DNA of 64,000 nt from Bacteroides eggerthii. GTDB taxonomy: Bacteria; Bacteroidota; Bacteroidia; Bacteroidales; Bacteroidaceae. The notes beneath the pieces are model-generated. The model searched no databases and was not told the origin of the DNA. It saw only the letters and a list, made by a program, of their open reading frames with translations. The translations under genes were made by a program, and so were the position numbers. Positions within the stretch are counted from its first letter, which is position 1. Each line of letters starts with the position of its first letter. Shown piece by piece: positions 1 to 64,000 of this stretch. The DNA is taken from the NCBI RefSeq assembly GCF_025146565.1, contig NZ_CP102258.1, forward strand, positions 310,001-374,000, in the 5' to 3' direction.

Positions 1-46
1 AGACCATGAAGCCATCGAGGAATTGAAAGCCTATCTATCCAATTGA
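1..46 (+). CDS. 3' end of an upstream gene, possibly the element integrase
   Basis: Only the last codons are inside the window; they read HEAIEELKAYLSN and stop at TGA 44-46. The fragment is too short to recognise. In related Bacteroides elements the tyrosine integrase lies directly upstream of the small HTH gene found here at 216, so integrase is the best guess from position only. An imperfect inverted repeat starts three bases after the stop. Confidence 0.4.
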   Translation, partial: DHEAIEELKAYLSN

Positions 47-48
47 AG

Positions 49-87
49 TTCGTTTAATTCGCTTTTCGTTTTTACGAATTTAACGAA
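49..87. repeat. Inverted repeat after the first stop codon
   Basis: TTCGTTTAATTCG (49-61) and CGAATTTAACGAA (75-87) form an inverted repeat with one mismatch in 13 positions and a 13-base spacer. It lies between the end of the upstream gene and the promoter of the HTH gene. It could be a weak terminator or a binding site for an excisionase or repressor. Confidence 0.45.
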
Positions 88-96
88 TTGAATATC

Positions 97-129
97 ATTG
101 TTTTACGATTGATTTTCATTATATATTTG
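97..129 (+). promoter_or_regulatory. Promoter of the HTH/helicase genes
   Basis: The -7 box TATATTTG (122-129) matches the Bacteroidetes consensus TAnnTTTG. An ATTG (97-100) sits 21 bases upstream in the -33 position. Transcription would start near 135, at the foot of the hairpin at 131-156. Confidence 0.55.
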
Positions 130-130
130 C

Positions 131-160
131 GCCACTATCCTAATCGGGGTAGTGGCTTTT
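131..160 (+). terminator. Hairpin with T-tract
   Basis: GCCACTA (131-137) pairs with TAGTGGC (150-156), with partial pairing further in, and TTTT follows. It can terminate the upstream gene. Because it lies just after the predicted start site of the next transcript it may also act as an early attenuator for the HTH gene. Confidence 0.6.
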
Positions 161-215
161 CGTTTATAATACTGCCGAAACGGGAAGTCTTACAACCGGC
201 AGTTTCAAGAAGCCT

Positions 216-530
216 ATGACAGACATATTGGCAATTATCCAAAACGGAAACGGCAACATCAAGTTGGAAGTAACAGGAGAAGATTTGCTATTATTCTCCA
301 ACCAGTTAATCAGCCGTGCGAAGCATGAACTTTCTACCGCCATTGCGGAAGCAAGAAAGGAGAAGTATCTAACCAAAGAGGAAGTGAAAAAGATGTGCGG
401 TGTTTGTGATACCACACTCTGGCACTGGTCTAAGAAAAACTATCTGAAGCCTGTAAAGGTTGGAAACAAGGTCAGATACCGACAATCCGACATTCAGAGA
501 ATTTTAGGTGAACACAATCCTTTAATCTAA
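216..530 (+). CDS. Helix-turn-helix protein, excisionase-like
   Basis: A 104-residue protein with a MerR/excisionase-type helix-turn-helix in its C-terminal half (about residues 51-98: LTKEEVKKMCGV, then TLWHWSKKNYLKPVKVG and VRYRQSDIQRIL). Residues 1-50 look like a helical extension. Small proteins of this type sit next to integrases in Bacteroides mobile elements and act as recombination directionality factors or regulators. A role in excision is inferred from context. A 7-base inverted repeat, ACTGCCG (171-177) with CGGCAGT (197-203), lies just upstream and could be its own operator. The gene is 4 bases upstream of the helicase gene, so the two are probably co-transcribed. Confidence 0.8.
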   Translation: MTDILAIIQNGNGNIKLEVTGEDLLLFSNQLISRAKHELSTAIAEARKEKYLTKEEVKKMCGVCDTTLWHWSKKNYLKPVKVGNKVRYRQSDIQRILGEHNPLI

Positions 531-534
531 GCCT

Positions 535-1725
535 ATGAAGGAGGAAGAATATATGCGCGTAGGAACAACTTTGTACAAGGTGGTCAATCAGCCATGCGCC
601 AATGGCGGTTATGAGAAGAAACGTGTCGTATGGAACAACAGCACATTACGGCAGGACTATGGAAAGAATTATCTTGCCACCGTCCCCAAGTATGACGGCT
701 TTTGCACCGTTCCCAACCATTTGAACTACCAAAAGGAGATTGAGGGATTTCTGAACCTTTACGAGCCTATAGAGCATAAACCGCAGCAGGGGGACTTCTC
801 CCACATCCAATCCTTGATGCGGCACATCTTCGGGGAACAATACGAGCTGGGTATGGACTATATGCAACTGCTGTATCTACAGCCGACACAGAAGCTGCCT
901 ATTGTCCTACTTGTTTCAGAAGAACGCAACACAGGCAAAAGCACGTTCTTGAACTTCCTGAAAGCCGTGTTTGAGAACAACGTGACTTTCAACACCAACG
1001 AAGATTTCCGCAGCCAGTTCAATTCCGACTGGGCAGGAAAGCTACTAATCGTTGTGGACGAAGTTTTGCTCAACCGCAGGGAAGACAGCGAACGGTTGAA
1101 AAACCTGAGCACCACTTTCACCTACAAGGTGGAAGCCAAAGGCAAAGACCGAACGGAGATTGCTTTCTTCGCCAAGTTCGTGCTATGTTCCAACAACGAA
1201 TATCTGCCTATACTCATAGACGCAGGAGAAACACGCTACTGGGTGCGGAAGATAATGCCGTTGCAGAGTGATGATACCAACTTTCTGCAAAAGCTAAAAG
1301 CGGAAATACCCGCATTTCTTTATTTCCTGACCCAAAGGGAACTATCCACAACACAGGAAAGCCGTATGTGGTTCAACCCAAGACTGACACATACCGCAGC
1401 CTTGCAGAAAATAATCCGAAGCAACCGCAACCGACTGGAAATAGAAATGACCGAGTTGTTGCTTGACATCATGTCGAACATGAACGTGGAAAGCGTATCA
1501 TTCTGCCTGAACGACCTTGTAACCTTGCTACTCTATTCACAGGTCAAGGTTGAAAAGTATCAAGTGAGGAAAGTTGTGCAGGAAGTATGGAAACTTACTT
1601 CTGCACACAATTCGCTATCCTACACCGCTTATGAGTTCGCACCCCATCGTGAGTGCCACTATGAGCCGAAAAGGAAAACTGGTCGGTTTTATACGGTAAC
1701 GAAAGAACAACTGACCGCTATCTAA
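535..1725 (+). CDS. SF3-like primase-helicase (DUF5906-type ATPase)
   Basis: A 396-residue ATPase of the kind fused to or paired with primases in phages and mobilizable elements. Walker A is at residues 128-137 (SEERNTGKST), Walker B at 170-176 (LLIVVDE), a sensor-1-like SNNEYLP at 219-225, and an arginine in GETRYWV near 234 may be the finger. Role: unwinding DNA at the element origin during replication or transfer, together with the primase at 1957. Two starts are possible. ATG 535 is 4 bases after the previous stop. ATG 553, in frame, has an AAGGAGGA seven bases upstream, unusually strong for this phylum, so the mature protein may begin MRVGTTLY. The following 231 bases before the primase hold the TGATGA repeats. 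Confidence 0.8.
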   Translation: MKEEEYMRVGTTLYKVVNQPCANGGYEKKRVVWNNSTLRQDYGKNYLATVPKYDGFCTVPNHLNYQKEIEGFLNLYEPIEHKPQQGDFSHIQSLMRHIFGEQYELGMDYMQLLYLQPTQKLPIVLLVSEERNTGKSTFLNFLKAVFENNVTFNTNEDFRSQFNSDWAGKLLIVVDEVLLNRREDSERLKNLSTTFTYKVEAKGKDRTEIAFFAKFVLCSNNEYLPILIDAGETRYWVRKIMPLQSDDTNFLQKLKAEIPAFLYFLTQRELSTTQESRMWFNPRLTHTAALQKIIRSNRNRLEIEMTELLLDIMSNMNVESVSFCLNDLVTLLLYSQVKVEKYQVRKVVQEVWKLTSAHNSLSYTAYEFAPHRECHYEPKRKTGRFYTVTKEQLTAI

Positions 1726-1731
1726 TTATTT

Positions 1732-1926
1732 TGATGAAATGATGAATAAGGGAAGTAATATATTGCCTTACAGATAGATATGTATTCATCAAACACTCAT
1801 CAACAACGATTGCTGATGAAAAAAGAAAACATCATTTCTCTTTTGGCAAGCAATCTGATGAGAAAAAGATGAGCCGATATAACGCTGTTTAACAGTGTGT
1901 TAAATTCCAAATTCATCAAATCATCA
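1732..1926. repeat. TGATGA/TCATCA cluster, candidate replication origin
   Basis: Eight exact TGATGA or TCATCA hexamers start at 1732, 1740, 1786, 1797, 1814, 1856, 1913 and 1921, in both orientations, within 195 bases. About 0.1 would be expected by chance. A palindrome CTGTTTAACAG lies within the same stretch. The cluster fills the gap between the helicase and primase genes, a usual place for an iteron-type origin. Origin function is inference. Confidence 0.5.
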
Positions 1927-1956
1927 TTTTTCATTCACCAACAAATCCGCAAGAAA

Positions 1957-2913
1957 ATGACAATAGAAGAAGCTAAAAGCATACGAATAGCCGACTACCT
2001 GCACAGCTTGGGTTATTCACCAGTAAAACAACAAGGTATCAACCTTTGGTACAAATCTCCGTTTCGGGAAGAGAGTGAAGCATCGTTCAAAGTGAATACC
2101 GAACGTGAACAATGGTATGACTTCGGTTTGGGAAAGGGCGGAAACATCATTGCACTGGCTGCACATCTGTACGCTACCGACCATGTACCTTACATCTTGA
2201 AACGGATAGCAGAGCAGACACCGCACGTGCGCCCGGTATCTTTCTCTTTTGGAAAGCAAAGCTCTTCTGAGCCGAGCTTCCAACAGTTGGAGATTGTTCC
2301 GCTGTCATCTCCTGCCCTGCTTGCCTACTTGCAAGGTAGAGGAATTAACATAGAACTGGCGAAAAGAGAATGTAGTGAAGCACGTTTCACCCACAACGGC
2401 AAGCGATACTTTGCCATCGCCTTTCCCAATGGTTCTGGTGGGTTTGAGGTTCGCAACCGCTATTTCAAGGGCTGCATCGCCCCAAAGGAAATCTCCCACA
2501 TCAGACAATCGGGGAAAGCGAGGAACACTTGTTATGTGTTCGAGGGTTTCATGGACTACCTTTCCTTTCTGACATTGAGACAGGAGAGCTGCCCGAATTA
2601 TCCGGAGTTGGACGGACAGGACTACATCGTATTAAACTCCGTATCGAATGTAAACAAGGCTCTCTATCCGTTGGGCAATTACGAACGCATCCACTGCTTT
2701 TTTGACAACGACCATGCAGGCATAGAAGCTCTCCAACAAATCCGCAAGGAATACAGCAGAGACCGATACATCCGTGACGCTTCACAGATTTACAGCGGAT
2801 GCAAGGACTTGAACGAATACTTACAGAAACAGGTTGAAAGAAAAAGGCAAGTCCAATCCGTCAAAGGGATGAGCAGCCAGTCACCGAAAAAGAAAAACGG
2901 CTTTCGGTTATAG
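1957..2913 (+). CDS. DNA primase with TOPRIM domain
   Basis: A 318-residue primase-like protein. The N-terminal part (about 15-90) follows the CHC2 zinc-finger layout (SPFREESEASFKVN, WYDFGLGKGGNIIALAAHL) but lacks the zinc cysteines and histidine. A TOPRIM domain follows at about 190-290 with the catalytic glutamate E196 in VFEGFMD and the acidic pair in FFDNDHAG (250-252). Role: primer synthesis for replication of the excised or transferred element. The start at 1957 (MTIEEAKSIRIADYL) matches the family; an upstream in-frame ATG at 1897 would run through the origin-like repeats and is not used. The C-terminus is lysine-rich and basic (KKKNGFRL). Confidence 0.8.
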   Translation: MTIEEAKSIRIADYLHSLGYSPVKQQGINLWYKSPFREESEASFKVNTEREQWYDFGLGKGGNIIALAAHLYATDHVPYILKRIAEQTPHVRPVSFSFGKQSSSEPSFQQLEIVPLSSPALLAYLQGRGINIELAKRECSEARFTHNGKRYFAIAFPNGSGGFEVRNRYFKGCIAPKEISHIRQSGKARNTCYVFEGFMDYLSFLTLRQESCPNYPELDGQDYIVLNSVSNVNKALYPLGNYERIHCFFDNDHAGIEALQQIRKEYSRDRYIRDASQIYSGCKDLNEYLQKQVERKRQVQSVKGMSSQSPKKKNGFRL

Positions 2914-2914
2914 C

Positions 2915-3094
2915 CCACTATAACTACACGCTCCGCTTTCGTAGTTGTGGGCTCTCCCGAGGGGATTAGGACTTTGCCCTAATAACCCACTCAGGGCGTT
3001 TCACCCCTGAGAACCCCGAGCAAAGAGTGACCCTCTCTTTGCAATCTCCGCTTATGGGTTACCCCTAAGAACCCCTCTGCGAAAGCGAGCAAAG
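2915..3094. other. oriT: oriT-like intergenic region
   Basis: This gap upstream of the relaxase gene holds an imperfect hairpin (AGCCCAC..AACTAC at about 2912-2927 with GTAGTTGTGGGCT at 2941-2953). It also holds a direct repeat: CCCCTGAGAACCCC (3004-3017) and CCCCTAAGAACCCC (3062-3075), each followed by GAGCAAAG (3018-3025 and 3087-3094). Inverted and direct repeats just upstream of a mobilization gene are the hallmark of an origin of transfer. The nick site cannot be placed. Confidence 0.5.
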
Positions 3095-3124
3095 TAAATC
3101 AATTGTAAACAAAGAAAAGAAGCT

Positions 3125-4528
3125 ATGGCAACAAAATCAAGCATACACATCAAGCCTTGCAACATCGCATCGAGCGAGGTACACAACCGAAGGACTGCCG
3201 AATATATGCGTAACATCGGGGAGTCCAGAATCTATGTCGTTCCCGAACTCTCCACCAACAACGAACAGTGGATAAATCCCGACTTCGGCACTCCCGAACT
3301 GCGAACTCATTATGACAATATCAAGCAAATGGTCAAGGAAAAGACCGGACGTGCCATGCAGGAAAAGGAAAGGGAACGCAAGGGAAAGAATGGAAAAATT
3401 ATCAAGGTGGCGGGATGTTCACCCATTCGTGAAGGAGTATTGCTCATCAGACCGGATACCACACTGGCTGATGTACGCAAATTCGGTGAAGAGTGTCAAA
3501 GACGCTGGGGCATCACACCGTTGCAAATCTTCCTGCACAAGGATGAAGGGCATTGGCTGAACGGTCAACCGGAAGCGGAAGACAGGGAAAGCTTCAAGGT
3601 CGGGAACAGATGGTTCAAGCCGAACTATCATGCCCATATCGTTTTCGACTGGATGAACCACGAAACCGGAAAGAGCAGAAAGCTCAATGACGAGGATATG
3701 GCAGCCATGCAGACCTTGGCTTCCAATATACTTCTGATGGAACGTGGGCAGGCAAAAGCTGTCACTGGTAAGGAGCACTTGGAGCGAAACGATTTCATCA
3801 TAAAAAAACAGAAAGCCGAACTGCAACGTATAGAGGAAACCAAACGACACAAGGAGCAACAGGTAAGCCTTGCCGAGCAAGAACTCAAACAAGTAAAAGC
3901 AGAGATACGCACGGACAAACTCAAAAGTGCAGCTACCGATGTAGCCACTGCCATAACCAGTGGTGTAGGTTCTCTTTTCGGAAGTGGAAAGTTGAAAGAT
4001 TTAGAACAATCTAACGAGAATTTACGTCATGAAATTGCCAAACGTGACAAGGGCATTGATGAATTAAAAGCCAAGATGCAACAAATGCAGGAACAGCATA
4101 GTAAGCAGATTCGTAACCTGCAAGGAATACATAATCAAGAACTTGAAGCCAAAGACAAGGAAATTTCACGATTGAACGCCATTCTTGAAAAAGCGTTCAA
4201 CTGGTTCCCATTGCTCAAAGAAATGTTGAGAATGGAAAAGCTCTGCTATGCCATCGGATTTACCAAAGATATGATAAACAGTCTTTTGACAAAAAAGGAA
4301 GCTATCAGATGCAATGGTAGGATTTATTCCGAAGAACACAAACGTAAGTTTGACATCAAGAATGATATTTTCAAGGTGGAAAAGAATCCAACCGATGATA
4401 GCAAACTGATACTGACCATAAACAGACAGCCGATAGGCGAATGGTTTAAGGAGCAATGGGAAAAATTAAGGCAAGGTTTGCGACAATTAGCAGAAGAACC
4501 AAGAAAAAGTAGAGGATTCAGAATGTAA
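3125..4528 (+). CDS. Relaxase, MobV-like mobilization protein
   Basis: A 467-residue DNA-nicking transfer protein. Residues 1-200 form the relaxase domain. The histidine-rich metal site appears as FLHKDEGH (137-143) and, after a short insertion, NYHAHIVFDW (167-176), which resembles the MobV/Pre motif HxDExxPHxH with an insertion in the middle. Residues about 205-360 are a long charged heptad-rich coiled coil. The basic C-terminus ends RKSRGFRM. Role: cutting oriT, staying bound to the 5' end and leading the strand into a conjugation channel supplied by another element. The oriT-like region lies directly upstream. No separate MobC-type accessory gene is seen. The MobV assignment is less certain than the relaxase call. 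Confidence 0.82.
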   Translation: MATKSSIHIKPCNIASSEVHNRRTAEYMRNIGESRIYVVPELSTNNEQWINPDFGTPELRTHYDNIKQMVKEKTGRAMQEKERERKGKNGKIIKVAGCSPIREGVLLIRPDTTLADVRKFGEECQRRWGITPLQIFLHKDEGHWLNGQPEAEDRESFKVGNRWFKPNYHAHIVFDWMNHETGKSRKLNDEDMAAMQTLASNILLMERGQAKAVTGKEHLERNDFIIKKQKAELQRIEETKRHKEQQVSLAEQELKQVKAEIRTDKLKSAATDVATAITSGVGSLFGSGKLKDLEQSNENLRHEIAKRDKGIDELKAKMQQMQEQHSKQIRNLQGIHNQELEAKDKEISRLNAILEKAFNWFPLLKEMLRMEKLCYAIGFTKDMINSLLTKKEAIRCNGRIYSEEHKRKFDIKNDIFKVEKNPTDDSKLILTINRQPIGEWFKEQWEKLRQGLRQLAEEPRKSRGFRM

Positions 4529-4539
4529 TTATGATAGTA

Positions 4540-4573
4540 TTTGATTGTATCTCAATAAAATTAAATATCTTTG
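4540..4573 (+). promoter_or_regulatory. Promoter of the cargo operon
   Basis: TTTG (4540-4543), 22 bases, then TATCTTTG (4566-4573), a full match to the Bacteroidetes consensus. Transcription would start near 4579, about 265 bases before the first cargo start codon, giving a long leader. Confidence 0.75.
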
Positions 4574-4578
4574 TAAGC

Positions 4579-4846
4579 GGATTGAGGCTACTCTATCCAA
4601 GACATATTAGAATTTAGAAGAAGCGTTATGCTTATTTCTTGCGAATGAAAACCTGAGAAACTTTCAAACGTGTACAAGAATAGCATAGTGGTTCTCACGC
4701 TATAGCGTGGGCTGCTATTGTTACATCTGTACACAAAGGTTTTCTCAGGACCTTCATTCAAAGACGTGGCATTACAGTTCCACGCTTCGTGATATTATAA
4801 AGTCCTTGTGGCAGCTGGAGGTGTATAATTAAAACAGTTAGTTGAT
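4579..4846 (+). ncRNA. Structured leader RNA of the cargo operon
   Basis: The 268 bases between the promoter and the first cargo gene contain no ORF but a nested, almost fully paired hairpin about 100 bases long. CCTGAGAAA (4652-4660) pairs with TTTCTCAGG (4741-4749), CTTT with AAAG (4735-4738), GTGTACA (4670-4676) with TGTACAC (4728-4734) and AATAGCA (4679-4685) with TGCTATT (4713-4719). The tip is the palindrome CACGCTATAGCGTG (4696-4709). A second hairpin follows (CGTGG 4765-4769 with CCACG 4780-4784). A regulatory leader, an independent small RNA or a remnant of a mobile repeat are all possible. Confidence 0.55.
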
Positions 4847-5566
4847 ATGAAACAGAATATATGCGTGGTAATATTTTTATTGCTTTCAACCATATGTAAA
4901 GCCCAAACATTCATATACCCCCAAAACGATTCTATCCTGACAGAATATAATGATGGAAAATTTTGGGCTTATTTAAACAAAAATGATTTTGTTGTAGGTC
5001 TTTCATGCTTTGAGGAAAAAGATGATTATGGAAAATACTATCACTTGGATATTTTTATCAAGAATTTAAGTGAAACCCCAATTGTATTCCAACCTGATAG
5101 CGTACACTCTAATCTACTAACAAAAAAAGATGATACTTTAAAACTTGAAGTATATACAAATGAAGAATATCAAAAAAAAATAAAACGCTCACAAGCATGG
5201 GCTATGGCATTATATGGAATCTCTGCCGGCATTAATGCAGGAACAGCAGGATATTCAACATCCTATTCTACGTCTTATTCTTCTAATGGTTATGCTTACA
5301 CTACCATAACCAATCATTATGACGCTAATGCAGCATACCAAGCAAATGTCGCATCTACCAATCAAATGCTTACATTAGGACAAATGATGGATAATGACCG
5401 AACTATACGTGAACAAGGATATTTAAAAACCACAACTATTTATCCCGATGAAGCTATTATTGGCTATATGAATATTAAAAGGGAAAAAGGTAAGATTTTG
5501 ATTGTAAACATTCCCATCGGAGATTATATTTATACTTTCAAATGGGATGTAAATAGGAAGAAATAA
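4847..5566 (+). CDS. Exported protein of unknown function
   Basis: A 239-residue protein with a clear signal peptide (MKQNICVVIFLLLSTICKAQ). Residues 60-110 look like a beta-rich domain. Residues about 112-160 form an unusual low-complexity stretch: a hydrophobic segment (AWAMALYGISAGINAG) followed by Ser/Tyr/Thr-rich repeats (YSTSYSTSYSSNGYAY). The C-terminal part (200-239) is again beta-rich. I do not recognise a named domain. It is the first gene after the structured leader, is A+T-rich, and is followed after 55 bases by another exported protein and a nuclease gene in the same direction, so it belongs to the element cargo. Envelope location is inferred from the signal sequence. Confidence 0.75.
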   Translation: MKQNICVVIFLLLSTICKAQTFIYPQNDSILTEYNDGKFWAYLNKNDFVVGLSCFEEKDDYGKYYHLDIFIKNLSETPIVFQPDSVHSNLLTKKDDTLKLEVYTNEEYQKKIKRSQAWAMALYGISAGINAGTAGYSTSYSTSYSSNGYAYTTITNHYDANAAYQANVASTNQMLTLGQMMDNDRTIREQGYLKTTTIYPDEAIIGYMNIKREKGKILIVNIPIGDYIYTFKWDVNRKK

Positions 5567-5621
5567 ATACAGTAATAGCTATACTATTACCCTTAATTTT
5601 AATCACTTAAATGATTTACCT

Positions 5622-6065
5622 ATGAAGAAACTTACGATTATTTTTTATTTATTTTTAATTCCATTATGTGTTTTTGCACAAAATGAAAGTTCCATTTCAC
5701 ATACCAAAACAGTTAATGATTCTACTTTGATTAAAATACATGCTATTGTAGAAGATATAGATTTTCGTATGCATGGACTTGATAGATACAAGCTATATCC
5801 AACAGAAAATATATATAATTTTCTGCAATTAGATACAATGACAGGGAAAATAGAAATTGTACAATGGTCTTTGGATGATGATAAAGAAGGTTCTGCAACC
5901 CTTAATAACGAAGACCTATCTCTTGGTACAGGCTGTGGAACATTTGAATTATATCCAACAAAAAATATATATCAATTTCTTTTGTTAGATAAAGTAACAG
6001 GAAGAAGATGGCATGTTCAATGGGGATTTGAATCAAGTAAAAGATGGATAAAAAGAATCTATTAA
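5622..6065 (+). CDS. Exported protein with an internal duplication
   Basis: A 147-residue protein with a signal peptide (MKKLTIIFYLFLIPLCVFAQ). Two copies of a roughly 30-residue unit follow: residues 55-84 contain YKLYPTENIYNFLQLDTMTG, and residues 107-136 contain FELYPTKNIYQFLLLDKVTG. Each ends in VQW (80-82 and 132-134), separated by an acidic linker. Units of the form LYPTxNIYxFLxLDxxTG suggest a small repeated beta fold binding something outside the inner membrane. Function is unknown. It sits between another exported protein and a NERD nuclease; the NERD gene follows after only 9 bases, so co-transcription is very likely. Confidence 0.75.
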   Translation: MKKLTIIFYLFLIPLCVFAQNESSISHTKTVNDSTLIKIHAIVEDIDFRMHGLDRYKLYPTENIYNFLQLDTMTGKIEIVQWSLDDDKEGSATLNNEDLSLGTGCGTFELYPTKNIYQFLLLDKVTGRRWHVQWGFESSKRWIKRIY

Positions 6066-6074
6066 ATCAGTAAT

Positions 6075-6815
6075 ATGCATATTGCCATCACCGTTATCTT
6101 TTTTGCAGTGGTAATCTTTATTAAATTGAAGATGCCAATGTGGAAAGGCAAGTATTCTGAAAAACTTGTGAATAACAAGATTCAAGAGTTACCAGAAGAG
6201 TATGTTGTTTTTAATGATTTACTATTCGAAAGTAACGGATATTCAACACAAATTGACCATATTGTAGTTTCACCTTATGGTGTCTTTGTAATTGAAACAA
6301 AGGGATATAAAGGTTGGATTTTGGGCAGAGAGAACGGTGAATACTGGACGCAAACCATCTATAAAAGTAAACATCAATTTTACAATCCGATAAAACAAAA
6401 CGCTGGACATGTAAGATTTTTGCATCATTTGCTCAAATGTTCAACGGATATACTTTTTATTCCAATTGTCGTTTTCAATAACAGTGCGGAATTAAAAGTG
6501 CATGCTGACAATAACATAGTTGTAAACAGATATAATCTAAAACGTGCTATATTACAATACAGAACTGCTGTTCTTAATCAGGAGACCATAAATTGGATAA
6601 TACAGACAATTAACCAGAATCGCATAATCGCTGATAAAGAGAAACTAAAACAGCATAAGCATAACGCAAAGGCTCGGCAATACAGAAGTTCACGCCTAAT
6701 AAATCAAGGTGTTTGTCCTCAATGCGGAGGACATCTCATTTTGAGGAAAGGCAAGTACGGCACTTTCTATGGATGTTCAAACTTTCCCACATGCAAGTTT
6801 ACCATAAACTCATAA
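6075..6815 (+). CDS. NERD-domain nuclease with topoisomerase-type zinc ribbon
   Basis: A 246-residue protein. An N-terminal hydrophobic segment (about 3-18) is followed by a nuclease-related domain with the restriction-like catalytic core D61, E74 and K76 (in DHIVVSPYGVFVIETKGYKG). The C-terminus is a zinc ribbon of the type at the end of topoisomerase I, CPQCGG (214-219) with C234 and C240. NERD proteins are predicted DNA nucleases, often on plasmids and in defence islands. The membrane anchor suggests action at the envelope, perhaps on incoming DNA; this is inference. It is the last gene of the cargo operon and convergent with the Fic gene 25 bases downstream. Confidence 0.85.
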   Translation: MHIAITVIFFAVVIFIKLKMPMWKGKYSEKLVNNKIQELPEEYVVFNDLLFESNGYSTQIDHIVVSPYGVFVIETKGYKGWILGRENGEYWTQTIYKSKHQFYNPIKQNAGHVRFLHHLLKCSTDILFIPIVVFNNSAELKVHADNNIVVNRYNLKRAILQYRTAVLNQETINWIIQTINQNRIIADKEKLKQHKHNAKARQYRSSRLINQGVCPQCGGHLILRKGKYGTFYGCSNFPTCKFTINS

Positions 6816-6840
6816 ATAGCAATCCTTGTTTTATATAGTA

Positions 6841-7650
6841 TCAGAACATAAAACTAAACCCTTTCTTTCGTGATACATTGAATCGTTCAATTTCTATAGA
6901 AAGTGATTTCTTCAACTGCCTTGCCATAAAGTCCAAAAACGGCTGATTAGTTTCTTCATTCTGACATTGGCGCAGGGAAAGAATATATTCTTCTCTATCT
7001 TCTTTAAATATTTTGGTCGGAAAAAGGTGATAACAAAATTGGATGTAGTTCATCAGTAATCGAGCCGTTCTTCCGTTGCCATCCACCCACGGATGAATAG
7101 TTACTAAATTAAGGTGGGCATTAAAGCTCAATTCGTATTGTTCTCGAAGTGTTCCCATTTTTTTTTGCTTCTCTTGAAGAATCGCACAAAGTTCATCCAC
7201 CTTAGCAGGAACTTTCAAATAGTTCATATAAGAATGTCCACCAACACCAGCCGTAACACCACATAGACGGAACTCTCCTTTAGAAGAATCAAAAGAGCCG
7301 CCCAACACACTGTGAACGCTGCCAGTAGTACGCATCAACATTGCATTCAACCTTTTCAGAAAAGCAGGAGTTATAGGTACAAGACTGCCTGATTCAGTTT
7401 TGGCAAGTTCATACGCTTGCTTCAAATCTTCATTCATCAGATGATGTACAAGCGGTTTCCCTTTCGCTGTTACTCCCTCGTCAAAGAGAAGCTGCGTATC
7501 AAGTTCGGTCAACGTTGAGCCTTCTATGGCTGTGGAATGGGTAATGAGAGAATAAAGGTAGTACTTGTCATAGTCCACCGCTTCACTGATACCAAGTTTT
7601 TGAAACTTCTGGTACAACAGTTCTATTTCTTGCCAAACACCTTGTTCCAT
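6841..7650 (-). CDS. Fic family protein
   Basis: A 269-residue Fic/DOC protein. The catalytic loop HPWVDGNGRTAR is at residues 186-197, matching HPFx(D/E)GNGRxxR with Trp in place of Phe. An inhibitory helix motif STAIEG (39-44, form [S/T]xxxE[G/N]) lies N-terminal, as in class II Fic enzymes. Such enzymes transfer AMP from ATP to hydroxyl groups of target proteins and are held off by their own inhibitory glutamate. The target is unknown. It is the last gene before the tRNA-Leu attachment site, on the opposite strand to the cargo operon, with a strong promoter of its own. No separate antitoxin gene is seen, consistent with self-inhibition. Confidence 0.9.
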   Translation of the reverse strand: MEQGVWQEIELLYQKFQKLGISEAVDYDKYYLYSLITHSTAIEGSTLTELDTQLLFDEGVTAKGKPLVHHLMNEDLKQAYELAKTESGSLVPITPAFLKRLNAMLMRTTGSVHSVLGGSFDSSKGEFRLCGVTAGVGGHSYMNYLKVPAKVDELCAILQEKQKKMGTLREQYELSFNAHLNLVTIHPWVDGNGRTARLLMNYIQFCYHLFPTKIFKEDREEYILSLRQCQNEETNQPFLDFMARQLKKSLSIEIERFNVSRKKGFSFMF

Positions 7651-7680
7651 TACTTTTATTTAATAGGCTTTATTTCTTTT

Positions 7681-7712
7681 CAAAGGTAACTTATTTACTA
7701 CGTTCAACCAAA
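7681..7712 (-). promoter_or_regulatory. Promoter of the Fic gene
   Basis: On the minus strand TTTG (7709-7712) is followed after exactly 20 bases by TACCTTTG (7681-7688). Both elements match the Bacteroidetes consensus perfectly. The start site would be near 7675, about 25 bases before the Fic start codon. Confidence 0.8.
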
Positions 7713-7746
7713 AGAAATAATGACTTACTGCTATATTTTTTGCACG

Positions 7747-7768
7747 TGTGGGGAAAATGTGGGGAAAA
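7747..7768. repeat. Tandem TGTGGGGAAAA repeat at the element border
   Basis: Two exact tandem copies of TGTGGGGAAAA (7747-7757 and 7758-7768) lie between the Fic promoter and the tRNA-Leu terminator. Short G-rich direct repeats next to a tRNA-anchored element end are candidate arm-type sites for the integrase or excisionase. Confidence 0.45.
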
Positions 7769-7786
7769 TTCAAGCAAAAGAAAAAG

Positions 7787-7822
7787 CTAAGTATTGAACT
7801 ATCAAATACTTAGCTTTCTTTC
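7787..7822 (-). terminator. Terminator of tRNA-Leu
   Basis: On the minus strand AAAGCTAAGTATT pairs with AATACTTAGCTTT (13 base pairs, 8-base loop), followed by TTTTTCTTTT. It starts a few bases after the tRNA 3' end. The reverse direction also ends in a T-rich stretch. Confidence 0.85.
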
Positions 7823-7825
7823 TTG

Positions 7826-7909
7826 TACCCAGACCCGGGGTCGAACCGGGATGGAAGTGAATCCACTGGTGTTTGAGACCAGCGCGTCTACCGATTCCGC
7901 CATCTGGGC
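7826..7909 (-). tRNA. tRNA-Leu (anticodon CAA)
   Basis: An 84-base class II tRNA. Acceptor GCCCAGA (7903-7909) pairs with TCTGGGT. The anticodon loop CTCAAAC gives anticodon CAA, which reads UUG. A long variable arm and GGTTCGACCCC T-loop are present. The discriminator is A and CCA is not encoded. The 3' half is the presumed attachment site of the element on its left. A -7 box lies 25 bases upstream. Confidence 0.95.
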
Positions 7910-7933
7910 ATATTTGATTTCTCAAATGCGGTG

Positions 7934-7964
7934 CAAAGATACGGCTTTTTTTGAAACCTGCAAT
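7934..7964 (-). promoter_or_regulatory. Promoter of tRNA-Leu
   Basis: Minus-strand TATCTTTG (7934-7941) with ATTG (7961-7964) 19 bases upstream. This fits the Bacteroidetes consensus and sits 25 bases before the tRNA. Confidence 0.75.
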
Positions 7965-8066
7965 ACTTTCTACAAAAAAAGGCGAAAAAAGTAATAAAAT
8001 ATCTACGAACCATTCCTCATTTGTAAAATATGCAGTACTTTAGCAGAAACTTTTAAAACATTTAAT

Positions 8067-9152
8067 ATGATGACCAATAAGGATAATTTCTGTGTAATCA
8101 TGGGTGGCGGAATCGGTAGTCGTTTCTGGCCTTTCAGCCGCAAAACTCTTCCGAAACAGTTTTTGGATTTTTTCGGCACAGGGCGTTCATTATTGCAACA
8201 GACATTCGACCGGTTCAGTAAAGTAATCCCCACAGAGAACATACTGGTCGTAACCAATGACCTATATGCAGACTTGGTAAAAGAACAGCTCCCTGAGTTG
8301 CAGCCCAAACAGATTTTATTAGAGCCTACACGTAGAAACACAGCTCCCTGCATTGCATGGGCAGCCTATCATATTCGCGCGCTGAATCCCAATGCCAATA
8401 TCGTAGTAGCACCCTCGGACCACCTCATCCTGAAAGAAAGCGAATTCCTCACAGCCATTGAGAAAGGTCTGGCCTTTGTTGCGAAATCAGACAAATTACT
8501 GACTCTCGGCATTAAGCCCAACCGCCCCGAAACAGGTTATGGCTATATACAAATTGCCGAACAGACTGAAGACAACTTCTATAAAGTAAAAACTTTTACA
8601 GAAAAACCGGAACTGGAACTGGCTAAGGTATTCGTAGAAAGCGGAGAATTTTATTGGAATTCCGGTCTTTTTATGTGGAACGTAAACAGCATCATTAAAG
8701 CCGGAGAACAGCTTTTACCCGAATTAGCCTCTAAGCTGGCAACCGGGAAGGACGTATACGGAACCCCGGAAGAAAAGAAATTCATAGACGAAAACTTCCC
8801 TGCATGCCCCAACGTATCTATCGACTTCGGCATTATGGAAAAAGCGGACAATGTATATGTATCATTAGGCGATTTCGGCTGGTCTGATTTAGGAACATGG
8901 GGATCTCTATATGACCTTTCTCAAAAGGATGAAACAGGCAATGTTACGCTGAAGTGCCAGTCATTATTATACAACAGCAAAGACAATATCGTTGTTCTTC
9001 CTCAAAACAAACTTGCTGTCATTGACGGTCTGGAAGGCTACCTAATTGCCGAATCGGATAATGTGTTGCTGATCTGCAAGAAAGATGAAGAACATTCTAT
9101 CCGTAAGTATGTAAATGATGCACAAATCAAACTGGGTGAAGATTACATTTAA
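8067..9152 (+). CDS. manC: Mannose-1-phosphate guanylyltransferase
   Basis: A 361-residue sugar nucleotidyltransferase that makes GDP-mannose from GTP and mannose 1-phosphate, feeding GDP-fucose and mannose-containing surface glycans. The N-terminal signature GGGIGSRFWPFSR (13-25) binds GTP. FTEKPE near residue 178 and the ETGYGYIQ region near 155 are typical of ManC. The C-terminal bifunctional isomerase domain of longer enzymes is absent. ATG 8070 is an equally possible start. The gene is the first chromosomal gene beyond the element and stands alone, ending at a bidirectional terminator after an array of 22-base repeats. Confidence 0.93.
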   Translation: MMTNKDNFCVIMGGGIGSRFWPFSRKTLPKQFLDFFGTGRSLLQQTFDRFSKVIPTENILVVTNDLYADLVKEQLPELQPKQILLEPTRRNTAPCIAWAAYHIRALNPNANIVVAPSDHLILKESEFLTAIEKGLAFVAKSDKLLTLGIKPNRPETGYGYIQIAEQTEDNFYKVKTFTEKPELELAKVFVESGEFYWNSGLFMWNVNSIIKAGEQLLPELASKLATGKDVYGTPEEKKFIDENFPACPNVSIDFGIMEKADNVYVSLGDFGWSDLGTWGSLYDLSQKDETGNVTLKCQSLLYNSKDNIVVLPQNKLAVIDGLEGYLIAESDNVLLICKKDEEHSIRKYVNDAQIKLGEDYI

Positions 9153-9198
9153 CAGCATCGGGCCAAACATCCGCAAGCTGTATATTCTTCCCCAAAAA

Positions 9199-9288
9199 GA
9201 AGTTAACTTCGGGTATACAGGATGTTAACTTCATAAAAACACAAAGTTAACATCATCTGCCGAATAAAGTTAACTTCATAAAGAGCAA
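9199..9288. repeat. Array 1: four 22-23 base units around GTTAAC
   Basis: Four copies of the palindrome GAAGTTAACTTC or close variants, with GTTAAC starting at 9202, 9224, 9246 and 9269, so the period is 22, 22 and 23 bases. Each unit is a 12-base palindrome plus about 10 unrelated spacer bases. The array lies between the manC stop and the shared terminator. The same 22-base architecture recurs at 21201 and 39470 with different palindromes. Confidence 0.8.
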
Positions 9289-9290
9289 AT

Positions 9291-9330
9291 AAAAAAGCGG
9301 TAGTTGGAAATAGCAACTACCGCTTTCATT
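9291..9330. terminator. Bidirectional terminator, manC / HIT gene
   Basis: AAAGCGGTAGTTG (9294-9306) pairs with CAACTACCGCTTT (9314-9326), 13 perfect base pairs with a 7-base loop. A-rich bases precede and T-rich bases follow, so it serves both convergent genes. Confidence 0.9.
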
Positions 9331-9357
9331 TTTATATCGGGGAGGAAATCAAATCTT

Positions 9358-9750
9358 TTAGAGAGCCATACGAATAGACTCGGCTACTGCCTTAAATTCT
9401 TCATCTGTCAATTTCAGTTTCGGATTAGAAAAAAGCATATCCTTTTCATTCTGCATAGGAATCAGATGGATGTGTGCATGAGGCACTTCCAAACCCAGAA
9501 CCGCTTCGCCCACTTTCTTACAAGGAAAAGCTTTGCCAATAGCCAATGCCACTTTCTTCGCAAAGACATGCATTGCAGCCAAATCCTCATCGTTTAAATC
9601 AAAAATATAATCCACCTCCTGCTTTGGAATGACCAACGTATGACCTTTCACCAATGGGTTAATATCAAGGAAAGCAAAGAATTTATCATTCTCCGCCACC
9701 TTGTAGCAAGGTATCTCACCTGCGATAATTCTGCTGAATATTGTTGCCAT
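9358..9750 (-). CDS. HIT family protein
   Basis: A 130-residue histidine-triad protein of the HINT type: a small dimeric nucleoside phosphoramidase or nucleotide hydrolase. The active site VPHAHIHLIP near residue 90-99 gives HxHxH. FSRIIAGEIPCYKV and FLDINPLVKGHTLVIPK near the N-terminus are also typical. The start at 9750 (MATIFSRII) fits the family; an ATG 30 bases upstream adds a non-conserved extension and overlaps the greA terminator region. The gene follows greA in the same direction, separated by a terminator hairpin, so it is only partly co-transcribed at most. The physiological substrate is not known. Confidence 0.92.
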   Translation of the reverse strand: MATIFSRIIAGEIPCYKVAENDKFFAFLDINPLVKGHTLVIPKQEVDYIFDLNDEDLAAMHVFAKKVALAIGKAFPCKKVGEAVLGLEVPHAHIHLIPMQNEKDMLFSNPKLKLTDEEFKAVAESIRMAL

Positions 9751-9763
9751 AACTGTAATATTA

Positions 9764-9801
9764 TGTATAAAATAAGGCAAGCCCGTATAACGGACCTGCC
9801 T
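9764..9801 (-). terminator. Terminator after greA
   Basis: On the minus strand AGGCAGGTCCG (9791-9801) pairs with CGGGCTTGCCT (9775-9785) over 11 positions including two G-U pairs, with a 5-base loop, then TTATTTTATA. It lies between greA and the HIT gene. Confidence 0.7.
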
Positions 9802-9806
9802 TTTCT

Positions 9807-10271
9807 TTAAAATGATATGTTCACTACTTCCAAATTGATGATACCCTGCGGTACTTTAATTTCAGCTACATCACCTACCTTCTTGCCAAGCAAACCTTGT
9901 GCAATCGGAGTATTTACAGAAATTTTTCCCTCTTTCAGGTTAGCTTCACTTTCAGAAACGATGGTATATGTCATTTTCATTCCATTCTTCACGTTCTTTA
10001 GTTCCACTTTATTCAATATCTGTACGCTGTCAGTCTTTAACTTGGACTCATCAATAATCTTGGCATCGGCAATCACTTGCTTCAATTTATTGATTTTCAT
10101 CTCAAGCAACCCTTGCGCTTCTTTTGCAGCATCATATTCTGCATTTTCAGACAAGTCGCCCTTGTCGCGTGCTTCGGCGATAGCAGCCACAATTTTGGGG
10201 CGTTCTACCGTTTCCAGCTGTTTCAAATCGGCTAACAACTTATTGTAGCCTTCTTCTGACATATAAGCCAT
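9807..10271 (-). CDS. greA: Transcription elongation factor GreA
   Basis: A 154-residue protein of standard length. It enters the RNA polymerase secondary channel and stimulates cleavage of backtracked transcripts. The N-terminal coiled coil carries the acidic tip EARDKGDLSENAEYDAAKE (about 33-51) with the catalytic D-x-x-x-E residues. The C-terminal FKBP-like domain (about 80-154) ends in NLEVVNISF. The transcript has a roughly 95-base leader containing a terminator-like hairpin, so expression may be set by premature termination. Confidence 0.96.
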   Translation of the reverse strand: MAYMSEEGYNKLLADLKQLETVERPKIVAAIAEARDKGDLSENAEYDAAKEAQGLLEMKINKLKQVIADAKIIDESKLKTDSVQILNKVELKNVKNGMKMTYTIVSESEANLKEGKISVNTPIAQGLLGKKVGDVAEIKVPQGIINLEVVNISF

Positions 10272-10313
10272 ACTTTTTTCCTCCTTATTTTTATATTGTT
10301 TTTAATGGTGCTA

Positions 10314-10352
10314 TAAACAAAAAAGAATTCCAACATGGTCAGCATGCTGGAA
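10314..10352 (-). terminator. Terminator-like hairpin in the greA leader
   Basis: On the minus strand TTCCAGCATG (10343-10352) pairs with CATGTTGGAA (10328-10337), a 10-base-pair stem with one G-U pair and a 5-base loop, followed at once by TTCTTTTTTGTTT. It lies between the predicted start site (near 10368) and the greA start codon (10271), so it would stop part of the transcripts and release an RNA of about 50 bases. Confidence 0.7.
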
Positions 10353-10373
10353 CCCTCTTTCCTATTTCCTTTG

Positions 10374-10405
10374 CAAAGATAGACTTTTAAATAATGCGTG
10401 TCAAG
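10374..10405 (-). promoter_or_regulatory. Promoter of greA
   Basis: Minus-strand TATCTTTG (10374-10381) with CTTG (10402-10405) 20 bases upstream. Confidence 0.75.
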
Positions 10406-10459
10406 CAAAAAGTACTGCTTTGTAACATATTTAAATGAAATCTTCTTATTTATAACACG

Positions 10460-11611
10460 TTACAGCAAAGCCTTCACCGCTGCATCCAAGTCTTTTATAG
10501 TCTCACCGCGAGCGCTCAATTCGCTTCTTCTATTAATGAGGAAGACAGCAGGAAGCGACTGCACATTATAGGCAGCAGCTACACTGGAATATACCCCATT
10601 GGCATCGCGCACACATACCCAAGGCAAGTTATCAGCTGTTGTTTTCCAATAATGTTCGTCCGCATCCAAAGAAACCTGATAAATTTCCAATCCCTGAGCG
10701 GCATACTTATCGTACAGATCGCGCAACATATAATTATGTGTAGGAGAAACCGCACTCTGATAAATAGTGAAATCCAGAATGACAACTTTACCTTTCAGGT
10801 CGCTTAGCTTATGCATATTGCCTTTCATGTCGCGCAAGTTAATATCGATGATACCGATTTCTGAAACGGCCTCTGTCGGGAGTTCCATAACTTTCTGCTG
10901 CGGGGCACGAGTATTCTTCATTCCCTTTATTACGATATTATAAAGATTTTTCGAACGGTCGGCATGCGGATAATAGTTATTCAGGCTCGTTGCCACAGCA
11001 GCAAAACACTTGACATCATCTTTATTGTTCAACGGATCAAATATCAAGTAATTATTCAATTTCTGGAACAAAGCAAAATAAGCGGATGCCGTATTTGGAG
11101 CTGCAAAAATATAATTTATTTTCACTTCGTCCTTGTAGTCCTTCATTAATGCAGCAAGACTATCTTCAAACACATCCGCTCCAATCTGACGGGCCTGCAT
11201 ACTTTGAATCAATGCATTCACATTATTCTGAAGTTGCATTTGCTTCAATGTAAGTTCTTTTATCTTAACACTATTTGCCGACCCCTCTACTGTATAAGCC
11301 GTAGAAAAATCCGCATATGGTGCATCCAGTCGAACCGTTTCCGTAGAATCTATGGAAAAGTTGATAACCTTATCATCTACCCGTAAACGGTAAAACTCCG
11401 GAGAAACCGGGCGTACCTGTTTGAAAGCAAACGTACCGTTACCCTTCAACTTGACAGAGTCTAAAGGAACAATACCTTCCAAAGCCGAAGCTTCCAGATA
11501 AAGCATCTTACCGTCTGCACCGGAGATTTCACCTTCCACTTTAAATTTCGGTTCGGAATTACATGCGCTTAACCCCAAAGCAGCCAACGCAACAAAAAGA
11601 ATCTTTTTCAT
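10460..11611 (-). CDS. Thioredoxin-fold lipoprotein lacking the CxxC motif
   Basis: A 383-residue lipoprotein (lipobox LSAC, Cys17). An N-terminal DUF4369-type beta domain (about 22-110), a helical linker and a C-terminal AhpC/TlpA thioredoxin fold (about 245-383) follow the usual Bacteroides layout. The redox site is gone: after KVVILDF (276-281), where family members have WASWCGPC, this protein has TIYQSAVSP (282-290). The cis-proline region ([13 protein letters not shown]) is kept. It cannot be a normal disulfide reductase; a binding or chaperone role is possible. The gene is monocistronic, divergent from pnp and upstream of greA. Confidence 0.85.
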
Positions 11612-11763
11612 ATTTCGTGTATTTTTCTAAAAGAACGTGCAAATATACTTCTTTTCATGTTTAGTCAAAGCATTTTCCCGCTTCTTACACTTATAAAAGT
11701 GCAAAAAACAACTAAATACAAACTTTTTATCTCATTCCCACCGCATTACATGAATAAAATATG

Positions 11764-11771
11764 TATCTTTG
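11764..11771 (+). promoter_or_regulatory. Promoter of pnp (-7 box)
   Basis: TATCTTTG at 11764-11771 puts the start site near 11777. This rules out the long upstream extension of the pnp reading frame and fixes the start codon at 11810. Confidence 0.75.
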
Positions 11772-11809
11772 CGAGAATTTTGAAAGAAAATAGATATAAA
11801 ACATTTTTT

Positions 11810-13969
11810 ATGATTAACCCAATTGTTAAGACGATCGAGCTTCCTGATGGCAGAACCATCACGCTCGAAACGGGAAAGCTGGCAAAACAGGCAGACGGTT
11901 CTGTAATGCTTCGTATGGGCAACACCATGCTTTTAGCTACTGTTTGTGCCGCCAAGGACGCAGTTCCCGGAACAGATTTCATGCCGTTACAGGTAGAGTA
12001 CAAAGAAAAATTTTCTGCATTCGGACGTTTCCCCGGAGGTTTCACAAAACGTGAAGGTCGTGCCTCTGATTACGAGATCCTTACTTGCCGACTTGTAGAC
12101 CGCGCTCTCCGCCCCCTATTCCCCGATAATTTCCATGCAGAGGTATATGTAAATATCATCCTCTTTTCTGCAGACGGCGTTGATATGCCGGATGCGCTGG
12201 CAGGACTTGCAGCATCAGCAGCGCTTGCCGTATCAGATATTCCTTTCAACGGACCGATTTCCGAAGTGCGCGTAGCACGTATCAATGGCGAGTTCGTCAT
12301 CAACCCGACTTTCGACCAGTTGGAAAAGGCAGACATGGATCTCATGGTAGGCGCTACTTATGAGAATATCATGATGGTGGAAGGTGAAATGAACGAGGTT
12401 TCCGAAAAAGACTTGCTGGAAGCCATGAAAGCCGCCCATGAAGCAATCAAGATACAATGTAAAGCCCAAATGGAACTGGCCGAAGAGGTTGGCTCTACCG
12501 TAAAACGCGAATATTGCCATGAAGTAAACGACGAAGAACTCCGCAAGGCTGTTCACGACGCTTGCTATGACAAGGCTTACGCTATCGCCGCTTCCGGTAA
12601 CAAAAACAAACACGAACGCATGGATGCTTTCGATGCTATTCGTGAAGAATTCAAAGCACAGTTCAGCGAAGAGGAGTTGGAAGAAAAGGCTCCGCTTATC
12701 GACCGTTACTATCACGACGTTGAGAAAGAAGCCATGCGCCGTTCCATCTTGGACGAAGGCAAACGCCTTGACGGACGTAAGACTACCGAAATCCGTCCTA
12801 TTTGGTGTGAGATCGGTTATTTGCCCGGACCTCATGGCTCTGCCATCTTCACACGTGGTGAGACCCAGTCTTTGTCCACCGTTACTTTAGGTACAAAACT
12901 GGATGAGAAGATTATCGACGATGTTCTGGAACATGGAAAAGAACGTTTCTTACTGCACTACAACTTCCCTCCGTTCTCTACGGGTGAAGCCAAAGCACAG
13001 CGCGGTGTAGGCCGTCGCGAAATCGGTCATGGTCATTTGGCATGGCGTGCATTGAAAGGACAAATTCCGGCAGACTATCCTTATGTAGTACGCGTAGTAT
13101 CCGATATTCTCGAATCAAACGGTTCTTCTTCTATGGCTACCGTATGTGCCGGAACATTGGCCCTGATGGATGCCGGTGTAAAAATCAAAAAACCGGTATC
13201 AGGTATCGCAATGGGATTGATTAAGAACGCAGGTGAAGAGAAATATGCCGTATTGTCGGACATCCTCGGCGATGAAGACCACCTCGGCGATATGGACTTC
13301 AAAGTAACCGGTACAAAAGACGGTATCACTGCTACCCAAATGGACATCAAGGTAGACGGTCTGTCTTACGAGATTTTGGAGAAAGCATTGCTGCAGGCCA
13401 AAGAAGGTCGCGAATACATCCTGAGCAAAATCACCGAATGTATTGCAGAGCCGCATGATGACCTGAAGCCTCATGCTCCCCGCATCGAAACCATGACTAT
13501 TCCTAAAGAATTCATCGGCGCCGTAATCGGCCCGGGCGGAAAGATCATCCAGGGTATGCAGGAAGAGACCGGTGCAACAATCACTATTGAAGAAATAGAC
13601 AACATCGGCAGAATTGAAATTGCCGGAACCAACAAGAAGTGCATTGAAGATGCAATGCGTATCATCAAGGGTATCGTAGCCGTACCGGAAGTAGGTGAAG
13701 TCTACAAAGGAAAAGTACGTTCCATCATGCCTTACGGTGCATTCGTTGAGTTCCTTCCGGGCAAGGACGGTTTGCTTCATATTTCCGAAATTGATTGGAA
13801 ACGTCTGGAAACAGTAGAAGAAGCCGGAATCAAGGAAGGTGATGAAATCGACGTGAAACTACTCGATATCGATCCTAAAACCGGTAAGTTCAAACTGTCC
13901 CGTAAAGTATTGCTTCCAAGACCGGAAAGACAAGAAAGACCGGAAAAGAAAGAAAATAATCCTCATTAA
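11810..13969 (+). CDS. pnp: Polynucleotide phosphorylase
   Basis: A 719-residue 3'-5' exoribonuclease that phosphorolyses RNA and can add tails. Order: first RNase PH domain (about 10-145), all-helical domain (about 150-235), second RNase PH domain (about 325-540), KH domain (about 560-622, with IGPGGK at 573-578) and S1 domain (about 629-700, [19 protein letters not shown]), then a charged tail ([16 protein letters not shown]). The start at 11810 ([14 protein letters not shown]) is preferred because the open frame upstream contains the promoter. It is monocistronic, ending at a strong terminator, and is a central RNA-turnover enzyme. Confidence 0.97.
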
Positions 13970-13987
13970 ATACAATCAGGATGCGAC

Positions 13988-14024
13988 AAGCCCGACAGCA
14001 ATCTGCTGTCGGGCTTTCTTTTTG
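13988..14024 (+). terminator. Terminator of pnp
   Basis: AAGCCCGACAGCA (13988-14000) pairs perfectly with TGCTGTCGGGCTT (14004-14016), 13 base pairs with a 3-base loop, followed by TCTTTTTG. Confidence 0.95.
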
Positions 14025-14060
14025 TCCCAATGCACCGACGGCAGTTATAAAAACAACAGA

Positions 14061-14068
14061 TATATTTG
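14061..14068 (+). promoter_or_regulatory. Promoter of the ECF sigma gene (-7 box)
   Basis: TATATTTG matches TAnnTTTG, 68 bases before the sigma-factor start. No good -33 box is seen, so the call is moderate. Confidence 0.5.
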
Positions 14069-14136
14069 CATATTACAAAAAGATTGCGTTGTTTTGTCAT
14101 GCAAAACCTTAAATTGTCCGAAAAACATCAAACTGA

Positions 14137-14697
14137 ATGTCCGATCTTACCAGATTACATACAATGGATCTTTTCTCCCGCTTTTTCCAAGAGAATCGAG
14201 AAAAGTTCCTGACTTTTGCTTACTCCTACCTCAGAGACAGAGTTGAAGCCGAAGATGTATTAATGGAATCCATGATTACTCTATGGGAAAATCGCGACCA
14301 CTGGGAAAAAGACAGCAACCTTCACGCCCTGTTGCTGACAATCATCAAAAACAAATCCCTGAATATTTTAGAGCACAAACAAATACGCCTGCGGGCAGAA
14401 GAAGATATCAACAGCCATAGCCAACGGGAATTGAATTTACGCATATCGACCCTGAAGGCCTGTGAACCCGAACAAATATTCGACAATGAGATACAGCACA
14501 TTGTCCACAAGGCGTTAGAACACATGCCTCAGCAAAGCCGGACTATCTTCATGCTGAGCCGTTATCAAAACCTTCCCAACAGGCAGATAGCAGAGCAACT
14601 GCACATCTCCCTGAAAACCGTAGAGGCACATATCACCAAAGCCTTGCGCATACTACGTCTGGAGCTAAAGGATTACCTGGCTTCCATACTCCTGTAA
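14137..14697 (+). CDS. ECF RNA polymerase sigma factor, FecI-like
   Basis: A 186-residue sigma-70 factor of the Bacteroidetes ECF group. Region 2 is at about 12-80 (FSRFFQENREKFLTFAYSYL, EAEDVLMESMITLWENRD). Region 4 is at about 125-180 (LEHMPQQSRTIFMLSRYQNL, NRQIAEQLHISLKTVEAHI). An in-frame ATG at 14164 (MDLFSRFFQ) is a plausible shorter start. It is followed by an anti-sigma gene and a SusC/SusD pair. In this arrangement the sigma factor normally activates the susC promoter when SusC senses substrate and signals through the anti-sigma factor. Confidence 0.93.
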   Translation: MSDLTRLHTMDLFSRFFQENREKFLTFAYSYLRDRVEAEDVLMESMITLWENRDHWEKDSNLHALLLTIIKNKSLNILEHKQIRLRAEEDINSHSQRELNLRISTLKACEPEQIFDNEIQHIVHKALEHMPQQSRTIFMLSRYQNLPNRQIAEQLHISLKTVEAHITKALRILRLELKDYLASILL

Positions 14698-14815
14698 ACG
14701 TTAAAATCACTTTTATTCAAAAAAAGTTCCATTTTCCGATAGGGTTGCCGCCGTCTCGTCGGTTATATATGCAGAGGGGCCACAGAGGACCTCCTTATAA
14801 CCAAGCAATTCGTTT

Positions 14816-15751
14816 ATGATGAACCAGGAATTACTATACAGATATTTTAGAGGAACAGCTTCCATTGAAGAAGAGAAGCAGATATTGAACTGGGTTGAAA
14901 CCTCCGAAGAAAACCGGGAAACCTTCCTGAAAGAACGTATGCTGTTCGACGTATCCCTATTCTCCACCAAACAAGACGGCAAGAAAAGAGCAGCGCATCT
15001 CATTCCCCTCTTCCGCTGGACGGCGCGTATCGCAGCTGCTATCATCATAGCCGTATCCGCCTACTACATGACCGCAGACTATATATACAACAAAGGCGCA
15101 CAGCCCCAAACCATTACCGTCCCTGCCGGACAACGTGCCCAGATTACGCTTGCCGACGGTACACGCGTATGGCTGAACGCCAAGTCGACATTGACATACG
15201 CTTCCAACTTCGGTCGCAGCGAACGTAATGTGGAATTAGACGGTGAAGCCTACTTTGAAGTTGCCAAGAACAAAAAGTTACCATTTTACGTACATACGGA
15301 GATGAATAAGGTGCGGGTAGTCGGAACCAGCTTCAATGTCTGCGCATACAAGGGCAGTAAGGAATTTGAGACGACTCTGGTAGAAGGCATTGTAGATATC
15401 TATCCGAGCTGTAACGACCAAGTGATTACCCGCCTGCAAAAAGATGAGTTCTTTGCCAATTATGACGGTCATTGCAAGAAAACGATACTCCCCTCATACC
15501 AATACCTCCGTTGGAAAGAAGGCTTGTACTGTTTCGACGATGTCCCGTTCAGCGTCATCTTAGACAAACTTGAAAAATACTACAATGTAAAAATAGCCGT
15601 TACCAGCCCCAGACTGCTGACCCACGAAGGTCTGACCGGCAAGTTCAGGGAACAAGACGGCATTGAGCATATCCTACGGACCATCTCCAAAGAGCACCCG
15701 TTCAAATTCCGCATTAATGAAAACAAAGACTCGATAATCATATATGAATAG
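14816..15751 (+). CDS. FecR-family anti-sigma factor
   Basis: A 311-residue inner-membrane protein. The N-terminal cytoplasmic anti-sigma part (1-60, ELLYRYFRGTASIEEEKQIL) is followed by one membrane helix (about 63-85, TARIAAAIIIAVSAYYM). The periplasmic FecR domain (about 95-200, TVPAGQRAQITLADGTRVWLNAKS) and a C-terminal DUF4974-type domain (about 235-311) follow. The periplasmic part contacts the STN domain of the cognate SusC. The gap before it (14698-14815) contains a hairpin GGTTATA (14761-14767) with TATAACC (14796-14802). Two adjacent ATG codons (14816, 14819) could start the gene. Confidence 0.93.
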   Translation: MMNQELLYRYFRGTASIEEEKQILNWVETSEENRETFLKERMLFDVSLFSTKQDGKKRAAHLIPLFRWTARIAAAIIIAVSAYYMTADYIYNKGAQPQTITVPAGQRAQITLADGTRVWLNAKSTLTYASNFGRSERNVELDGEAYFEVAKNKKLPFYVHTEMNKVRVVGTSFNVCAYKGSKEFETTLVEGIVDIYPSCNDQVITRLQKDEFFANYDGHCKKTILPSYQYLRWKEGLYCFDDVPFSVILDKLEKYYNVKIAVTSPRLLTHEGLTGKFREQDGIEHILRTISKEHPFKFRINENKDSIIIYE

Positions 15752-15846
15752 ATAAAGAACCTTTAAATTTAGTACTAACCCCTTAAAAATAAAGATTATG
15801 AAACCATAGCAGAAACAGTCTGAGAATTACTTCCCCTTTTTTTGAT

Positions 15847-15926
15847 AAAAAAGATCGGAAAGTACCCCCATACTTTCCGATCCGAAACAGTCAAAAATCG
15901 ACCTTAATCAATTTATTAACTTAACA
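15847..15926 (-). ncRNA. Candidate antisense RNA over the susC leader
   Basis: On the minus strand a perfect -7 box TATCTTTG (15933-15940) lies across the susC start codon. About 45 bases further on is a strong intrinsic terminator: GATCGGAAAGTA (minus strand, 15871-15882) pairs perfectly with TACTTTCCGATC (15853-15864), then TTTTTT (15847-15852). Together they predict an RNA of about 80 bases antisense to the susC 5' leader. Cis-antisense RNAs at this position repress Bacteroides polysaccharide loci (DonS in B. fragilis). No clear -33 box is seen. Confidence 0.5.
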
Positions 15927-15939
15927 CAGTGACAAAGAT

Positions 15940-18900
15940 ATGAGAAAAATTTCTTTGAATGGGCTTTTTTGTCCAAAAAGTTTTGAAATTAAGCAATTAT
16001 TGCGCGCTATGAAGATCACACTATTCCTTCTTCTGTTTGTAACATTCCAAGCATACTGCGGGAATAGTTACTCTCAAAATGCCAAAGTAAATATCCCCAG
16101 CTCCCAGTTGAGAGTGGGACAGGTGCTTTCCAAAATTGAATCTCAAACAGAGTATTTATTTGTGTACAACAAAAAAAGCGTAGATGTACGCCGCACTGTC
16201 AATGTAGAAGCAGAAGGCAAGTCGGTAGCCGAACTTCTGGATGAAGTCTTTGCAGGAACAAGCATCAAATATGTAATGGAAGGCAAAAACATCGTTCTGA
16301 CCAAGAAAAGCGAAAACACCGAAAACACTGACGGAGTGCAACAAGAGAGAGTCACCGTAAAAGGTGTCGTCACAGACTCTAAAGGCGAACCGATCATCGG
16401 CGCAAACATTCTGGAGAAAGGAACAACCAACGGCATCATTACCAATCTGGACGGTGAATTCACCCTCAATGCACCAGCCAATGCCACTTTAGTCATTTCC
16501 TATATCGGCTATGAGCCCATAAGCATTGCACTTAACGGCCGGACATCGCTGAAAGTACAAATGAAAGAGGAAGCTCTGGCATTGGAGACCGTTGTTGTAA
16601 CAGCTATGGGTATCAAGAAAAAGGAAGCCTCCCTTACTTATTCCACCCAGCAGGTAGGCGGTGATGAGCTGACCCGCGCCAAAGATCCCAACATGATTAA
16701 CGCACTGGCAGGCAAAACAGCAGGTGTGTCTATCACCCGCAACGCCTCCGGTTTAGGCGGCTCTGCCAAAGTTTCCATCCGCGGTATCCGTTCTGCCAAC
16801 GCCGACGGAAACAACCAACCGCTATACGTCATCGACGGTGTACCCATGCTGAACAGCGTGGCCGAACAGGCGTACTCCGCCATGGGTGGCAACAACGACG
16901 CCGGCAACCGCGACTCCGGCGACGGTATTTCCAACTTAAACCCGGACGATATTGAAAGCATGAGCATCTTGAAAGGCGCTTCCGCAGCAGCCCTCTACGG
17001 GTCTCAAGCCGCCAACGGTGTAATCCTGATTACTACCAAAAAAGGAAAAGCCGGTATGCAGCGCATCGTATTCAACTCCAACCTCACCGTAGACCATGCC
17101 ATCTGCCTGCCCGAATTCCAAGACAGATACGGTGCAAGCGGTGCAACCAGTTGGGGAACCGAAGATAAGAATTTGAAGGCCTACAATAATGTAGACGACT
17201 ATTTCAGCAATGGAGTTACTGCAACCAACTCATTATCTATCATGACAGGCAAAGAGAAAATGCAAACCTACTTCTCTTACGCCAACACGACCGCCAAAGG
17301 CATAGTCGATGTGAATAAGCTGCAAAAGCACAATATCACTTTCCGCGAAACGGCTTCTCTGTTCAATGACCGCCTGACCTTGGACGCCAACGTAAACCTG
17401 ATGACTCAGAAAATCAAGAACCGCCCCACTTCCGGTGGTTACTACATGAACCCATTGGTAGGGTTGTACACTTTCCCGCGCGGCGAAGACCTCAGCGCCT
17501 ATCGTGACAACAACGGATTCGAAAAATATGATGAAAACAGAGCCATGCCCTTGCAAAACTGGTATACGGACATCAACGGGTTCAACCAGAACCCTTATTG
17601 GCTGACCAACAGGGTTACCAGCAATGACAAGCGTTTCCGCACATTGGCCGCATTAAGCGCCAACCTGAAAATAAACGACTGGTTTAGCATTCAGGCTCGT
17701 GGCAACGTGGACTATATCAATGACAATTACGAACAGAAGATGTATGCCGGCACAGCAGCCGATGTGGCACATCAAAACGGACGTTACATCAAAATGAACC
17801 GTCAGGATTTCATGATTTACGGTGACGTTATGGCTATGTTCAACAAGACATGGAATGACTGGACTTTGAATGCAGCCATAGGCAGCAGCATCAATACCAC
17901 AAAAGTGAATTCCTTAAGCCTTGATTCCGGTAAGTCCGGTTTATACAAAGCCAATGTATTCACAGTCCCCAACATGAACCTGGGCGGTGCAGGCACTTCA
18001 TTCATTGATGAGACAGCCAACCAAAGGCGTACCATCCAATCCTTATTCGCAACGGCTCAGATCGGTTGGAAAGAGAGTATCTACCTGGATGTTACCGCAC
18101 GCAACGACTGGTCCTCCACGCTTGCCAATACCAAGAGTGAAAATTCCGGATTCTTCTATCCGTCAGTCGGCCTTTCATGGATTATCAACAAGACTCTCAA
18201 CCTGCCGGAATGGATCAGCTTCGGCAAAGTGCGCGCTTCCTGGGCACAAGTAGGTAACGACCTTCCTATCGGCATCACCAGTCCGGCACAGACAATTACG
18301 GCAGGCGGTGTGGTGCAGCCTATCGACTATTACTTTGCGGAAGACCTGAAACCGGAAATCAGTAACTCCATCGAAGTAGGTACCGAATGGAAATTCTTCA
18401 ACAGCCGTTTGGACTTTGATTTCACGTTCTACCGCACCGATACCAAGAACCAGTTGATTCGCGTCAACACCACAGCCGAGCAACGTCCTTACCGCTGGAT
18501 AAATGCAGGTAAAATCCGCAACACAGGCGTTGAAATCACTTTAGGCGCAACTCCGTTGATGAACGATGACTTCCGTTGGAAAACACAGTTCAACTTCGCC
18601 ACCAACAAGAATAAGATTGTTTCCCTGGGTGGCACCCCCAACTTCCAATACGCATCGGGCAACGTAAGCATGCCTTATAAGATGATGGTCGTAGAAGGCG
18701 GTTCGCTGGGCGATATTTACGGCAACGTATTTGTACGCGACGAAAGCGGCAAAATCCTGCTGGAACCCGAAACAGACAAAGACGGCAAACCCAATGCAAA
18801 GGCCGGACTGCCACAGGTCACTACGGACAAGGCCGCCAAGATCGGTAATTTCAATCCCGACTGGACGCTGGGGTGGAGCAACACTCTGACCTACAAAGGC

Positions 18901-19362
18901 TTCTCCCTTTACTTCCTGATTGACACACGCGTAGGCGGCGACGTTATTTCACTGACACAAGCCGGACTGGACTATGCAGGGGTAAGCAAAGCAACCGGTG
19001 ACGCCCGCAACGCAGGTCATTATATGCTGGAAGGACACAAGATCAGCGATGTGCAGAAGTTCTATCAAATGGTGGGCGACCGCGGCAACGGCACAACCGA
19101 ATTTTACCGCTACGACGGAACGAACATCCGCCTGCGTGAAGTCTCATTGGGTTATTCCTTCCCGCAACGGATGCTCGAAAAGACCGGATTCATCAAAGGC
19201 GTAGACCTTTCGTTGGTGGCACGCAACCTGTTCTTCATTTACAAAGACGCCCCGTTCGATCCGGATGCAACAATGTCAGTGGGCAATGACAACCAAGGTC
19301 TGGACACCTTCGGCATGCCTTCAACAAGAAACATCGGATTCAACATTAAATTCACTTTCTAA
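15940..19362 (+). CDS. SusC/RagA-family TonB-dependent transporter with STN domain
   Basis: A 1140-residue outer-membrane transporter. After a long signal region (hydrophobic core about 25-40) comes an STN signalling domain (about 50-120, VLSKIESQTEYLFVYNKK). A carboxypeptidase-regulatory-like beta domain (about 137-215), a TonB box near ETVVVTAMG (about 218-226), the plug (about 230-350) and a 22-strand barrel ending in NIKFTF follow. The STN domain marks it as a transducer that signals to the upstream FecR/ECF pair. The substrate is not shown: no carbohydrate-active enzyme is nearby. It is co-transcribed with the SusD-like gene 13 bases downstream. The leader is overlapped by a candidate antisense RNA. 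Confidence 0.96.
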   Translation: MRKISLNGLFCPKSFEIKQLLRAMKITLFLLLFVTFQAYCGNSYSQNAKVNIPSSQLRVGQVLSKIESQTEYLFVYNKKSVDVRRTVNVEAEGKSVAELLDEVFAGTSIKYVMEGKNIVLTKKSENTENTDGVQQERVTVKGVVTDSKGEPIIGANILEKGTTNGIITNLDGEFTLNAPANATLVISYIGYEPISIALNGRTSLKVQMKEEALALETVVVTAMGIKKKEASLTYSTQQVGGDELTRAKDPNMINALAGKTAGVSITRNASGLGGSAKVSIRGIRSANADGNNQPLYVIDGVPMLNSVAEQAYSAMGGNNDAGNRDSGDGISNLNPDDIESMSILKGASAAALYGSQAANGVILITTKKGKAGMQRIVFNSNLTVDHAICLPEFQDRYGASGATSWGTEDKNLKAYNNVDDYFSNGVTATNSLSIMTGKEKMQTYFSYANTTAKGIVDVNKLQKHNITFRETASLFNDRLTLDANVNLMTQKIKNRPTSGGYYMNPLVGLYTFPRGEDLSAYRDNNGFEKYDENRAMPLQNWYTDINGFNQNPYWLTNRVTSNDKRFRTLAALSANLKINDWFSIQARGNVDYINDNYEQKMYAGTAADVAHQNGRYIKMNRQDFMIYGDVMAMFNKTWNDWTLNAAIGSSINTTKVNSLSLDSGKSGLYKANVFTVPNMNLGGAGTSFIDETANQRRTIQSLFATAQIGWKESIYLDVTARNDWSSTLANTKSENSGFFYPSVGLSWIINKTLNLPEWISFGKVRASWAQVGNDLPIGITSPAQTITAGGVVQPIDYYFAEDLKPEISNSIEVGTEWKFFNSRLDFDFTFYRTDTKNQLIRVNTTAEQRPYRWINAGKIRNTGVEITLGATPLMNDDFRWKTQFNFATNKNKIVSLGGTPNFQYASGNVSMPYKMMVVEGGSLGDIYGNVFVRDESGKILLEPETDKDGKPNAKAGLPQVTTDKAAKIGNFNPDWTLGWSNTLTYKGFSLYFLIDTRVGGDVISLTQAGLDYAGVSKATGDARNAGHYMLEGHKISDVQKFYQMVGDRGNGTTEFYRYDGTNIRLREVSLGYSFPQRMLEKTGFIKGVDLSLVARNLFFIYKDAPFDPDATMSVGNDNQGLDTFGMPSTRNIGFNIKFTF

Positions 19363-19375
19363 ATACCCGAACGAT

Positions 19376-21001
19376 ATGAATAAGATAAAATATACAACCG
19401 CATTACTCCTCGGCGGACTCCTGAGTTTCTCATCCTGTACCGATAACTTTACCGACTTCAACAGCACCGACGGAGCCTATACAGACGAATTACAGAAGTA
19501 CGACAATCAAACCAACCTCGTACCTTTCTCCACCATTCAGAAAGGCATCATCTACCAGACCGGTGTAAACGGAACCGACTGGCAATATCAAATCATACAG
19601 AACTTGGCTGCCGATATGTTCTGCGGATATTTCCACGACATGAACGGCGCGTTCAATGCAAACAACTCCACCTACAACCTGAATAACGGTTGGACAAGTG
19701 CCATGTGGGTGTACACCTACGGATATGTCATGCCTTCCATCGCCGATGCCGAGAAACTGAACACAGAAAAGGAATGGCCTCTGTACCACGCCATTACCAA
19801 AATCCTTAAAGTGGCAACCCTTCACCGGGTAAGCGACTATTACGGTCCAATCCTTTACGACGGATTCGGAACCGCCGACCAAAAGCCACAGTCACAAGAA
19901 GAAGTTTACAAACGTTTCTTTGAAGACCTCGCCACAGCGGTGAATATATTGAAAGACTATAAGGGCGGCGTGTCTTTTGAAAGCGCCGACTTCATGATGC
20001 CTGAAGGCAAACGCACTCCCGCACAATGGCTGAAATTTGCCAACTCCCTGCGCTTGCGTCTTGCCATGCGTGTATCCAATGTGGCTCCCGCGCTGGCAGA
20101 AGAACAAGCCAAGGCAGCTTTGGACTCCAAGAACGGCGGCGTACTGGAAACTGCTAACGAAACAGTGGGGCAATACGGCATCCGCAACCCGCTGGGTGGT
20201 GTTGCCGGCTGGAGCGAAGTATATATGAATGCAAGTTTGGAGTCGTACCTGAAAGGCTATAACGACCCTCGCATCAAATCCTACTTCAACCTCGCACAAG
20301 ACGGCAGGGACAAAGAGGGAAACATTATTAAGGAAGTTGCCGGTGTGAAACAGCTAAACAGCATCGAAGGTGAATACAAAGGCGTCCGCCAGGGAACAGG
20401 CGTAGCCGACAACCGCTACTCCACCCACTCTCAGACCGCCATCACAACCGGCAGTAAAATCATCGTCATGAGTGCTGCCGAAGTATGGTTCCTGCGTGCA
20501 GAAGCAGCCCTGAGGAATTACACGTCCGAGAATGTAGAAAACTGCTATAAGCAGGGCATCACCGTCTCTTTCGCACAATGGGATGCCAGCGGCGTCAGTG
20601 AATATCTGGAAAGCGAAGAAACTCCGGCGGCTTATGTAGACGCATTCGATAAGAAATTCGATGCGGACGCACCGACAAGCATCACTCCGAAATGGGATGA
20701 AAGCGCCCCACTGGAACTGAAACTGGAAAGAATCATCACCCAAAAGTGGCTGGCTATCTATCCGGAAGGTTGTGAAGCATGGGCGGAACAACGCCGCACC
20801 GGTTATCCCCAGCTCATCAAGGTTGCAGTGAACAACAGCGGCAACACCATCAGCACCGACGATATGATTCGCCGTGTCTTTTTCAACCAAGACTACAAGA
20901 CGGACAACAAAGCTCTATATGACGCCTTAGTCAGCAAGCTGGGCGGTGCAGACAACGGTGGCACGCGCCTTTGGTGGGATGCCGGAGGGAATAACTTCTA
21001 A
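19376..21001 (+). CDS. SusD/RagB-family nutrient-binding lipoprotein
   Basis: A 541-residue surface lipoprotein (MNKIKYTTALLLGGLLSFSSC, lipid-modified Cys20). It caps the SusC barrel and captures substrate. SusD-type tetratricopeptide helices and the ending region RLWWDAGGNNF are recognisable. The SusD_2/SusD-like family is suggested by AEVWFLRAEAALRNY and ITQKWLAIYPEGCEAWAEQRRTGYP. The start at 19376 gives a proper signal peptide. The open frame extends upstream into susC and that part is ignored. A strong terminator follows 70 bases downstream, closing the operon without any enzyme gene. Confidence 0.95.
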   Translation: MNKIKYTTALLLGGLLSFSSCTDNFTDFNSTDGAYTDELQKYDNQTNLVPFSTIQKGIIYQTGVNGTDWQYQIIQNLAADMFCGYFHDMNGAFNANNSTYNLNNGWTSAMWVYTYGYVMPSIADAEKLNTEKEWPLYHAITKILKVATLHRVSDYYGPILYDGFGTADQKPQSQEEVYKRFFEDLATAVNILKDYKGGVSFESADFMMPEGKRTPAQWLKFANSLRLRLAMRVSNVAPALAEEQAKAALDSKNGGVLETANETVGQYGIRNPLGGVAGWSEVYMNASLESYLKGYNDPRIKSYFNLAQDGRDKEGNIIKEVAGVKQLNSIEGEYKGVRQGTGVADNRYSTHSQTAITTGSKIIVMSAAEVWFLRAEAALRNYTSENVENCYKQGITVSFAQWDASGVSEYLESEETPAAYVDAFDKKFDADAPTSITPKWDESAPLELKLERIITQKWLAIYPEGCEAWAEQRRTGYPQLIKVAVNNSGNTISTDDMIRRVFFNQDYKTDNKALYDALVSKLGGADNGGTRLWWDAGGNNF

Positions 21002-21070
21002 ATGATACAAAGGTATATTCTTTGATTAATGACGTTTTCTTTGTATTAGTTATTACGGTAAAAAGATTGT

Positions 21071-21108
21071 AAGGAGCAAAGTCGGGGGGACTTTGCTCCT
21101 TCTTTTTA
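21071..21108 (+). terminator. Terminator of the SusC/SusD operon
   Basis: AAGGAGCAAAGTC (21071-21083) pairs with GACTTTGCTCCTT (21089-21101) over 13 base pairs with loop GGGGG, then TCTTTTTAT. Confidence 0.92.
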
Positions 21109-21200
21109 TGAAGTGAGCAAAAGGAGATATGATGATAGTCAAGGGGCTCGTTTTCTTACGCTCCGGGAGCTATGCAGATAAGCTCGGAGGGTTTGGAGAA

Positions 21201-21310
21201 TACCTACGGTTGGTACGGAATGTACCAACCGTAGGTACAACGTGTTCCTTAGGTTGGTAGGACAAGTACCAAAGGGTGGAACAACTCATACCAAAGGAGG
21301 GTATAAATTT
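21201..21310. repeat. Array 2: five 22-base units with TACC-N7-GGTA
   Basis: Five tandem units of exactly 22 bases start at 21201, 21223, 21245, 21267 and 21289. Each begins with an imperfect palindrome of the form TACC-N7-GGTA (15 bases) followed by 7 unrelated bases. Units 3 and 4 each deviate at one palindrome position. Units 1 and 2 are also mirror images, giving a perfect 16-base inverted repeat (21201-21216 with 21222-21237). The array lies in the 347-base convergent gap between the susD terminator and the 3' end of buk; the rest of that gap shows nothing further. Confidence 0.85.
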
Positions 21311-21348
21311 GGTATAGGTATCTCATTCAAATCATGGGCAGTATAAAT

Positions 21349-22410
21349 CTATTTGTATACCTGTATCGGCAGTTCCCCCCTCAATGCTCCAAGCACATTC
21401 AATGCCAATGCCTCCATTTCGTCCTCACCCGGATAAACATGCACCGGTGCAAGGAACGAGATACGTTCTTTCAGCCGGGAAATGATATAATCGGAATGTG
21501 CCATGCCACCCGTCAGAAGAATGGCGTCTATCTTGCCGTACAACACAACTGAAGCCGCGCCGATGCTTTTAGCGATTTGATAGATCATGGCATCCAGTAC
21601 CAGTCCGGCATGCCTGTCCCCCTCTTCTATCCGGCGGACGATGGCAGGAACATCTGTCGTGCCCAGATGGGCCGTCAGACCGGCACGCCCGGAGATACGC
21701 TTTTTAAGTTCGTCTTTTGTGTAGCGGCCGGAGCAACAAAGGTCGATCAACTGTCCTGCCGGAAGTGTCCCCGCACGCTCCGGCGAAAACGGTCCTTCGC
21801 CGTCAAGCGCATTATTAACGTCGACAGCCTTGCCATGATGATGGACACCGACAGATATGCCACCGCCCAAGTGACAAACAATCAGATCCAGATCTTCATA
21901 CCTGACATGCTGTGCGGCCGCATATCTGCGGGCAATGGCGCGTTGGTTCAGCGCATGCCAGATAGTGATGCGGGGCATCAGAGGAGATCCTGTGATACGG
22001 GCTATCTCATCCAGCTCATCCACAACGCCCGGATCGGCTATGAACGCACGACAACCGGGAAGCAGTGTGGCAAGTTCGGAAGCTATGAGGCATCCCAAGT
22101 TGCAGGCGTGGGTGCGCATGGCATGCAGAATATCATCCAGCATGGCATCATTCACCTCATATACGCCGCCCGGTATCGGTTTCAGCAGTCCGCCGCGTCC
22201 CACTATGGCGTCAAACTCAAAAGGAATATTATCAGCCTCCAGCTCTTTCAGCACCAGGTTCTTGCGGAACTCAAACTGGTCGATGATGTGTGAGAAAGAG
22301 GACAGTTCGTCCACCGTATGGCGGATGTTACGCACCAGACGGGGGGTATCGTTCTCGTATACGGCAATCTTGGTCGAAGTGGAACCGGGGTTGATGACGA
22401 GTATTTTCAT
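21349..22410 (-). CDS. buk: Butyrate kinase
   Basis: A 353-residue acetate/butyrate kinase-family enzyme of the ASKHA fold. It phosphorylates butyrate or branched-chain acids reversibly and yields ATP in the acid-forming direction. The phosphate-binding motif NPGSTSTKIAVY is at residues 7-18. VCHLGGGISVGVH (about 180-192) and ILLTGGMAHSDY (about 297-308) are typical. It lies 11 bases downstream of the phosphate acyltransferase gene and forms a ptb-buk operon. In Bacteroides this pair more likely handles branched-chain acyl-CoA from amino-acid fermentation than butyrate; that is inference. Confidence 0.95.
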   Translation of the reverse strand: MKILVINPGSTSTKIAVYENDTPRLVRNIRHTVDELSSFSHIIDQFEFRKNLVLKELEADNIPFEFDAIVGRGGLLKPIPGGVYEVNDAMLDDILHAMRTHACNLGCLIASELATLLPGCRAFIADPGVVDELDEIARITGSPLMPRITIWHALNQRAIARRYAAAQHVRYEDLDLIVCHLGGGISVGVHHHGKAVDVNNALDGEGPFSPERAGTLPAGQLIDLCCSGRYTKDELKKRISGRAGLTAHLGTTDVPAIVRRIEEGDRHAGLVLDAMIYQIAKSIGAASVVLYGKIDAILLTGGMAHSDYIISRLKERISFLAPVHVYPGEDEMEALALNVLGALRGELPIQVYK

Positions 22411-22421
22411 TTATATATCTG

Positions 22422-23372
22422 CTATTTGTTTCCTACGGTCATGGCGTGTCCTTCATCTGCAACACCGGAGCAGGTGAGGCATGCCATGGCGATACTGTAA
22501 TATTTGGACAAGCCGGAGTCACTGCGCGACGGCAGCACCACCGGGCAGACAGGCCCCTGAAGCAAACCTGCCATATCGGCATGGGAGAAAAGGGAAACGG
22601 CCTTATAAAAGGCATTGCCCGATTCTATATTCGGGAAAATCAATACATCAGCCTCCCCATTGATGGGAGACACGATGCCCTTAATGTCACCGCTCGTCTT
22701 CTCGCAGGATGTCTTTACGTCCAGCGGGCCGTCGATAATGACATTCCCGAATTCGCCGGCTTCGGCCAGTTCTACAATGTTGACGTAGTCCAACGAATGG
22801 GGAAACTTGGCGCTCACTTTCTCCGTACAATGGATAAGGGCGATGCGCGGTTGCCCGATACCAAAATGGCGACAGGTATGAATGGCGTACCAAATCATCT
22901 CTATCCGCTGCTGCAGAGTGGGCCGGGGAATGACAGCGGCATCCGAAAAAAACAGCAGTTTATCATAGGTGGGAATCTGCATTACAGCAAGGTGCGTCAG
23001 AATCTTTCCTTTGGGCAGCAGGCCCTTCTCTTTGTCGAGAATGGCATGGAGCAGGTTGTCTGTATTGATTATGCCTTTCATCAAAATGTCCGCGCCACCC
23101 TCACGCACGATGCGCACCGCTTCGCGTGCGGCTTCATCTTTGTCCTCGATATGCAAAGTCCGCACATACTCAGGATACTTCTTCAAGGTAGGATATTTTT
23201 CCAGAATAGCCGAATCGCCAATCATCAGAAACTCCGCAATACCTTCATCCAAAGCGCGGGATATGGCATATTCAGTATTGGGGTCATCAGCACAAACTAC
23301 GGCAATGCGCTTCCTCTTATTCAAGGTTTTCAGGTGGGAGGTCAGTTGATCAAAGTTCCGAATAGGTTCCAT
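22422..23372 (-). CDS. ptb: Phosphate butyryltransferase
   Basis: A 316-residue member of the phosphate acetyl/butyryltransferase family. It exchanges CoA and phosphate on short acyl chains (butyryl-CoA to butyryl phosphate). Recognisable regions are MEPIRNFDQLTSHLK, RKRIAVVCADDPNTEYAISRA (about 21-41), GGADILMKGIINTDNLLHA (about 91-109) and LSHLAV-type segments. It is the first gene of the ptb-buk operon. Upstream lies a 298-base gap shared with the divergent LD-carboxypeptidase gene. Confidence 0.94.
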   Translation of the reverse strand: MEPIRNFDQLTSHLKTLNKRKRIAVVCADDPNTEYAISRALDEGIAEFLMIGDSAILEKYPTLKKYPEYVRTLHIEDKDEAAREAVRIVREGGADILMKGIINTDNLLHAILDKEKGLLPKGKILTHLAVMQIPTYDKLLFFSDAAVIPRPTLQQRIEMIWYAIHTCRHFGIGQPRIALIHCTEKVSAKFPHSLDYVNIVELAEAGEFGNVIIDGPLDVKTSCEKTSGDIKGIVSPINGEADVLIFPNIESGNAFYKAVSLFSHADMAGLLQGPVCPVVLPSRSDSGLSKYYSIAMACLTCSGVADEGHAMTVGNK

Positions 23373-23670
23373 AACGTTAGATTTTTAGCAAATATCTAAA
23401 AAAATGCCGAGAAAATAAACGTTACACCTTATTTTATTTTCTATGTTTAATATCATTTTGACAGAATCGAGACAAAAGAGCAGCGTTTCCTTTGAGACAA
23501 AGGAGCATAAGGACATAAACCATGCAGACAGATACCGATTATGCAACACAACAGATATTTGCTCTTTCGTCCTTATGCCTGAATATGATATAAAAGAAAA
23601 AAACTCTGTGAAACACTGTGTCCTCTGTGGTGAATTATGTACTTTTGCCATAAATACAGAGATATACAAT
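23373..23670. other. Divergent intergenic region, ptb / ldcA
   Basis: This 298-base gap holds an inverted repeat GCATAAGGAC (about 23506-23515) with GTCCTTATGC (about 23570-23579). Near 23605-23635 there is a CTCTGTG...CACTGTG...CTCTGTGG run whose words resemble the arms of the long inverted repeat at 44765. An open frame runs through it to ldcA, but it does not look like protein. No consensus promoter was found. Confidence 0.4.
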
Positions 23671-24609
23671 ATGAACAGCCTCATTTTTCCGCCATACGTG
23701 CATGAGGGAGACCGGGTGATAATCCTCTCTCCTTCCAGCAAGATAGACAAGTCCTTCCTGAAAGGGGCCAAGAAACGGCTGAAGTCATGGGGACTGGAAG
23801 TGGTCATCGCCAAACATGCAGGAAGTGCACATGGAACCTATGCAGGAAGCATACAGCAGCGACTGAAAGACCTGCAAGAAGCTATGGACGACGAGAAAGC
23901 CAAAATCATCCTTTGCAGCCGCGGCGGATACGGCGCTGTGCATCTGGCAGGGAAGCTCGACTTCACCAAGTTTCGCCAGCACCCCAAATGGCTCATCGGC
24001 TTCAGCGACATCACAGCCCTGCATAATGTATTCCAGCATAACGGCTTTGCCTCGCTGCATGCTCCAATGGCGCGTCATCTTACCGTAGAACCGGAAGATG
24101 ATTTCTGCACCCTGGCTCTGAAAGATATTCTGTTCGGCAACAAGCTGCAAGAAGAGATAGCGTTCGGCTACACCTGCCCTGCCCATAAGCTCAACCACAA
24201 AGGCGAGGGAACGGGAATACTCCGGGGAGGAAACATATCCGTCTTTTACGGTCTGCGAGGCACACCTTATGACATTCCGGCAGAAGGCACGATACTCTTC
24301 ATCGAGGACATAGGCGAGCGCCCCCATGCAGTGGAGCGCATGATGTACAACCTGAAGCTGGGCGGCATACTTGAGAAGTTGTCCGGACTGATCATCGGAC
24401 AGTTCACCGAATACGAGGAGAATATGTCTTTAGGCAAAGACTTGTATGGCGCACTGGCCGATCTGGTAAAAGAATATGATTACCCCATATGCTTCGGCTT
24501 TCCGGTGGGACACGTCACAATGAATGTGCCGATGATCAACGGCGCACAGGTCACGCTGGAAGTCGGGAAAAAAGAAGTGAAACTAAGTTTTAACACTCAC
24601 AAAGAATGA
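23671..24609 (+). CDS. LD-carboxypeptidase (peptidase S66)
   Basis: A 312-residue serine peptidase of the LdcA/MccF family, which removes the terminal D-Ala from muropeptide tetrapeptides in the cytoplasm during cell-wall recycling. Motifs: LSPSSKID near the N-terminus, CSRGGYGAVHL, IGFSDITALHN (nucleophile region), FIEDIGERPHAVERM (acid) and FGFPVGH (histidine), the S-E-H triad of the family. The start at 23671 (MNSLIFPPYVHEGDRVIIL) is chosen because family members begin here. Its stop overlaps the start of the next gene (ATGA). Confidence 0.92.
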   Translation: MNSLIFPPYVHEGDRVIILSPSSKIDKSFLKGAKKRLKSWGLEVVIAKHAGSAHGTYAGSIQQRLKDLQEAMDDEKAKIILCSRGGYGAVHLAGKLDFTKFRQHPKWLIGFSDITALHNVFQHNGFASLHAPMARHLTVEPEDDFCTLALKDILFGNKLQEEIAFGYTCPAHKLNHKGEGTGILRGGNISVFYGLRGTPYDIPAEGTILFIEDIGERPHAVERMMYNLKLGGILEKLSGLIIGQFTEYEENMSLGKDLYGALADLVKEYDYPICFGFPVGHVTMNVPMINGAQVTLEVGKKEVKLSFNTHKE

Positions 24610-25604
24610 AACGGAATTATACAATTATCCCACTATTCCTACTGTTGTTCGTAGCTATGGTGGCATGCAGCAATAAAAGCAGAAACAACGCAGACAGCGA
24701 AGGCAAACAGCCCCAAAGCACAGTCAACGTCCCCCAGTTTGATGCGGACAGCGCTTATCAGTATGTCAAGGCACAGGTGGATTTCGGCCCGCGCGTACCC
24801 AATACGGCAGCGCATAGAGCCTGCGGAGAGTATCTCGTAAAGAAGCTGGAGCAGTTCGGAGCCACCGTATACAGCCAGCAAGTAGATTTAATAGCCTATG
24901 ACGGCACATTGCTGAAAGCCCGCAACATCATCGGCAGCTACAAACCCGAAACGAAAAAACGCATCTTGCTTCTCTCGCACTGGGACAGCCGCCCCTGGGC
25001 AGATGCCGACCCCGATGAAAAGAACCGGCACACACCCATCCTCGGCGCCAACGACGGTGCAAGCGGCGTAGGCGTATTGCTCGAAATTGCCCGCCAGCTT
25101 CACAAGCAACAACCGGAACTGGGCATTGATATCGTATTGGTGGATGCCGAAGACTACGGCCCTCACCAGTCTTATGAGGGCACACATAAGGAGGAGCAAT
25201 GGGCTCTTGGTTCGCAGTATTGGGCCCAGAATCCTCATGTGCAAGGATATAACGCACGTTTTGGTATTCTTCTTGACATGGTGGGGGCCAAAGACGCCAC
25301 TTTCCTCTACGAAGGCTATTCCGAAGAATTTGCCAAAGGCATCAACCGGAAAGTATGGAACACAGCCAACAACCTGGGTTACGGACGGTATTTCGTAAAA
25401 GAAAGAGGGAGCACCGTAACGGACGACCACCTTTTTGTTAACCGCAGTGCACGTATTCCCACTATCGACATCATCCAATGCAGCGAGGAAACCGGATTTT
25501 ACGAAAACTGGCACACCTTGAAGGATGATATGGACGGAATCGACCGCAACACCCTGAAAGCGGTGGGCCAGACCATTATGGAAGTTATCTATAAAGAGAA
25601 ATAA
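24606..25604 (+). CDS. M28-family lipoprotein, glutaminyl cyclase-like
   Basis: A 332-residue zinc enzyme anchored as a lipoprotein (LLLFVAMVACS, Cys21). Metal-site residues fit the M28/glutaminyl-peptide cyclotransferase family: LLSHWDSRPWAD (H125, D127), GANDGASG (D150), VDAEDYG (E182) and ENWHT (H303). Such enzymes cyclise N-terminal glutamine or act as aminopeptidases. Bacteroidetes export many proteins whose N-terminal Gln is cyclised after signal cleavage, so cyclase activity is likely but unproven. It overlaps the upstream carboxypeptidase gene by 4 bases and is followed 19 bases later by sufE, forming an operon. Confidence 0.88.
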   Translation: MKRNYTIIPLFLLLFVAMVACSNKSRNNADSEGKQPQSTVNVPQFDADSAYQYVKAQVDFGPRVPNTAAHRACGEYLVKKLEQFGATVYSQQVDLIAYDGTLLKARNIIGSYKPETKKRILLLSHWDSRPWADADPDEKNRHTPILGANDGASGVGVLLEIARQLHKQQPELGIDIVLVDAEDYGPHQSYEGTHKEEQWALGSQYWAQNPHVQGYNARFGILLDMVGAKDATFLYEGYSEEFAKGINRKVWNTANNLGYGRYFVKERGSTVTDDHLFVNRSARIPTIDIIQCSEETGFYENWHTLKDDMDGIDRNTLKAVGQTIMEVIYKEK

Positions 25605-25623
25605 ATACTAAAGATAAATTATT

Positions 25624-26052
25624 ATGAGTATCAATGAAGTACAAGATGAAGTAATTGCCGAATTCAGTGATTTCGACGATTGGATGGACCGCTATCAGCT
25701 CCTCATCGATTTAGGAAATGAACAGGAACCGCTTGATGATAAATACAAGACAGAGCAAAATCTGATTGAAGGCTGCCAAAGCCGCGTTTGGCTGCAAGCG
25801 GATGAGAAGGACGGCAGGATCATTTTCCAAGCCGAAAGCGATGCGCTAATAGTGAAAGGGATTATTTCGCTTCTCATCAAAGTACTTTCCGGACATACCC
25901 CGGACGAGATTCTGGATGCAGACCTTTACTTTATAGACAAGATAGGATTGAAAGAGCATCTCTCGCCCACACGCAGCAACGGATTGCTTTCCATGGTGAA
26001 GCAGATGCGGATGTATGCGCTGGCGTTCAAGGCAAAAAATGCTAATGCCTGA
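25624..26052 (+). CDS. sufE: SufE-family cysteine desulfurase activator
   Basis: A 142-residue SufE-like protein. It accepts persulfide sulfur from SufS and passes it to the Fe-S scaffold. The acceptor cysteine is C51 in IEGCQSRVWL. It is the third gene of the ldcA-M28-sufE group. No suf scaffold genes are adjacent. An inverted repeat follows, before the convergent XRE gene. Confidence 0.93.
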   Translation: MSINEVQDEVIAEFSDFDDWMDRYQLLIDLGNEQEPLDDKYKTEQNLIEGCQSRVWLQADEKDGRIIFQAESDALIVKGIISLLIKVLSGHTPDEILDADLYFIDKIGLKEHLSPTRSNGLLSMVKQMRMYALAFKAKNANA

Positions 26053-26072
26053 GCAACCTGCAATCTCCCGGA

Positions 26073-26148
26073 CAGAAGAACAGAAGGCCACATTCTATAT
26101 ATATAAATAGGTGTAAGGAAATCACAGGTTTGCCCTTTTGTTCTTCTG
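26073..26148. repeat. Inverted repeat between sufE and the XRE gene
   Basis: CAGAAGAACAGAAGG (26073-26087) and CCTTTTGTTCTTCTG (26134-26148) are complementary at 14 of 15 positions across a 46-base loop. It lies in a convergent gap and may slow or end transcription in both directions, although no T-tract follows. Confidence 0.45.
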
Positions 26149-26159
26149 CCTATGTCCAA

Positions 26160-26372
26160 TCACTTTTCCTCTCCCTCCACATATTCCAATATGTCCCCCG
26201 GTTGGCAGTCCAGCGCCCTGCAGATTGCCTCTAACGTAGAAAAACGAATGGCTTTCGCTTTACCGGTCTTCAGAATAGAAAGGTTTGCCGGTGTAATATC
26301 AATCTTCTCCGCCAGCTCTCCCAAAGATATTTTTCTTCGGGCCATCATTATGTCAAGGTTTACTATAATCAT
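26160..26372 (-). CDS. XRE-family regulator, YozG-like
   Basis: A 70-residue single-domain helix-turn-helix protein (LGELAEKIDITPANLSILKTG, then IRFSTLEAICRALDCQPGDILEYVEG). It is of the small type always found downstream of DUF2975 membrane proteins, as here after 21 bases. It is the last gene of a putative four-gene unit with the CPBP protease. It probably binds the repeated TATCGTTTTTCGATA-like sites at 28030-28129 in front of the unit, an autoregulatory arrangement inferred from position. Confidence 0.9.
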   Translation of the reverse strand: MIIVNLDIMMARRKISLGELAEKIDITPANLSILKTGKAKAIRFSTLEAICRALDCQPGDILEYVEGEEK

Positions 26373-26393
26373 CTTCTTTTCCTCAATATCAGG

Positions 26394-27062
26394 TTAAATA
26401 GTCAACTCCTGCTCTTCTTTCATCTTCAGGCCGATAGCAAACACCTCGGCCACAATCAAGGTAGAAATTCCCAATACCAGCGTCGTGGTATTCACCATAT
26501 CCGAAAGACCTAACTCATAACCGCGAACAGAAAAGACTTCCCCCACATTCCTATAAGTGAGATAAGCCGGAAGAACCTCCGTACAGAAACTGATGATTAA
26601 TGCCAGCCCCAGAAAACGCAGGCGACGGACATTCCTCCAATTAAATATATCGGACTTATTAATGGAAACCACCAGACGGACAAAAAGTATAATCGCCCAA
26701 ACGCAAATACAAATATGCGCTAAATTCAATAGGGTAAATGTTACCTGACTCCAAGCAGCAGACTGCGTATCTACGCTGACCACCATTGAATTGAAAGAAA
26801 CAGGCACATACTTTCCGCTCTTCTCATTATAGACAGAATCCTGGAAAAAACCGTTCTCACCCGTCGCAGAAAGATGTTCCGGCAAGAGACTGATATACTT
26901 CATGTTTATCAGTTCTCTCTGGTTTTCTGCGGAAGTGTCACTCTCTATACCGGCTTCCAAGCCGGCCTTCACCCCTACAACAAAATAGTAGGCGGTTTCA
27001 AAAATCGAATAACTTAATACAAGTACTACGATCACACAAAGAATGTTCAGCCTTCTTTTCAT
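26394..27062 (-). CDS. DUF2975 membrane protein
   Basis: A 222-residue protein with four predicted membrane helices (about 7-30, 102-127, 148-168 and 187-213) and an extracytoplasmic loop at about 35-100. DUF2975 proteins of unknown function are consistently paired with a small XRE regulator, present here directly downstream. A working idea is that it senses something at the membrane and controls the regulator. The gene begins 15 bases after the CPBP protease stop, so the three are co-transcribed. Confidence 0.85.
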   Translation of the reverse strand: MKRRLNILCVIVVLVLSYSIFETAYYFVVGVKAGLEAGIESDTSAENQRELINMKYISLLPEHLSATGENGFFQDSVYNEKSGKYVPVSFNSMVVSVDTQSAAWSQVTFTLLNLAHICICVWAIILFVRLVVSINKSDIFNWRNVRRLRFLGLALIISFCTEVLPAYLTYRNVGEVFSVRGYELGLSDMVNTTTLVLGISTLIVAEVFAIGLKMKEEQELTI

Positions 27063-27077
27063 ATTTCAAAAGTTGTA

Positions 27078-27842
27078 TTAGTCCGGTAACCGATAAGAAT
27101 TCATCACTCTATAAGAGACTGCAAACAACACTACCGCCCCTGCCAGACATATCCAGTAAGCGGGTTCTCCCAATAAATCGGACGTGTATTCCACATCAGG
27201 ATAATGCAAGCTGAGAAATACCGACAAACCATTGTTCAAGATATGTATTAAAATTCCGGGAACAAGACTGCCCGTTTTATAATATAGCCAGGCAAACAAG
27301 ATGCCCGACAACGTGGCGCCCACTACCTGTGCCGGATTAATATGAAAAATCCCGAAGATAAGCGCCGACAATATAATAGCCTTTACCGGATTGTACTTCC
27401 GCAGCAGCACTTTCGTGATTGCCCCGCGAAACAACATCTCCTCCAGAATAGGGCCCAACACCGATATACAGAGGATTCCCAACCAGCCCGATTGCAGCAG
27501 GTCAAACGTATTGCCCAGCCAATCCGGAAGGAAAGACAACTTGGACATTACAAAATCAATCAAGAAAATAGTGGCGAAACCGATAATGATGCTCCAACCC
27601 AGATAAGGTACTGATACCGGAGACCACATCTTTCCGTCATCTTTCAGATAGCCCTTCTTCCATAGATAGCCCCCCATGCCGACAAATCCCAATAACATAC
27701 TCGGAGCCAAAGCAATGGTATTTGCCCCATCTATCGTTCCACTGACCGCATAAGAATAAAGCATGGCGAAAGGCATCGCCAGCAATGCAGCCAGAATTTG
27801 CATCACAAAATAAACCAAAACTAATTTTATCGCTGTCTTCAT
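27078..27842 (-). CDS. CPBP-family intramembrane metalloprotease
   Basis: A 254-residue membrane protein of the CAAX-protease/bacteriocin-processing (Abi) family. The catalytic motifs are visible: EEMLFRG (EExxxR) around residue 140 and FGIFHIN with a second histidine in HILNN. About seven membrane helices are present. Members process prenylated or bacteriocin-like peptides or confer self-immunity. The start at 27842 is preceded by AGAAAGGA; a frame extending upstream by 56 residues overlaps a tiny ORF and a -7-like box (TATCTTTA, 27868-27875) and is not used. It is followed by DUF2975 and XRE genes. Confidence 0.88.
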   Translation of the reverse strand: MKTAIKLVLVYFVMQILAALLAMPFAMLYSYAVSGTIDGANTIALAPSMLLGFVGMGGYLWKKGYLKDDGKMWSPVSVPYLGWSIIIGFATIFLIDFVMSKLSFLPDWLGNTFDLLQSGWLGILCISVLGPILEEMLFRGAITKVLLRKYNPVKAIILSALIFGIFHINPAQVVGATLSGILFAWLYYKTGSLVPGILIHILNNGLSVFLSLHYPDVEYTSDLLGEPAYWICLAGAVVLFAVSYRVMNSYRLPD

Positions 27843-27895
27843 CGTTCCTTTCTTTTCAAAAAGCGTGTAAAGATACACATTTTCCTGCGAACCCG

Positions 27896-27985
27896 TTAAG
27901 CGTCCGTAACAACTCCCATTAACAACATCATCACCATGGAAAGCGACAACACCAACAACGTAATACTCATAAATGCTTTTTTCAT
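27896..27985 (-). CDS. Putative 29-residue hydrophobic peptide
   Basis: The minus strand reads MKKAFMSITLLVLSLSMVMM and continues for nine more residues to VVTDA and a stop: a positively charged N-terminus followed by an uninterrupted hydrophobic helix. It lies 53 bases before the CPBP protease start and after the operator-like repeats, so it would be the first gene of the unit. Length, charge and position fit a membrane peptide, a leader peptide or a bacteriocin-like substrate. Coding is not certain because the ORF is very short and no ribosome site is clear. Confidence 0.35.
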   Translation of the reverse strand: MKKAFMSITLLVLSLSMVMMLLMGVVTDA

Positions 27986-28029
27986 AACCGTATGCTCTTT
28001 TGTAATCCATATTTATTCTTATCTCAAAT

Positions 28030-28129
28030 CTTGTTTTTCAATAAGAATTTATCGTTTTTCGATATGCAAATAAAAAAGCTTTTTTTGAAAGTACAAAGAA
28101 AAACGAGATATATTTATCGAAAAACAATA
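28030..28129. promoter_or_regulatory. Operator-like repeats before the XRE/DUF2975/CPBP unit
   Basis: Related words occur four times: TTGTTTTTCAATA (28031-28043), the perfect palindrome TATCGTTTTTCGATA (28050-28064), AAAAACGAGATA (about 28099-28110) and TATCGAAAAACAATA (28115-28129). The consensus TATCG-N5-CGATA is a good dimer site for a small XRE repressor. The stretch lies between ribF and the unit. Confidence 0.6.
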
Positions 28130-28192
28130 AAAAAGGCATGTTCTTCAATAAACATACAAAGAGTATCCTAAAAAATGAAACAGCAGGGAGTA

Positions 28193-29125
28193 TTATTGTA
28201 ATGAAAGAATGGCAGTGATTTCCGCTTCATCCTTATGAAGCTGTTCGATCAATTCCTCAATGGAATCAAATTTCAATTCAGACCGGGTACGGCGGATGAA
28301 AGATATCCGCATGGGCTGATCATAAATATCAGCATCAAAATGGAAAATATGCACCTCAATGCTACGGTCCAGACCATTATTCAATGTAGGCCGGTAACCA
28401 ATACTCAACATTCCTGTATGCTTCGCCTCGCCGAGAAAGACATTAACAGCATACACCCCGTCGGCAGGAACCAGCTTCTCAGGATCATTGACACATAGAT
28501 TGGCAGTCGGGAAACCTATCTTACGCCCCACATGATAACCGTTTACAACCGTACCGTTCAGAAAAAAATGATAGCCCAGACAGTTGGCTGCTTCCGAAAC
28601 ATCTCCCTCCAGCAAAAGGTGGCGAATAGCCGAGGAACTGACGGTCATCTCATTATTGGAATAGGCCTGCGCCAATATCACCTCCATTCCCAATTCCTGC
28701 CCGTAACGCACATAATCATCAAAATCTTCGCTGCGGTTATGCCCAAAACGGTGGTCGTAACCTATCACTAAAGCCTGCACCTGATAGTCACCTTTCAATA
28801 CAGCCATAAATTGTTTGGCCGAAAGACGGGCTAAATCTGGTGTGAAATCAAGCATGATGCAATAATCTATGCCGGTATCGGCAAGCAGAGCGGTCTTCTC
28901 GTCACAAGTGGTGAGCAACTCGGAGTGAAAGTCAGGGTGCATTACTTTGCGGGGATGCACCGGAAAAGTAATAACCGATGAGGCAAGCCCACGTACAGCC
29001 GCAGCCTCGCATACCTGTTCTATCAGGAACCTATGCCCCCGATGCACTCCGTCAAAAAAGCCAATGGTAGCTACATTCGGCAGGAGCTCCTTACCGGATA
29101 TTTCAGTGTGTAACTGCATGCTCAC
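28193..29125 (-). CDS. ribF: Bifunctional riboflavin kinase / FAD synthetase
   Basis: A 310-residue RibF of standard length. It converts riboflavin to FMN and then FAD. The N-terminal nucleotidyltransferase domain (about 15-180) carries GFFDGVHRGHRFLI (22-35) and VSSSAIRHLL. The C-terminal kinase domain (about 185-308) has VVNGYHVGRKIGFPTANL. An in-frame ATG two codons later is also possible. It follows the HAD phosphatase gene after 14 bases and ends a three-gene operon begun by the Ca2+-ATPase. Confidence 0.95.
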   Translation of the reverse strand: MSMQLHTEISGKELLPNVATIGFFDGVHRGHRFLIEQVCEAAAVRGLASSVITFPVHPRKVMHPDFHSELLTTCDEKTALLADTGIDYCIMLDFTPDLARLSAKQFMAVLKGDYQVQALVIGYDHRFGHNRSEDFDDYVRYGQELGMEVILAQAYSNNEMTVSSSAIRHLLLEGDVSEAANCLGYHFFLNGTVVNGYHVGRKIGFPTANLCVNDPEKLVPADGVYAVNVFLGEAKHTGMLSIGYRPTLNNGLDRSIEVHIFHFDADIYDQPMRISFIRRTRSELKFDSIEELIEQLHKDEAEITAILSLQ

Positions 29126-29139
29126 CCTATCCTGTCGGT

Positions 29140-29757
29140 TTACTTAAATAAATGACTCCAATCCTCGCCGGCTTTTGGAGTATAGGTGGAGATGCCCAAT
29201 GACCGGGCCGTTATACAGTTGGCTTCCGAATCATCGATAAAGAAGGTTTCTTTCGGATCCAAACCCGCCTCATCCAGCACTTTCCGGAAGATTTCTTCAT
29301 CCGGCTTTGCCATTTTCATTTCGTAGGAGAGGAAAATGTGCTCAAAATAATCTTCTACGCGAAATGTCTTATAGGGAAAAGCATGCTCACAAGACCATTT
29401 CCAATGAATTTCATTAGTATTGCTCAGCAGATATACCACATAATCCTTACGCAAAGCCAATAACAAATCCAATTTGCAGGTCGGTATATTCACCAGGAAA
29501 CTGTTCCATGCGGCATCAATCCGGGCATCAGCAACGTCCTTGCCTATCTTCCCCCGAATCACATTCCGAAAATCGGCACTGGAAATAAGCCCCTTCTCAT
29601 AATGCTGGAAGAAGTCCTGCTGATGATATATGTCAAGAGCATGCTCCACATCCGGCAATCCCAGTTTCTTAAAATTCTCCAAACAACGCTGACGGTCCAA
29701 ATCAATCAGTACACCGCCAAAGTCAACTATAAGATTTTTGATTCCTTTTCTTTTCAT
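29140..29757 (-). CDS. HAD-superfamily hydrolase
   Basis: A 205-residue haloacid dehalogenase-like phosphatase. Motif I is VDFGGVLIDLD, in which the usual first aspartate is followed by FGG as in the YihX-like (alpha-D-glucose-1-phosphate phosphatase) subgroup. Motif II is LLSNTNEIH, motif III K-P-D in KMAKPDEEIF, and motif IV FFIDDSEANC. The start at 29757 leaves 4 bases after the upstream ATPase stop; a longer frame would overlap that gene. The substrate, probably a sugar phosphate or nucleotide, is not certain. Confidence 0.9.
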   Translation of the reverse strand: MKRKGIKNLIVDFGGVLIDLDRQRCLENFKKLGLPDVEHALDIYHQQDFFQHYEKGLISSADFRNVIRGKIGKDVADARIDAAWNSFLVNIPTCKLDLLLALRKDYVVYLLSNTNEIHWKWSCEHAFPYKTFRVEDYFEHIFLSYEMKMAKPDEEIFRKVLDEAGLDPKETFFIDDSEANCITARSLGISTYTPKAGEDWSHLFK

Positions 29758-29761
29758 CACC

Positions 29762-32449
29762 CTATTTTTGCATGAAACGTCGGACAAGACGGATGCCTTC
29801 GCCCACCCATAATACCAAAGAAGTAGAAGCTATAATTATCATCCAGGTTGTGAAATCAAGTGGTTCCGTACGGAACACCGCTCCACCAAACTGCACAATA
29901 ATGAACTGGCCTCCCAAAATAGCAAGTACCACCAACTCCATGCCGTAAGATCTGGAGATCCCTTTAAAGGCAGAATCCGACGTTCCGAATACCCTTGCAT
30001 TGAAAAGGTTCCAGAATTGCAACATGACGAAGAAGGTAAAGAAGATGGTCAGGCGCTGCGGCGTCATACCATTCTCTTCATTATTAAACCAGAATAACAT
30101 TCCCATGAGCAATATCAGGAAAGCCATTCCCATACCAAGAATATAATTTCTCATGGATTTAGTTATAATGAAATCAGTGCTTTTGCGGGGTTTCTCTTTC
30201 ATCACACTTTCACTGGGAGGGATAGATGCCAAAGCCAAAGCGGCAAATGTGTCCATAATCAGATTCACCCACAACATCTGTGTTACGGTCAATGGCAGTT
30301 CAGTACCCACCAATGAGCCAAGCAGCACAATGAACAATGCCACAAAATTAATTGTCAGCTGGAATACGATGAAACGTTGGATATTCTTATACAACGAACG
30401 TCCCCACATCACAGCCGTACCGATACTGTTGAACGAGTCATCCAGCAATGTTATATCACTTGCTTCCTTGGCAACAGATGTCCCTGTTCCCATAGACAGA
30501 CCTACCTGTGCATGGTTCAAAGCCGGAGCATCATTAGTACCGTCTCCCGTCACAGCCACCACCGCACCTTTCTGCTGCAACAGCTGGACCAAACGCTGTT
30601 TGTCGGTAGGGCGGGCACGTGACATAATCTTCAAATCCAATACCCTGTCAAGAGCCTCTTCATCCGTCAACTCGGCAAAAGCAGCACCTGTAATACGGTT
30701 CCGCTCAGTATCTTCCTCCTTCCACAAACCAATCTGCCGCGCAATTTCAGTAGCCGTACCCGGTGTATCTCCCGTCACTATCTTGACGCCAATGCCTGCC
30801 GACTGGCATTTTGCAACAGCAGCAGGCACATCCGGACGTATAGGATCGCTGATTGCCACAACACCCAGAAAAGACAGGTCATTCCCTGCCACCAAAGCCA
30901 CGCAGTCATCTTTCGCCGTATCATCATCTACTATCTTATAGGCAAAACCGAGCGTACGCATCGCCATATTCTGGTATTTCAGTAACTGGGCCTCCACAGT
31001 AGAACGATATTCCACAGCATCCACCCGCTTGCCGTCCAGCAGTACATCCCGGCATTTTCCCAATACGATTTCAGGTGCTCCCTTCACATAAAGGACTTTC
31101 TTTCCGATCAGAGGAGAGTCCACCAAAGTTGCCATGAATTTCCGTTCCGTAGAAAAGGTCAGCTGGTCAAGCACCTTCGCGCCCTCCCTAAGTTCCAGAT
31201 AATTACGTTTCTGACTATCAAGCCACAAAAGCAAGGCCACCTCGGTAGGATTACCCACTCCCTTCGGTTTCTCTCCCGGTGTCATTTCTTCCAGAAAAGC
31301 GGTGGAATTGGCACTGATACCCTCTATTACCAGTTTACTCAAATCATCCTCCCCTACTTCCCTTCCGTTTTTCAGTCCGTAAAAGTCAGGTTCATACACC
31401 TGCATCAGGTTCTGCGTCAACGTACCCGTCTTATCCGTACAGATAACGGTTATCGCTCCCATCGTCTCGCAAGCGTGCATCTTTCTCACCAGATTATTGG
31501 TAGAAAGCATGCGCCGCATATTCAGCGCCAGACTGAGCGTCACACTCATAGGCAACCCCTCAGGAACAGCCACGACAATCAAAGTCACCGCCATCATAAA
31601 ATATTGCAAAGTAGCTTTCAAAGCAGGCAACCATTGCTCAAACGTATGGAAAGAAGCAAAATCATAGACCAAAACCACATCCTTTATAAAGAAGATGGCA
31701 AACGCCAAACCTGCTACCGAGAAACCTATTTTTCCTATGAGGTTGGCAAGTTTTGTAAGTTGGATATTCAAGGGAGTAGGCTCGGTGCTTTGCTCCGTAC
31801 TTTGACGGGCCACTTTCCCAATCTCCGTAGCGTCGCCAACCGCTTCCACACGCATCATTCCATGCCCGTCGACTACCGTTGTGCCACGCAACACGCGATT
31901 GGAAGCGTACGTAGCCTCTTCATCAAAATCGGCTTCTACAATGGTTTTGGCAATAACAGGCTCACCCGTAAGATTGGATTCGTTTACTTGCAGGGAAATG
32001 GCTTCCAACAACTCACCGTCGGCCGGGATCTCCTCACCGGTTTCCAAAATTATAATATCACCGACTACCACCTCCTTACGGGGAATCTCCTGTACACGCC
32101 CATTACGGATAACCTTTACTAAGGTTTCCTCATTCACAGCGTTCAGCAGGTCAAACTTTTTGTTGGCATCATATTCAAAGAAGAAACCGATGCCGGTAGC
32201 CAATAGAATAGCGGCTATGATACCGATGGTTTCGGCATATTCATTCTCGACCATGGAAATAATCAAAGAAAAGAAAGCAGCCACCAGCAGCACTCTTACT
32301 ACCGGGTCTTCAAACTTTTCCAAATAGAGTTTCCACAAAGAGGGACGCTTCGGGGGCGTCAAAAGGTTTACACCATGCTCTGTACGGCTCTTCCGCACTT
32401 CATCGTCAGTGAGCCCGACGTGATAAAAATCATCCTTTGTTGCAGTCAT
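29762..32449 (-). CDS. Calcium-transporting P-type ATPase
   Basis: An 895-residue P2-type cation ATPase resembling PMCA/SERCA pumps. Order: N-terminal actuator region, membrane helices, actuator loop with SNLTGEPV, the helix-4 site PEGLPM (VAVPEGLPMSVT), the phosphorylation motif CTDKTGTLTQN, the nucleotide-binding KGAPE, the hinge VTGDGTNDAPAL and C-terminal helices. It exports Ca2+ or a similar divalent cation. The start at 32449 is preferred because the promoter (-7 box 32477-32484) lies at the upstream ATG. It is the first gene of an operon with a HAD phosphatase and ribF. Confidence 0.93.
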   Translation of the reverse strand: MTATKDDFYHVGLTDDEVRKSRTEHGVNLLTPPKRPSLWKLYLEKFEDPVVRVLLVAAFFSLIISMVENEYAETIGIIAAILLATGIGFFFEYDANKKFDLLNAVNEETLVKVIRNGRVQEIPRKEVVVGDIIILETGEEIPADGELLEAISLQVNESNLTGEPVIAKTIVEADFDEEATYASNRVLRGTTVVDGHGMMRVEAVGDATEIGKVARQSTEQSTEPTPLNIQLTKLANLIGKIGFSVAGLAFAIFFIKDVVLVYDFASFHTFEQWLPALKATLQYFMMAVTLIVVAVPEGLPMSVTLSLALNMRRMLSTNNLVRKMHACETMGAITVICTDKTGTLTQNLMQVYEPDFYGLKNGREVGEDDLSKLVIEGISANSTAFLEEMTPGEKPKGVGNPTEVALLLWLDSQKRNYLELREGAKVLDQLTFSTERKFMATLVDSPLIGKKVLYVKGAPEIVLGKCRDVLLDGKRVDAVEYRSTVEAQLLKYQNMAMRTLGFAYKIVDDDTAKDDCVALVAGNDLSFLGVVAISDPIRPDVPAAVAKCQSAGIGVKIVTGDTPGTATEIARQIGLWKEEDTERNRITGAAFAELTDEEALDRVLDLKIMSRARPTDKQRLVQLLQQKGAVVAVTGDGTNDAPALNHAQVGLSMGTGTSVAKEASDITLLDDSFNSIGTAVMWGRSLYKNIQRFIVFQLTINFVALFIVLLGSLVGTELPLTVTQMLWVNLIMDTFAALALASIPPSESVMKEKPRKSTDFIITKSMRNYILGMGMAFLILLMGMLFWFNNEENGMTPQRLTIFFTFFVMLQFWNLFNARVFGTSDSAFKGISRSYGMELVVLAILGGQFIIVQFGGAVFRTEPLDFTTWMIIIASTSLVLWVGEGIRLVRRFMQK

Positions 32450-32476
32450 GCAAATCGTTAGGTTTAAATTGAATTG

Positions 32477-32484
32477 CAAAAGTA
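32477..32484 (-). promoter_or_regulatory. Promoter of the Ca2+-ATPase operon (-7 box)
   Basis: Minus-strand TACTTTTG matches TAnnTTTG and places the start site near 32470, downstream of the alternative ATG at 32479. Confidence 0.65.
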
Positions 32485-32627
32485 CAACAATAATTTATAT
32501 AGTAAATGTTATTAAATCTTTTTATAGGTTTGGTAAATTCCTTTCCCAAACTATTTTTTTACTTGGACAATAAACAAAAAGATGAATTCAATTGTTATCA
32601 AAGAAGAAATTTAAACAAAAGAGAGTT

Positions 32628-32789
32628 ATGGAAAAGTACATCTGCACCATTTGCGAATACGTTTACGACCCCGAGCAGGGCGATCCTGAAAACGGTATAG
32701 AACCGGGAACAGCCTTCGAAGATCTTCCCGACGATTGGGTATGCCCCTTATGCGGAGTAGGCAAAGATGAATTTGAGAAAGCGTCCTAA
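32628..32789 (+). CDS. Rubredoxin
   Basis: A 53-residue electron carrier with one iron bound by four cysteines: CTIC near residue 6-9 and CPLC near residue 39-42, with the typical [22 protein letters not shown] between. In anaerobes it donates electrons to rubrerythrin, superoxide reductase and similar stress enzymes. The start at 32628 ([11 protein letters not shown]) fits the family; the longer upstream frame is ignored. A -7-like box TAGGTTTG occurs at 32525-32532. Its last codons and stop lie inside the terminator shared with the convergent Na/Pi gene. Confidence 0.97.
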
Positions 32790-32807
32790 GACGCTTTCTT
32801 TTCTTTT
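32777..32807. terminator. Bidirectional terminator embedding two stop codons
   Basis: GAAAGCGTC (32777-32785) pairs with GACGCTTTC (32790-32798) around a CTAA loop, followed by TTTTCTTTT. The rubredoxin stop TAA (32787-32789) and the Na/Pi cotransporter stop TAG (32786-32788, minus) overlap inside the loop. On each strand the upstream arm encodes the final Lys-Ala-Ser of the protein. Confidence 0.9.
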
Positions 32808-34483
32808 ATATCACTGCTGGCTTCCACTACGTTGACAACGTAATCTCCCAGCTTTTCACATTCCGCAATAATGTCCATATAATAAACTCCCATCTGGTAA
32901 TCATACTCCTTGTTATTAACATCAAGGATATTCTGGTTTTTCAGCTGATTGCGGTAATTATTGATTTCATTCTCAATATTGAACGACTTGTTCACATCGA
33001 TGCCCTGATGATCCGAGCGCTCCACTACCACGATCATCTGCCCAAGAGCATCATCGGTCAGCTTCATCATAAAATGGATGTGTTCATATTGCTTTTCCGT
33101 AAATTCCAAATTCGCCTGCCGCTTGCGATTGATGGTACGCGCCAAGTTATAACAGCTGTCACCGATACTTTCTATCTCCGTCACTTCACGCAGCATAGCC
33201 CTGATCTGCAGTTTACTCTCAGAGCTCAAACGTCCTTCCGACACTTGGTTCAGGTAGTTCGCAATCTCCAGCTCCATACTGTCACTGATGTTCTCGTATT
33301 TTTCTATCCGGCTAAACAGCTTATTGAAATCATCATCCTTATCGGTATGCAGCAAATCGCGTACCATGCCAAACATACGATGAGTACGTTCGGCAAACAA
33401 GTGAATTTCTTTGCTTGCCTGCAGAATAGAAAGTTCCGCTGTGGAAAGCATACCGCCCGTAATAAAACGCAAGCGATATTCTTCGTCCTGTTCTTTCTGC
33501 GGAATAATGGCACAGACCGTACGTTCTATAAACTTCACGAACCATATCAGGATTAACACATTACATATATTGAAGCATGTATGGAAAGCCGACAGTTTAA
33601 ATGAGACGGCAACGGCAGGATCCTTAGTGCCCATCACATTATCCACAAACCAAGACACTCCCTGCGTAAAAGGAATAAACAGGCACAACACCCATATAAC
33701 GCCAAACACATTAAATACCAGATGCGCCAATGCAGCCCTCCTGGCCTGCGTATTACCGGTAAGTGCTGCAAGATTGGCCGTTATAGTCGTTCCTATATTC
33801 TCACCAAGAACAAGGGCCGCCCCCAACTCAAAGCTGATCCAACCGTTCGCACACATAATAAGAGTAATGGCCATTGTTGCCGCAGAAGCCTGCACAATCA
33901 TAGTCAAGACTGTTCCTATAAGCACAAAAAGCAGTACGGATATATATCCCATATCGGTATAGTCCTGCACAAAAGCCAGCATTTCCGGGTTCTGACTCAA
34001 ATCGGGCGCGTTGTTCTTCAAATAAGAAAGCCCCATAAACAAGAAAGAGAAACCAAAAATAAATTCACCGATAGACTTACGATTACTTTTCTGAGAGAAG
34101 AGGAGAGGAATACCAAAAGCTAAAAGAGGAAGGGCGAAAGCTGCGATGTCTACTTTAAATCCTAATGCTGAAATGATCCATGCCGTAACGGTAGTACCGA
34201 TATTGGCACCCATAATCACACCGATAGACTGTGATAAGGTTAGCAACCCGGCATTGACAAAACTCACCACCATTACGGTAGTTGCCGAAGAGGATTGGAT
34301 AAGCGCTGTTATGAGCACCCCTGTCAGCACGCCGGTCACCCGGTTGGTTGTCATAGCGGTTAGAATCTTCCGCAAACGGTCGCCGGCAAATTTCTGAAGT
34401 CCCTCACTCATAATTTTCATTCCGTAGAGGAACAACGCCAATGAGCCAAGCAGCTTTAAAAAATCATAAAAAGAATATTCCAT
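32786..34483 (-). CDS. Na/Pi cotransporter with PhoU-like C-terminus
   Basis: A 565-residue inner-membrane protein. The N-terminal transporter part (about 1-330) has eight or so helices and the two inverted-repeat motifs of the NptA/PNaS family, QSSSATTVM (about 63-71) and QASAATMAI (about 198-206). The cytoplasmic C-terminal part (about 350-555) is a helical PhoU-like domain that usually ties the transporter to phosphate signalling. Role: sodium-driven phosphate movement. It is convergent with rubredoxin and divergent from the nucleoside kinase gene. Confidence 0.92.
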
Positions 34484-34566
34484 CTTTAATTAGTTAAAGT
34501 GTTTCTTTGTGTCATTTGTTATTATGCTCTATATTTAACGTGTTAATCACCTCAAAAAAAGACATC

Positions 34567-36240
34567 ATGAAACACATGTTACAAATTTGTTGCAAAAATA
34601 ATAATATTTATAAAGAATTCCCTATAGGAAGCTCACTTTTGGATATTTATTACGGTTTTAATCTTAATTTTCCCTATCAGGTAGTCAGCGCCAAAGTAAA
34701 TAACCGTTCTGAAGGACTCAATTTCCGGGTCTACAACAATAAAGATGTTGAATTTTTGGATGTACGGGATTCTTCCGGTATGCGTACATATGTCCGTTCG
34801 CTTTGCTTTATCCTGTACAAGGCTGTCAATGAATTGTTTCCGGACGGAAAACTGTTTGTGGAGCATCCCGTATCCAAAGGCTATTTCTGCAATCTCCGCA
34901 TCGGGCGTCCCATTGAGCTGGAAGACGTATCGGCCATAAAAAGACGGATGCAGGAAATCATAGCGGAAGATATTCCATTCCGCCGCACCGAATGTCATAC
35001 CACCGAAGCCGTACGCGTATTCAGCGAACGGGGCATGAACGACAAAGTGAAACTGCTGGAAACATCCGGCTCCATATATACCTATTACTATACATTGGGA
35101 GATACGGTGGACTACTATTACGGCAATTTGCTCCCCAGCACAGGCTTTATCAAGCTGTTTGACATCGTGAAATATTACGACGGCCTCTTGCTGCGTATTC
35201 CCAACAAAGAGAACCCTGCCGTACTCGAAGATGTAGTAAAACAAGAGAAGATGCTTGATGTATTCAAAGAACATCTGCGCTGGAACTATATCATGGGGCT
35301 GAGCAATGTGGGCGACTTCAACCTTGCCTGCGAGGAAGGCCATGCAACCGACCTGATTAAGGTGGCCGAAGCCTTACAAGAAAAGAAGATAGCCCAAATT
35401 GCCGACGAAATCTATCACCGGGGAGAAAACGGAAACCGCGTAAAGCTTGTCCTGATCTCCGGCCCCTCCTCTTCCGGAAAAACAACCTTCAGCAAACGGC
35501 TCTCCGTACAGTTGATGACCAACGGACTGCGCCCCTATCCCATTTCATTGGACAACTATTTTGTAGATCGTGAAGATACTCCGCGTGACGAAAACGGCAA
35601 TTATGATTATGAATCTCTCTACGCCCTCGACCTTGAGCTTTTCAACAGCCAGTTGCAAGCCTTGCTTCGGGGAGAAGAAGTGGAACTGCCCCGGTTCAAC
35701 TTCACGTTAGGCAAAAAAGAATATAAAGGAGACAAACTGCGCATCGACAAGCATACCATTCTTATATTGGAAGGCATCCATGCCCTGAACCCGGAATTAA
35801 CCCCGCAAATATCCGCCGAGGATAAATACAAGATTTATGTTTCCGCGCTGACAACCATCTCACTTGACGACCACAACTGGATTCCCACAACGGACAACCG
35901 CCTGTTGCGCCGCATTATCCGCGACTTCAACTATCGGGGATATTCAGCTCAAGAAACCATTTCACGTTGGCCCAGTGTACGTGCCGGCGAGGACAAATGG
36001 ATCTTCCCCTATCAGGAAAATGCCGATGTCATGTTCAACTCGGCCTTGCTGTTTGAGTTTGCCGTATTGCGCTGCCATGCAGAGCCCATACTCACCAGTG
36101 TGCCACGCAACTGCCCTGAATATGCCGAAGCCTATCGTCTCATGAAATTCATCAAATATTTTACACCGGTACAGGACAAGGAAATTCCACCGACATCCTT
36201 ACTGAGGGAGTTCTTGGGCGGCAGCAGCTTTAAATACTAA
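34567..36240 (+). CDS. Nucleoside kinase with ThrRS-like N-terminal domains
   Basis: A 557-residue fusion. The N-terminal third (about 1-230) resembles the TGS and second additional domains of threonyl-tRNA synthetase. The C-terminal part is a uridine kinase/phosphoribulokinase-type P-loop kinase with Walker A GPSSSGKT (299-306), YPISLDNYFVDRE and LILEGIHALNP. It probably phosphorylates uridine or another nucleoside; the synthetase-like part may bind RNA or amino acid, but lacks a catalytic core for charging. The start at 34567 (MKHMLQICC) is chosen over an ATG 60 bases upstream because the extra residues are not conserved-looking. It appears monocistronic. Confidence 0.88.
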   Translation: MKHMLQICCKNNNIYKEFPIGSSLLDIYYGFNLNFPYQVVSAKVNNRSEGLNFRVYNNKDVEFLDVRDSSGMRTYVRSLCFILYKAVNELFPDGKLFVEHPVSKGYFCNLRIGRPIELEDVSAIKRRMQEIIAEDIPFRRTECHTTEAVRVFSERGMNDKVKLLETSGSIYTYYYTLGDTVDYYYGNLLPSTGFIKLFDIVKYYDGLLLRIPNKENPAVLEDVVKQEKMLDVFKEHLRWNYIMGLSNVGDFNLACEEGHATDLIKVAEALQEKKIAQIADEIYHRGENGNRVKLVLISGPSSSGKTTFSKRLSVQLMTNGLRPYPISLDNYFVDREDTPRDENGNYDYESLYALDLELFNSQLQALLRGEEVELPRFNFTLGKKEYKGDKLRIDKHTILILEGIHALNPELTPQISAEDKYKIYVSALTTISLDDHNWIPTTDNRLLRRIIRDFNYRGYSAQETISRWPSVRAGEDKWIFPYQENADVMFNSALLFEFAVLRCHAEPILTSVPRNCPEYAEAYRLMKFIKYFTPVQDKEIPPTSLLREFLGGSSFKY

Positions 36241-36286
36241 AACCGATGCCGGAGATTCCATCCGCCAATGAGGTAAATTATGGACT

Positions 36287-36322
36287 TTTGCATACAACAT
36301 AGCAAAGAAAGTCTTAACTTTG
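36287..36322 (+). promoter_or_regulatory. Promoter of the sensor kinase gene
   Basis: TTTG (36287-36290) and TAACTTTG (36315-36322), 24 bases apart, slightly longer than usual. The -7 box is a full match. Confidence 0.6.
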
Positions 36323-36349
36323 TAAGCAAATAAAACAAACTTACGCATA

Positions 36350-37855
36350 ATGAAAAGAATCATTACAGTACTTTTTGCGGCACTTTTCTGTCTGTGTGCC
36401 CAAACGTATGCACAAAATCGTGCCGATGAATTAATGAAACAAGCACAAGAAAGTCTTGCCAAAAAAGAATATATCAAGGCTCGCTACCTGTTCCTACAAG
36501 CCTATAATTCCTTTGCTTCACAGGAGAAATACACCCAGGCAGTGGAATGTGGCGTCAATGCCAGCGCCCTCTATCACCGCGAGAACTATTATAAAGAAGC
36601 ATTCGAGTTACTGCGCAATGCAGAGCAACTGATAGGAAACGGCGAACAAAAACTTAAAAAGAACCTCCCCGACCTGCGTTTCCGCATCAATAAAGAACGG
36701 CTGCAGATGTACATCAACATCAAAAACCCTGCCCGCGCCAAAGAACAACTGAAAAAGCTGGAAGAAACAGCCCAAGCCGCCAAAAGCGACTCCTTGAACA
36801 ACGATTTCCTATATACCCAAGCCAACTATTATTATACTTTCGGCATGAACTCACAAGGAGATGCGGCCTTCAAGAAACTGATAGAACAGTACAAACGGCA
36901 AAAGAATTATGTCAAGGTGGACGAATGTTACAAAACCCTCATAAGCATTGCCCGCAAAGCAAACAACGCAGGACTGGTGGCCCGCACCTATGACAAATAC
37001 ATTGTCTGGACAGATTCGGTCAAAGCGCTCACCGCACAAGACGAACTGAATATATTGAAAAAGAAATATGACGAGAGCCTGACTACCATCCAAGAGAAAG
37101 ACGACTCCCTTTCCGCCAAACAGTACATTATTATCGGACTCTGCGTATTGGCAGCCATCTTAGCGGCAGCATTAGTAATAGGAGCAATCGTATTATTGCG
37201 TTTTATCATGCTGACGCGCAAGCAAAAAAAGGCGATTGCCATTGCCAATGAGCACAATGAACTGAAAACCAAATTCATTCAGAACATTTCCGCCCAAATG
37301 GAACCGACCTTGGATACGCTCGACTCACAGTTGCCCGGCGTACAGGCATTACGCACTTTCTCCGGTCACATCCAAGAGTTGTCCGAGTTGGAAAACAGTT
37401 TGTCAGAGCCCTATGAAGTACAGGAACAGAACATTTCAACTTTCTGCGAGAGCGTCATGGACAAAATAAGAAGCAAAGTACAAGAAGATGTGGTCCTCAC
37501 TGTAAACGCTCCCAAACTGAATGTAAAAATCAATTCAGAGCATCTGGAACGTATCCTGCTACATTTGCTGGAGAATTCCGCCGAATACACTCCGGCAGGC
37601 GGAAAGATATGGTTGGATTTCAAAAAACGCGGTGCCCATACACATCAGTTCATCATCAGTGACACAGGTTGCGGAATTCCCGAAGAACAACGCGAGAGTA
37701 TATTCAAGCCGTTCACCGAAGTAAAAGACCTGACTCAAGGCGACGGATTAGGCCTGCCTATCTGTTCGCTCATTGCCACCAAAATGAATGGCAGCCTCAC
37801 GCTGGACAGCGGCTATACCAAAGGGGCGCGATTTGTACTGGAGCTTCACGCTTAA
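36350..37855 (+). CDS. TPR sensor histidine kinase-like protein without phosphoacceptor His
   Basis: A 501-residue membrane protein. It has a signal peptide (1-21), periplasmic tetratricopeptide repeats (about 25-225), a coiled stretch, a membrane helix (about 259-284) and a cytoplasmic kinase module. The ATP-binding domain is intact: LLENSAEY (N box), DTGCGIPE (G1), IFKPF (F) and GDGLGLP (G2). The dimerisation helix reads FIQNISAQMEPTL, where kinases have FxxxxSHExRTPL, so the phosphoacceptor His is Ala315. It may be a phosphatase, a partner kinase or a pseudokinase. No response regulator gene is adjacent. Confidence 0.87.
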   Translation: MKRIITVLFAALFCLCAQTYAQNRADELMKQAQESLAKKEYIKARYLFLQAYNSFASQEKYTQAVECGVNASALYHRENYYKEAFELLRNAEQLIGNGEQKLKKNLPDLRFRINKERLQMYINIKNPARAKEQLKKLEETAQAAKSDSLNNDFLYTQANYYYTFGMNSQGDAAFKKLIEQYKRQKNYVKVDECYKTLISIARKANNAGLVARTYDKYIVWTDSVKALTAQDELNILKKKYDESLTTIQEKDDSLSAKQYIIIGLCVLAAILAAALVIGAIVLLRFIMLTRKQKKAIAIANEHNELKTKFIQNISAQMEPTLDTLDSQLPGVQALRTFSGHIQELSELENSLSEPYEVQEQNISTFCESVMDKIRSKVQEDVVLTVNAPKLNVKINSEHLERILLHLLENSAEYTPAGGKIWLDFKKRGAHTHQFIISDTGCGIPEEQRESIFKPFTEVKDLTQGDGLGLPICSLIATKMNGSLTLDSGYTKGARFVLELHA

Positions 37856-37861
37856 ATAAAA

Positions 37862-37921
37862 TGAGAGTTGAAAGCTACTATGCGGCATCATTGCGCGGCA
37901 GGCTTTCAACTCTCAATTTTT
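37862..37921. terminator. Terminator between the kinase and pepP genes
   Basis: TGAGAGTTGAAAGC (37862-37875) pairs perfectly with GCTTTCAACTCTCA (37902-37915) around a 26-base loop, then ATTTTTAAT. A third copy, TAGCTTTCAACT at 37937-37948, can pair with the first arm instead and overlaps the pepP 3' end. Confidence 0.7.
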
Positions 37922-37946
37922 AATATCCGGCTCCTTTAGCTTTCAA

Positions 37947-39320
37947 CTACCTCAGAGCCTCCACTTCCTCCGGTGTCAACGGTATTTTTTTGCCCAAACG
38001 GCGCGCACCGGTTTCCGTTATCAGATAATCTTCTTCATTGCGGATGCCGCCGAAGTTGCGGTATTCTTCCACCTTATCATAATTGATGAAATCCTTAAAC
38101 TTCTTTTCGCCTTTCCAAAGGTCTATCAGTTCAGGGATAAAATAGATACCGGGTTCAACGGTATGCACAAAGCCCGGCTCCAAAGGAATGGCGAGGCGCT
38201 GGCTTTTGCGGCCGAACTGCGTACTTTTGGGCTGGCCGTTGTAACCTACCCAAATCTCACCGAAGTTTTCCATATCATGCACATCCAGCCCCATCATGTG
38301 TCCCAACCCATGAGGATAGAACAAGGCATGTGCACCCTCACGAACAGCATCTTCCGCATTACCCTTCATCAGGCCGAGCTCTTTCATCCCCTCCACCATA
38401 ACGCGGGCCGAAAGTTCGTAAACACTCATATAAGGGATGCCCGGACGGAGCGCCTTGACCGACTCCAGATGCATAGCATTCTGAATTTCATAAACGGCAC
38501 GCTGGCGGGGAGTGAATGTCTTATCGGCAGGAATCGTAGAAGACATATCACCGGCATAGCCCGATTCCACTTCCGCACCGGCGTCAATCAGGAACAAGTC
38601 TCCCGGTTTCACTTTATTTCCATGATAATGATTATGCAGGGTTTGACCGTTGATCGTAGCAATCGTGGCAAATGAAAGTTCGCAATTATTGGATTCGGCC
38701 ACCCGGTTCATTTCCGCCACCACTTCATATTCGTACATGCCCGGACGGAGTACTTTCATGGCAGTAATATGCATGTCGGCCGTCACATTACATGCTTTTT
38801 CTATTTCCGCTACCTCTTCGGCGGATTTGTAATTACGCTGCGCCACAACTGCGCGGATAAAAGGGACGGATCCTTCCTGTCGTGCCGGCGGAATACCCAG
38901 CCAATCCATCAGTTTCAATTTATGTTCCGCCCGGTAAGGAGGAAGATAATGCACCGTCTGTCCTTTACGCACCGCTTTGTGCAGATAATTCACAATCTCG
39001 GAGGAAGGCATCACATCCGTTATGCCCACACGTTCGCTCTTCTCTTTCAAGGTAGGCTGTGTACCCATCCAGACAATATGGTCAATCGTCAGTTCATCTC
39101 CAAAAATAATCTCCTTGTCCTCGTCAATGTCGATAATCGCCGACAAGCCGGCAAAGGACAAACCGAAATAATACAAAAATGTAGAATCCTGCCGGTAACG
39201 GAAAGTGTTATCTTCATAATGCAGCCCTTGCTCGTCATTACCTAAGAACAGCAACACTCCTGAGCCTATATTTTTCTTCAGTAGGGCCCGACGCTGTACA
39301 TACGTTTCTTTAGCAAACAT
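37947..39320 (-). CDS. pepP: Xaa-Pro aminopeptidase (aminopeptidase P)
   Basis: A 457-residue M24B metallopeptidase that removes N-terminal residues before proline. The N-terminal creatinase-like domain (about 1-165) is followed by the pita-bread catalytic domain. Metal ligands appear in FLIDAGAEVESGYAGDMSST (two Asp), HGLGHMMGLDVHD (His), TVEPGIYF (Glu) and GGIRNEEDYLIT (Glu). Monocistronic; a -7 box TATCTTTG lies 30 bases upstream. Confidence 0.94.
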   Translation of the reverse strand: MFAKETYVQRRALLKKNIGSGVLLFLGNDEQGLHYEDNTFRYRQDSTFLYYFGLSFAGLSAIIDIDEDKEIIFGDELTIDHIVWMGTQPTLKEKSERVGITDVMPSSEIVNYLHKAVRKGQTVHYLPPYRAEHKLKLMDWLGIPPARQEGSVPFIRAVVAQRNYKSAEEVAEIEKACNVTADMHITAMKVLRPGMYEYEVVAEMNRVAESNNCELSFATIATINGQTLHNHYHGNKVKPGDLFLIDAGAEVESGYAGDMSSTIPADKTFTPRQRAVYEIQNAMHLESVKALRPGIPYMSVYELSARVMVEGMKELGLMKGNAEDAVREGAHALFYPHGLGHMMGLDVHDMENFGEIWVGYNGQPKSTQFGRKSQRLAIPLEPGFVHTVEPGIYFIPELIDLWKGEKKFKDFINYDKVEEYRNFGGIRNEEDYLITETGARRLGKKIPLTPEEVEALR

Positions 39321-39349
39321 GATCTTCTGTTTTTTTAATAGTTATACCA

Positions 39350-39357
39350 CAAAGATA
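39350..39357 (-). promoter_or_regulatory. Promoter of pepP (-7 box)
   Basis: Minus-strand TATCTTTG, a full consensus match. The 382-base divergent gap 39321-39702 holds this promoter, the 22-base array at 39470 and the rpoN promoter. Confidence 0.65.
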
Positions 39358-39469
39358 AGAAGAATATTTGAAAGGATAAGATAAAACCCGAACATGTATA
39401 AAGAAGAACTACTTAGTCACCGGAATTGCGTTCAATGCCCTGTCCCTCTCTTCCTTAGGATGAGATTAC

Positions 39470-39535
39470 ATTAAAAGGCTTCTAATATAGCATTAAAAGC
39501 CTTTTAATATCATATTAGAAGCCTTTTAATGCTAT
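39470..39535. repeat. Array 3: three 22-base units around ATTAAAAGCCTTTTAAT
   Basis: Three tandem units of exactly 22 bases begin at 39470, 39492 and 39514. Each is a 17-base palindrome (ATTAAAAGGCTTCTAAT, ATTAAAAGCCTTTTAAT, ATTAGAAGCCTTTTAAT) followed by a 5-base spacer. Units 1 and 3 are also mutually complementary over 19 bases (39470-39488 with 39512-39530). The array lies in the divergent gap between pepP and rpoN. Confidence 0.88.
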
Positions 39536-39644
39536 TTCACTCCCGAAGTGACCTCCACTCATATGCAGTAAGACACAACCAAGCTGCGTCTTTCTTGTTA
39601 AATATAATAAGAGAAGATTTCTCGTTCCCGAACTATTCACTATT

Positions 39645-39678
39645 TTTGCAAAAAGTGCGGAGATAAAACTTATCTTTG
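39645..39678 (+). promoter_or_regulatory. Promoter of rpoN
   Basis: TTTG (39645-39648), 22 bases, TATCTTTG (39671-39678). The start site would be near 39684, about 19 bases before the rpoN start. Confidence 0.75.
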
Positions 39679-39702
39679 CAGCAAGTAAACAATGTATAAA
39701 GT

Positions 39703-41193
39703 ATGGCACAAGGTTCCCGACAGATACAGACTCAAGCGCAACAGCAGATACAGACGCTGTCACCACAGCAGATTCTGGTAGTAAAGCTACTGGAGCTTCC
39801 GGCAATAGAGCTGGAAGATCGCGTACGTGCCGAGCTTCTGGAAAACCCCGCACTGGAAGAGGGGAAGGACGATACTGCCGGTGATGAGTATTCCGATGCT
39901 CCCGACGCAGACTCCGGTACAGAAGAGGGCGGAGACACCGATTATGACTCCTTGAGCGATTATCTCACCGAAGATGATATACCCGATTACAAATTACAGG
40001 AAAACAACCGCAGCAAAGGAGAGCAGGCCGAAGAGATTCCCTTCTCCGATACCACTTCTTTCTATGAAACCCTGAAAGAACAACTGGGCGAACGCAATCT
40101 CACCGAACACCAGCGTGAACTGGCCGAATACCTCATCGGATCATTGGATGACGACGGGCTGTTACGTAAATCGCTGGAAAGCATCAGCGACGAACTTGCC
40201 ATCTACGCCGGCATTGAAGCCACCACCGGAGAGTTGGAGGAAGCCCTGAAAATCATTCAGGATTTCGACCCGGCCGGATTGGGAGCCCGCAACCTGCAAG
40301 AGTGTCTCCTCATCCAGATACGACGCAAGATAGAGCAGCAAAACTTCACTCCCAACCCGTTGCTTTCTATCGAAGAAGCCATTATTTCCGAATGTTACGA
40401 AGACTTCACCCGTAAACATTGGGACAAAATACAACAAAAGCTCGGACTGGAAGAAGAAGCCTTCCGCCAAGCCATAAACGAAATCTGCAAACTGAATCCA
40501 CGTCCGGGCGCATCGCTGGGCGAGGCCATCGGCAAAAACCTGCAACAAATCGTACCGGATTTTATTGTGGATACGTATGACGACGGCACCATAAACCTTA
40601 CGCTCAACAACCGGAATGTTCCCGAACTGCGCATGAGCCGCGATTTCACCGAAATGGTAGAGGAACACACCAGGAACAAAGCCAACCAGTCCAAGGAGTC
40701 CAAAGAGGCCATGATGTTTCTGAAGCAGAAAATGGATGCCGCCCAAGGATTCATAGATGCCGTCAAGCAACGTCAGAACACATTGCTGACCACCATGCAA
40801 GCCATTATCGACCTGCAACGCCCTTTCTTCCTCGACGGTGACGAGTCGTTGCTCCGCCCCATGATATTGAAAGATGTCGCAGAACGCACCGGACTCGACA
40901 TTTCAACAATCTCCCGTGTCAGCAACAGCAAATACGTACAGACCAATTACGGCATCTATCCGCTGAAGTTCTTTTTCAATGACGGATATGTTACGGAAGA
41001 CGGAGAAGAAATGTCAGTACGGGAAATACGGAAAATACTTAAGGAATGTATCGACAGCGAAGATAAGAAAAAACCCTATACCGACGATGAACTGACAGAA
41101 ATCCTGAAAGAGAAAGGATACCCGATTGCCCGCCGCACCGTAGCCAAGTACCGCCAGCAGCTAAACATACCGGTGGCAAGGCTGAGGAGATAG
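39703..41193 (+). CDS. rpoN: RNA polymerase sigma-54 factor RpoN
   Basis: A 496-residue sigma-54. Region I is glutamine-rich (QIQTQAQQQIQTLSPQQILVVKLLELP, here cited by its residues 8-34) and contacts the activator. An acidic region II follows (about 45-110). Region III carries the core-binding and helix-turn-helix segments, ending with the RpoN box ARRTVAKYRQ at 476-485, which reads the -24 element. It transcribes activator-dependent promoters. It heads a likely operon with the PAP2-like gene, gcvH, purE and ispG. Confidence 0.97.
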   Translation: MAQGSRQIQTQAQQQIQTLSPQQILVVKLLELPAIELEDRVRAELLENPALEEGKDDTAGDEYSDAPDADSGTEEGGDTDYDSLSDYLTEDDIPDYKLQENNRSKGEQAEEIPFSDTTSFYETLKEQLGERNLTEHQRELAEYLIGSLDDDGLLRKSLESISDELAIYAGIEATTGELEEALKIIQDFDPAGLGARNLQECLLIQIRRKIEQQNFTPNPLLSIEEAIISECYEDFTRKHWDKIQQKLGLEEEAFRQAINEICKLNPRPGASLGEAIGKNLQQIVPDFIVDTYDDGTINLTLNNRNVPELRMSRDFTEMVEEHTRNKANQSKESKEAMMFLKQKMDAAQGFIDAVKQRQNTLLTTMQAIIDLQRPFFLDGDESLLRPMILKDVAERTGLDISTISRVSNSKYVQTNYGIYPLKFFFNDGYVTEDGEEMSVREIRKILKECIDSEDKKKPYTDDELTEILKEKGYPIARRTVAKYRQQLNIPVARLRR

Positions 41194-41245
41194 AAAGGGA
41201 CAAGGCAGCGGAATGACAAAAGAGTGATAATGCAAAACCAGAGAA

Positions 41246-41926
41246 ATGGCCATAGAACAACAACATATCATAACTGACAAAACCCTCATCAGGGCAGCCA
41301 AGGCGGTTTCGGTGATATTCACACCGTTCTCCATTCCCTTCGTGGCATTCCTGATTCTATTCGTGTTTTCGTACCTGCGGATCATGCCGCTGCAATACAA
41401 GTTAATCGTACTGGGAGTGGTGTACTGCTTTACAATCCTTATGCCTACCCTGACCATCTTCCTTTTCCGTAAGATCAACGGATTTGGCCCCGGCGATTTG
41501 GCAGAGCGGAAACGAAGGTATGTACCGTTCATCCTGACCATTACCTCTTACATCTTCTGCCTGCTCATGATGCACCGGCTGAATATCCCCTGGTATATGA
41601 CAGGAATTATTTTTGCCGCTCTCATCATGATGATAATCTGCGTTATTGTCAACCTGAAGTGGAAGCTCAGCGAACACATGGCAGGAGCCGGCGCCATAAT
41701 AGGCGGACTGGTTGCTTTCAGCGCCCTGTTCGGATACAATCCGGTGGGTTGGTTGTGCATATTCATCCTCATCGCAGGCGTGTTGGGTACGGCGCGGATC
41801 ATCCTCCAACACCATACGCTGGGCGAGGTAATGGGCGGTTTCGCCGTAGGGCTGATTTGCTCCCTGCTGGTGCTGCACCCGTTCTGCAAATTAGTATTCC
41901 GTTTGTTCAACATATTCTTATTTTAA
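41246..41926 (+). CDS. PAP2-like membrane protein
   Basis: A 226-residue protein with about six membrane helices. Phosphatase motifs are present in altered form: ERKRRYVPF (about 86-94) for the first motif, SEHMAGAGAIIGG (about 142-154) instead of PSGH, and ARIILQHHTLGEVMGGF (about 183-199) for SRxxxxxHxxxDVxxG. The catalytic histidines appear kept, but serine/glycine and aspartate positions differ. It may dephosphorylate a lipid such as undecaprenyl pyrophosphate or a prenyl phosphate. It lies 52 bases after rpoN and 25 before gcvH. Confidence 0.75.
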   Translation: MAIEQQHIITDKTLIRAAKAVSVIFTPFSIPFVAFLILFVFSYLRIMPLQYKLIVLGVVYCFTILMPTLTIFLFRKINGFGPGDLAERKRRYVPFILTITSYIFCLLMMHRLNIPWYMTGIIFAALIMMIICVIVNLKWKLSEHMAGAGAIIGGLVAFSALFGYNPVGWLCIFILIAGVLGTARIILQHHTLGEVMGGFAVGLICSLLVLHPFCKLVFRLFNIFLF

Positions 41927-41951
41927 ATATTAACTCTTAAAACTAACGATT

Positions 41952-42332
41952 ATGAATTTTCCTAATGATGTAAAGTACACAAAAGAGCATGAATGGATTC
42001 GCCAGGAAGGCGATGTAGCTTATGTAGGAATCACCGACTATGCCCAAGAACAGTTGGGTGATATTGTATTTGTCGACATCCAGACAGTAGGCGAAACATT
42101 GGCAGCCGATGAGGTATTCGGCACTATCGAAGTAGTAAAAACCATTTCCGACCTCTTCTTGCCCGTTGCCGGAGAAGTGTTAGAGCAAAACGAGGCTTTG
42201 GAAGAACAGCCGGAACTGGTAAATAAAGACCCGTACGGCGAAGGCTGGCTCATCAAAATCAAACCTGCCGCCGACGCAGACTTCGACAGCCTGCTGGATG
42301 CAGAAGCATACAAAGCACTGATTAATGATTAA
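41952..42332 (+). CDS. gcvH: Glycine cleavage system H protein
   Basis: A 126-residue lipoyl carrier. The lipoylated lysine is K63 in [14 protein letters not shown]. It shuttles the methylamine group between the P and T proteins of the glycine cleavage system and can also pass lipoyl groups. P, T and L genes are not nearby. It lies in the rpoN-PAP2-gcvH-purE-ispG series, with 25 bases before it and 33 after. Confidence 0.97.
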
Positions 42333-42365
42333 TCACTAGCCCCTAATCACTAATAATTAAATAAT

Positions 42366-42875
42366 ATGTCTCCAATTGTCAGTATCATTATGGGCAGCAC
42401 CTCCGACCTTCCTGTCATGGAAAAGGCCGCACAACTGCTCAATGATTTACATGTACCGTTCGAAATGAACGCTCTCTCTGCCCACCGCACTCCGGAAGCA
42501 GTAGAAGAATTTGCCAAAGGCGCCCGTAAGCGCGGTATTAAAGTAATTATCGCCGCAGCCGGCATGGCCGCAGCTCTGCCCGGTGTCATTGCCGCCAACA
42601 CCACGTTGCCCGTAATCGGGGTGCCCGTAAAAGGCTCCGTCCTCGATGGCGTGGATGCCCTTTATTCCATTATCCAGATGCCTCCGGGCATCCCGGTAGC
42701 CACCGTAGCCATCAACGGAGCGATGAATGCTGCTATCCTTGCAGTGCAAATGCTCGCTTTGAGCAACGATGAACTGGCAGAAGCTTTTACCGCTTACAAA
42801 GAAGGTCTGAAAAAGAAAATCGTGAAAGCAAACGAAGACCTGAAAGAAGTGAAATACGAGTATAAAGTAAACTGA
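42366..42875 (+). CDS. purE: N5-carboxyaminoimidazole ribonucleotide mutase PurE
   Basis: A 169-residue enzyme of purine synthesis that moves the carboxyl group of N5-CAIR to C4. The signature MGSTSDLPVMEKAA (about 9-22), the SAHRTPE motif (38-44) and AAGMAAALPGVIAANTTLPVIGVPV are all present. Standard length for the bacterial class I enzyme. Followed 15 bases later by ispG. Confidence 0.97.
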   Translation: MSPIVSIIMGSTSDLPVMEKAAQLLNDLHVPFEMNALSAHRTPEAVEEFAKGARKRGIKVIIAAAGMAAALPGVIAANTTLPVIGVPVKGSVLDGVDALYSIIQMPPGIPVATVAINGAMNAAILAVQMLALSNDELAEAFTAYKEGLKKKIVKANEDLKEVKYEYKVN

Positions 42876-42890
42876 TTAATCACTAACAAC

Positions 42891-44750
42891 GTGGATATAT
42901 TTAATTACTCCCGACGGGAAACATCAGAAGTGAATATCGGAGCCACCCCTATGGGCGGCTCCAATCCTATCCGCATACAAAGCATGACCAATACCTCCAC
43001 GCAAGATACCGATGCGTGTGTGGCACAGGCCAAACGTATTGTGGATGCCGGCGGAGAATACGTACGCCTCACCACCCAGGGCGTCAAGGAAGCGGAGAAC
43101 CTGATGAACATCAATGCCGCCCTGCGCCAAGACGGCTACATGGTGCCACTGGTGGCAGACGTACATTTCAACCCTAAAGTAGCAGACGTTGCCGCGCAAT
43201 ATGCGGAAAAGGTCCGCATCAACCCGGGCAACTACGTGGATGCCGCACGCACCTTCAAGCATCTGGAATATACCGATGAGGAGTACGCGCAAGAGGTCCG
43301 GAAGATACGCGACCGCTTCATTCCCTTCCTGAACATCTGTAAAGCCAATCACACCGCCATCCGTATCGGTGTGAATCATGGTTCGTTATCCGACCGTATC
43401 ATGTCGCGCTACGGCGATACTCCCGAAGGCATGGTGGAATCATGCATGGAATTCCTACGGATCTGCGTAGCGGAGAAATTCATGGATGTGGTTATCTCCA
43501 TAAAAGCGTCCAATACGGTAATCATGGTGAAAACCGTACGTTTACTTGCCCACATAATGGAAAAAGAAGGCATGCACTTCCCCCTACATCTCGGCGTAAC
43601 GGAAGCCGGAGACGGAGAAGACGGACGCATCAAATCAGCCTTAGGCATCGGTGCTTTATTGGCCGACGGCTTAGGCGACACTGTCCGCGTATCCTTAAGC
43701 GAGGCTCCCGAAGCGGAAATTCCCGTTGCAAGAAAACTGGTGGACTATATGACGCAACGCCGCAATCATCCGTACATACCGGGTGCGGTGGCTCCCGAGT
43801 TCCATTATCTCTCTCCTGAACGCAGAACGACGACCGCTGTGCATAACATAGGCGGGGAAAGCCTTCCGGTAGTCATTGCTGTGCGTCTGGACGGGAATAT
43901 GGATTTCAACCCGCAGTTTACGCCCGATTACGTGTACGCAGGACGCCAGTTGCCCGAACACCCCATCAAAGGCATGCAATACATCATCGACGCCGACCTT
44001 TGGAACGGCCAACCCGATACATGGCCCGCTTTCAAAAGCGAACAGCTGCCGTTTGTCAGCGGATTCAACGCATCATTGAAATTCCTGTTCATCAGTTACA
44101 TGGGACTGGACGACGAAGCGATTGCCTGCCTGAAGTATCATCCGGAAATAGTCCTTGTAGCACAAAGCATCCACCCCAACCGACTGGGCGAATACCGCGC
44201 TTTGGCGCACCAACTGATGAATGAAGGACTGAAAAATCCTCTTGTTTTCTTCCAGCACTACGCCGAAGATGAGGTGGAAAACCTGCAAATCAAATCGGCT
44301 GCCGACATGGGAGCGCTCATCATCGACGGATTCTGCGACGGTATTCTCCTCTTCAACCAAAGCAAACAAAAGGGCGGCAAGAAGATAAGCGACAAGGTGA
44401 CAGACGCCACCGCTTTCGGCATTTTGCAGGCAGGACGTGTCCGCACCAGCAAAACGGAATACATCTCCTGTCCGGGTTGCGGCCGTACGCTCTATGACCT
44501 TGAAAGCACCATCGCCCGCATCAAGCAGGCAACATCGCACCTGAAAGGACTTAAAATCGGTATTATGGGCTGTATAGTCAATGGCCCCGGTGAAATGGCC
44601 GATGCCGACTACGGGTATGTAGGCGCCGGACGAGGCAAAATCAGCCTGTACAAAAAGAAAGAATGTATTGAAAAGAATATCCCCGAAGAGGAAGCAGTGG
44701 AAAAACTGATAGAACTAATCAAAAAGAACGGGGATTACACTGAGAGATAA
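42891..44750 (+). CDS. ispG: 4-hydroxy-3-methylbut-2-enyl diphosphate synthase IspG
   Basis: A 619-residue iron-sulfur enzyme of the methylerythritol phosphate isoprenoid pathway. It is the long form with a middle insertion domain, as in Bacteroidetes, Chlamydiae and plants. The N-terminal TIM barrel begins at RIQSMTNTSTQD. The C-terminal cluster-binding part has CPGCGRTLYDLESTIARI and GIMGCIVNGPGEMADADYG. The start codon is GTG at 42891, 15 bases after purE; the next ATG in frame would delete conserved N-terminal residues. It ends the rpoN-led operon, before a 26-base inverted repeat. Confidence 0.96.
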   Translation: MDIFNYSRRETSEVNIGATPMGGSNPIRIQSMTNTSTQDTDACVAQAKRIVDAGGEYVRLTTQGVKEAENLMNINAALRQDGYMVPLVADVHFNPKVADVAAQYAEKVRINPGNYVDAARTFKHLEYTDEEYAQEVRKIRDRFIPFLNICKANHTAIRIGVNHGSLSDRIMSRYGDTPEGMVESCMEFLRICVAEKFMDVVISIKASNTVIMVKTVRLLAHIMEKEGMHFPLHLGVTEAGDGEDGRIKSALGIGALLADGLGDTVRVSLSEAPEAEIPVARKLVDYMTQRRNHPYIPGAVAPEFHYLSPERRTTTAVHNIGGESLPVVIAVRLDGNMDFNPQFTPDYVYAGRQLPEHPIKGMQYIIDADLWNGQPDTWPAFKSEQLPFVSGFNASLKFLFISYMGLDDEAIACLKYHPEIVLVAQSIHPNRLGEYRALAHQLMNEGLKNPLVFFQHYAEDEVENLQIKSAADMGALIIDGFCDGILLFNQSKQKGGKKISDKVTDATAFGILQAGRVRTSKTEYISCPGCGRTLYDLESTIARIKQATSHLKGLKIGIMGCIVNGPGEMADADYGYVGAGRGKISLYKKKECIEKNIPEEEAVEKLIELIKKNGDYTER

Positions 44751-44764
44751 GTTCCTTTTCCCTC

Positions 44765-44864
44765 ACAAAAGACGCAGAGTCCCACAGAGATTTTCTTCTC
44801 CCGGAATCCGGTTTGAACGGTCCAGGAATAATGAAAGCTCTCTGTGGGACTCTGCGTCTTTTGT
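44765..44864. repeat. Perfect 26-base inverted repeat (terminator or MITE-like)
   Basis: Bases 44765-44790 and 44839-44864 are perfectly complementary over 26 positions, around a 48-base spacer that contains CCGGAATCCGG. The arms include GACGCAGAGTCCCACAGAGA. The right arm ends in TCTTTTGT, so it could terminate ispG and, in reverse, the Ctp gene. The long perfect arms and the similar CTCTGTG words at about 23605 suggest a dispersed repeat. Confidence 0.75.
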
Positions 44865-44905
44865 ATGATGATTTTTTGGGGGGCGGAACACCCCTACCAG
44901 CAAAC

Positions 44906-46597
44906 CTACCGTTTGCTCTCGTCCGATTTTGCAAGCGGGGCGCCGAGCATCTTCTTATACTCCTCCGGAGCAGTCAATATCTTGGCAGCTTCCTTCAAAT
45001 CATCATCATCCTTTAATTGCTGGATAATGCTTCCGCGCTGATAATAATAGCGTTTGATAATCTCCACAGCAATCATTTCCTTGATATCTTTTGAGAAGTG
45101 GTCAAGGTCGCGCTCCAAATTATGGGACAACTTCTTCTCCAAAGCTTCGAACTCGCCCGACGCATCTGCCAGATAGCCTTCAAACTCGGCCATCTCCTTC
45201 AGGTTTTTCAATATCTTCTCAGTCTGCTGGTCATACTTGAAATCGGCCTTTTGCACCATTGCTTTGAAGTCGGCATAGTCGGCATCGGTGATTTTGAAAT
45301 CCTTGGGTTCCGGAACCGTAGGATGCTTCAAGCAATACTCTGTGGCATAATTAAATATCAGGTTGTCATTCACCAGATAGAACAGGATATTGGGCAATTT
45401 ATCCTGCTTGACGGTAATATCGGGAGTGACCCCGCCACCGTCGCGCACTTCGCGCCCTGCCGCAGTGTGGAATACAGTGGTGAGGCTGTCCGGAATACGT
45501 CCCACACTACCGTCTTCATTACGGTGCTTATAGTCGATGGCCTGCACGCAACGACCGCTTGGGATATAATATTTGGAAGTGGTCAGCTTCATTGTACCGC
45601 CATAAGGCAGTGGACGGGTAGTCTGCACAAGCCCCTTTCCAAATGTACGGTTGCCCACCACCACTGCACGATCGTAATCCTGCAATGCACCCGCCAGAAT
45701 CTCCGATGCAGAAGCCGTAGCGCTGTTCACCAATACAGCCAACGGGATTTCCAGATCCAACGGCTCGCGCAAGGTCTTATACGTATTGCTCGCCTGTTTG
45801 ATTTTTCCTTTCGTAGTCACCAGCGTTTTGCCCCTCGGCAGGAAGAAGTTGGCTATTTCCACCGCCTCATCCAGCAAACCGCCGCCATTATTGCGCAGGT
45901 CGATCACCAAAGAAGTGATTCCCTGTTTCTTCAAATCAAGAAACGCCTGCTTGAACTCTTTGGAAGGATTGCCGGAGAAAGTGCTCAAGTTGATGTAACC
46001 GATGTTATTGTCCAGCATCGCATAATAAGGAATAAAAGGCAACTGGATGGAACGACGGACAATGTCGAACTCCAACGGCTGTTCCGTTCCGGGACGCTGC
46101 ACTTTCAGCTTGAAACTTGTGCCCACCTGTCCGCGAAGCATTTCGCTCACTTCCTGATTGTTCTTTCCCGCAAGGTCTTTGCCGTCAATCTCCATAAGGA
46201 TGTCACCCGCCTTCAGACCTACGGTGGCAGCCGGCATATTTTCGTATGGCTCGGCTATCATAGACCGCTTCAGCTTGGTGTTCCAGGTTATGATCGAGCC
46301 GATACCGCCATACGAGTTTTTCAACATCTGCTCCAGCTCGCTCTGGTCGTCTTCCGGAAAATATTGTGTATAAGGATCGAGCGAGTAGAGCATCGACTCG
46401 ATGCCGGTACGGATCGTTTTGTCCGGATCTATCGTATCCACATAGAACATATCCAGTTCTTTCACAATAGAATTGAATATATCCAGATTTTTGGCTACCT
46501 GAAAACTACGGCCATCACCACTCTTGAATCCGAAAAAGAAACTCGTACCCACTGCCAGCAACAGGACAGCTATCCAACGTATTTTTAAATATTTCAT
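44906..46597 (-). CDS. Carboxy-terminal processing protease (S41)
   Basis: A 563-residue periplasmic protease anchored by an N-terminal helix (about 7-23). A PDZ domain (about 95-170, GGIGSIITWNTKLKRSMIAE onward) precedes the S41 catalytic domain with Ser296 in NSATASASEI and Lys321 in RTFGKGLVQ. The C-terminal 150 residues are helical. It trims C-termini or degrades envelope proteins. The start at 46597 (MKYLKIRWIAVLLLA) leaves 5 bases after the adenosine kinase stop; an upstream ATG overlaps that gene. Confidence 0.93.
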   Translation of the reverse strand: MKYLKIRWIAVLLLAVGTSFFFGFKSGDGRSFQVAKNLDIFNSIVKELDMFYVDTIDPDKTIRTGIESMLYSLDPYTQYFPEDDQSELEQMLKNSYGGIGSIITWNTKLKRSMIAEPYENMPAATVGLKAGDILMEIDGKDLAGKNNQEVSEMLRGQVGTSFKLKVQRPGTEQPLEFDIVRRSIQLPFIPYYAMLDNNIGYINLSTFSGNPSKEFKQAFLDLKKQGITSLVIDLRNNGGGLLDEAVEIANFFLPRGKTLVTTKGKIKQASNTYKTLREPLDLEIPLAVLVNSATASASEILAGALQDYDRAVVVGNRTFGKGLVQTTRPLPYGGTMKLTTSKYYIPSGRCVQAIDYKHRNEDGSVGRIPDSLTTVFHTAAGREVRDGGGVTPDITVKQDKLPNILFYLVNDNLIFNYATEYCLKHPTVPEPKDFKITDADYADFKAMVQKADFKYDQQTEKILKNLKEMAEFEGYLADASGEFEALEKKLSHNLERDLDHFSKDIKEMIAVEIIKRYYYQRGSIIQQLKDDDDLKEAAKILTAPEEYKKMLGAPLAKSDESKR

Positions 46598-46602
46598 ATG
46601 TT

Positions 46603-47586
46603 CTAATTTATCATTATAATCTTTTCTTTTATCTTCTCCCATTTAGAATCCGGCAGCTCCGTTCCAATCACCTGTATCACCTCTCCCGACAGGATGGAGC
46701 CTATATTTCCGCACTTCTCCAAAGAATAGCCGCAAGTCAGCCCGTAAAGGAAACCTGCCGCAAAGAAATCTCCGGCACCTGTGGTATCCACCACATTCTT
46801 CACCGGTACGGCCTCAACGTGCACCTCTTCCGTTCCCTTGCGAATCAATGAGCCACGCGCTCCCACCTTTACAATGGCAATACTACACATTTTGGCAATA
46901 ATATCCAACGCTTCTTCGGGTTCTTTGCCTGTGAACGCCTTAGCCTCTTCCTCATTGGCAAAGACAATATCCACATATTTATTGACCAAAAGGGAGAAAA
47001 ACTCATGGTCACCCGCCACGATGTTATAACTTGCCATGTCCAGACAAACCTGCAAGCCGGCTTCCTTTGCCAATTCGATAGCGCGGAGAATCATGTCGTG
47101 CTCCTGCACCAGATAGCCCTCTATAAACAGATAAGTATATCCTTTGAACATCTCCAGCGACAGCTCTTCCGCTTTCAATGTGGACGCCGCCCCCAAATAT
47201 GTGCCGAAGGTGCGTTCTCCGTCCGGAGATATAAAAGTAGACGCCACTCCCGAAGGCAGTGTATCCGAAACCAACAAGTTGGCTTCCGTTCCATGCTTCA
47301 GCAGGCTTTCCCCAAAAAAGCGGCCGTAAGAATCATTATTAACCTTTCCTATGAACCCGGTGCCCGCCCCAAGCTGCGCCATGGCGCGGATGGCATTTCC
47401 GGCAGACCCTCCGGTGGCCTGATGCGTCTTCATCCGGCTAAAGTATTTATTGATTTTCAGCAATTTATCCTCGTCAATAAGAGTCATGCTACCCTTAGGC
47501 AACTCCATTTCCGTTAAGATTTCATCACTGTCAAGGGTTGCTAACACATCGACCAATGCGTTTCCCAATCCAATTATTTTGTCCAT
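46603..47586 (-). CDS. Adenosine kinase / PfkB-family sugar kinase
   Basis: A 327-residue ribokinase-fold enzyme. N-terminal GLGNALVDVLATL and GGSAGNAIRAMAQLG are the first PfkB signature region. DTTGAGDFFAAGFLYG is the anion-hole motif with the catalytic Asp. Similarity is closest to adenosine kinases, but substrate (adenosine, ribose or fructose) is not fixed by motifs. The start at 47586 lies just after the promoter box at 47604-47611; the upstream extension contains that promoter. It is co-transcribed with the Ctp protease. Confidence 0.88.
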   Translation of the reverse strand: MDKIIGLGNALVDVLATLDSDEILTEMELPKGSMTLIDEDKLLKINKYFSRMKTHQATGGSAGNAIRAMAQLGAGTGFIGKVNNDSYGRFFGESLLKHGTEANLLVSDTLPSGVASTFISPDGERTFGTYLGAASTLKAEELSLEMFKGYTYLFIEGYLVQEHDMILRAIELAKEAGLQVCLDMASYNIVAGDHEFFSLLVNKYVDIVFANEEEAKAFTGKEPEEALDIIAKMCSIAIVKVGARGSLIRKGTEEVHVEAVPVKNVVDTTGAGDFFAAGFLYGLTCGYSLEKCGNIGSILSGEVIQVIGTELPDSKWEKIKEKIIMIN

Positions 47587-47603
47587 TCTTGATATTTTTT
47601 TTG

Positions 47604-47611
47604 CAAAGATA
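47604..47611 (-). promoter_or_regulatory. Promoter of the adenosine kinase operon (-7 box)
   Basis: Minus-strand TATCTTTG. It adjoins the divergent tRNA-Asn promoter, so the two control regions overlap. Confidence 0.65.
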
Positions 47612-47642
47612 TTGCATATTTCAAAATATCCTATTACTTTTG
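47611..47642 (+). promoter_or_regulatory. Promoter of the tRNA-Asn pair
   Basis: ATTG (47611-47614), 20 bases, TACTTTTG (47635-47642). The tRNA begins 26 bases later. Confidence 0.7.
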
Positions 47643-47667
47643 CAGCGCATTTGAGAAAAAACAACAT

Positions 47668-47741
47668 TCTTCCTTAGCTCAGTCGGTTAGAGCATCTGAC
47701 TGTTAATCAGAGGGTCCTTGGTTCAAGTCCAAGAGGAAGAG
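47668..47741 (+). tRNA. tRNA-Asn (anticodon GTT), first copy
   Basis: A 74-base tRNA: acceptor TCTTCCT pairs with AGGAAGA, the anticodon loop CTGTTAA gives GTT, the T-loop is TTCAAGT and the discriminator is G. CCA is not encoded. An identical copy follows 99 bases later. Confidence 0.96.
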
Positions 47742-47766
47742 CGAAAGAGAAACTCGAATGTAACAT

Positions 47767-47840
47767 TCTTCCTTAGCTCAGTCGGTTAGAGCATCTGACT
47801 GTTAATCAGAGGGTCCTTGGTTCAAGTCCAAGAGGAAGAG
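47767..47840 (+). tRNA. tRNA-Asn (anticodon GTT), second copy
   Basis: Identical in sequence to the copy at 47668 and followed by the shared terminator. The 5' flank AACATTCTTCC is also shared, so the duplication included a few bases upstream. Confidence 0.96.
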
Positions 47841-47841
47841 C

Positions 47842-47874
47842 AAAAGGTTCGTCATGCAGGCGAACCTTTTTTGT
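47842..47874 (+). terminator. Terminator of the tRNA-Asn pair
   Basis: AAAAGGTTCG (47842-47851) pairs with CGAACCTTTT (47861-47870), then TTGTTTG. Confidence 0.9.
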
Positions 47875-47913
47875 TTGAATCAACTATCTGACATCCCGGC
47901 TCAAGGATCATTC

Positions 47914-48618
47914 TCAATAATCCGTTACAGCAAGTGTCAGCACACTGATACACATCCCTTCCACATCCCGAAACGCATCGGCGCACGCCGTAGTGGTGGC
48001 TCCGGTAGTCAGCACATCATCCACCAGCAAGACATGCTTTCCGGCAAAGCGTTCGGGACAGTCAAGGCGGAACATGCCGTCCACATTCTCCCACCGCTCA
48101 TACGCCGACTTGCTTGTCTGCGTCTCCGTATGCCTTTTGCGCACCACAGAAGAAGTATCCAGGGAAAGACCGGTAACCGCTGCAATCCCCCGGGCTATGT
48201 ACTCGCTTTGGTTGTACCCGCGTATCCGTTGTTTACGGGGATGCAAAGGAACGGGTACTATAACGTCTATACCGCGAAAGAAGCCCGACTCCAGCAGCTC
48301 CGCTGCCATAAAGCGTCCCATTATCTCACCTAAATCCTTACGCCCGCCATATTTCAGCAAATGTAGTATCCGGCGGAAGTCGCTGCCTTTCTGATAAAAA
48401 AAGTAGGAGGTGGCATGTTCCAAAGGAAATTTTCCCCAAAACATACGCTCCACCGGATTGTCCACACGAAGATGATACCCCGTACGGGGCAGACTCATAT
48501 TACACTTCAGGCAAATAGCATCTTCTCCCTCCTGCAAAGGCTCGCCGCACACAGCGCACTGCCGGGGAAAGAATAAATGAAGAAAAGATAGAAACCAAGT
48601 TTTAAATGTGTTTTTCAT
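47914..48618 (-). CDS. comF: ComF family phosphoribosyltransferase-like protein
   Basis: A 234-residue protein with an N-terminal zinc-finger-like pair (CAVCGEPL, CLKCNMSLP) and a C-terminal phosphoribosyltransferase fold. The PRPP loop is VLLVDDVLTTGATT. IVPVPLHPRKQRIRGYNQSE is a strong family marker. ComF proteins act in DNA uptake and possibly in processing of incoming DNA. The start at 48618 (MKNTFKTWFLSF) lies 5 bases after the inositol-phosphatase stop; the longer frame overlaps that gene. Confidence 0.92.
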   Translation of the reverse strand: MKNTFKTWFLSFLHLFFPRQCAVCGEPLQEGEDAICLKCNMSLPRTGYHLRVDNPVERMFWGKFPLEHATSYFFYQKGSDFRRILHLLKYGGRKDLGEIMGRFMAAELLESGFFRGIDVIVPVPLHPRKQRIRGYNQSEYIARGIAAVTGLSLDTSSVVRKRHTETQTSKSAYERWENVDGMFRLDCPERFAGKHVLLVDDVLTTGATTTACADAFRDVEGMCISVLTLAVTDY

Positions 48619-48623
48619 AGGTG

Positions 48624-49427
48624 TTACATACCTAAAGGCATCGCCTTCTGCACCAGCTCCAGCAAGAACGGGTGCAGCCACCCGTTAGTGGCGACCACAT
48701 GATGCCCGTCGATGAAACCGGCGTTTCCATAAAAATCTGTCACCCGTCCGCCTGCTTCCTGCACAATCAGTGCCGCCGCCGAGAAATCCCATTTTCCGAG
48801 GAAAGCCTCCAGCCAAGCGTCGAAACGTCCTGCCGCCACATAGCAGAGGGCTATTGCCGCCGAACCATTCATACGGATACCCGCCACCCTGCCGTACAGT
48901 TCGCGTATCAGATACTCTCCCGTACGGGCATATTGTTCCGAATTATACGGAAGCTCCGTCACCACGAACGAAGCTTCCATACTACGGACGGAAGATACTT
49001 GTAGAGACTGCCCATTAAGGTATGCGCCACCGCCCTTCCAAGCATAGAAACACTCGTCCAGACAAGGGTCATAAACAACTCCCAGCAACAACTCGTGCTT
49101 GTTGCGCAAAGCGATACTGACACAGTAGGGGGCATTGCCATGAATATAATTGGTAGTACCGTCAAGCGGGTCCACCACCCAACAATACGGCTCATCCCGG
49201 TAGACTGCCGAGCCCTCCTCCACGATAAAACCGGCTTCGGGCAGAAGAGCGCCCAGTGCGGCGACAATGCGTTTTTCAGACTCCTTGTCCACATAGGACA
49301 CATAGTCGTGCGCATGCTTTTCCTCCACCGCTTCCCTACGGAAACTCTTACGCTCTTCTTTCAGGAAGCGCCCCGCCGTACGGGCCACATCGCAGACTTT
49401 ACCGGTCAAGATTCTTAAATCATCCAT
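48624..49427 (-). CDS. Inositol monophosphatase family protein
   Basis: A 267-residue Mg2+-dependent, lithium-sensitive-type phosphatase. Metal motifs: VEEGSA (Glu), WVVDPLDGTTNYIHG (Asp, Asp) and GKWDFSAAALIVQEAGG (Asp). Possible substrates are inositol phosphate, fructose bisphosphate or the sulfur-assimilation by-product PAP. The family is not resolved further. It is followed directly by comF and preceded by the lipoprotein gene 24 bases upstream, so the three form an operon. Confidence 0.92.
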   Translation of the reverse strand: MDDLRILTGKVCDVARTAGRFLKEERKSFRREAVEEKHAHDYVSYVDKESEKRIVAALGALLPEAGFIVEEGSAVYRDEPYCWVVDPLDGTTNYIHGNAPYCVSIALRNKHELLLGVVYDPCLDECFYAWKGGGAYLNGQSLQVSSVRSMEASFVVTELPYNSEQYARTGEYLIRELYGRVAGIRMNGSAAIALCYVAAGRFDAWLEAFLGKWDFSAAALIVQEAGGRVTDFYGNAGFIDGHHVVATNGWLHPFLLELVQKAMPLGM

Positions 49428-49451
49428 TGTTCAAGCAATCATTAAAATAAA

Positions 49452-49916
49452 TCATTTATCGGCAACCGACTCGTAGACAAGCTCTCCACGCCGGCTGACG
49501 GTCCATTTATCATTTTCCAAACGTACGTTCTTCGTATCATCGTCCTCCATATTCCAGACATACCCGCCGGAAGGCAAACTACGACGGTCAAGGATTTCAT
49601 TCGGGATATCCTCTTCCGAGAAGAACAATTCCACCCGGCTGGAGTCAGGACTGAACACAATATATAATGTGTTCCTTTCATCTTTAACAGAAGTCAGACG
49701 CACACCTTTCTCCCACAAACGGATGCAATCTTTCTGTACTTCACTCCATGTATATCCCGCCGAAGCAATACATCCATGCTCATCTTTATCGCCCCCAATC
49801 ATTTCCGGCTTTTCCATTTCATCGGTATCCCCAGCCTTTTTCTCGCGGTTGCTTCCACAGCTTACCAATAACGCTCCGGCGCATACCAGACACACAGTCA
49901 TCGTTTTTATATTCAT
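49452..49916 (-). CDS. Lipoprotein of unknown function
   Basis: A 154-residue lipoprotein (MNIKTMTVCLVCAGALLVSC, Cys20). After an acidic linker the mature part contains GCIASAGYTWSEVQKDCIRLWE, a cysteine-flanked motif also known in other Bacteroidetes lipoproteins, then a short beta domain ending GELVYESVADK. The two cysteines probably form a disulfide. The start at 49916 is fixed by the promoter box TATCTTTG at 49938-49945, which lies inside the longer reading frame. No function is assigned. Confidence 0.82.
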   Translation of the reverse strand: MNIKTMTVCLVCAGALLVSCGSNREKKAGDTDEMEKPEMIGGDKDEHGCIASAGYTWSEVQKDCIRLWEKGVRLTSVKDERNTLYIVFSPDSSRVELFFSEEDIPNEILDRRSLPSGGYVWNMEDDDTKNVRLENDKWTVSRRGELVYESVADK

Positions 49917-49937
49917 ATGCCTTTCAATTTTTATGTT

Positions 49938-49945
49938 CAAAGATA
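49938..49945 (-). promoter_or_regulatory. Promoter of the lipoprotein / IMPase / comF unit (-7 box)
   Basis: Minus-strand TATCTTTG, start site near 49931. The 294-base divergent gap to the heparinase gene holds no other clear signal. Confidence 0.7.
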
Positions 49946-50210
49946 CACAAAATATAAGAGAAACGAATAAAACCTGTAAATCTTGCACCTGATTTATCCT
50001 ATATAACGGGTAACTCAAAAAGCACATAATATTAATAATGTCCCAGCATATATCACTTATGTTCAAAAATACAAAACAGAGCGTTTTTTGTCTGTTCAAA
50101 GCCGGTACGGATTATAATTTTTGCCTTACATTTACAGAGGGTTAAGCACACCCCTCCCCCCTAAAACGGATAGAAGAACAACTATTTATTAACATACCAA
50201 ACGAAAAAAC

Positions 50211-52532
50211 ATGAAAAAAAGTATCCTATTTATCACAAGCCTTTTCCTCTGTATTTTCTGCCTGAAAAGCAATGCGCAACAGAGCAGGACAGAAGTGACT
50301 TGGGAAAAAATGGAAGATGTCACAGTCCCCATTCCCCCACAGGTGCACCCCCGGCTTTACGTACGCTCCGCCGATCTGCCCGACCTAAAGAAACGGATGA
50401 ACCACCCGCACGTAAAGGAGGTTCTGGCCACCCTGAACAAATTAGGGAAAGACCGCACACCGGAAGAAGAGGCAAAGGTCAAGGACAGAGGATTCCGCTA
50501 TTACTTCGAAATGCGCGGCGTGACCAGCCGCGTACAGGTACAAGCCCTCGAATACCTCGTATACGGCGACAAGAAACAAGCAAGACGCGCCATTACCGCC
50601 ATGCTGGACACGCTCCAGAACGTAAACTATGGAACCCAAGGGGACCTGTCACGCGCCAGTGGTGTGATGCTCACCTGCGGCGCAATGGTATATGACTGGT
50701 GCTACGACCAGATGAAAGAATCGGAGAAAAAAGCGTACGTGGAATCTTTCATCCGCATAGCCAAGACGATGGAATGTGGCTACCCTCCACGCAACAACGA
50801 ACCGATTGCCGGACACTCCAGCGAATGGATGATACTGAGAGACATGCTTTCGGCCGGCATAGCCATCTATGACGAATATCCGGACATGTACAACTACGTG
50901 ATAAAGATGATGTTCAAGGATTACCTGCCTGTAAGGAACTACATCTATTCCGGACATAACTATCATCAGGGGACAAGCTACGTGAACGTACGTTTCAGCA
51001 ATGACCTCTTCTCCCTCTGGATCCTGCAACGCATGGGAGCAGGAGCCATATACAACCCGGCACAGCAGTTCGTGCTGTACGACTTCCTGTATCGCCGCCG
51101 CCCGGACGGACAAGTAATGCCCGCCGGCGACACTAACCCTATCAGAAAGAACACGCCCTCCTATTCGCTGCCCGCCATGCTGGCCTCCAGCTTCTACAAA
51201 GACAGCTACCTGGCCTACGAATACGAGCGCAAACCGAATATCGAGCGCCATTGCCTCATCTTCGACATCCTGTGGAGAGATCTGGACCTGAAAGCCAAAG
51301 CCCCCGATGACCTGCCGCTGACACGCTACTCCGGAAGCCCGTTCGGCTGGATGATAGCACGTACGGCATGGGACGAAAACAGCGTGATTGCCGAAATGAA
51401 AATAAACGAACAGTTTGTCGGCAACCACCAGCATCTGGACGGCGGTTCCTTCCAACTCTATTACAAAGGCCCTCTCGCCATCGACGCAGGAGCCTATCAG
51501 GGAAGTTCCGGCGGCTACAACAGCCCGCACAACAAGAATTTCTTCAAACGTACCATCGCACATAACTCCCTGCTGGTGTACAACCCCGACGAGAAATTCG
51601 CCTGCTGGAACTACGGCGGAGGCGGCAAGACCGAGTTTGCAGCCAATGACGGTGGACAACGCATGCCCGGCGACCGCTGGGAAACCTGCCGTTCCTTCAA
51701 GCAATTGATGAGCAAGGACTACACCACCGGCAAAGCACTGGCGCATGGCTTCGGACCGGATGCCTGCAAACCCGATTACTCCTACCTGAAAGGTGACATC
51801 ACGCAAGCCTATACAGATAAGGTAAAAGAGGCCAAGCGTTCTTTCGTATTCCTGAACCTACATTCCACCGAAGTGCCCGGTGCGCTCATCGTATTTGACA
51901 AAGTGGTATCTTCCGACCCGCAGTTCAAGAAGTTCTGGTTGCTGCACAGCATCGAAGAGCCCGTAATAGAAGGCGACCGTTTCATCATCCGCCGTACCAA
52001 GAACGGGGATACGGGCATGTTGCAGAACCAAGTGCTGCTGCCTGAAGCCGGTAATGCCCAAATAGAAAAAGTGGGCGGCAAAGGAAAAGAATTCTGGGTG
52101 TTCGGCACCAACTATCCGAACGACGCACTGCCCAACCGTCCCGATGATGCCAACGAAAGAGGAGCATGGCGCGTAGAAGTGTCTCCCGCTGTTCCCGCCG
52201 CCGAAAACTACTTTCTGAACGTGATGCAGGTGGCAGACAACACCTGCAAACGGATGAATGACGTGAAACGTATCGATGCCGGGAAAGTGGTGGGCGTACA
52301 GATAGCCGACCGGATCGTGACTTTCAGCAAGAACAGCCTGCCCCTGTCCGGCAAAATAGACATGAAGGTGGACGGAAACACTTCCATGAAATTTGTCATC
52401 ACCGACCTCATTCCGGGCACATGGCAAATCAAGAAAGACGGGAAAGTATATATCCCCGCCATGGAAGTACGTTCAAACGACGGCATCCTTTCTTTTGAAG
52501 GCACTGCCGGACATTACGAGTTTCTACGCTAA
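50211..52532 (+). CDS. hepB: Heparinase II (polysaccharide lyase family 21)
   Basis: A 773-residue exported lyase, the same length as Pedobacter heparinus heparinase II (772). Signal peptide 1-22. It cleaves heparin and heparan sulfate by beta-elimination. From memory of that enzyme, the catalytic residues H202, Y257 and H406, the acidic E205, and the zinc ligands H408, D425 and H451 all fall at the same numbers here (GHSSEW 201-206, GTSYVNV 254-260, NHQHLD 405-410, AIDAGAY 423-429, AHNSLL 450-455). It should be active. It stands alone: no SusC/D pair, sulfatase or glucuronyl hydrolase is beside it. Expression signals are unclear. Confidence 0.93.
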   Translation: MKKSILFITSLFLCIFCLKSNAQQSRTEVTWEKMEDVTVPIPPQVHPRLYVRSADLPDLKKRMNHPHVKEVLATLNKLGKDRTPEEEAKVKDRGFRYYFEMRGVTSRVQVQALEYLVYGDKKQARRAITAMLDTLQNVNYGTQGDLSRASGVMLTCGAMVYDWCYDQMKESEKKAYVESFIRIAKTMECGYPPRNNEPIAGHSSEWMILRDMLSAGIAIYDEYPDMYNYVIKMMFKDYLPVRNYIYSGHNYHQGTSYVNVRFSNDLFSLWILQRMGAGAIYNPAQQFVLYDFLYRRRPDGQVMPAGDTNPIRKNTPSYSLPAMLASSFYKDSYLAYEYERKPNIERHCLIFDILWRDLDLKAKAPDDLPLTRYSGSPFGWMIARTAWDENSVIAEMKINEQFVGNHQHLDGGSFQLYYKGPLAIDAGAYQGSSGGYNSPHNKNFFKRTIAHNSLLVYNPDEKFACWNYGGGGKTEFAANDGGQRMPGDRWETCRSFKQLMSKDYTTGKALAHGFGPDACKPDYSYLKGDITQAYTDKVKEAKRSFVFLNLHSTEVPGALIVFDKVVSSDPQFKKFWLLHSIEEPVIEGDRFIIRRTKNGDTGMLQNQVLLPEAGNAQIEKVGGKGKEFWVFGTNYPNDALPNRPDDANERGAWRVEVSPAVPAAENYFLNVMQVADNTCKRMNDVKRIDAGKVVGVQIADRIVTFSKNSLPLSGKIDMKVDGNTSMKFVITDLIPGTWQIKKDGKVYIPAMEVRSNDGILSFEGTAGHYEFLR

Positions 52533-52568
52533 ACGACAACGGCGGAAGATCCGCCGGGATAAACCACC

Positions 52569-52614
52569 AAGACTGCACCCGATGAACAGAGTATCACCGG
52601 ATGCAGTCTTTTTT
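52569..52614 (+). terminator. Terminator of the heparinase gene
   Basis: AAGACTGCA (52569-52577) pairs with TGCAGTCTT (52602-52610), followed by TTTT. The loop is long (24 bases) but contains CCG/CGG pairing. Confidence 0.8.
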
Positions 52615-52629
52615 ATGAATAGATTTTCC

Positions 52630-52637
52630 TATCTTTG
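52630..52637 (+). promoter_or_regulatory. Promoter of the NUDIX gene (-7 box)
   Basis: TATCTTTG. It lies inside the upstream extension of the reading frame, so the start codon must be the ATG at 52668. Confidence 0.7.
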
Positions 52638-52667
52638 CCTACTGCAACCACTAAAGTTATAAATTAC

Positions 52668-53192
52668 ATGGAACATCCTCTTTCCCAATTCAGATACTGT
52701 CCGAAATGTGGTTCGGAGCATTTCGACATTCACAATGAGAAATCAAAGCAATGCAAGGATTGCGGATTCGTCTACTATTTCAACCCTTCTTCCGCCAGCG
52801 TAGCCCTGATACTGAACAAACAAAACGAATTGCTGGTGTGCCGTCGCGCCAAAGAACCGGCTAAAGGAACACTGGACCTGCCTGGCGGCTTCATCGACAT
52901 GGCGGAAACCGGCGAGGAAGGCGTAGCGCGTGAAGTGAAAGAAGAAACAGGCATGACGGTGACACAAGCCGAATATCTGTTTTCGTTGCCGAACATTTAC
53001 ATATACTCAGGATTTCCCGTACATACGCTGGACATGTTTTTCCGCTGTACGGTAGCGGATACCCTGCATCTCAAGGCAATGGACGATGCCGCAGAAGTGT
53101 TCTTCCTGCCTCTGAAAGAAATACGCCCGGAAGATTTCGGACTGGCATCCATTCGCAAAGGCCTGCAAATGTTCCTGACCGGCATATCCTAA
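52668..53192 (+). CDS. NUDIX hydrolase with zinc ribbon
   Basis: A 174-residue protein. An N-terminal zinc ribbon (CPKCGS and CKDCG, about residues 11-35) precedes a NUDIX domain with the box GGFIDMAETGEEGVAREVKE followed by ETG (GX5EX7REUXEEXGU form). It resembles the C-terminal half of NADH pyrophosphatase NudC and may cleave NADH, ADP-ribose or a related nucleoside diphosphate. The SQPWPFPxS motif of NudC is not seen, so the substrate is open. It is monocistronic and precedes the TPR protein gene, which has its own promoter. Confidence 0.9.
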   Translation: MEHPLSQFRYCPKCGSEHFDIHNEKSKQCKDCGFVYYFNPSSASVALILNKQNELLVCRRAKEPAKGTLDLPGGFIDMAETGEEGVAREVKEETGMTVTQAEYLFSLPNIYIYSGFPVHTLDMFFRCTVADTLHLKAMDDAAEVFFLPLKEIRPEDFGLASIRKGLQMFLTGIS

Positions 53193-53204
53193 AAAAGCCA
53201 AACA

Positions 53205-53239
53205 TTTGAAACATTTTCAAACCAAAACACGTATTTTTG
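53205..53239 (+). promoter_or_regulatory. Promoter of the TPR/barrel operon
   Basis: TTTG (53205-53208), 23 bases, TATTTTTG (53232-53239). Confidence 0.6.
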
Positions 53240-53265
53240 TAAAAGAATCTATTCCATAGCCAAAG

Positions 53266-56200
53266 ATGAAACATAAAATCTACCGAATATTGTGCACCGC
53301 ACTCTGCTGCGCACCTTTGCTCGCCACAGCACAGACGAGCGAGAAAACCACCTCCCCGCAACGGCTGTACGAGGAAGGCCAGAACCTGTTTCGGCAAAAA
53401 GCATTTGCCGCCGCCATGTCTCCGTTGCAGGCTTTCATAAAACAAACCGGCGCGGAAGGCAACCCGCTCCCCACTGCCGGAGAGAAAGAAGAAGCCGAAT
53501 ACATGCTGGTATGCGCCGAATATGAATTAAGAAGTCCAAACAGCATAGAACTGCTGCGGGAGTATCTTGACACGTATCCCGACACTCCCCATGCCAACCG
53601 TATTTATGCCCTTATCGCTTCCGCCTATTTCTTCGAAGGAAAATATGATGATGCGCTGGCAATGTTCAACTCCGCCCGGCTCGACCTTTTGGGCAATGAA
53701 GAACGGGATGACATGACCTACCGTCTGGCAACCTGCTACCTGAAAACCGGGAATGTGAAAGAAGCCGCCATCTGGTTTGAGACATTGCGTAGCACCAGCT
53801 CCAAATATGCGGCGGACTGCACATATTACCTTTCATACATCCGCTACTCCCAACAACGCTATGACGATGCGCTCAGCGGCTTCCTCAGCCTGCAGGACAA
53901 TGCGAAATACAAGGCGCTCGTACCTTATTACATTGCGGAAATATACCTCATAAAAAAGAATTATGACAAAGCGGAAATCGTTGCCCAAAACTACCTCTCC
54001 GCTTATCCCGGACAGAAATATACGGGAGAGATGTACCGCATACAAGGTACGGCCGACTACCATTTCGGCAAGTATCACGAAGCCGTAAAAGCCTTCGGGC
54101 ACTATCTGAAAGATAATGCAGAGCCCGCGGCAAGAAGGGACGCACTTTATATGCTGGGAATGTCCTATTACCGGACGGGAGTCTATTCGCAAGTTCCCGT
54201 CGTCCTGGGCGAAGTGACTACCGGCAAAGATGAGCTCACGCAGAACGCTTATCTGCACATGGGACTGGCTTACCTGCAACTTGCCGACAAGAACAAAGCC
54301 CGTATGGCTTTTGAACAGGCTGCCGCATCCAACGCCAACCTGAAAATAAAAGAACAGGCATCCTATAATTATGCCCTCTGCATCCACGAAACATCCTACT
54401 CCGCATTCGGCGAGTCCGTTACGGTCTTTGAAAACTTCCTGAACGAGTTTCCCAACTCCGCCTATGCCAACAAGGTGAGCAACTATCTGGTAGAGGTGTA
54501 CATGAATACACGCAGCTATGACGCCGCGCTCAAATCCATTGAGCGTATTGCACATCCCAGCAGAGCCATTCTGGAAGCCAAACAGAAAATCCTGTTCCAT
54601 CTGGGAACCCAGTACTTTGCCAATACGCAGTTTGAACGGGCAATCCTTTATTTCAACCAAAGCATCGCCCTGGGCCAATATAACCTGCAAACCAAAGCGA
54701 ATGCCCTTTATTGGCGGGGTGAATCTTATTACCGCCTGAACCGCATGCAGGAGGCCGCCCGCAACTTCAACGATTACCTGTCGCTTACCACGCAGAAGAA
54801 TACGGAAATGTATGCCCTTGCCTACTATAACCTTGCCTACATAACCTTCCACAAAAAAGATTATGCAACGGCGCAAGACCGCTTCCAAAAGTTCATCCAA
54901 CTGCAAAAAAGCGGAGATGCAACCGTTCTTGCCGACGCATACAACCGTATCGGTGACTGCCACATGCAAGCACGCCGCTTTGATGAAGCCAAGCAATATT
55001 ATACCCGGGCGGAGAATCTGGGTACACCGGCAGGCGACTACTCCTACTATCAATTGGCACTGGTGGCAGGCTTGCAAAAGAACTATGACGGCAAGGTGGC
55101 CTTGCTGAACCAACTGGCAAACAAATATCCCAATTCGCCATACGCCATCAATGCGCTCTACGAAAAAGGCCGTTCTTATGTGCAGAGCCGCAACAACAGC
55201 CAAGCTATCGCCACTTTCCGGGAACTGCTGAACAAATATCCCGAAAGTCCTGTCAGCCGTAAGGCCGCTGCAGAAATAGGCTTACTGTATTATCAGAATG
55301 ATGATTACGACCGGGCTATCGAAGCCTATAAACATGTCATTACCAAATACCCGGGTAGCGAGGAGGCCCGCCTTGCCATGCGCGACCTCAAATCCATTTA
55401 TGTGGAAGCCAACCGCGTGGATGAGTTCGCAGCGCTTGCTGCCCAAATGCCGGGTGCTATCCGGTTTGAACCCAGCGAACAAGACTCACTTACATACATT
55501 GCCGCAGAAAAGGTTTACATGAAAGGCGAACTCACTCCTGCAAAAGCAAGTTTCACCCGTTATCTGCAAAGCTATCCGAACGGAGCTTTCAGCCTGAACG
55601 CACATTATTATCTTAGCATTATCGGAAAAGAACAAAAAGATGAAGTCGCCGTACTGGAGCATGCAGGCAAACTGCTGGAGTATCCGGACAGCCCGTACTC
55701 GGAAGAGGCACTGCTGATGCGCGGAGAAATTCTGTTCAACCACAAGGAGTACGAACAGGCAATGGCCGACTATAAACAACTGCAAGCACGCGCCACCACC
55801 GCCGAACGCAGACAACTGGGTGCGACAGGCGTACTGCGCTGCGGTGCATTGCTGAAGGATGACATAGAAGTAATCCAAGCCGCAACCACCCTGCTCACCG
55901 AAGCCAAACTGACTCCCGAATTACAGAATGAAGCCCTGTACTATCGCGCCAAAGCCTATCTGAACCAAAAAGCAGTGAAAAAAGCAGCGGACGACCTCAA
56001 ACTTTTGGCAAAAGATACCCGTACGCTATACGGTGCGGAAGCTAAATTCCTGGTGGCACAACAGATGTACAACGCCGGTGAATATGCTGCCGCAGAAAAA
56101 GAAATCCTAAACTTCATCGATCAAAGTACGCCGCACGCTTACTGGCTGGCACGCAGCTTCATCCTCCTATCCGACGTTTATGTCGCCATGGATAAAAAAC

Positions 56201-56298
56201 TGGATGCACGCCAATATCTGTTAAGCCTGCAACAGAACTATCATAACGATGATGACATTGAGGGTATGATCCAAGAAAGACTGGAAAAGCTGAAATAA
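53266..56298 (+). CDS. Large tetratricopeptide-repeat protein, exported
   Basis: A 1010-residue protein with a signal peptide (cleavage near residue 22, ALLATAQT). The rest is an almost continuous array of tetratricopeptide repeats, with typical A-x-Y and Y-x-x-A-x-x-x-F spacings (for example YRLATCYLKTGNVKEAAIWF and YYNLAYITFHKKDYATAQ). It would form a long superhelical scaffold in the periplasm. The outer-membrane barrel gene follows after 10 bases, so the two probably form a complex. I do not recognise a named system. Such pairs occur in many Bacteroidetes and could serve assembly or secretion. Confidence 0.88.
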   Translation: MKHKIYRILCTALCCAPLLATAQTSEKTTSPQRLYEEGQNLFRQKAFAAAMSPLQAFIKQTGAEGNPLPTAGEKEEAEYMLVCAEYELRSPNSIELLREYLDTYPDTPHANRIYALIASAYFFEGKYDDALAMFNSARLDLLGNEERDDMTYRLATCYLKTGNVKEAAIWFETLRSTSSKYAADCTYYLSYIRYSQQRYDDALSGFLSLQDNAKYKALVPYYIAEIYLIKKNYDKAEIVAQNYLSAYPGQKYTGEMYRIQGTADYHFGKYHEAVKAFGHYLKDNAEPAARRDALYMLGMSYYRTGVYSQVPVVLGEVTTGKDELTQNAYLHMGLAYLQLADKNKARMAFEQAAASNANLKIKEQASYNYALCIHETSYSAFGESVTVFENFLNEFPNSAYANKVSNYLVEVYMNTRSYDAALKSIERIAHPSRAILEAKQKILFHLGTQYFANTQFERAILYFNQSIALGQYNLQTKANALYWRGESYYRLNRMQEAARNFNDYLSLTTQKNTEMYALAYYNLAYITFHKKDYATAQDRFQKFIQLQKSGDATVLADAYNRIGDCHMQARRFDEAKQYYTRAENLGTPAGDYSYYQLALVAGLQKNYDGKVALLNQLANKYPNSPYAINALYEKGRSYVQSRNNSQAIATFRELLNKYPESPVSRKAAAEIGLLYYQNDDYDRAIEAYKHVITKYPGSEEARLAMRDLKSIYVEANRVDEFAALAAQMPGAIRFEPSEQDSLTYIAAEKVYMKGELTPAKASFTRYLQSYPNGAFSLNAHYYLSIIGKEQKDEVAVLEHAGKLLEYPDSPYSEEALLMRGEILFNHKEYEQAMADYKQLQARATTAERRQLGATGVLRCGALLKDDIEVIQAATTLLTEAKLTPELQNEALYYRAKAYLNQKAVKKAADDLKLLAKDTRTLYGAEAKFLVAQQMYNAGEYAAAEKEILNFIDQSTPHAYWLARSFILLSDVYVAMDKKLDARQYLLSLQQNYHNDDDIEGMIQERLEKLK

Positions 56299-56308
56299 AA
56301 AGAATATA

Positions 56309-57970
56309 ATGAATATGAGAAAGATACAATATATCTTCAGCGGAATAGCGCTGATGACCTTACCTTTGGGCATTCACGCCCAGCAACAGGCCAAAGATTC
56401 CACAGTGAACCGTACAGTCGTTGTGGAACAGGAATACAATCCCGACATTCTGGATGCATCCAAAATAAATGTGCTTCCCAAAGTGGAGCCGCCAACTGCC
56501 AGCAAAAGAGTTGTGGAATATGATGCAACCCTCATGCCCGCCAATGCCATCCCTGCAACCGTCATGCAGGCGTATACCGGAAAAGAAACACAGGCCAAGG
56601 CACAGCCCGGATACGTCAGGTTAGGATACGGCAATTACGGCAACTTAGATGCACGTGCCAACTATCTGTTTACACTATCCGGCAAAGACCGCCTGAATCT
56701 GAATTTCCACATGAACGGCAGGGACGGCAAACTCGATTTACCGGAAAATGGCGGCAAATGGAATTCTTATTATTATCGTACACATGCCAACATAGATTAT
56801 CTGCATCGTTTCAAGAAAGTGGATCTGAACATCGCAGGCAACTTCGGACTGAGCAACTTCAATTTCCTGCCTGATGCAGCCGTCAGAAAACAGAAATTCA
56901 CCTCCGGAGACATTCATTTCGGAGTGAAATCCACTGATACGGAACTGCCCCTCCAATTCAGTGCGGAGACGAACTTGATGCTCTACGAACGCCAATACGA
57001 TCTCGGCATATCGGATAATCAGGAGAATATAATCCGCACCAAAGCACAGGTCGCAGGAAGCATCTCGGAGGAACAAATCATCGGCATCGCCTTTGCAATG
57101 GATAATGTGTTTTATAAGAACAATGATTTTGAAAACTACACATCGCTCAATCTGAACCCGCACTACCGGTTGGAAAATGACGACTGGAAAATACGTCTGG
57201 GCGCACAAGTTGATATGGCTTTCGGCTTCGGAAAGAAGTTCCGGGCAGCACCTGATGTGTCCGTAGAATATAATTTCTCGGACAGCTATATCCTCTATGC
57301 ACAGGCCAAAGGGGGAAAACTGCAAAATGACTTCCGCCGTCTGGAAACATTCTGTCCGTACGGGCAGATAACTCCGCAGCTGGACGCCACCTATGAACAA
57401 CTGAATACCGCCATCGGCTTCAAAGCCAGCCCGGCAGCAGGTTTATGGCTAAACTTATACGGCGGATACCAGAACCTAAAGGATGATTTGTTTTTCCAAC
57501 CGACAATCCTCACTCCTGCCGCAAGCGAGCCCTATCCGATGCTCTCCATCAACCAGTGGAACACAAGTAACTTTTATGCCGGCGCGGAACTGCGTTACGA
57601 CTATAAAAATATATTTTCATTCTCCGCTGCCGGAGTCTATCGCAGCTGGGATACAAAAGATGACAGCCAGCTCACCGGGAACTATGCACTTGCCTACAAA
57701 CCGGCTTTTGAGGCCAATCTGCATATAGATGTACGTCCCATATCCTCTGTACTCCTCAGCCTCGGTTATCAGCATGTCTCACGCGAGAAAGTGGAAGAAA
57801 GCAAGGTTGATGCAGTTAATAACCTTTATCTGGGCGGTACTTACGAGTTCCTGAAAGGAATATCCGTCTATGCCCGTATCAACAATTTGTTAAACCGGGA
57901 TTACCAATATTATTGGGGATACCCGACCGAAGGCATCAACTTCATCGGTGGCGTAAGTTTCAAATTCTAA
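56309..57970 (+). CDS. Outer-membrane beta-barrel protein, TonB-receptor-like
   Basis: A 553-residue exported protein (signal peptide to about residue 25, GIHAQQ). An N-terminal stretch (VVVEQEYNPDILDASKINVLPK, about 37-58) precedes a barrel of alternating strands that ends in IGGVSFKF, with aromatic C-terminus typical of outer-membrane barrels. The plug domain of a full TonB receptor is missing. NNLLNRDYQYYWGYP near the C-terminus is common in TonB-dependent receptors. An ATG two codons later is also a possible start. It is co-transcribed with the giant TPR protein upstream; function unknown. Confidence 0.83.
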   Translation: MNMRKIQYIFSGIALMTLPLGIHAQQQAKDSTVNRTVVVEQEYNPDILDASKINVLPKVEPPTASKRVVEYDATLMPANAIPATVMQAYTGKETQAKAQPGYVRLGYGNYGNLDARANYLFTLSGKDRLNLNFHMNGRDGKLDLPENGGKWNSYYYRTHANIDYLHRFKKVDLNIAGNFGLSNFNFLPDAAVRKQKFTSGDIHFGVKSTDTELPLQFSAETNLMLYERQYDLGISDNQENIIRTKAQVAGSISEEQIIGIAFAMDNVFYKNNDFENYTSLNLNPHYRLENDDWKIRLGAQVDMAFGFGKKFRAAPDVSVEYNFSDSYILYAQAKGGKLQNDFRRLETFCPYGQITPQLDATYEQLNTAIGFKASPAAGLWLNLYGGYQNLKDDLFFQPTILTPAASEPYPMLSINQWNTSNFYAGAELRYDYKNIFSFSAAGVYRSWDTKDDSQLTGNYALAYKPAFEANLHIDVRPISSVLLSLGYQHVSREKVEESKVDAVNNLYLGGTYEFLKGISVYARINNLLNRDYQYYWGYPTEGINFIGGVSFKF

Positions 57971-58022
57971 TAGCCGGAATCAGAGACATTACGAACAAAA
58001 AAGACCTTTTTTGCTAAATTCT

Positions 58023-58064
58023 CCTTATATTATAAGGTGGTAAGTTTGTTTTTTCCTACTTTTG
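58023..58064 (+). promoter_or_regulatory. Promoter region of topA with palindrome
   Basis: The -7 box TACTTTTG (58057-58064) matches the consensus. The palindrome CCTTATATTATAAGG (58023-58037) lies just upstream, where a -33 element would be, and could bind a regulator. The longer topA reading frame starts inside this promoter and is therefore not used. Confidence 0.6.
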
Positions 58065-58106
58065 CGGGCAAAATCAGTGGCTGGAGTCACTATAAAACAG
58101 AAATTT

Positions 58107-60455
58107 ATGCAGAAAAACCTTGTCATTGTCGAGTCTCCGGCAAAAGCAAAAACCATTGAGAAGTTCCTCGGAAAGGACTATAAAGTACTTTCCAGCTATG
58201 GCCATATACGCGATTTGAAGAAAAAAGAGTTCAGTATTGATATCGATAAGAACTTCAAACCGCATTATGAAATTCCGGGAGATAAGAAAAAGGTTGTAGA
58301 AGAGCTGAAAGCCGAAGCCAAAGAAGCGGAAACCGTATGGCTGGCATCCGATGAGGACCGCGAAGGAGAAGCAATTGCATGGCATTTATATGAAGTGCTG
58401 AAGCTGAAACCGGAACATACCAAGCGTATCGTTTTCCATGAAATCACCAAAAGCGCCATTCTAAAGGCTATTGAGAAGCCACGTAATATTGACATCAATT
58501 TGGTGGATGCGCAGCAGGCACGCCGTATTTTGGACCGCATTGTAGGTTTTGAACTCTCACCCGTATTGTGGAGAAAAGTAAAACCCGCTCTTTCTGCCGG
58601 ACGTGTGCAGTCGGTAGCCGTCCGCCTCATCGTAGAGCGCGAACGCGAGGTACAGGCTTTCCAGTCGGAGGCATCCTACCGGGTTACCGCCGTTTTCCTT
58701 GTACCCGATACAGACGGCAAGCTGGTTGAAATGAAAGCCGAACTGGCACGCCGCATCAAAACAAAAGCCGAAGCGCAGAAATTTCTGGAAAGTTGCAAAT
58801 CAGCCACTTTTACTATCAATGACATCTCCACCCGCCCGTTGAAGAAGAGCCCTTCCGCCCCATTTACGACATCTACCTTACAACAGGAAGCTGCCCGTAA
58901 ATTAGGGTTCACAGTGGCACAAACCATGATGATTGCGCAACGATTGTACGAATCGGGAAAAATCACCTATATGCGTACCGACTCAGTCAATCTGTCGGAA
59001 CTGGCGGTGAACAGTAGCAAAGTCGTTATTGCCGACCTTATGGGAGAGCGTTATGTTTATCCGCGCCATTTCGCCACAAAAACCAAAGGCGCCCAAGAAG
59101 CTCACGAAGCTATCCGCCCCACCTATATGGAAAATGCCAAAATAGAGGGTACCCCACAGGAAAAAAAACTATACGACTTGATCTGGAAGCGCACAATAGC
59201 TTCCCAAATGGCAGATGCGGAAGTTGAAAAGACTACCGTAAATATCAGCATCAGCAACGAATCGGAGACGTTCACAGCAACGGGAGAAGTTGTAAAGTTT
59301 GACGGTTTCCTCCATGTCTACCGCGAGTCTATCGATGAAGAAGCAGAACTGGAAGATGAAACCCGCCTGCTGCCCCCTTTGAAAAAAGGACAAGTTTTAC
59401 AGAACCAGGACATTATTGCTACGGAACGCTTCACGCAACATCCACCCCGCTACACTGAGGCCAGCCTTGTGCGCAAGCTGGAGGAGTTGGGCATCGGTCG
59501 TCCTTCCACGTATGCCCCCACCATCTCGACCATACAGCAACGCGGCTATGTGGAGAAAGGTGAAAAAGCGGGAGAAGAGCGTTCTTACAACGTACTTACA
59601 TTACAGAACAACGAGATTACAGATATCACCCAAGTGGAAATTACAGGAGCAGAGAAAGCCAAACTGATACCTACCGATATAGGTACGGTGGTCAATGACT
59701 TCTTAATGGAGTACTTCCCCAATATCCTCGACTATAACTTCACCGCCAGCGTCGAGAAACAATTCGACGAAATAGCGGAAGGAGAGAAGAAATGGACGGC
59801 TATTTTGAGTAATTTCTACCAGGGTTTCCACCCGTCCGTAGAAAATACGCTCGCCACCAAAAATGCCCATAAAGCAGGTGAACGCATCTTAGGCCAAGAA
59901 CCGGGCAGTGGTAAACAGGTATCCGTAAAAATCGGTCGCTTTGGCCCTGTCGTACAAATCGGTACTGCCAGCGATAGCGAGAAACCGCGTTTTGCCCAAC
60001 TCAAAAAGGATATGTCCATTGAGACAATAACGTTGGAAGAGGCTTTGGATCTGTTTAAGCTTCCCCGCACTTTGGGCGAATACGAAGGCAAGACGGTAAC
60101 CGTAGGAACCGGACGCTTTGGGCCTTATATACACAACAACGGAATCTACGCTTCACTCCCTAAAACAATAGACCCGTTGGAAATCACATTGGACGAAGCA
60201 ATCGAGCTTATCCAGAACAAAAAAGATGCCGAAGCCAAAAAACATATTAAGAAATTTGAGGAGGAACCTGAATTGGAGATTCTGAATGGCCGCTACGGAC
60301 CCTACATTACTTATAAAGGCAGCAACTATAAGATTCCAAAGGATATCATCCCGCAGGATCTGAGCCTGGACGCATGCAGGGAAATCATCAAACTGCAAAG
60401 TGATCCGGATGCACCGAAAGCCAGACGCGGAAAATACGCCAAGAAGAAAAAATAA
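58107..60455 (+). CDS. topA: DNA topoisomerase I
   Basis: A 782-residue type IA topoisomerase that relaxes negative supercoils. TOPRIM domain about 1-145 with E9 (VIVESPAKAKTI) and DEDREGE (82-88); the catalytic tyrosine Y288 is in ITYMRTDS. The C-terminal part (about 600-782) has the repeated GRFGPYI-type topoisomerase C-terminal elements (IGRFGPVV, GTGRFGPYI, NGRYGPYI) in place of zinc ribbons, as usual in Bacteroidetes, and a lysine-rich tail. It is convergent with argS. Confidence 0.97.
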   Translation: MQKNLVIVESPAKAKTIEKFLGKDYKVLSSYGHIRDLKKKEFSIDIDKNFKPHYEIPGDKKKVVEELKAEAKEAETVWLASDEDREGEAIAWHLYEVLKLKPEHTKRIVFHEITKSAILKAIEKPRNIDINLVDAQQARRILDRIVGFELSPVLWRKVKPALSAGRVQSVAVRLIVEREREVQAFQSEASYRVTAVFLVPDTDGKLVEMKAELARRIKTKAEAQKFLESCKSATFTINDISTRPLKKSPSAPFTTSTLQQEAARKLGFTVAQTMMIAQRLYESGKITYMRTDSVNLSELAVNSSKVVIADLMGERYVYPRHFATKTKGAQEAHEAIRPTYMENAKIEGTPQEKKLYDLIWKRTIASQMADAEVEKTTVNISISNESETFTATGEVVKFDGFLHVYRESIDEEAELEDETRLLPPLKKGQVLQNQDIIATERFTQHPPRYTEASLVRKLEELGIGRPSTYAPTISTIQQRGYVEKGEKAGEERSYNVLTLQNNEITDITQVEITGAEKAKLIPTDIGTVVNDFLMEYFPNILDYNFTASVEKQFDEIAEGEKKWTAILSNFYQGFHPSVENTLATKNAHKAGERILGQEPGSGKQVSVKIGRFGPVVQIGTASDSEKPRFAQLKKDMSIETITLEEALDLFKLPRTLGEYEGKTVTVGTGRFGPYIHNNGIYASLPKTIDPLEITLDEAIELIQNKKDAEAKKHIKKFEEEPELEILNGRYGPYITYKGSNYKIPKDIIPQDLSLDACREIIKLQSDPDAPKARRGKYAKKKK

Positions 60456-60470
60456 AGCCGTAATCAAAAT

Positions 60471-60506
60471 AAAAGCCCTCTTTACCGAACCGTAAAGAGG
60501 GCTTTT
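60471..60506. terminator. Bidirectional terminator, topA / argS
   Basis: AAAAGCCCTCTTTAC (60471-60485) pairs perfectly with GTAAAGAGGGCTTTT (60492-60506), 15 base pairs with a 6-base loop; A- and T-runs serve both strands. Confidence 0.95.
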
Positions 60507-60526
60507 CATATACAAAATATCCTTAA

Positions 60527-62344
60527 TTACATTCTGTCGGGAACTTCAATGCCAAGCAGCCCCATTCCCAAACGCACTACCTTAGCCACATTCTCGGACA
60601 AGGCAAGACGAAATATCTTCACTGCCTCATTCTCCTCACGCAGAATGCTGAAATCATGATAGAACTGATTGTATTCCTTTACAAGGTCATAAGTATAATT
60701 GGCTATCAGAGAAGGACTATAATCCTCACCTGCCTGTTTCACAACAGTTGCAAAGTCTGCAATCATCTGTATCAGCCCTTCTTCTTTTTCACTCAATTCA
60801 ATGCCCAAGGGGAGCTGTGCAGGAACAGTGATACCTGCTTCCTTCGCCTTACGCAGAACGGACTGGATACGCGCGTACGTATATTGGATAAAAGGCCCTG
60901 TATTACCGTTAAAGTCAATGGACTCTTTTGGATTGAATGTCATATTCTTACGGGCATCTACTTTCAATATAAAATATTTCAAAGCACCCAAACCGACAAT
61001 ACGGGCAATATTATCAGCTTCTTCCTGAGTGAGGCCGTCCAGCTTACCTAATTCTCCGGAAGTCTCCTTCGCGGTATTAATCATTTCAGCCATCAAATCA
61101 TCGGCATCCACAACGGTACCTTCACGGCTCTTCATCTTTCCTTCGGGTAGTTCCACCATACCGTAAGAGAAATGAACCAGTCCCTTCCCCCAGTCAAAGC
61201 CCAGCTTATCAAGCAAGATAGAAAGTACCTGGAAGTGATAGTTCTGTTCATTACCTACCACATAAATCATCTTGTCAATAGGGAAATCGGCAAAACGCAA
61301 TTTAGCCGTACCTATGTCCTGCGTCATATAGACAGAAGTTCCATCCGCCCGAAGAAGCAGCTTATGATCCAGTCCTTCCCCTGTGAGGTCGGCCCATACG
61401 GAACCGTCTTCTTTGCGGTAGAAGAAACCTTTCTCCAAGCCTTCCATAACCTTCTCCTTCCCTTCCAGATAGGTTTCCGACTCGTAATAAATTTTATCGA
61501 AAGTAACTCCCATCATACGATAAGTCTCATCGAAGCCTACATATACCCAATCATTCATCTTCTTCCACAAAGCACGCACTTCGGGATCATTAGCTTCCCA
61601 CTTCACCAACATTTCACGCGCCTCTTTCATCAAAGGAGATTCAGATTCCGCCTTAGCTTTCGCCTCTTCCTCACTCAGGCCTTCACCCTGAAACTTCGCC
61701 ATCAACTCTTTCACTTCGGCTTTATAATGCTTGTCGAAAGCTACATAGTAATCACCAATCAGATGATCACCTTTCTTACCGGAAGTTTCGGGAGTTTCAC
61801 CATTGCCATACTTCAACCAAGCCAGCATTGATTTACAAATATGAATACCGCGGTCATTCACAATATTCGTCTTTACCACCTTGTTACCATTAGCTGCAAT
61901 GATATTTGCCAATGCATTACCCAACAGGTTATTGCGGACATGGCCCAGATGGAGGGGTTTATTCGTATTGGGTGAAGAATACTCAATCATCACCAACGGA
62001 GACTTGTCAGTAGCAGAAACAACGCCGTATTGCGCATCCGCATGAATACCGTTCAGTAACTCAATCCATGCCGAAGAAGCAATTGTCAGGTTCAGAAACC
62101 CTTTGATAACATTGAATGTCGAAACCGAAGGCTCATTTGCCTGCAAATATTCGCCAATCTCCTGTGCTGTCTGCTCCGGTCCTTTCTTAGACATCCGGAG
62201 GAAAGGGAAAACAACCAACGTAAGGTGTCCCTCAAATTCTTTCTTGGTCTTCTGCAACTGTACCTGTGCAGCCGGAACATCCTGTCCGTACAGCGCTTTC
62301 AATCCGCCAATTACGGATGCTACCAATTTCTGTTCTATATTCAT
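60527..62344 (-). CDS. argS: Arginyl-tRNA synthetase
   Basis: A 605-residue class I synthetase that charges tRNA-Arg. The HIGH motif is HLGH (in SSPNTNKPLHLGHVRNNLLG, near residue 132-135); the KMSKS loop is degenerate, GKMKSREGT, as usual for ArgRS. The C-terminal anticodon domain ends in GLLGIEVPDRM, and an N-terminal Arg-specific domain is present. Its promoter overlaps the ICE attachment core at 62367-62376, so the upstream half of the promoter now belongs to the inserted element. Confidence 0.97.
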   Translation of the reverse strand: MNIEQKLVASVIGGLKALYGQDVPAAQVQLQKTKKEFEGHLTLVVFPFLRMSKKGPEQTAQEIGEYLQANEPSVSTFNVIKGFLNLTIASSAWIELLNGIHADAQYGVVSATDKSPLVMIEYSSPNTNKPLHLGHVRNNLLGNALANIIAANGNKVVKTNIVNDRGIHICKSMLAWLKYGNGETPETSGKKGDHLIGDYYVAFDKHYKAEVKELMAKFQGEGLSEEEAKAKAESESPLMKEAREMLVKWEANDPEVRALWKKMNDWVYVGFDETYRMMGVTFDKIYYESETYLEGKEKVMEGLEKGFFYRKEDGSVWADLTGEGLDHKLLLRADGTSVYMTQDIGTAKLRFADFPIDKMIYVVGNEQNYHFQVLSILLDKLGFDWGKGLVHFSYGMVELPEGKMKSREGTVVDADDLMAEMINTAKETSGELGKLDGLTQEEADNIARIVGLGALKYFILKVDARKNMTFNPKESIDFNGNTGPFIQYTYARIQSVLRKAKEAGITVPAQLPLGIELSEKEEGLIQMIADFATVVKQAGEDYSPSLIANYTYDLVKEYNQFYHDFSILREENEAVKIFRLALSENVAKVVRLGMGLLGIEVPDRM

Positions 62345-62366
62345 GATTCAAATGTATTTTCTGTGT

Positions 62367-62376
62367 GCAAAGTTAC
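62367..62376 (-). promoter_or_regulatory. ICE attachment core and argS -7 box
   Basis: Minus-strand GTAACTTTGC matches the CTnDOT core GTAnnTTTGC; inside it, TAACTTTG (62368-62375) is the argS -7 box. A TTTC (62396-62399, minus) 20 bases upstream, in element DNA, could act as the new -33 box. Confidence 0.7.
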
Positions 62377-62695
62377 TACAAAAAAGTGAAATGCGGAAAG
62401 ATATAGTGATAGAATTGAGTTACAAGGGTTTTGGTTGAAGTGGCGATAATCCGTGAAGCCATTACAATCCCTGCCGAAGCCAAATCCTGACGCCGCTACG
62501 TTACTTGTTCGTAACCATGCCCGAAAATGCGACAAACGGGTACGAATAGCGAAACAAGGCTCTAAGGAATAGTGAGTTATCCATAACTCATGCGAAAAAT
62601 CAGGTTACGGAAAAAGATTGCGCCGTTCCTCCCCGTTTTGCGTACCAACACCGGACTCTTCACCAACTAATTTTGAAACCCAAAAATTAAGGACA
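62377..62695. other. Element end region before the integrase
   Basis: No gene is seen in these 319 bases. They hold an inverted repeat GTTACTTGTTCGTAAC (62500-62515), a palindrome TGAGTTATCCATAACTCA (62573-62590) and a -7-like TAATTTTG (62668-62675) before the integrase start. These are candidate integrase arm sites and integrase control sites; none matches a site I can name. Confidence 0.4.
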
Positions 62696-63931
62696 ATGAA
62701 GAGTACATTTTCAGTAATCTACTACCTCAAGCGTCAGGTAGTGAAAAAGGACGGGACAGTTCCCGTCATGGGACGCATCACGGTGGACGGCAGCCAGACA
62801 CAGTTCAGCTGCAAACTGACTGTCGATCCGAAACTGTGGGACACCAAAGGTGGACGTGTCACGGGCAGAAGCACGGCGGCACTCGAAACGAACCGTATGC
62901 TTGACAAGATGCGGGTACGCATCAACAGGCATTATCAGGAAATCATGGAGCGTGACAACTTCGTCACGGCGGAGAAGGTGAAGAACGCCTTTCTCGGACT
63001 GGAACACCGCTACCACACGCTGATGCAGGTGTTCCGCCAGCACAACGAGGACTACGAGAAGCAGGTGGAGGCAGGCATGAAAGCCAAAGGCACGCTGCTG
63101 AAGTACCGCACCGTTTACAAGCACATGCAAGAGTTCCTCGACATCCGCTACCATGTGAAGGACATCGCCCTAAAAGAGCTTACCCCGGCTTTCATCTCCG
63201 ACTTCGAGATGTTCCTGCGCACGGACAAGCACTGCTGCACCAATACCGTGTGGCTGTACGTCTGCCCGTTACGGACGATGGTATTCATCGCCATCAACAA
63301 CGAGTGGCTGACGCGCGACCCGTTCCGCGAGTATGAAATCAAGAAGGAGGAAACAACACGCAGTTTCCTGACCAAAGATGAGATCCGCCTGCTGATGGAG
63401 GGGAAACTGAAAAACGCCAAACAGGAATTGTACCGCGACCTCTACCTGTTCTGCGCCTTCACGGGGCTGTCGTTCGCGGATATGCGCAACCTTACGGAAG
63501 AGAATATCCGCACCTACTTCGACGAACACGAGTGGATAAACATCAACCGCCAGAAAACGGGCGTGGTGTCCAACATCCGCCTGCTCGACATCGCCAACCG
63601 CATAATCGGCAAATACCGGGGACTGTGCGGGGACGGCAGGATATTTCCCGTTCCGCATTATAACACGTGCCTTGCCGGTATCCGTGCCGTCGCCAAGCGT
63701 TGCGGCATCACCAAGCATATCACGTGGCATCAGAGCCGCCACACGGCAGCCACGACGATATTCCTCTCCAACGGTGTTCCCATCGAAACGGTCAGCTCCA
63801 TGCTCGGACACAAGAGCATAAAGACGACGCAGATTTACGCAAAGATAACCAAAGAGAAGCTCAATCAGGACATGGAGAACCTTGCCGCAAGATTGAACGG
63901 CGTCGAGGAATTTGCAGGTTGCACCATCTAA
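62696..63931 (+). CDS. Tyrosine integrase, CTnDOT IntDOT family
   Basis: A 411-residue tyrosine recombinase, the same length as IntDOT of CTnDOT. An arm-binding N-terminal domain (1-105), core-binding domain (about 107-215) and catalytic domain (about 225-411) follow in order. Catalytic residues: R285, K287 (NRQKTG), H345 and R348 (HQSRHT), H372 (LGHKS) and Y381. As in IntDOT, the usual first Arg is Ser259 (FTGLSFADM). The enzyme integrates the element at GTAnnTTTGC sites and excises it. The start at 62696 (MKSTFSVIYYLKRQVVKKDG) matches the family; the upstream frame has no support. It is followed after 11 bases by another gene. Confidence 0.95.
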   Translation: MKSTFSVIYYLKRQVVKKDGTVPVMGRITVDGSQTQFSCKLTVDPKLWDTKGGRVTGRSTAALETNRMLDKMRVRINRHYQEIMERDNFVTAEKVKNAFLGLEHRYHTLMQVFRQHNEDYEKQVEAGMKAKGTLLKYRTVYKHMQEFLDIRYHVKDIALKELTPAFISDFEMFLRTDKHCCTNTVWLYVCPLRTMVFIAINNEWLTRDPFREYEIKKEETTRSFLTKDEIRLLMEGKLKNAKQELYRDLYLFCAFTGLSFADMRNLTEENIRTYFDEHEWININRQKTGVVSNIRLLDIANRIIGKYRGLCGDGRIFPVPHYNTCLAGIRAVAKRCGITKHITWHQSRHTAATTIFLSNGVPIETVSSMLGHKSIKTTQIYAKITKEKLNQDMENLAARLNGVEEFAGCTI

Positions 63932-63942
63932 AAAGAAAAGCC

Positions 63943-64000
63943 ATGAAACGTGACACAATCATCATCGAGGACAAGGCAGTCAGCGTAACCGGTAACGACG
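63943..64000 (+). CDS. 5' end of an element gene, function unknown
   Basis: Nineteen codons are visible (MKRDTIIIEDKAVSVTGND) before the window ends. Integrase-adjacent genes in Bacteroides elements often encode small HTH proteins with a similar start, but this fragment is too short to identify. Co-transcription with the integrase is likely. Confidence 0.6.
   Translation, partial: MKRDTIIIEDKAVSVTGND

Follow-up and report, generated by a model that had tools for sequence, protein, structure and literature searches.

REP/BIME elements and their RAYT (TnpAREP) genes share several features with the arrays described here, including intergenic palindromic units arranged in arrays, species-specific words, a gene placed beside its own repeat and scattered copies, but the present arrays have a fixed 22-bp lattice and their partner gene encodes DUF6078, a domain of unknown function. 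A partner gene flanked by its own repeat is found in 58 of the 70 DUF6078 genes considered. A relationship to REP/RAYT by homology was rejected: the Y1 transposase family (PF01797) has no match in the B. eggerthii genome, while 5 of 14 control genomes were positive. REP palindromes carry a GTAG or CGTC tag at their foot, according to PMC3733652. Of 143 units of the present arrays, 131 have C or T directly after GGTA and 9 have G, and there is therefore no GTAG tag.

Tandem operators of cooperative dimeric repressors, which include the phage 434 operators and the NikR and HipB sites, also have dyads of about 15-20 bp placed about two turns apart. They differ from the present arrays, which mostly hold five or six sites and favour gene ends over promoters, and whose sites are no commoner in isolation than control: 7 isolated TACC dyads (the authors' own count) lie outside arrays, against 7 in the control, and an autoregulatory promoter site was rejected on this basis. 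Type III toxin-antitoxin systems, of which ToxIN is an example, likewise place a small protein gene beside a short tandem repeat with a family-specific word, but there the repeat lies 5' of the toxin gene, whereas here it is 5' in 1 of 70 genes and 3' in 58 of 70, the unit is a 22-bp palindrome, and dispersed copies occur at a distance from the gene. CRISPR loci resemble the arrays in having regular short repeats separated by variable segments, but their unique spacers of about 30 nt contrast with a period of 22 bp and interiors and spacers of 7 nt, far too short, at many loci; no cas genes are among the families listed by Pfam scans of the neighbours of a subset of loci.

Tandem palindrome arrays of this kind are undescribed in the titles and abstract openings that made up most of the literature searched, subscription journals and preprints being mostly beyond reach, and in passages of PMC3733652, PMC5771137 and PMC7366714. 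The initial annotation had likewise named no family that fits, and this view is upheld, as no known repeat family was found to fit and the genome has no Y1 transposase match. RNA families were also rejected, the window (the whole 64-kb stretch analysed, positions 310001-374000 of a single 4,206,509-base contig) holding only two tRNAs in Rfam at gathering thresholds. These two tRNA genes (47663-47846) form an almost perfect 99-bp tandem duplication, the unit of which takes in spacer sequence.

The three arrays of the window

The array at 21201..21303 consists of five units at an exact period of 22 bp, formed by TACC-N7-GGTA dyads with 7-nt spacers. It had been annotated as five TACC-N7-GGTA units at period 22 in a convergent gap, of which the array, the period and the gap stand; only units 1, 2 and 5 are perfect, and units 3 (TTCC...GGTA) and 4 (TACC...GGAA) have one arm mismatch apiece. 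The array is capped at 21311..21322 by a half-site GGTA, 11 bp past the last GGTA and within GGTATAGGTATC (reverse complement GATACCTATACC). A terminator-like hairpin at 21071..21107 (AAGGAGCAAAGT...ACTTTGCTCCTT followed by a T-run) adjoins the array and is separate from it, and is retained in the three relatives compared, with the array present or absent. The gap is bounded by a plus-strand gene at 19265..21001, presumably SusD-like, and by the convergent minus-strand gene at 21349..22410, which we take to be butyrate kinase (buk) and whose 3' gap is the orthologous locus compared between species. Its named relatives, in B. clarus (95%) and in B. gallinarum and B. propionicigenes (both 94%), put the window within Bacteroides close to B. 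clarus.

The array at 9199..9277 holds four GTTAAC dyads, starting at 9199, 9221, 9243 and 9266, and the array at 39470..39530 holds three ATTAAAAG..CTTTTAAT (ATTA...TAAT) dyads spaced 22 bp apart, starting at 39470, 39492 and 39514, with unit 1 the reverse complement of unit 3. Both had been reported, with periods of 22-23 and 22 bp respectively, and both are present, the former now corrected to successive spacings of 22, 22 and 23 bp. None of the three arrays, the cap or the hairpin is assigned to a strand. The gap at 9199 is convergent, as is that at 21201, and the gap at 39470 is divergent. The array at 39470 is present at the same locus in B. clarus, with two paired changes read by eye, which an RNA hairpin, a single-strand hairpin or templated correction would also give.

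A class of palindrome arrays in Bacteroides

Triplets of palindromic sites were scanned at every period from 14 to 60, after removal of low-complexity repeats, in 464 kb of B. eggerthii comprising the window and 20 evenly spaced 20-kb stretches. Period 22 was found at 10 places and period 44 at 3, with one place each for 21, 33, 43, 52 and 57; periods 14 and 35 appeared as well with the low-complexity filter off. The same scan of 530,119 bp from other genomes, made up of 80 butyrate kinase loci, gave only the periods 22 (27 places), 23 (7 places) and 44 (11 places), and block-shuffled sequence of these loci contained no palindromic triplets. The class of intergenic elements defined by structure, which had been proposed from the window, exists: a period of 22-23 bp predominates in the B. 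eggerthii sample and in the loci of other Bacteroides genomes, and rather than being no commoner than in shuffled sequence, such periods were absent from the shuffles.

No period-22 array was present in 20 stretches (273 kb) from other families of the order, in which isolated hits occur at other periods. One genome of these families, which has no DUF6078 match, carries a 23-bp ACAA..TTGT repeat in two places (L146:8234 and L146:9650). Intergenic short repeats of the ATTAGTG or AATTCAT types, with lags of 14 and 21, were seen elsewhere (L004:5705, L017:7839, L020:10946, L031:644 and L032:13209); several of these lie, by eye, directly 5' of start codons, and they fall outside the palindromic array class.

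Across the B. eggerthii genome, the pair pattern TACC-N7-GGTA-N7-TACC-N7-GGTA, allowing two mismatches at most, has 68 matches against 1 for the reversed pattern used as control, and 15 of the loci fetched hold at least three units. Other period-22 words in this genome include AAACRSATSATSYGTTT, with 27 matches against 0 in the control, GTTAAC and ATTAAAAG. GTTAAC is found at about ten loci, with a weak pair count of 15 matches against 11 in the control, and several units can be made out by eye at another seven GTTAAC loci, none of the seven being flagged by the scan with its fixed 4-bp arms.

The TACC family was characterised from 31 arrays (15 in B. eggerthii, 12 in B. clarus, two in genome G022 and one each in genome G018 and B. 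propionicigenes), leaving out L074, which has a different word. The unit is R-TACC-N7-GGTA-Y followed by five bases, with a 17-bp dyad near RTACCAACSGTTGGTAY, and there are five or six units in 26 of the 31 arrays. Neighbouring strict sites up to 120 bp apart at the loci examined (n = 86) are separated by 22 bp (78), 44 bp (6) or 66 bp (2) and by no other distance, and an interior of 7 bases occurs in 125 strict sites, compared with 4 to 25 sites for each of the other lengths from 0 to 14. Of the 31 arrays, 20 carry an additional exact half-site 10-11 bp past one end only, 11 lack it altogether and none is capped on both sides (P = 0.01), which makes many TACC arrays directional; this cap points to a gene 3' end in 14 of the 20 (P = 0.12).

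Five of the 12 arrays fetched from B. clarus are orthologous to arrays of B. eggerthii, and their units can be paired one for one. Divergence between the two species in these five arrays amounts to 12/224 positions in the arms (5%), 9/46 in the R and Y positions, 57/196 in the interiors (29%) and 45/115 in the spacers (39%), and the difference of the arms from interior plus spacer is strong (P = 6e-16). By this comparison of orthologues, the arms are constrained and the remainder drifts.

The combination of different words and shared geometry seen within the window extends to a single locus across species, as other species have other words in the same gap and the geometry is kept. Of 78 loci (the 80 above minus two left out), 16 have an array 3' of butyrate kinase, and about nine words can be distinguished on the authors' reading. 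These are TACC in B. clarus and B. propionicigenes, ATTCYC in B. cutis, TTTACC in B. timonensis, B. stercorirosoris and B. oleiciplenus, TGCAG at period 23 in B. fragilis, AGTTTCCC in B. pyogenes, GTTTAAGC in Mediterranea and AACATSSSS in B. neonati, with others besides.

Linkage of the arrays to DUF6078 genes

Directly behind a DUF6078 gene stands a TACC array that B. eggerthii, B. clarus and B. cutis all retain. The DUF6078 family (PF19555) was found in 30 of the 37 Bacteroides genomes searched, in one to six copies and in multiple copies in 20 of them, and in none of 24 sampled genomes from other families of the order; it is also present in Parabacteroides and Treponema records. Of 75 listed matches, 70 were examined and five that were fragmentary or degraded were left out. 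Linkage was scored as a dyad array of period 22 or 23 no more than 400 bp 3' of the stop codon. Such an array was found at 58 of 70 DUF6078 genes, with a median distance from the stop of 55.5 bp and with 50 of the 58 no further away than 100 bp, and the scan shows no 3' array at the other 12 loci. An array within 450 bp on the 5' side was found at 1 of 70. The background was 9 of 316 open reading frames in the B. eggerthii sample and 37 of 536 at the other loci, giving Fisher P values of 6.6e-47 and 2.4e-43, respectively.

A fresh sample of four plasmid records and six scaffolds from a phage collection gave an array at 9 of 10 DUF6078 loci (Fisher P = 9e-10), a count in which the array of L313 falls within what is annotated as the beginning of the following gene and the gene of L320 is cut at the end of its record. 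This sample includes a plasmid of Treponema saccharophilum and two Parabacteroides distasonis records, and the linkage extends across genera and into one other phylum. The T. saccharophilum plasmid pTS1 (L311) has arrays on both sides of its DUF6078 gene, with period 22 behind and period 23 in front. Genome G014 has an array and no DUF6078 match.

An alignment of 68 DUF6078 members, numbered by the first sequence of alignment A1, has invariant Cys17, Cys22, Cys28, Gly73 and Gln117 and a nearly invariant Cys59. Weak matches to an Xre-like helix-turn-helix (HTH) were obtained for 5 of the 68 members (best E = 1.4e-4), covering residues 85-126 and falling below the curated cut-off in one member inspected, and 6 of the 68 matched an EGF-like family, which is unrelated. 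Comparison with solved structures gave nothing better than E = 1.1, and three DUF6078 members had no match among NCBIfam models. No mention of DUF6078 was found in the literature that could be searched, which took in few subscription journals and no preprints. Through the linkage, this domain gains a first concrete partner, and most of its genes gain a readable candidate word.

The three DUF6078 genes of B. eggerthii include one that shares the word of the array at 21201. This TACC-type gene lies at 2,789,349-2,789,780, 2.46 Mb from the array of the window, and the word of the window array has similarities of 0.88 and 0.92 to the arrays beside the DUF6078 genes of B. eggerthii and B. clarus, respectively, against a null maximum of 0.56. 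The arrays at 9199 and 39470 reach at best 0.52 and 0.40 against DUF6078 words, which is within the null, and the AAAC, GTTAAC and ATTAAAAG families of B. eggerthii have no DUF6078 word matches. Of the three arrays of the window, which share their geometry, only the one at 21201 could be tied to DUF6078; the three may thus not form a single system, and there may be other partners beside DUF6078.

Matching within genomes varies for the words of the butyrate kinase gap. For B. clarus the best match is a DUF6078 word from the same genome (0.91), for B. cutis the own-genome word comes second (0.67) behind a word from another genome (0.76), and for M. massiliensis there is no match among the DUF6078 words of its own genome. 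Genome G018, which is 99% complete, has TACC arrays, and its three DUF6078 genes carry other words. The arrays of G018 are degraded, with 2 of 22 TACC pairs perfect against 40 of 68 in B. eggerthii, and degradation is also seen in G022 (2 of 14), which has a TACC-type gene.

Among the DUF6078 genes themselves, paralogues differ in their words and close orthologues agree, with a mean word similarity, over 56 of the 58 arrays, of about 0.3 for proteins less than 35% identical that rises to 0.91 for those more than 80% identical. The corresponding Mantel correlation between protein and word (rho = 0.18, P = 0.0005, same arrays) partly reflects common descent. With dozens of such pairs occurring naturally, DUF6078 would serve as a model for the divergence of DNA recognition.

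Candidate mechanism and competing explanations

The initial annotation had offered a phased protein-binding array, tandem small hairpins in RNA or the product of one amplification mechanism. The first of these is best supported, because the arms are conserved, the spacers are unpaired and such arrays are linked to DUF6078 genes. DUF6078 is the probable reader, since arrays usually lie directly behind its genes and at least one word recurs in many other intergenic gaps of its genome, and from these sequence relationships the protein is likely to be a word-specific DNA binder. The word of the array at 21201 is probably read by DUF6078 as a dimeric DNA binder, with a stacked filament that would act as a boundary or roadblock.

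One DUF6078 dimer would occupy each dyad of about 17-20 bp and, because dyads recur about every two turns, the dimers would be stacked on nearly one face of the DNA, forming a short nucleoprotein filament over five or six sites. In the weakest step of this proposal, the filament would separate neighbouring transcription units as a boundary or roadblock, and would do so more often where gene ends converge. By the authors' open-reading-frame scoring, which supplied the gene calls, the TACC arrays lie in 14 convergent, 13 tandem and 4 divergent gaps out of 31, and the convergent share is modestly raised over the 28 of 123 gaps used for comparison (P = 0.02); the divergent (4/31) and tandem (13/31) positions weaken the boundary idea. 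An array can further be copied to another gap minus its flanks, of which one case was seen, and words diverge along with the DUF6078 genes, a trend that is observed and is confounded by descent.

That case of copying also bears on an explanation in which DUF6078 mobilises the arrays in the manner of REP/RAYT, with the gene flanked by its own repeat, the scattered arrays as non-autonomous copies and the arrays mainly selfish. The array beside the DUF6078 gene of L236 shares 73-74 bp at 98.6% identity with the arrays behind butyrate kinase in two B. pyogenes records, while the flanks are unalignable, so that two loci can have an array in common without the gene. The butyrate kinase gap of B. gallinarum has no array, and both of its flanks are retained, as is the terminator hairpin beside it. 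Two other gaps of the window have an array in 2 of 30 loci examined at each, and arrays therefore come and go. This patchy presence, the intact empty gap, the array common to two loci with different flanks, the gene-plus-repeat organisation and the dispersal would all fit mobilisation. However, the B. eggerthii genome has no RAYT-type Y1_Tnp match, the positions invariant in DUF6078 hold Cys, Gly and Gln, none of them suggestive of a known transposase site, and the arms of old dispersed copies are under purifying selection, which dead selfish copies would not be expected to show. Mobilisation by DUF6078 is accordingly regarded as unlikely.

Slightly less credence is given to the arrays acting as RNA, in which tandem hairpins in the 3' untranslated region of the DUF6078 mRNA would bind DUF6078 much as in a type III toxin-antitoxin system or an RNA sponge. 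Such hairpins would fit the position of the array 3' of the gene, no more than 100 bp away in 50 of 58 cases, the strong folding of the arrays in silico and the two paired changes seen by eye in the array at 39470. With all units counted, complementarity between the interior half-sites exceeds that of shuffles (z = 2.1, 3.1 and 4.6), but it is weak after removal of repeated interiors (z = 0.4, 1.0 and 2.2). The spacers are not complementary beyond shuffles (z = -0.6 to -1.6) and are thus unpaired, complementarity at the outer R-Y positions falls below that of shuffles (z = -2.1), the sequence of the arms is itself kept, beyond what pairing would need, and dispersed arrays occur in every gene orientation. 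Since the arms are kept, the spacers are unpaired and interior pairing is weak after deduplication, the evidence on balance favours recognition of double-stranded DNA over RNA hairpins.

An origin with no trans-acting partner, through replication slippage and inverted duplication at palindromes with DUF6078 hitch-hiking, would account for inverted duplicates that span spacers, seen by eye at L158 and L023 for example, but is very improbable given one period across unrelated words, the conservation of the arms and a DUF6078 linkage that reaches a second phylum. At L023:7344 the array with the spacer-spanning inverted duplication, again read by eye, is of a TTCCA type and lies upstream of an HU-HIG gene.

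The reading of array words by DUF6078 dimers could belong to a wider arrangement, put forward tentatively and with doubt outweighing confidence, in which many paralogous small zinc- and HTH-like DUF6078 proteins with private words would mark the genome, as a new kind of bacterial system, by coating 22-bp lattices that serve as swappable insulators at the ends of transcription units. Lattice and position would then be conserved while words are exchanged between species, and the gene-plus-array cassette would spread between phyla. The arrays raise the question of their role at gene ends in Bacteroides, a major gut genus.

A metabolic regulon was rejected, the scanned neighbours of the arrays being a mix of housekeeping and surface genes. 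Along the B. eggerthii chromosome, the 15 TACC loci skip 1.58-2.71 and 2.97-4.06 Mb (P = 0.028), two empty stretches of 1.1 Mb each that approximately mirror each other across the origin-terminus axis deduced from GC skew. These two stretches hold 8 of the 11 AAAC loci. AAAC arrays also lie about 1.1 kb upstream of 16S rRNA genes at L014:8556-8648 and L025:17816-17919, inside a near-identical segment of several hundred bases, with a FopS small RNA nearby in L014, and a further AAAC array at L301:1726-1830 overlaps the 3' end of a DUF6064 (PF19540) gene.
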